Shown here: positions 1-10,141 of the stretch, piece after piece
Numbering within the stretch: the first letter of the stretch is position 1
Layout of the letters: each line of letters opens with the position of its first letter
Assembly: GCA_023391775.1 (NCBI GenBank)
Contig: JAEWAG010000289.1
Coordinates: 1 to 10,141 of the forward strand
Reading direction: 5' to 3'
Source: Pseudomonadota bacterium
Lineage (GTDB): Bacteria; Pseudomonadota; Gammaproteobacteria; Xanthomonadales; Xanthomonadaceae
Length of the DNA stretch: 10,141 nucleotides
The notes under the pieces: model-generated
Databases searched by the model: none
What the model was told of the DNA's origin: nothing
What the model saw: the letters and a program-made list of their open reading frames with translations, nothing else
Position numbers and translations under genes: made by a program

Positions 1-53
1 AGCAGGCCGATCTTGTGCTGGACCAGCGGATGGCGGACTTCGACGGCTTTCAT
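1..53 (-). CDS. upp: Uracil phosphoribosyltransferase, N-terminal fragment cut by window edge
   Basis: Reading leftward from the ATG at 53-51 gives MKAVEVRHPLVQHKIGL before the window ends. This matches the conserved start of bacterial Upp (E. coli begins MKIVEVKHPLVKHKLGL). The enzyme joins uracil and PRPP to give UMP in pyrimidine salvage and is cytoplasmic. Only 17 codons are visible, so the PRPP-binding and uracil-binding motifs cannot be checked. An AAGG lies 6 bases before the ATG and supports this start. The gene follows the TonB receptor gene on the same strand, about 100 bases after its stop. It probably has its own promoter, because its role in base salvage is unrelated, but read-through is possible. 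The identification rests on the N-terminal signature alone. Confidence 0.8.
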   Translation of the reverse strand, partial: MKAVEVRHPLVQHKIGL

Positions 54-118
54 GGCTGGCCTTGCGATGGTGGGGACGCGGAAAGTCTGCAGCAAACACG
101 CCACCACGGAAAGGCGAA

Positions 119-165
119 GCCGGCGAGCGGGCCGGCCTCGCGCGGGGCCGGGCGTCAGAACGCCC
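119..165 (-). terminator. GC-rich hairpins at the end of the receptor gene, possible terminator
   Basis: Two short hairpins lie at and just after the receptor stop codon. GGGCG (150-154) pairs with CGCCC (161-165), with the stop codon in the six-base loop. GCCGGC (119-124) pairs with GCCGGC (131-136). Neither is followed by a T-run on the minus strand, so this is not a canonical intrinsic terminator. Such hairpins are common by chance in GC-rich DNA. The rest of 54-118 holds only the upp leader, with no clear promoter. Confidence 0.2.
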
Positions 166-2536
166 AGCGCATCACCAGCTGGTAGCTGGGGCCGGCTTCC
201 TCGGTTTCCAGCTCGTACTCGTCGTGGTCGCGCTCCAGCTGGTCGGCGAGGGTATCGAACTTGTCGAAGAACTCGTCCTTAGTGGCATCCAGCAGGTTGT
301 TCGCGGACAGGCGCATGGAGAAACGGTCGCCGAAGCGCTTCTCGACGAAGGCGTCCAGCTCGCCGCCGTAGCGGATCAGCACTTCCTCGCCCAGCAGCCG
401 GGTGCGTGCGTCACTCTGCTTGCGGTAGGTGAGGCCAAAGCTGGCTGCCAGGCTGGGCAGGTCCTGGATGAAGCCGATGTTGAAGGTGCTGCGGGCCTGG
501 TCGTTGAAGCGGCGCGTGCCGCGGAAGTCATCGATCCTCGAATCGACCCAGGCGTAGTTGAGGAACACGCCGGTATTGTCCATGCCGAAGGCGGTCAGCG
601 GCGTGGACAGGTCGAACTCCGCGCCATAGACCTTGCCATCGCCCACATTGGCGGAGGTGAACAGCCAGCTGTCCGGCACGAACGGATTGGCCGCCATGGC
701 GTCCTCGGCACTGGCGTAATCGCCGTCATCGACCAGGTCGGCGATGTCGTCCTCATAGTCCTCCAGCGCCGTTTCGCTGGGCTCGCCGGTGTTGACCAGT
801 TCCACCAGGTCCTTCACGTCGCGGTAGAACAGGTTGAGCCCGACCACGCCGCGACGGCCCAGGCGGTGCTCGAAGCCCAGGTCGATGCCGTTGGCCTTCT
901 CCGGGGACAGCGCCGGATTGCCAAGGTAGTCGTTGTCGCCGTACTCGCCCTCCAGCACCGCCGGCACCAGCTCGTTGAAGTTGGGCCGCTTGAGGGTGCG
1001 CGCCAGCGAAAGTGTGATGCGGTCGGCGTCGCCCAGGTGCCAGCGGAGGTTCACCGACGGCAGCAGTTCGTCGTAGTCGCGACGCACATGGCCGGCCGCT
1101 TCGTCATCCTCCCGGTAAGAAACCTCGCCGCGGGTGGTCTCGTAGCGCAGGCCCGCTTCCCAGGCGAATACCGCGCCGCGTCCGCTGAGCATGACGTAGG
1201 GGTCGACGCGCTTCTCCTCGATCACCGAAGCCACGCTGCGATCGAGCGCGTAGTCGGCCGGAAAGCGCGGTGGCGCCTGGTCCTCGGTATCGGCTTCCCA
1301 CTCGTAGTAGCTGATGCGGCTCTCGCGCTTCTTGTTGCGCAGGTCCACGCCGAACTCCAGCTCGGCTCCGCCAGCCGGGCGCACGTGGGCGAGCGTGACG
1401 CCGGACTCGCTGTCGCGCGCGTCGATGTCCTCCGCCTCGTAGACGGTCTCGTCCCATTCGGCGCCGTCGATGCCCCAGCTCCCGTCCCAGCCGGCCGCGT
1501 CGCCGATGTAGACCTGTTCGCCCTCGGTTGAGCCTTCGTAGTTCTCGAAACGGGCATGGTCCACCAGCAGGCGGGTGTTGCCGCCGGCCATGTCGAAGCG
1601 GTACTCCAGGCCCAGGCCGTAGTTCTTCTGCTCATAAGGGTTGAAGCCTGGGACGCGCTTGTTCTCGACCTCGTCGCCGTCCACTTCCTCTTCGAACGAG
1701 ACCTCGGTGACGTCGCGGTCGGTTTGCACGTAGAAGGCGTCCGCGCTGAAGCGGCCGCTTTGGCCGACGTCCGCCACGTAGCTCAGGTTGGCCGAGTAAT
1801 CGCGTCCGTCCTTGACCTCGGTCTGGTCTTCCCAGCTGGTCTTTTCAGCCAGGTCCGGGCCGGTGAAGCGATCCGAGCGCTTGTACTTGGAGCGGTAGCG
1901 GTCCTGCACGTTAACGCCGGCCAGCAGGCGTCCGCCCAGCGCGTCCGTGGAGGTGACGGCGCCGAAGGTGGGATTCACCTCGCCGTCCTCCCAGCGGTTC
2001 ACGCCGACCCGCACGTAGCTACCGTCGAACACGTAGGCATCGCGCAGCACGATGTTGATCGCGCCGGCCACCGCGTCGCCGCTGCGGTTGGCACTGGCGC
2101 TGCGCTTGATCTCGATGTGGTCCACCATCTCCGCCGGGATGCGGTCCACGTAGAAGGAGCGGTCATCGCCGGCCCCGGGCACCTTCTTGCCGTTGATCAG
2201 CACCTGGGTGTAGCCGCCGCCCAGCCCGCGCAGCTGCACCCCGTCATATTCCATGATGTCACTGCCGACGAAGCCCACGCCCGGCACGCGCTTGAGCATG
2301 TCGCCGACGGTGTTGGGCTCGAAGCGCTGGAAGTATTCCAGGTCATAGACCAGCGTGGGTTCGATGTCCGCCGAGCGGTTGCGGTAGGCGATCTCGGCCT
2401 GGACGACCACGGCATCGAGCTGCTTCGGCTCGCCTGCCGCCACCGGTTCGGGCGCCGCGAAGGCCGCGCACGGGGGCAGCAGCAGGCTGCAGGCGAGGGC
2501 GCGTGAGAGCGAGATGGCCAGGGTATTGCGCTTCAT
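155..2536 (-). CDS. TonB-dependent outer-membrane receptor
   Basis: A 793-residue outer-membrane transporter that would use TonB-ExbBD energy to import a ligand too large or scarce for porins. A signal peptide (hydrophobic ALACSLLLPPCAAFA, about residues 13-27) precedes a TonB-box-like DAVVV at 41-45. The plug domain is about 58-166, with QLRGLGGGYTQVLINGKKV at 101-119, RIPAEMVDHIEI at 132-143 and AGAINIVLRD at 157-166. The rest is a beta-barrel ending MRWAF, with the terminal Phe used in barrel assembly. Extracellular-type loops are strongly acidic, for example residues 281-291 and about 585-610. An in-frame ATG at 2587 would add 17 residues. I chose 2536 because the signal peptide then starts MKRNT and because PHO-like repeats at 2596-2621 would otherwise leave no room for a leader. 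It is divergent from a phytase-like/phosphatase/pyrophosphatase operon, so a phosphorylated ligand is the inference. The receptor sequence alone does not show substrate. Confidence 0.9.
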   Translation of the reverse strand: MKRNTLAISLSRALACSLLLPPCAAFAAPEPVAAGEPKQLDAVVVQAEIAYRNRSADIEPTLVYDLEYFQRFEPNTVGDMLKRVPGVGFVGSDIMEYDGVQLRGLGGGYTQVLINGKKVPGAGDDRSFYVDRIPAEMVDHIEIKRSASANRSGDAVAGAINIVLRDAYVFDGSYVRVGVNRWEDGEVNPTFGAVTSTDALGGRLLAGVNVQDRYRSKYKRSDRFTGPDLAEKTSWEDQTEVKDGRDYSANLSYVADVGQSGRFSADAFYVQTDRDVTEVSFEEEVDGDEVENKRVPGFNPYEQKNYGLGLEYRFDMAGGNTRLLVDHARFENYEGSTEGEQVYIGDAAGWDGSWGIDGAEWDETVYEAEDIDARDSESGVTLAHVRPAGGAELEFGVDLRNKKRESRISYYEWEADTEDQAPPRFPADYALDRSVASVIEEKRVDPYVMLSGRGAVFAWEAGLRYETTRGEVSYREDDEAAGHVRRDYDELLPSVNLRWHLGDADRITLSLARTLKRPNFNELVPAVLEGEYGDNDYLGNPALSPEKANGIDLGFEHRLGRRGVVGLNLFYRDVKDLVELVNTGEPSETALEDYEDDIADLVDDGDYASAEDAMAANPFVPDSWLFTSANVGDGKVYGAEFDLSTPLTAFGMDNTGVFLNYAWVDSRIDDFRGTRRFNDQARSTFNIGFIQDLPSLAASFGLTYRKQSDARTRLLGEEVLIRYGGELDAFVEKRFGDRFSMRLSANNLLDATKDEFFDKFDTLADQLERDHDEYELETEEAGPSYQLVMRWAF

Positions 2537-2543
2537 CGGGGCG

Positions 2544-2568
2544 GTCCGTCCGGGGAGTGAACGGACGG
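2544..2568 (-). other. Inverted repeat in the receptor mRNA leader
   Basis: CCGTCC (2546-2551) faces GGACGG (2563-2568); in an alternative register GTCCGT (2544-2549) faces ACGGAC (2561-2566). It lies just upstream of the chosen receptor start at 2536 and could form a leader hairpin near the ribosome site. No strong Shine-Dalgarno is visible there. The role is unknown and a chance repeat is possible. Confidence 0.25.
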
Positions 2569-2595
2569 CACTGTGGTGGCTGCTCATGGCAGCGG

Positions 2596-2621
2596 TATGA
2601 CAGGTGAGGGCGCGATGACAG
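2596..2621 (-). promoter_or_regulatory. PHO-box-like direct repeats facing the receptor gene
   Basis: On the minus strand CTGTCAT (2621-2615) is followed by four bases and CCCTCAC (2610-2604), the 7+4+7 layout of a PhoB box. The resulting 18-mer agrees with the E. coli consensus (CTGTCATAAATCTGTCAC) at 12 of 18 positions. An exact third copy, CTGTCATA, follows at 2603-2596, but 7 bases after the second unit instead of 11. The array ends 59 bases before the receptor start at 2536. PhoB would bind here under phosphate limitation. This is a by-eye match, and no convincing -10 was found. Confidence 0.45.
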
Positions 2622-2641
2622 CTACGTTGCGCGACTCGGGA

Positions 2642-2659
2642 TTGTCACAATGCGGCCAT
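2642..2659 (+). promoter_or_regulatory. PHO-box-like site facing the phytase-like operon
   Basis: TTGTCACAATGCGGCCAT has the 7+4+7 spacing of a PhoB box. The first half, TGTCACA, fits well; the second, GGCCATA, agrees at 5 of 7 positions with TGTCATA. It ends 34 bases before the ATG at 2694, so it could sit at the -35 position of the operon promoter. TTGTCA (2642-2647) also resembles a sigma-70 -35, but no -10 was found at the right distance. Confidence rises from the matching repeats on the opposite strand and the phosphate-related genes. Confidence 0.4.
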
Positions 2660-2693
2660 ACGATGCCGCCCTGACCTGACTGCGGGAATCACG

Positions 2694-3836
2694 ATGAAGC
2701 TGCACCCTTCGTTTGCATTGCTGGTGTCGCTGGCGCTGGTGGCTTGCACGCCGGAGCCGGCACCCTCGCCGGCCGCTACCGTGCATGAGCGCGAGCCTGA
2801 CGAGTACGAAGACGATGACATCCTGCTGCGCGACCACGACGTCGCCCACGCGGTGGTCAAGGAGGCCTTCGTGAGCCCCGCAGCCGAGGAGGACAACATC
2901 GACTCACCCGCCAGCTGGCTGCAGGATGGCCGGCGCATGCTGGTGGCAACCGCCAAGGCGACCGACCGCCTGGTGGTGTACGACGGAGCCACCGGCCAGC
3001 GCCTGCGCGTGGTGGGTGGCAGCGGTACCGCTCCGGGCCAGCTGCAGCGGCCCAATGGCGTGGCAACCGTGGATGACCGTTTCGTGTTCGTCGTCGAGCG
3101 CGACAACCGGCGCGTACAGATGTTCGCCCTGCCCGGGTTCGAACCGCTGCTGGCTTTTGGCGAGGACCAGCTGGTGCAGCCGTACGGCCTGTGGGTGCGG
3201 CCGGTCGCAGATGGCTACGAGGTGCTGGTGAGCGATGCCTACATGGCCGGCGAGGACGCCGCAGGCGAGGATATCGTGCCGCCGCTGCCGGACCTGGGCC
3301 GCCGCTTCCACCGCTATACCCTGGCACGCGCCGATGGTGGCTGGGACGTGCAGCACGGCGGCGCCTTTGGCGACACCACGACCGCAGGTGCCATCCGCGT
3401 GCCGGAGTCGCTGTTCGGTGACGCGGACAACGACCGCCTGCTGGTGGCCGAGGAGGATGTGCATACCGGGACCCGCCTGCGCGAGTACGACCTGCAGGGC
3501 CGTTACCGTGGCCGCGACGTGGGTGCGGGCAACTACCTGGCGCAGGCCGAGGGCGTCGCGCTGATGCGCTGCGCCGATGGCGGCGGCTGGTGGGTGGGCA
3601 GTGACCAGTTCGCCGACCGCACCGTGTTCCACCTGTTCGACCGCAGGACGCTCGAGCATGTCGGGGCGTTCGCCGGCGAGGTCACTGGACTTACCGACGG
3701 CATCTGGCTGGATGAGCGTGCCGACGAGCGCTTCCCGCAGGGCGTGCTGTACGCCTCGCACCAGGACATGGCGGTGAGTGCGTTCGACTGGCGCGACATC
3801 GCGGCCGCGCTGGACCTGGCGGACTGTCCGCGATGA
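2694..3836 (+). CDS. Beta-propeller-phytase-like lipoprotein
   Basis: A 380-residue protein that would hydrolyse phosphate monoesters such as phytate at the outer membrane. The lipobox LVAC puts the lipidated Cys at 18, with Thr after it (no Asp retention signal), so outer-membrane anchoring is likely. An acidic stretch follows (about 34-43). The fold assignment comes from BPP-family landmarks in order: DNIDSPASWL (67-76; family DDPAIW), LVVYD (93-97), LLVAEED (249-255; Bacillus phytase LYIAEED), AEGVAL (285-290; family IEGLAI), LTDGIW (333-338; family DTDGI), FPQGVLYASHQD (347-358; family FPxGLFVAQDG) and FDWRDIAAAL near the end. An acidic insertion lies at about 182-200. The Asp of the family's DIEG calcium-site signature appears to be Gln284, so substrate or metal use may differ from classic phytases. 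It overlaps the next gene by ATGA, which suggests translational coupling. The family call is fairly firm; phytate as substrate is not proven. An NHL-like propeller of other function is the alternative. Confidence 0.72.
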   Translation: MKLHPSFALLVSLALVACTPEPAPSPAATVHEREPDEYEDDDILLRDHDVAHAVVKEAFVSPAAEEDNIDSPASWLQDGRRMLVATAKATDRLVVYDGATGQRLRVVGGSGTAPGQLQRPNGVATVDDRFVFVVERDNRRVQMFALPGFEPLLAFGEDQLVQPYGLWVRPVADGYEVLVSDAYMAGEDAAGEDIVPPLPDLGRRFHRYTLARADGGWDVQHGGAFGDTTTAGAIRVPESLFGDADNDRLLVAEEDVHTGTRLREYDLQGRYRGRDVGAGNYLAQAEGVALMRCADGGGWWVGSDQFADRTVFHLFDRRTLEHVGAFAGEVTGLTDGIWLDERADERFPQGVLYASHQDMAVSAFDWRDIAAALDLADCPR

Positions 3837-5212
3837 GCCGCCGTCGCGCCGCCTCCACCCTCGCGGCGCTGCTGTGCATCGCCGCCCTGCCGCTGGCTGC
3901 GCAGCAGGCTGCACGCCAGCCCGAGCCCAACGTCCGGGTTCCGGCCGGCGTGGCGCATTACGCCCCCGGCGTGTTCCCGGACCGTATCGTGGTCTCGCCG
4001 GCCGAGAACGCGGCGACCGGGCTGGCGGTGGCCTGGCGCACCGATGCCTCGGTGCAAGCGCCATGGCTGGAGATCGTGGTTGCCGGCGACTCGCCCGACC
4101 CGGGGGTGCCGCGGCGGATCCGCGCGGACAGCCGTCCGTTGTCGACCGGCAACGGCCTGGCCCACCACCACCGCGCCGAAGCCAGCGGCCTGCAGCCTGA
4201 CACCCTCTACGCCTGGCGCGTGCAGGGCGGCGGCACCTGGAGTGCCTGGCACCACACCCGCACCGCGGCGGCATCGGACCGGCCGCTGACCCTGCTGTAC
4301 TTCGGCGACACCCAGAACCGCAACGTCAGCAACGTGACCCGGGTGGTGCGCGAGGCGATGCGCCACGCGCCGGACGCGCGCCTGGCCCTGTTCGCCGGCG
4401 ACCTGGTCAGCGGTGGCGATGGCCAGGACGACATCGAGTGGGGTGAGTGGTTCGAGGCCATGGGCGCGTTGCCGACCTCCATGGCAGTGGCGCCGGCGGC
4501 CGGCAATCACGAGTACACCGAATTCCACGAGGACACGCCGCAGGAATACAAGGCACTGGGCGCGCACTGGCCGCTGGCCTTCGCCTTGCCGCGCAACGGC
4601 AGCGACGCGGCGCCGCATACCAGCTACTGGTTCGACTACCAGGGCGTGCGCGTGGCGGGGGTGGACGGGACCTCTGCGCTGGAACACGGCACCGCGGCCG
4701 CGCAGGCGCGCTGGCTGGAGCGGGTACTGGACGATGCGGGGGGGCGCTGGCGCATCGTGCTGCTGCACCAGCCGTTCCATTCGGCGGCGCGCGGTCGTGA
4801 CAATGAGGTCCTGCTCGAACATCTCATGCCGGTGGTGCGGCGCCATCGCGTGGACCTTGTCCTGCAGGGGCACGACCATGTCTATGGCCGGCGCACCGCC
4901 GGGGATGACGGGGCGCCTCCCGTGCTCACCGTCTCGGTGGCCGGCCCCAAGCAGTACCGGCTATCGCCGCGCGCGCGCGCCACCATGGCGCCGGTGGCCG
5001 AGGACACCCAGCTGTTCCAGGTATTGCGGATCGACCCGGCACGCCTGCGCTACGAGGCGCGCACGGCGACAGGGCGCCTGTACGACGCGATCGAACTGGT
5101 GCGAAGCGGTGGCCAGACCCGCCTGGTGGAGGCTGTCGACGGCCGCATCGGCCCGCGTGGGTGCCCGCGCGCGCAGACCCTGAAGGGACGCAAGGACCGG
5201 TGCTGGGAATGA
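3833..5212 (+). CDS. Exported purple-acid-phosphatase-type metallophosphoesterase
   Basis: A 459-residue exported phosphatase with a dinuclear metal centre. A signal peptide (RRR, then hydrophobic residues, cut near LAA|QQ at 23) is followed by a fibronectin-III-like N-terminal domain (about 47-145) containing GLQPDTLYAWRV, as in purple acid phosphatases. The calcineurin-like domain starts with YFGDTQ (Asp159). It continues with FAGDLVS (Asp190), GNHE (Asn225, His226), LLHQPFH (His312) and GHDHVYGR (His347, His349). All five metal/catalytic blocks are therefore present. In classical purple acid phosphatases the second block is GDxxY, whose Tyr binds Fe(III); here Ser193 takes that place, so the enzyme is probably not purple and may use other metals. 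The C-terminal tail carries Cys444 and Cys457, a possible disulfide. It overlaps the phytase-like gene upstream and the pyrophosphatase gene downstream. A phosphomonoesterase or phosphodiesterase acting on organic phosphate is likely; the exact substrate is unknown. Confidence 0.88.
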   Translation: MSRRRAASTLAALLCIAALPLAAQQAARQPEPNVRVPAGVAHYAPGVFPDRIVVSPAENAATGLAVAWRTDASVQAPWLEIVVAGDSPDPGVPRRIRADSRPLSTGNGLAHHHRAEASGLQPDTLYAWRVQGGGTWSAWHHTRTAAASDRPLTLLYFGDTQNRNVSNVTRVVREAMRHAPDARLALFAGDLVSGGDGQDDIEWGEWFEAMGALPTSMAVAPAAGNHEYTEFHEDTPQEYKALGAHWPLAFALPRNGSDAAPHTSYWFDYQGVRVAGVDGTSALEHGTAAAQARWLERVLDDAGGRWRIVLLHQPFHSAARGRDNEVLLEHLMPVVRRHRVDLVLQGHDHVYGRRTAGDDGAPPVLTVSVAGPKQYRLSPRARATMAPVAEDTQLFQVLRIDPARLRYEARTATGRLYDAIELVRSGGQTRLVEAVDGRIGPRGCPRAQTLKGRKDRCWE

Positions 5213-5904
5213 TGCCCGGCGCCCGTACACAGGCGGGCCGCATGACCCTTTCCGGCCGCCGGCGGGTTGCCCTGCTTGCCTGCCTGGTGCCGGCCGTGGC
5301 GATTGCGCAGCCACCGGCTTGCGCGAGCCATCCGTTCCACGCCGCGCAGCCGGAGGGCGCGCCGGCGGAGGCGCTGCTGGTGGTGGACCGCTTCCTGTCG
5401 ATGCCGGTGGCTTACCCGGCCAACTACGGCTCGATGCCGCGTACCCTCGCCGGCGATGGCGATCCGCTGGATGCGCTGGTGCTTACCCGCGCGCCGCTGC
5501 ATCCGGGCGCGCTGGTGCGGTTCCGGCCGGTGGGGGTGCTGCGCATGCACGATCGCGGGGAGGAGGACGCAAAGATCATCGGCGTGCCGGTGGATGGCGT
5601 GGATCCGACGTGGGCCGCGGTGGCGACCATCGCCGACCTGCCCGCGGCCGAGCGCGAGCGCATCGAGGCCTTCTTCCGGGTTTACAAGGACCTTCCGGCA
5701 GGCAGCAGCCAGGTGCGCCTGGCCGGCTGGGGCGACGCGGCCGAGGCCCGGGCGGTCATCGCCCGCGCCCTGCAGCGGCATCGCGGGACGTGGTGTCTCA
5801 GGCCGCGGCGGCCTGCTCGCGGCGCGGGCCTTCGCGAAGGGCGCGGCCGACCATGGATACCAGCAGGTCCAGCTCCGCCTCGCTCATGGCGAAGTGCGGG
5901 GTGA
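5209..5904 (+). CDS. Exported family I inorganic pyrophosphatase, N-terminally divergent
   Basis: It would split pyrophosphate into two phosphates, here outside the cytoplasm. Family I landmarks are clear (numbering from 5209): VVDRFLSMPVAYPANYGSMP (58-77, with Arg61, Tyr69 and Tyr73), the DGDPLD metal motif (83-88), RPVGVLRMHDRGEEDAKIIG (Asp115, Asp120, Lys122) and FFRVYKDLP (Tyr159, Lys160). The region before DRF, which in E. coli carries Glu20, Lys29 and Glu31, is replaced by a signal peptide (RRRVALLACLVPAVAIA|QPP) and a short unrelated segment. The start at 5209 overlaps the upstream stop by ATGA. An internal ATG at 5242 has a nearby AGGCGGG and gives a more compact signal peptide, so either start is possible. 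The recognisable core ends near residue 185; the last ~46 residues are Arg/Pro/Gly-rich, and residues ~197-231 overlap the convergent aminotransferase gene in antisense. Family membership is firm; full activity is uncertain. Confidence 0.85.
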   Translation: MMPGARTQAGRMTLSGRRRVALLACLVPAVAIAQPPACASHPFHAAQPEGAPAEALLVVDRFLSMPVAYPANYGSMPRTLAGDGDPLDALVLTRAPLHPGALVRFRPVGVLRMHDRGEEDAKIIGVPVDGVDPTWAAVATIADLPAAERERIEAFFRVYKDLPAGSSQVRLAGWGDAAEARAVIARALQRHRGTWCLRPRRPARGAGLREGRGRPWIPAGPAPPRSWRSAG

Positions 5905-7294
5905 AGCGCAGCGAGTTCTCGCCGCCGTGGATCACGTTGACCCCGTGCATGCGCAGCCATTCCTCGGTGGAGCCAGCGCCGTAGCACTTGAACTGCGGGG
6001 CCAGCTCGCAGGAGAACAGCAGACCGGTGCCCTGGACCTTGGTGATCAGCCCGCCCAGTTCCGCCTTGAGCGCCTCGAGCTTCTGCAGCGCCTGGGCGCC
6101 GCGCGAGCGGATGTTCTGCCGCACCTGCGGCGTCAGCAGGCCCAGGGTGGCGCACGCCACGTCCAGCGCACGCGGGTTGGCGGTCATGGTGTTGCCGTAC
6201 ACGCCCTTGCGGTACAGGCCGGCCGCATGCGCGCTCACCGCCAGCACCGACAGCGGGAACTGGGCGGCATTGAGCGCCTTGGAATAGGTTTCCATGTCCG
6301 GCGGCTCCACGCCCTCGAACCCGGGATAGTCCACCAGCGACAGCACGCCATGGACGCGCAGCCCGGCCTGGATCGAATCGACCAGTAGCAGGCTGCCGTG
6401 GGCGCGGGTCAGCTCGCGCGCGGCGCGGTAGAAGTCCACCGGCACGGCGCGGCCGGGGTCGCCTTCGCCCATCACCGGCTCCAGGAACACCGCCTCGATG
6501 AACCAGCCATAGGCCTCGGCATCGATGAAGGCCTGGCGCAGCGCGGACACGTCATACGGCGCGATCGCGATCACCGAATCCTCGTCGCGGTAGCTGGCCA
6601 GGTGCTGGCGGTAGGTACGGCGGGTGGAGTCGGAATACAGGGCCGGGCGGTCGGTGCGGCCGTGGAAGCTGCCCTTGACCACCAGGCGCTTGATCTTCGC
6701 GCCCGCGTGCGCGCCGTCCGGGTCGGTCTGCAGCTTGGCGTTGATGTCGACGATGCGGGCGGCCAGGCCGACCGCCTCGGAGCCGGAGTTCAGGCACATG
6801 AAACGCTCGAACGGGCAGCCGCCGCGGGTGTGCCCGATCTCCGCGCGCAGGGCGCGGATGAAGCGGCGCTGCGAGGGGCTGGGGGTCATGATGTTGGCCA
6901 TCACCTGTGGCGCGGCAGCCGCCGCCAGCACCTCGGCCGGGGCATGACCGAAGCCGAGCATGCCGTAGCCGCCGGCGTCGTACAGCACCGCACCCTTGAG
7001 GGTGACCACCCAGGGACCGCGCGCGGCCAGGGCCACGTACGGGGTGACCGCATCGTCGGCGTAGAAGTTGACGAAGCCTTCCTGGAGGGCGGCGATCTGT
7101 GCCCCTTCGTCCAGGTCGAGCAGGTCGGCCAGCTCGGCGCGCTGGGCGGCATAGGCATCGGCGGCCGCGGCGATGGCCGACTCCAGGGCCGGATGCGTCG
7201 CCGCCAGGCGCTCGACGAGGGCGTCATCCAGGCCGGTGGTGAGGCGGGTGCCGGCGTGGCTGCGCAGCGGGGCGAGGGGGGCGAGAACGGACAT
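5798..7294 (-). CDS. Class III PLP-dependent aminotransferase, substrate unknown
   Basis: A 498-residue fold-type I transaminase of class III, the group of ornithine, 4-aminobutyrate and other omega-amino-acid enzymes. Visible family landmarks are NSGSEAVGLAAR (169-180, cofactor phosphate loop), KGSFHGRT (207-214), LEPVMGEGD (271-279), VDSIQAG (305-311; Asp306 for the pyridine nitrogen), YSKAL (Lys339, the Schiff-base lysine) and YGNTMTANP (366-374). The usual DExQTGxGRTG segment reads DSIQAGLRVHG, so it is not a textbook ornithine or GABA enzyme. The N-terminal ~85 residues precede the first typical block (VTLKGAVLYDAGGYGMLGFG). The start is well supported: GGAGG lies 6 bases before the ATG (7301-7305). 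The C-terminus ends in an Ala run encoded by a palindrome. It is divergent from an Lrp/AsnC regulator that probably controls it and might respond to its substrate. No signal peptide is seen, so it is cytoplasmic. Confidence 0.85.
   Translation of the reverse strand: MSVLAPLAPLRSHAGTRLTTGLDDALVERLAATHPALESAIAAAADAYAAQRAELADLLDLDEGAQIAALQEGFVNFYADDAVTPYVALAARGPWVVTLKGAVLYDAGGYGMLGFGHAPAEVLAAAAAPQVMANIMTPSPSQRRFIRALRAEIGHTRGGCPFERFMCLNSGSEAVGLAARIVDINAKLQTDPDGAHAGAKIKRLVVKGSFHGRTDRPALYSDSTRRTYRQHLASYRDEDSVIAIAPYDVSALRQAFIDAEAYGWFIEAVFLEPVMGEGDPGRAVPVDFYRAARELTRAHGSLLLVDSIQAGLRVHGVLSLVDYPGFEGVEPPDMETYSKALNAAQFPLSVLAVSAHAAGLYRKGVYGNTMTANPRALDVACATLGLLTPQVRQNIRSRGAQALQKLEALKAELGGLITKVQGTGLLFSCELAPQFKCYGAGSTEEWLRMHGVNVIHGGENSLRFTPHFAMSEAELDLLVSMVGRALREGPRREQAAAA
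5800..5814. terminator. 15-bp GC palindrome at the pyrophosphatase/aminotransferase convergence
   Basis: AGGCCGC and GCGGCCT flank a single central G at 5807, giving a perfect inverted repeat just inside the end of the aminotransferase gene. It could form a stem of 5-6 pairs on either transcript. No T-run follows, and it encodes the enzyme's terminal Ala codons, so it may simply reflect GCG/GCC codon use. Weak evidence for a terminator. Confidence 0.2.
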
Positions 7295-7395
7295 GGCGGG
7301 CCTCCGGTTCAGGCCGTGGCGCGGGGCTGGGCGACGGTGGTCGCGCGGCCTCGGCCCGGCGGATCATGGCGCCGGCGCGGTGCGCGGGCGGTGTT

Positions 7396-7412
7396 CCCCC
7401 ATCTTAAGGGGG
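7396..7412. promoter_or_regulatory. CCCCC...GGGGG inverted repeat, operator candidate
   Basis: CCCCC (7396-7400) and GGGGG (7408-7412) flank ATCTTAA, the only AT-rich patch in the upstream part of the 195-bp divergent region (7295-7489) between the aminotransferase and the Lrp-type regulator. The dyad and its mid-intergenic position suit a regulator binding site for both genes. It does not resemble the E. coli Lrp consensus. The rest of 7295-7395 is GC-rich and shows nothing else I can support. Confidence 0.3.
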
Positions 7413-7450
7413 CCGTATCGTCACTTTGCAGCGTTGGATCGGCGAAACCG

Positions 7451-7459
7451 TGGCATGAT
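7451..7459 (+). promoter_or_regulatory. Possible extended -10 for the Lrp-type regulator
   Basis: TGGCATGAT fits an extended -10 (TGn followed by CATGAT, 4 of 6 to TATAAT), about 31 bases before the TTG start at 7490. No -35 at proper spacing is visible; TTGGAT at 7434-7439 is only 14 bases away. Tentative. Confidence 0.25.
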
Positions 7460-7489
7460 CCCGTCGTTTCGACGAAAAAGGGCGTCAGC

Positions 7490-7921
7490 TTGAAAGTTTC
7501 CGACTCCGACGAGCGCCTGCTGGCGCTGCTGCGTGAGAACGCGCGCTGCTCCACGGCCGAGCTGGCGCGGCGGCTTGGACTGTCGCGGACGACGGTGCAG
7601 AGCCGCATCGACCGGCTGGAAAAGCAGGGTGTGATCCGTGGCTATGCGGTGCGCCTGGACGATGGCTACGAGCGCGACCGGATCCGCGCCCACATCCTGA
7701 TCACCGTCTCCCCCAAGCGCATGGCGGCCGTGGTCAAGGCCCTGGCCGAGATGCCCGAAGTGCGCTCGCTGCACTCGGTCAGCGGCGCGCACGACCTGGT
7801 GGCGCTGGGCGTGGCCGCGGACGTGGGCGCGATGGACGAGCTCACCGATCGCATCGGCGCGGTGGACGGGGTCGAGCGCACCTCGTCCTCGATCATCCTG
7901 TCGACCAAGTTCGAGCGCTGA
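7490..7921 (+). CDS. Lrp/AsnC-family transcriptional regulator
   Basis: A 143-residue DNA-binding regulator. The N-terminal winged helix-turn-helix spans about 5-52 ([19 protein letters not shown], then [19 protein letters not shown] at 29-47), followed by [10 protein letters not shown], the usual linker strand. The C-terminal RAM ligand/oligomerisation domain runs about 66-143, with the conserved GAHDLVALG (99-107) and a final [12 protein letters not shown]. Length is near the family norm of about 150. The start is TTG at 7490: no ATG or GTG in this frame lies between it and the upstream region, and AAAAAGGG sits about 7 bases before it. Such proteins bind an amino acid and often control the gene beside them, so the divergent aminotransferase gene is the likely target, along with autoregulation. 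Ligand unknown. Confidence 0.88.
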
Positions 7922-7947
7922 GCGCCGGGGCCGCGGCCGGGCGCACG

Positions 7948-7953
7948 TACAAT
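7948..7953 (+). promoter_or_regulatory. Possible -10 box for queA
   Basis: TACAAT matches TATAAT at 5 of 6 positions and stands out in very GC-rich sequence. It lies 27 bases before the TTG start of queA, leaving a leader of about 20 bases. No -35 is recognisable. If real, queA has its own promoter separate from the regulator gene, which ends at 7921. Confidence 0.4.
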
Positions 7954-7980
7954 GGGCGCCCCCCGCATGCCGCCAACGCC

Positions 7981-9012
7981 TTGAAGAAGTCCGACTTCCA
8001 CTACGACCTGCCGCAGGAACTGATCGCGCAGGAGCCGCTGGCCGAGCGTTCCGCCAGCCGGCTGCTGGTGGTGCCACCGGGCGCGGGCGCGTTCTCCGAC
8101 CTGCAGGTGCGTGACCTGCCGGAGCTGCTGCAACCCGGCGACCTGCTGGTGTTCAACGACACCCGGGTGATTCCGGCGCGGCTGTTCGGGCAGAAGGAAA
8201 GCGGCGGCCGGGTCGAGATCCTGGTCGAGCGGCTGCTGCCCGGATCGCGGGCCCGGGTGCAGGTGCGCGCCAGCAAGTCGCCCAAGCCCGGCAGCCGGAT
8301 CGTGCTCGACGGCGGCGGCATGGCCGAGGTGCTGGACCGGGACGGCGGGTTCTTCCTGCTGCGCTTCGAGGTGGACGGGTCGCTGGAGCAGTGGCTGGTG
8401 CGGGTCGGCCGGCTGCCGCTGCCGCCCTACATCCAGCGCGAGCCGGACGCGGCCGACGCCGAGCGCTACCAGACCGTGTTCGCGCGCGAGGTCGGCGCCG
8501 TGGCCGCGCCTACCGCCGGCCTGCATTTCGACCACGCTTTGCTCGAGCGGCTGCGCGAGCGCGGGGTCGAGTTCGGCCACGTCACCCTGCACGTGGGCGC
8601 CGGCACCTTCCAGCCGGTGCGGGTGGACGACGTGCGCGAGCACACCATGCACAGCGAGTGGCTGAACGTCGGCGCCGAGCTGGTGGCGCAGATCCGCCGC
8701 ACCCGCGCCGCCGGCGGCCGGGTGGTCGCGGTCGGGACCACGGTGGTGCGCGCGCTGGAGAGCGCGATGCGCGATGGCGAACTGCAGCCGTTCGCCGGCG
8801 AGACCCGGATCTTCATCTTCCCCGGCTACCGCATCCGCAGCGTCGATGCCCTGGTGACCAACTTCCACCTGCCGGAAAGCACGCTGCTGATGCTGGTGTC
8901 GGCCTTCGCCGGCAAACAGCGGATCTTCGACGCCTACCGCCACGCGGTGGAGCAGCGCTACCGGTTCTTCTCCTATGGCGACGCGATGCTGTTGTGGGGC
9001 CTGCCGGGCTGA
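7981..9012 (+). CDS. queA: S-adenosylmethionine:tRNA ribosyltransferase-isomerase
   Basis: QueA transfers and isomerises the ribosyl group of SAM onto preQ1 at position 34 of GUN-anticodon tRNAs, giving epoxyqueuosine, the penultimate step of queuosine synthesis in the cytoplasm. The 343 residues align end to end with E. coli Que[17 protein letters not shown] (5-20), [18 protein letters not shown] (53-70), RASKSPKPG (96-104), LPLPPYI (145-151), YQTVFA (163-168), [12 protein letters not shown] (172-183), [13 protein letters not shown] (201-213), [15 protein letters not shown], and [20 protein letters not shown] near the end, then [10 protein letters not shown]. The start is TTG at 7981; the nearby ATGs at 7952 and 7967 are out of frame, and the encoded MKKSDF fits the family N-terminus. 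A TACAAT box lies upstream. The convergent epmB follows immediately, so the tgt gene often found after queA is not here. No preQ1 riboswitch is visible. Confidence 0.97.
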
Positions 9013-9029
9013 TCCGCAGCCCGGATCAG
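9004..9029. terminator. Two interleaved inverted repeats between queA and epmB
   Basis: CCGGGCT (9004-9010) pairs with AGCCCGG (9018-9024). CTGATCC (9009-9015) pairs with GGATCAG (9023-9029). Each is a perfect 7-bp stem with a 7-base loop. The arms alternate and share two bases at each overlap, so the stems compete or form a pseudoknot-like fold. The block covers both stop codons (queA 9010-9012, epmB 9026-9028). It has the position expected of a bidirectional terminator, but there is no T-run on either side. Confidence 0.5.
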
Positions 9030-10066
9030 AGCGGGCGCTTGCCCGGGTCGCCCTGCACCTCGCGCACCAGCTTCGGCACCAGGTAGCCGGACAGGCGTGC
9101 GGCCAGCTGCCGGTGCAGTTCGCGGGCCTGGTCGTCGCTGACCTCGAAGTGCGCGGTGCCATGCACCCGGTCCAGCTGGTGCAGGTAATAGGGCAGCACG
9201 CCGGCGGCAAAGCCGCGCTCGCTGAGTTCGGCCAGTGCCTGCACGCTGTCGTTGACCCCGCGCAGCAGCACGGCCTGGTTGAGCAGGGTCGCCCCGGTGC
9301 CGCGCAGGCGGGCCATGGCCGCGTCCACCGTCGCGTCGAACTCGTTGGCGTGGTTGGCGTGGACCACGAAGGTCACCGGCCACGGCAGCCCGCGCAGCCA
9401 CTGCAGCAGCGCCTCGTCCACGCGCTCCGGCAGCACCACCGGCAGGCGGCTGTGGATGCGCAGGCGACGGATATGCGGGATAGCGGCCAGCTGGGCGGTC
9501 AGTTCCGCCAGCTTGGGGGTGGCCAGGGACAGCGGGTCGCCGCCGGAAAGGATCACCTCGTCGATGCCCGGATCGGCGGTGATGGATGCCACCGCCCCGG
9601 ACCAGGCATCGCGTGCCGCGGTCTCTTCCGCGTACGGGAAGTGCCGCCGAAAGCAGTAGCGGCAGTGCACCGCGCAGCTGCCGGTGGTCACCAGCAGGGC
9701 GCGGCCGCGGTACTTCTGGATCACGCCGTCGGCCTTCTTGGCCGCGCCGTCGCCGACCGCGTCCAGGCCGAAGCCCGGCACCAGGCGTTCCTCGGCATCG
9801 ACCGGCAACACCTGGCGCAGCAGCGGGTCGTGCAGGTCGCCGTGGCGCATCCGCGCGATGAAGCCGCGTGGCACCCGCAGCGGGAACCGGGCGGCGGCCG
9901 CGTCCGATATGCCCGCCGCGACCGCGTCCAGGCCTAGCATGGCCAGCAGCTGTCGCGGATCGCGCACGGCCTCGCGCCACAGGCGCTGCCAGCCGGCAGC
10001 GGCGGGGACGGGGGCCGGCGCCGGGACAAGGTCCGGCTGCATGGGCGTAGGGGCTGCAGGTATCAT
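9026..10066 (-). CDS. epmB: EF-P--(R)-beta-lysylation protein EpmB (lysine 2,3-aminomutase-like)
   Basis: EpmB is a radical-SAM, PLP-dependent enzyme that converts L-alpha-lysine to (R)-beta-lysine; EpmA then attaches this to elongation factor P, which relieves ribosome stalling at polyproline. The 346 residues align closely with E. coli EpmB (YjeK, 342 aa): LRVPRGFIARM (63-73), DPLLRQVLP (80-88), KYRGRALLVTTGSCAVHCRYCFRR (118-141) with the CxxxCxxC cluster ligands Cys131, Cys135 and Cys138, HFPYAEE (142-148), ILSGGDPLSL (172-181), IPHIRRLRIHSRLP, NHANEFD, TLLNQAVLLRGVND, LPYYLHQLD, and SGYLVPKLVRE, whose Lys332 is at the family's PLP lysine. The Ala/Pro-rich first 25 residues are poorly conserved. 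The ATG at 10042 is an alternative start; neither has a strong Shine-Dalgarno. In related genomes efp often lies divergently next door; here it would lie beyond the right edge and is not seen. Confidence 0.95.
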   Translation of the reverse strand: MIPAAPTPMQPDLVPAPAPVPAAAGWQRLWREAVRDPRQLLAMLGLDAVAAGISDAAAARFPLRVPRGFIARMRHGDLHDPLLRQVLPVDAEERLVPGFGLDAVGDGAAKKADGVIQKYRGRALLVTTGSCAVHCRYCFRRHFPYAEETAARDAWSGAVASITADPGIDEVILSGGDPLSLATPKLAELTAQLAAIPHIRRLRIHSRLPVVLPERVDEALLQWLRGLPWPVTFVVHANHANEFDATVDAAMARLRGTGATLLNQAVLLRGVNDSVQALAELSERGFAAGVLPYYLHQLDRVHGTAHFEVSDDQARELHRQLAARLSGYLVPKLVREVQGDPGKRPL

Positions 10067-10108
10067 GTGGGGCCTGTTGAGGGCCCGCGGGAAAGGGCGG
10101 GCGCCTGC

Positions 10109-10114
10109 ATTCTA
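10109..10114 (-). promoter_or_regulatory. Possible -10 box for epmB
   Basis: On the minus strand the site reads TAGAAT, 5 of 6 to TATAAT, about 43 bases upstream of the epmB start. No -35 at proper spacing is recognisable. The rest of 10067-10141 is GC-rich leader with a small GGGCC/GGCCC inverted repeat (10070-10086), and no gene start is visible in it. Confidence 0.3.
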
Positions 10115-10141
10115 ACCGCCGCATCAACGCGCAGCCGCCCC

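What the first reader, a model, noticed from the sequence alone, without database searches (positions are those of the whole stretch)
155..5904. Divergent four-gene exported organophosphate-scavenging locus
A TonB-dependent receptor faces an overlapping operon of phytase-like lipoprotein, purple-acid-phosphatase-type phosphatase and secreted pyrophosphatase. All four have export signals, and the three enzymes act on phosphate esters or anhydrides. Together they look like an uptake-and-strip pathway: import of a phosphorylated polyanion or its metal complex, stepwise dephosphorylation, and hydrolysis of pyrophosphate. Beta-propeller phytases near TonB receptors are, as I recall, known in proteobacteria. 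The pairing with both a metallophosphoesterase and an exported pyrophosphatase in one coupled operon is the part that may be undescribed. Pyrophosphate release hints that substrates could include inositol pyrophosphates, nucleotides or polyphosphate as well as phytate.
Basis: partly seen in the sequence, partly recalled or inferred. Interest (0 to 1): 0.75.

Follow-up and report, generated by a model that had tools for sequence, protein, structure and literature searches.

The report
Phosphate-starvation receptor–phytase gene cassette
A group of neighbouring genes in a relative of Xanthomonas, probably switched on when phosphate is scarce, pairs an outer-membrane import receptor with phytase-like and phosphatase-like exported proteins; it is a conserved variant of a known phosphate-scavenging theme, and one of its enzymes looks broken in this particular genome.

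Summary
The four genes are real and in place: a TonB-dependent receptor (155-2536, -) and an overlapping +-strand trio: propeller lipoprotein (2694-3836), PAP-fold metallophosphoesterase (3833-5212), exported family I pyrophosphatase (5209-5904). The arrangement is conserved: of 43 fetched loci 25 have the divergent receptor, 19 the phosphatase, 20 the pyrophosphatase, 8 all four. New support for the phosphate reading: Pho boxes in 22 of 25 divergent intergenic regions (p<=0.05; permuted motifs 0-7 of 25) and upstream of the other receptor type in 9 of 12, but before two neighbouring genes in only 1 of 17 and 1 of 16. Corrections: the 'phytase' is a divergent beta-propeller-phytase relative with a partly changed active site; the 'purple acid phosphatase' lacks the purple-making tyrosine; this window's pyrophosphatase lacks the segment with the EIPxG...KYE motif that all 19 compared relatives keep, so it is probably inactive here. 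Receptor plus propeller is the core; the other two are often-missing accessories. Receptor-phytase pairing under phosphate control is already published in other bacteria. New variant of a known kind.

The parts
155..2536 (-). TonB-dependent receptor (type A), 793 aa from the MKRNTLA start; the ORF list's longer start is at 2587
   Evidence: Pfam plug PF07715 1.5e-14 and barrel PF00593 5e-26; TIGR01782 below its cut-off; divergent homologue in 25 of 43 loci
2586..2603 (-). Pho-box-like element reading towards the receptor; best in the window
   Evidence: 14 of 18 consensus positions; none of 370 other 150-nt stretches as good; p=0.001
2604..2621 (-). second, weaker Pho-box-like element abutting the first
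   Evidence: 12 of 18 positions
2642..2659 (+). weaker Pho-box-like element reading towards the propeller operon; its TGTCACA...CAT form recurs at the same distance in Pseudoxanthomonas- and Stenotrophomonas-type relatives
   Evidence: 12 of 18 positions in the window; sequences of relatives
2694..3836 (+). Six-bladed propeller lipoprotein, divergent beta-propeller-phytase relative (publicly named 'phytase')
3833..5212 (+). Exported PAP-fold metallophosphoesterase (N-terminal PF16656 domain plus calcineurin-like domain)
5209..5904 (+). Exported family I inorganic pyrophosphatase with an internal deletion of about 20 codons (junction near 5373-5388); alternative start 5242
5798..7294 (-). Class III aminotransferase, convergent neighbour with 107-nt overlap; conserved landmark, not part of the system
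   Evidence: Pho-box score upstream in relatives at p<=0.05 in only 1 of 17

Best explanation
A PhoB-controlled outer-membrane organophosphate-scavenging cassette. When phosphate is scarce, PhoB binds boxes in the intergenic region and switches on both the receptor and the propeller operon. The lipidated propeller, a divergent beta-propeller phytase on a flexible linker of about 30 residues, binds or hydrolyses a phosphorylated, probably polyanionic and metal-bound substrate such as phytate at the outer membrane. The TonB-dependent receptor is its dedicated partner and imports the substrate or a partly dephosphorylated product. The PAP-fold phosphoesterase removes further phosphate outside the cytoplasm, and in relatives the exported pyrophosphatase cleaves pyrophosphate. 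Phosphate then enters by Pst. Shown here: gene conservation and linkage, Pho boxes, predicted folds, receptor-propeller co-variation. Inferred: PhoB dependence, surface location, substrate, import, order of steps. In this genome the pyrophosphatase step is probably lost.
Confidence: 0.7

Rival explanations
1. The propeller is not an enzyme but a substrate-binding cap on the receptor, as BtuG is for BtuB (recalled) or SusD for SusC; the phosphoesterase does the hydrolysis inside.
For: Invariant lipobox cysteine; low-confidence linker (block means 50-60 up to residue 50); receptor type tracks propeller clade; divergent receptor and propeller without PAP or PPA in 14 of 43 loci, though in two of these (L019, L021) the contig ends just after the propeller; changed site residues.
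Against: Nine phytase-site residues, six of them acidic, are invariant in 43 of 43, more than a mere cap would seem to need. A secreted Xanthomonas putative phytase, PhyA, that is probably this protein is reported to aid growth on phytate (secondary reports).
Confidence: 0.25
2. The locus imports a metal or siderophore-like complex and phosphate control is indirect; the enzymes only happen to be near.
For: Receptor plug resembles Cir and BtuB at low level; TonB receptors often carry metal complexes (general knowledge).
Against: Pho boxes at both receptor types with controls; phosphatase and exported pyrophosphatase almost confined to propeller neighbours in the sample.
Confidence: 0.08
3. Main substrate is nucleotides, nucleic-acid fragments, inositol pyrophosphates or polyphosphate rather than phytate; the exported pyrophosphatase clears released pyrophosphate.
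For: Exported pyrophosphatase lies beside the propeller at 33 of 37 places; PAP-type enzymes have wide substrate ranges (general knowledge).
Against: Propeller resembles phytases end to end; pyrophosphatase is absent or damaged in many members, this one included.
Confidence: 0.2

Closest known systems
Low-phosphate-induced TonB transporter beside 3-phytase, Flavobacterium johnsoniae Fjoh_1368/Fjoh_1367 (PMC8115612, passages seen)
   Same: TonB-dependent transporter next to a PF02333 phytase, both raised under phosphate depletion; uptake of organic phosphate proposed there
   Different: Different phylum; no PAP-fold phosphoesterase or exported pyrophosphatase beside it in the passages seen; here the propeller is a divergent subfamily
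PhyA of Xanthomonas oryzae pv. oryzae (Chatterjee et al. 2003; seen only as cited in PMC5735085 and PMC9403785, passages; original not read)
   Different: Not shown directly (no X. oryzae row was listed); the two Xanthomonas-like loci read have a co-directional receptor and no exported pyrophosphatase
Canonical beta-propeller phytases: Bacillus 1poo/3amr, and the two-domain proteins (frames of 691-767 aa) in 5 of 16 relatives' genomes
   Same: Fold, end-to-end register, nine site residues
   Different: About 22% identity; several site residues replaced; lipoprotein paired with a receptor
Plant purple acid phosphatases and wheat purple acid phytase (4dhl, 6git)
   Different: Tyrosine ligand replaced by invariant serine
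TonB transporter next to phytase in Citromicrobium (PMC3400609, passages seen)
   Same: Gene adjacency; phytic acid proposed as substrate
   Different: Alphaproteobacterium; no further enzymes named in the passages seen
ElpS lipoprotein and TonB receptor CC0171 of Caulobacter (PMC2996285, passages seen)
   Same: Phosphate-starvation lipoprotein next to, and co-occurring with, a TonB receptor
   Different: There the receptor was reported constitutive, and ElpS seemed not to be a phosphatase itself

Membership tests
Beta-propeller phytase (PF02333) | Six-bladed propeller of the Bacillus phytase type over the whole domain | tested here: met
Beta-propeller phytase (PF02333) | Match to the PF02333 profile | tested here: inconclusive
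   22 of 30 family members match at E<=1, best 9.5e-10 (as many match NHL); the window's own protein does not
Beta-propeller phytase (PF02333) | Calcium and phosphate ligands of the active site (residue roles recalled) | tested here: inconclusive
   D55, K76, Y159, E211, E227, D228, E260, Q279, D314 invariant in 43 of 43; E43, D56, K77 (mostly), D258, K179 replaced (K179 also in the relatives' canonical enzymes), D308 variable; R122 register differs
Beta-propeller phytase (PF02333) | Calcium-dependent phytate hydrolysis | not testable with these tools
   needs assay
Purple acid phosphatase | Two-domain PAP fold | tested here: met
Purple acid phosphatase | Tyrosine Fe(III) ligand (Y167 of kidney bean PAP; role recalled) | tested here: not met
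   serine S193, invariant in 19 of 19. Filed as PAP-fold metallophosphoesterase only
Purple acid phosphatase | Other metal or catalytic residues (Asp, Asp, Asn-His, three His; roles recalled) | tested here: met
   D159, D190, N225, H226, H312, H347, H349 invariant in 19 of 19
Family I inorganic pyrophosphatase | PF00719 core | tested here: met
   6.4e-42
Family I inorganic pyrophosphatase | N-terminal EIPxG...KYE catalytic segment (role recalled) | tested here: not met
   absent in the window, present in 19 of 19 compared relatives and in P0122. Homologue, probably an inactive copy
TonB-dependent receptor | Plug plus beta-barrel domains | tested here: met
   PF07715, PF00593
Pho regulon member | Pho box in the promoter region | tested here: met
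Pho regulon member | PhoB-dependent induction at low phosphate | not testable with these tools
   needs RNA or reporter data
SusCD/BtuBG-like capped transporter | Physical complex of receptor and surface lipoprotein | not testable with these tools
   no complex prediction offered

The most novel reading that the evidence does not exclude
A family-specific capped transporter: the divergent phytase propeller sits as a catalytic lid on its own TonB-dependent receptor (a BtuBG- or SusCD-like complex in which the lid is an enzyme), trimming a phosphorylated polyanion at the pore mouth, with a plug-in PAP-fold phosphatase and exported pyrophosphatase that lineages gain and lose. In Xanthomonas the same lid would be the phytate-growth factor PhyA.
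Probability: 0.22. Interest if true: 0.68.

Novelty: new variant of a known kind. Interest (0 to 1): 0.45.

Why it matters
The propeller gene is in 159 of 198 sampled genomes of this family, and named members include Xanthomonas, Stenotrophomonas, Lysobacter and Pseudoxanthomonas. Its TonB partner, its Pho boxes and its accessory phosphatases were not tied together in the paper listings and passages I saw. It gives a concrete test of whether TonB transporters import phytate-like organic phosphate, which the Flavobacterium and Caulobacter papers propose in more general form.

Tried and rejected

Literature: one search found 0 papers, and only unrelated ones by title. In the listings I saw no title or abstract start that describes the receptor-propeller-phosphatase-pyrophosphatase combination; subscription papers are not held. 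Of eleven papers I saw passages only; the X. campestris receptor survey PMC1790865 has no 'phytase' in its held main text.

Rows dropped: L041 (frameshifted in the script's ORF call); BPP_L071 was read in a wrong frame and is ignored; only the first 85 propeller rows were entered, so adjacency counts are lower bounds, and in G063 the phosphoesterase lies upstream of the propeller; L035 skipped for N; loci without the divergent receptor skipped. labels L010 as lacking the phosphatase, which is wrong (present); the PAP change count carries that error.

Full report
What is there. The window holds a TonB-dependent receptor on the minus strand and, divergent from it, three overlapping plus-strand genes: a propeller lipoprotein, a metallophosphoesterase and a family I pyrophosphatase. 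Downstream lie a convergent class III aminotransferase, an Lrp/AsnC regulator, QueA and a radical SAM protein. No whole genome is held for the window; the nearest named relatives are Pseudoxanthomonas. The receptor most likely starts at 2536, where the conserved signal sequence of relatives begins, because the longer ORF start overlaps the promoter element.

Conservation. One scan of genome contigs gave 43 loci with the propeller. The divergent receptor is present in 25 of 43, the phosphoesterase in 19, the pyrophosphatase in 20 and all four in 8; several contigs are cut. In 14 of 43 the divergent receptor and propeller stand without the other two, although in L019 and L021 the contig ends just after the propeller. 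The phosphoesterase starts within 13 nt of the propeller's end in 16 of 18 loci and the pyrophosphatase within 13 nt of the phosphoesterase's end in 9 of 16, with starts chosen by script (L041 left out of the first count). In 198 genomes of the family of L002's genome the propeller profile hits 159. In 398 of the phylum 67 have any hit, but only seven genomes have strong full-length ones, six of which are also in the family sample. The phosphoesterase profile hits 46 of 198 genomes at E<=1e-60. The exported pyrophosphatase stands apart from other pyrophosphatases in score (37 places at 311 bits or more, the next at 190). By coordinates, the phosphoesterase lies next to a propeller at 44 of 48 places (42 of 46 genomes) and the pyrophosphatase at 33 of 37; of 85 high-scoring propellers 26 have both downstream, 15 the phosphoesterase only, 7 the pyrophosphatase only and 37 neither (lower-scoring propellers were not entered). 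So receptor plus propeller looks like the core and the other two like accessories that are often missing or damaged: the phosphoesterase is split or fragmentary in G202, G107 and G188, and the pyrophosphatase match has a stop inside in G087 and G011.

Receptor and propeller go together. On a tree of 43 propellers two main clades appear. The clade with the window (25 rows) has the divergent receptor type in 23, one other divergent receptor and one cut contig. The other clade (18 rows) has a different, co-directional receptor in 13, the divergent type in 2, others in 2 and one cut contig. Receptor type needs 6 changes on the tree, the phosphoesterase and pyrophosphatase labels 9 each, with one phosphoesterase label known to be wrong. 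Both receptor types occur beside the same aminotransferase landmark.

Phosphate control. The divergent intergenic region carries Pho-box-like elements towards both sides. Against dinucleotide shuffles, 22 of 25 regions, the window included, score at p<=0.05 (17 at p<=0.01); twenty permuted versions of the consensus gave 0-7 of 25. The window's region beats all 370 other 150-nt stretches sampled in the window. Upstream of the co-directional receptor type 9 of 12 regions score at p<=0.05 (twelve permuted versions 0-3 of 12), whereas regions upstream of the neighbouring aminotransferase and regulator genes do so in 1 of 17 and 1 of 16. Relatives share ancestry, so these are not independent events, but the controls share it too. 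PhoB dependence is inferred, not shown.

The phosphoesterase. Fold and seven ligand or catalytic residues are those of plant purple acid phosphatases, wheat purple acid phytase among the matches (the model's active-site loops are poor). The tyrosine that makes those enzymes purple is an invariant serine, so it should be called PAP-fold, not purple acid phosphatase. No NCBIfam model reaches its cut-off.

The pyrophosphatase. The window's copy lacks about 20 codons that carry the EIPxG...KYE motif, kept by 19 of 19 compared relatives and by a 91%-identical sister protein. The gap lies where relatives have similar short sequences on both sides, clearest in L039, as expected for a slip between repeats. 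The same shortened protein is listed on three contigs, which speaks mildly against a single assembly error. Activity is probably lost in this strain. L010 has a different internal deletion.

Known or new. In print: a low-phosphate-induced TonB transporter beside a phytase in Flavobacterium, with the proposal that such transporters take up organic phosphate (PMC8115612, passages); TonB receptors and a phytase in the Caulobacter PhoB regulon (PMC11208175, passages); adjacency in Citromicrobium (PMC3400609, passages); a phosphate-starvation lipoprotein next to a TonB receptor in Caulobacter (PMC2996285, passages); and PhyA of X. oryzae, reported to aid growth on phytate (cited in PMC5735085 and PMC9403785, passages; original not read). 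What I did not see in the listings is the whole cassette, the link of receptor type to propeller clade, or its Pho boxes. The finding is thus a real, conserved variant of a known theme.

Noticed in passing
5798-5904: The pyrophosphatase frame runs 107 nt into the convergent aminotransferase gene; the long C-terminal tail is shared with the 91%-identical sister protein P0122 but is longer than in the other relatives aligned.
   Followed up: partly
L019 (record titled Tolypothrix campylonemoides): A cyanobacterial assembly carries a Lysobacteraceae-type receptor-propeller locus, most likely a contaminating contig.
   Followed up: no
L016 14622-15581 and L017 16641-17675: Arenimonas loci have a second propeller paralogue a few kb from the first.
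   Followed up: no
9026-10066: Radical SAM protein that looks like a lysine 2,3-aminomutase/EpmB relative by eye (Pfam PF04055 1.4e-07; name recalled).
   Followed up: no
L026 and L020: Propellers of the second clade sit beside the divergent receptor type, exceptions to the receptor-propeller pairing.
   Followed up: no
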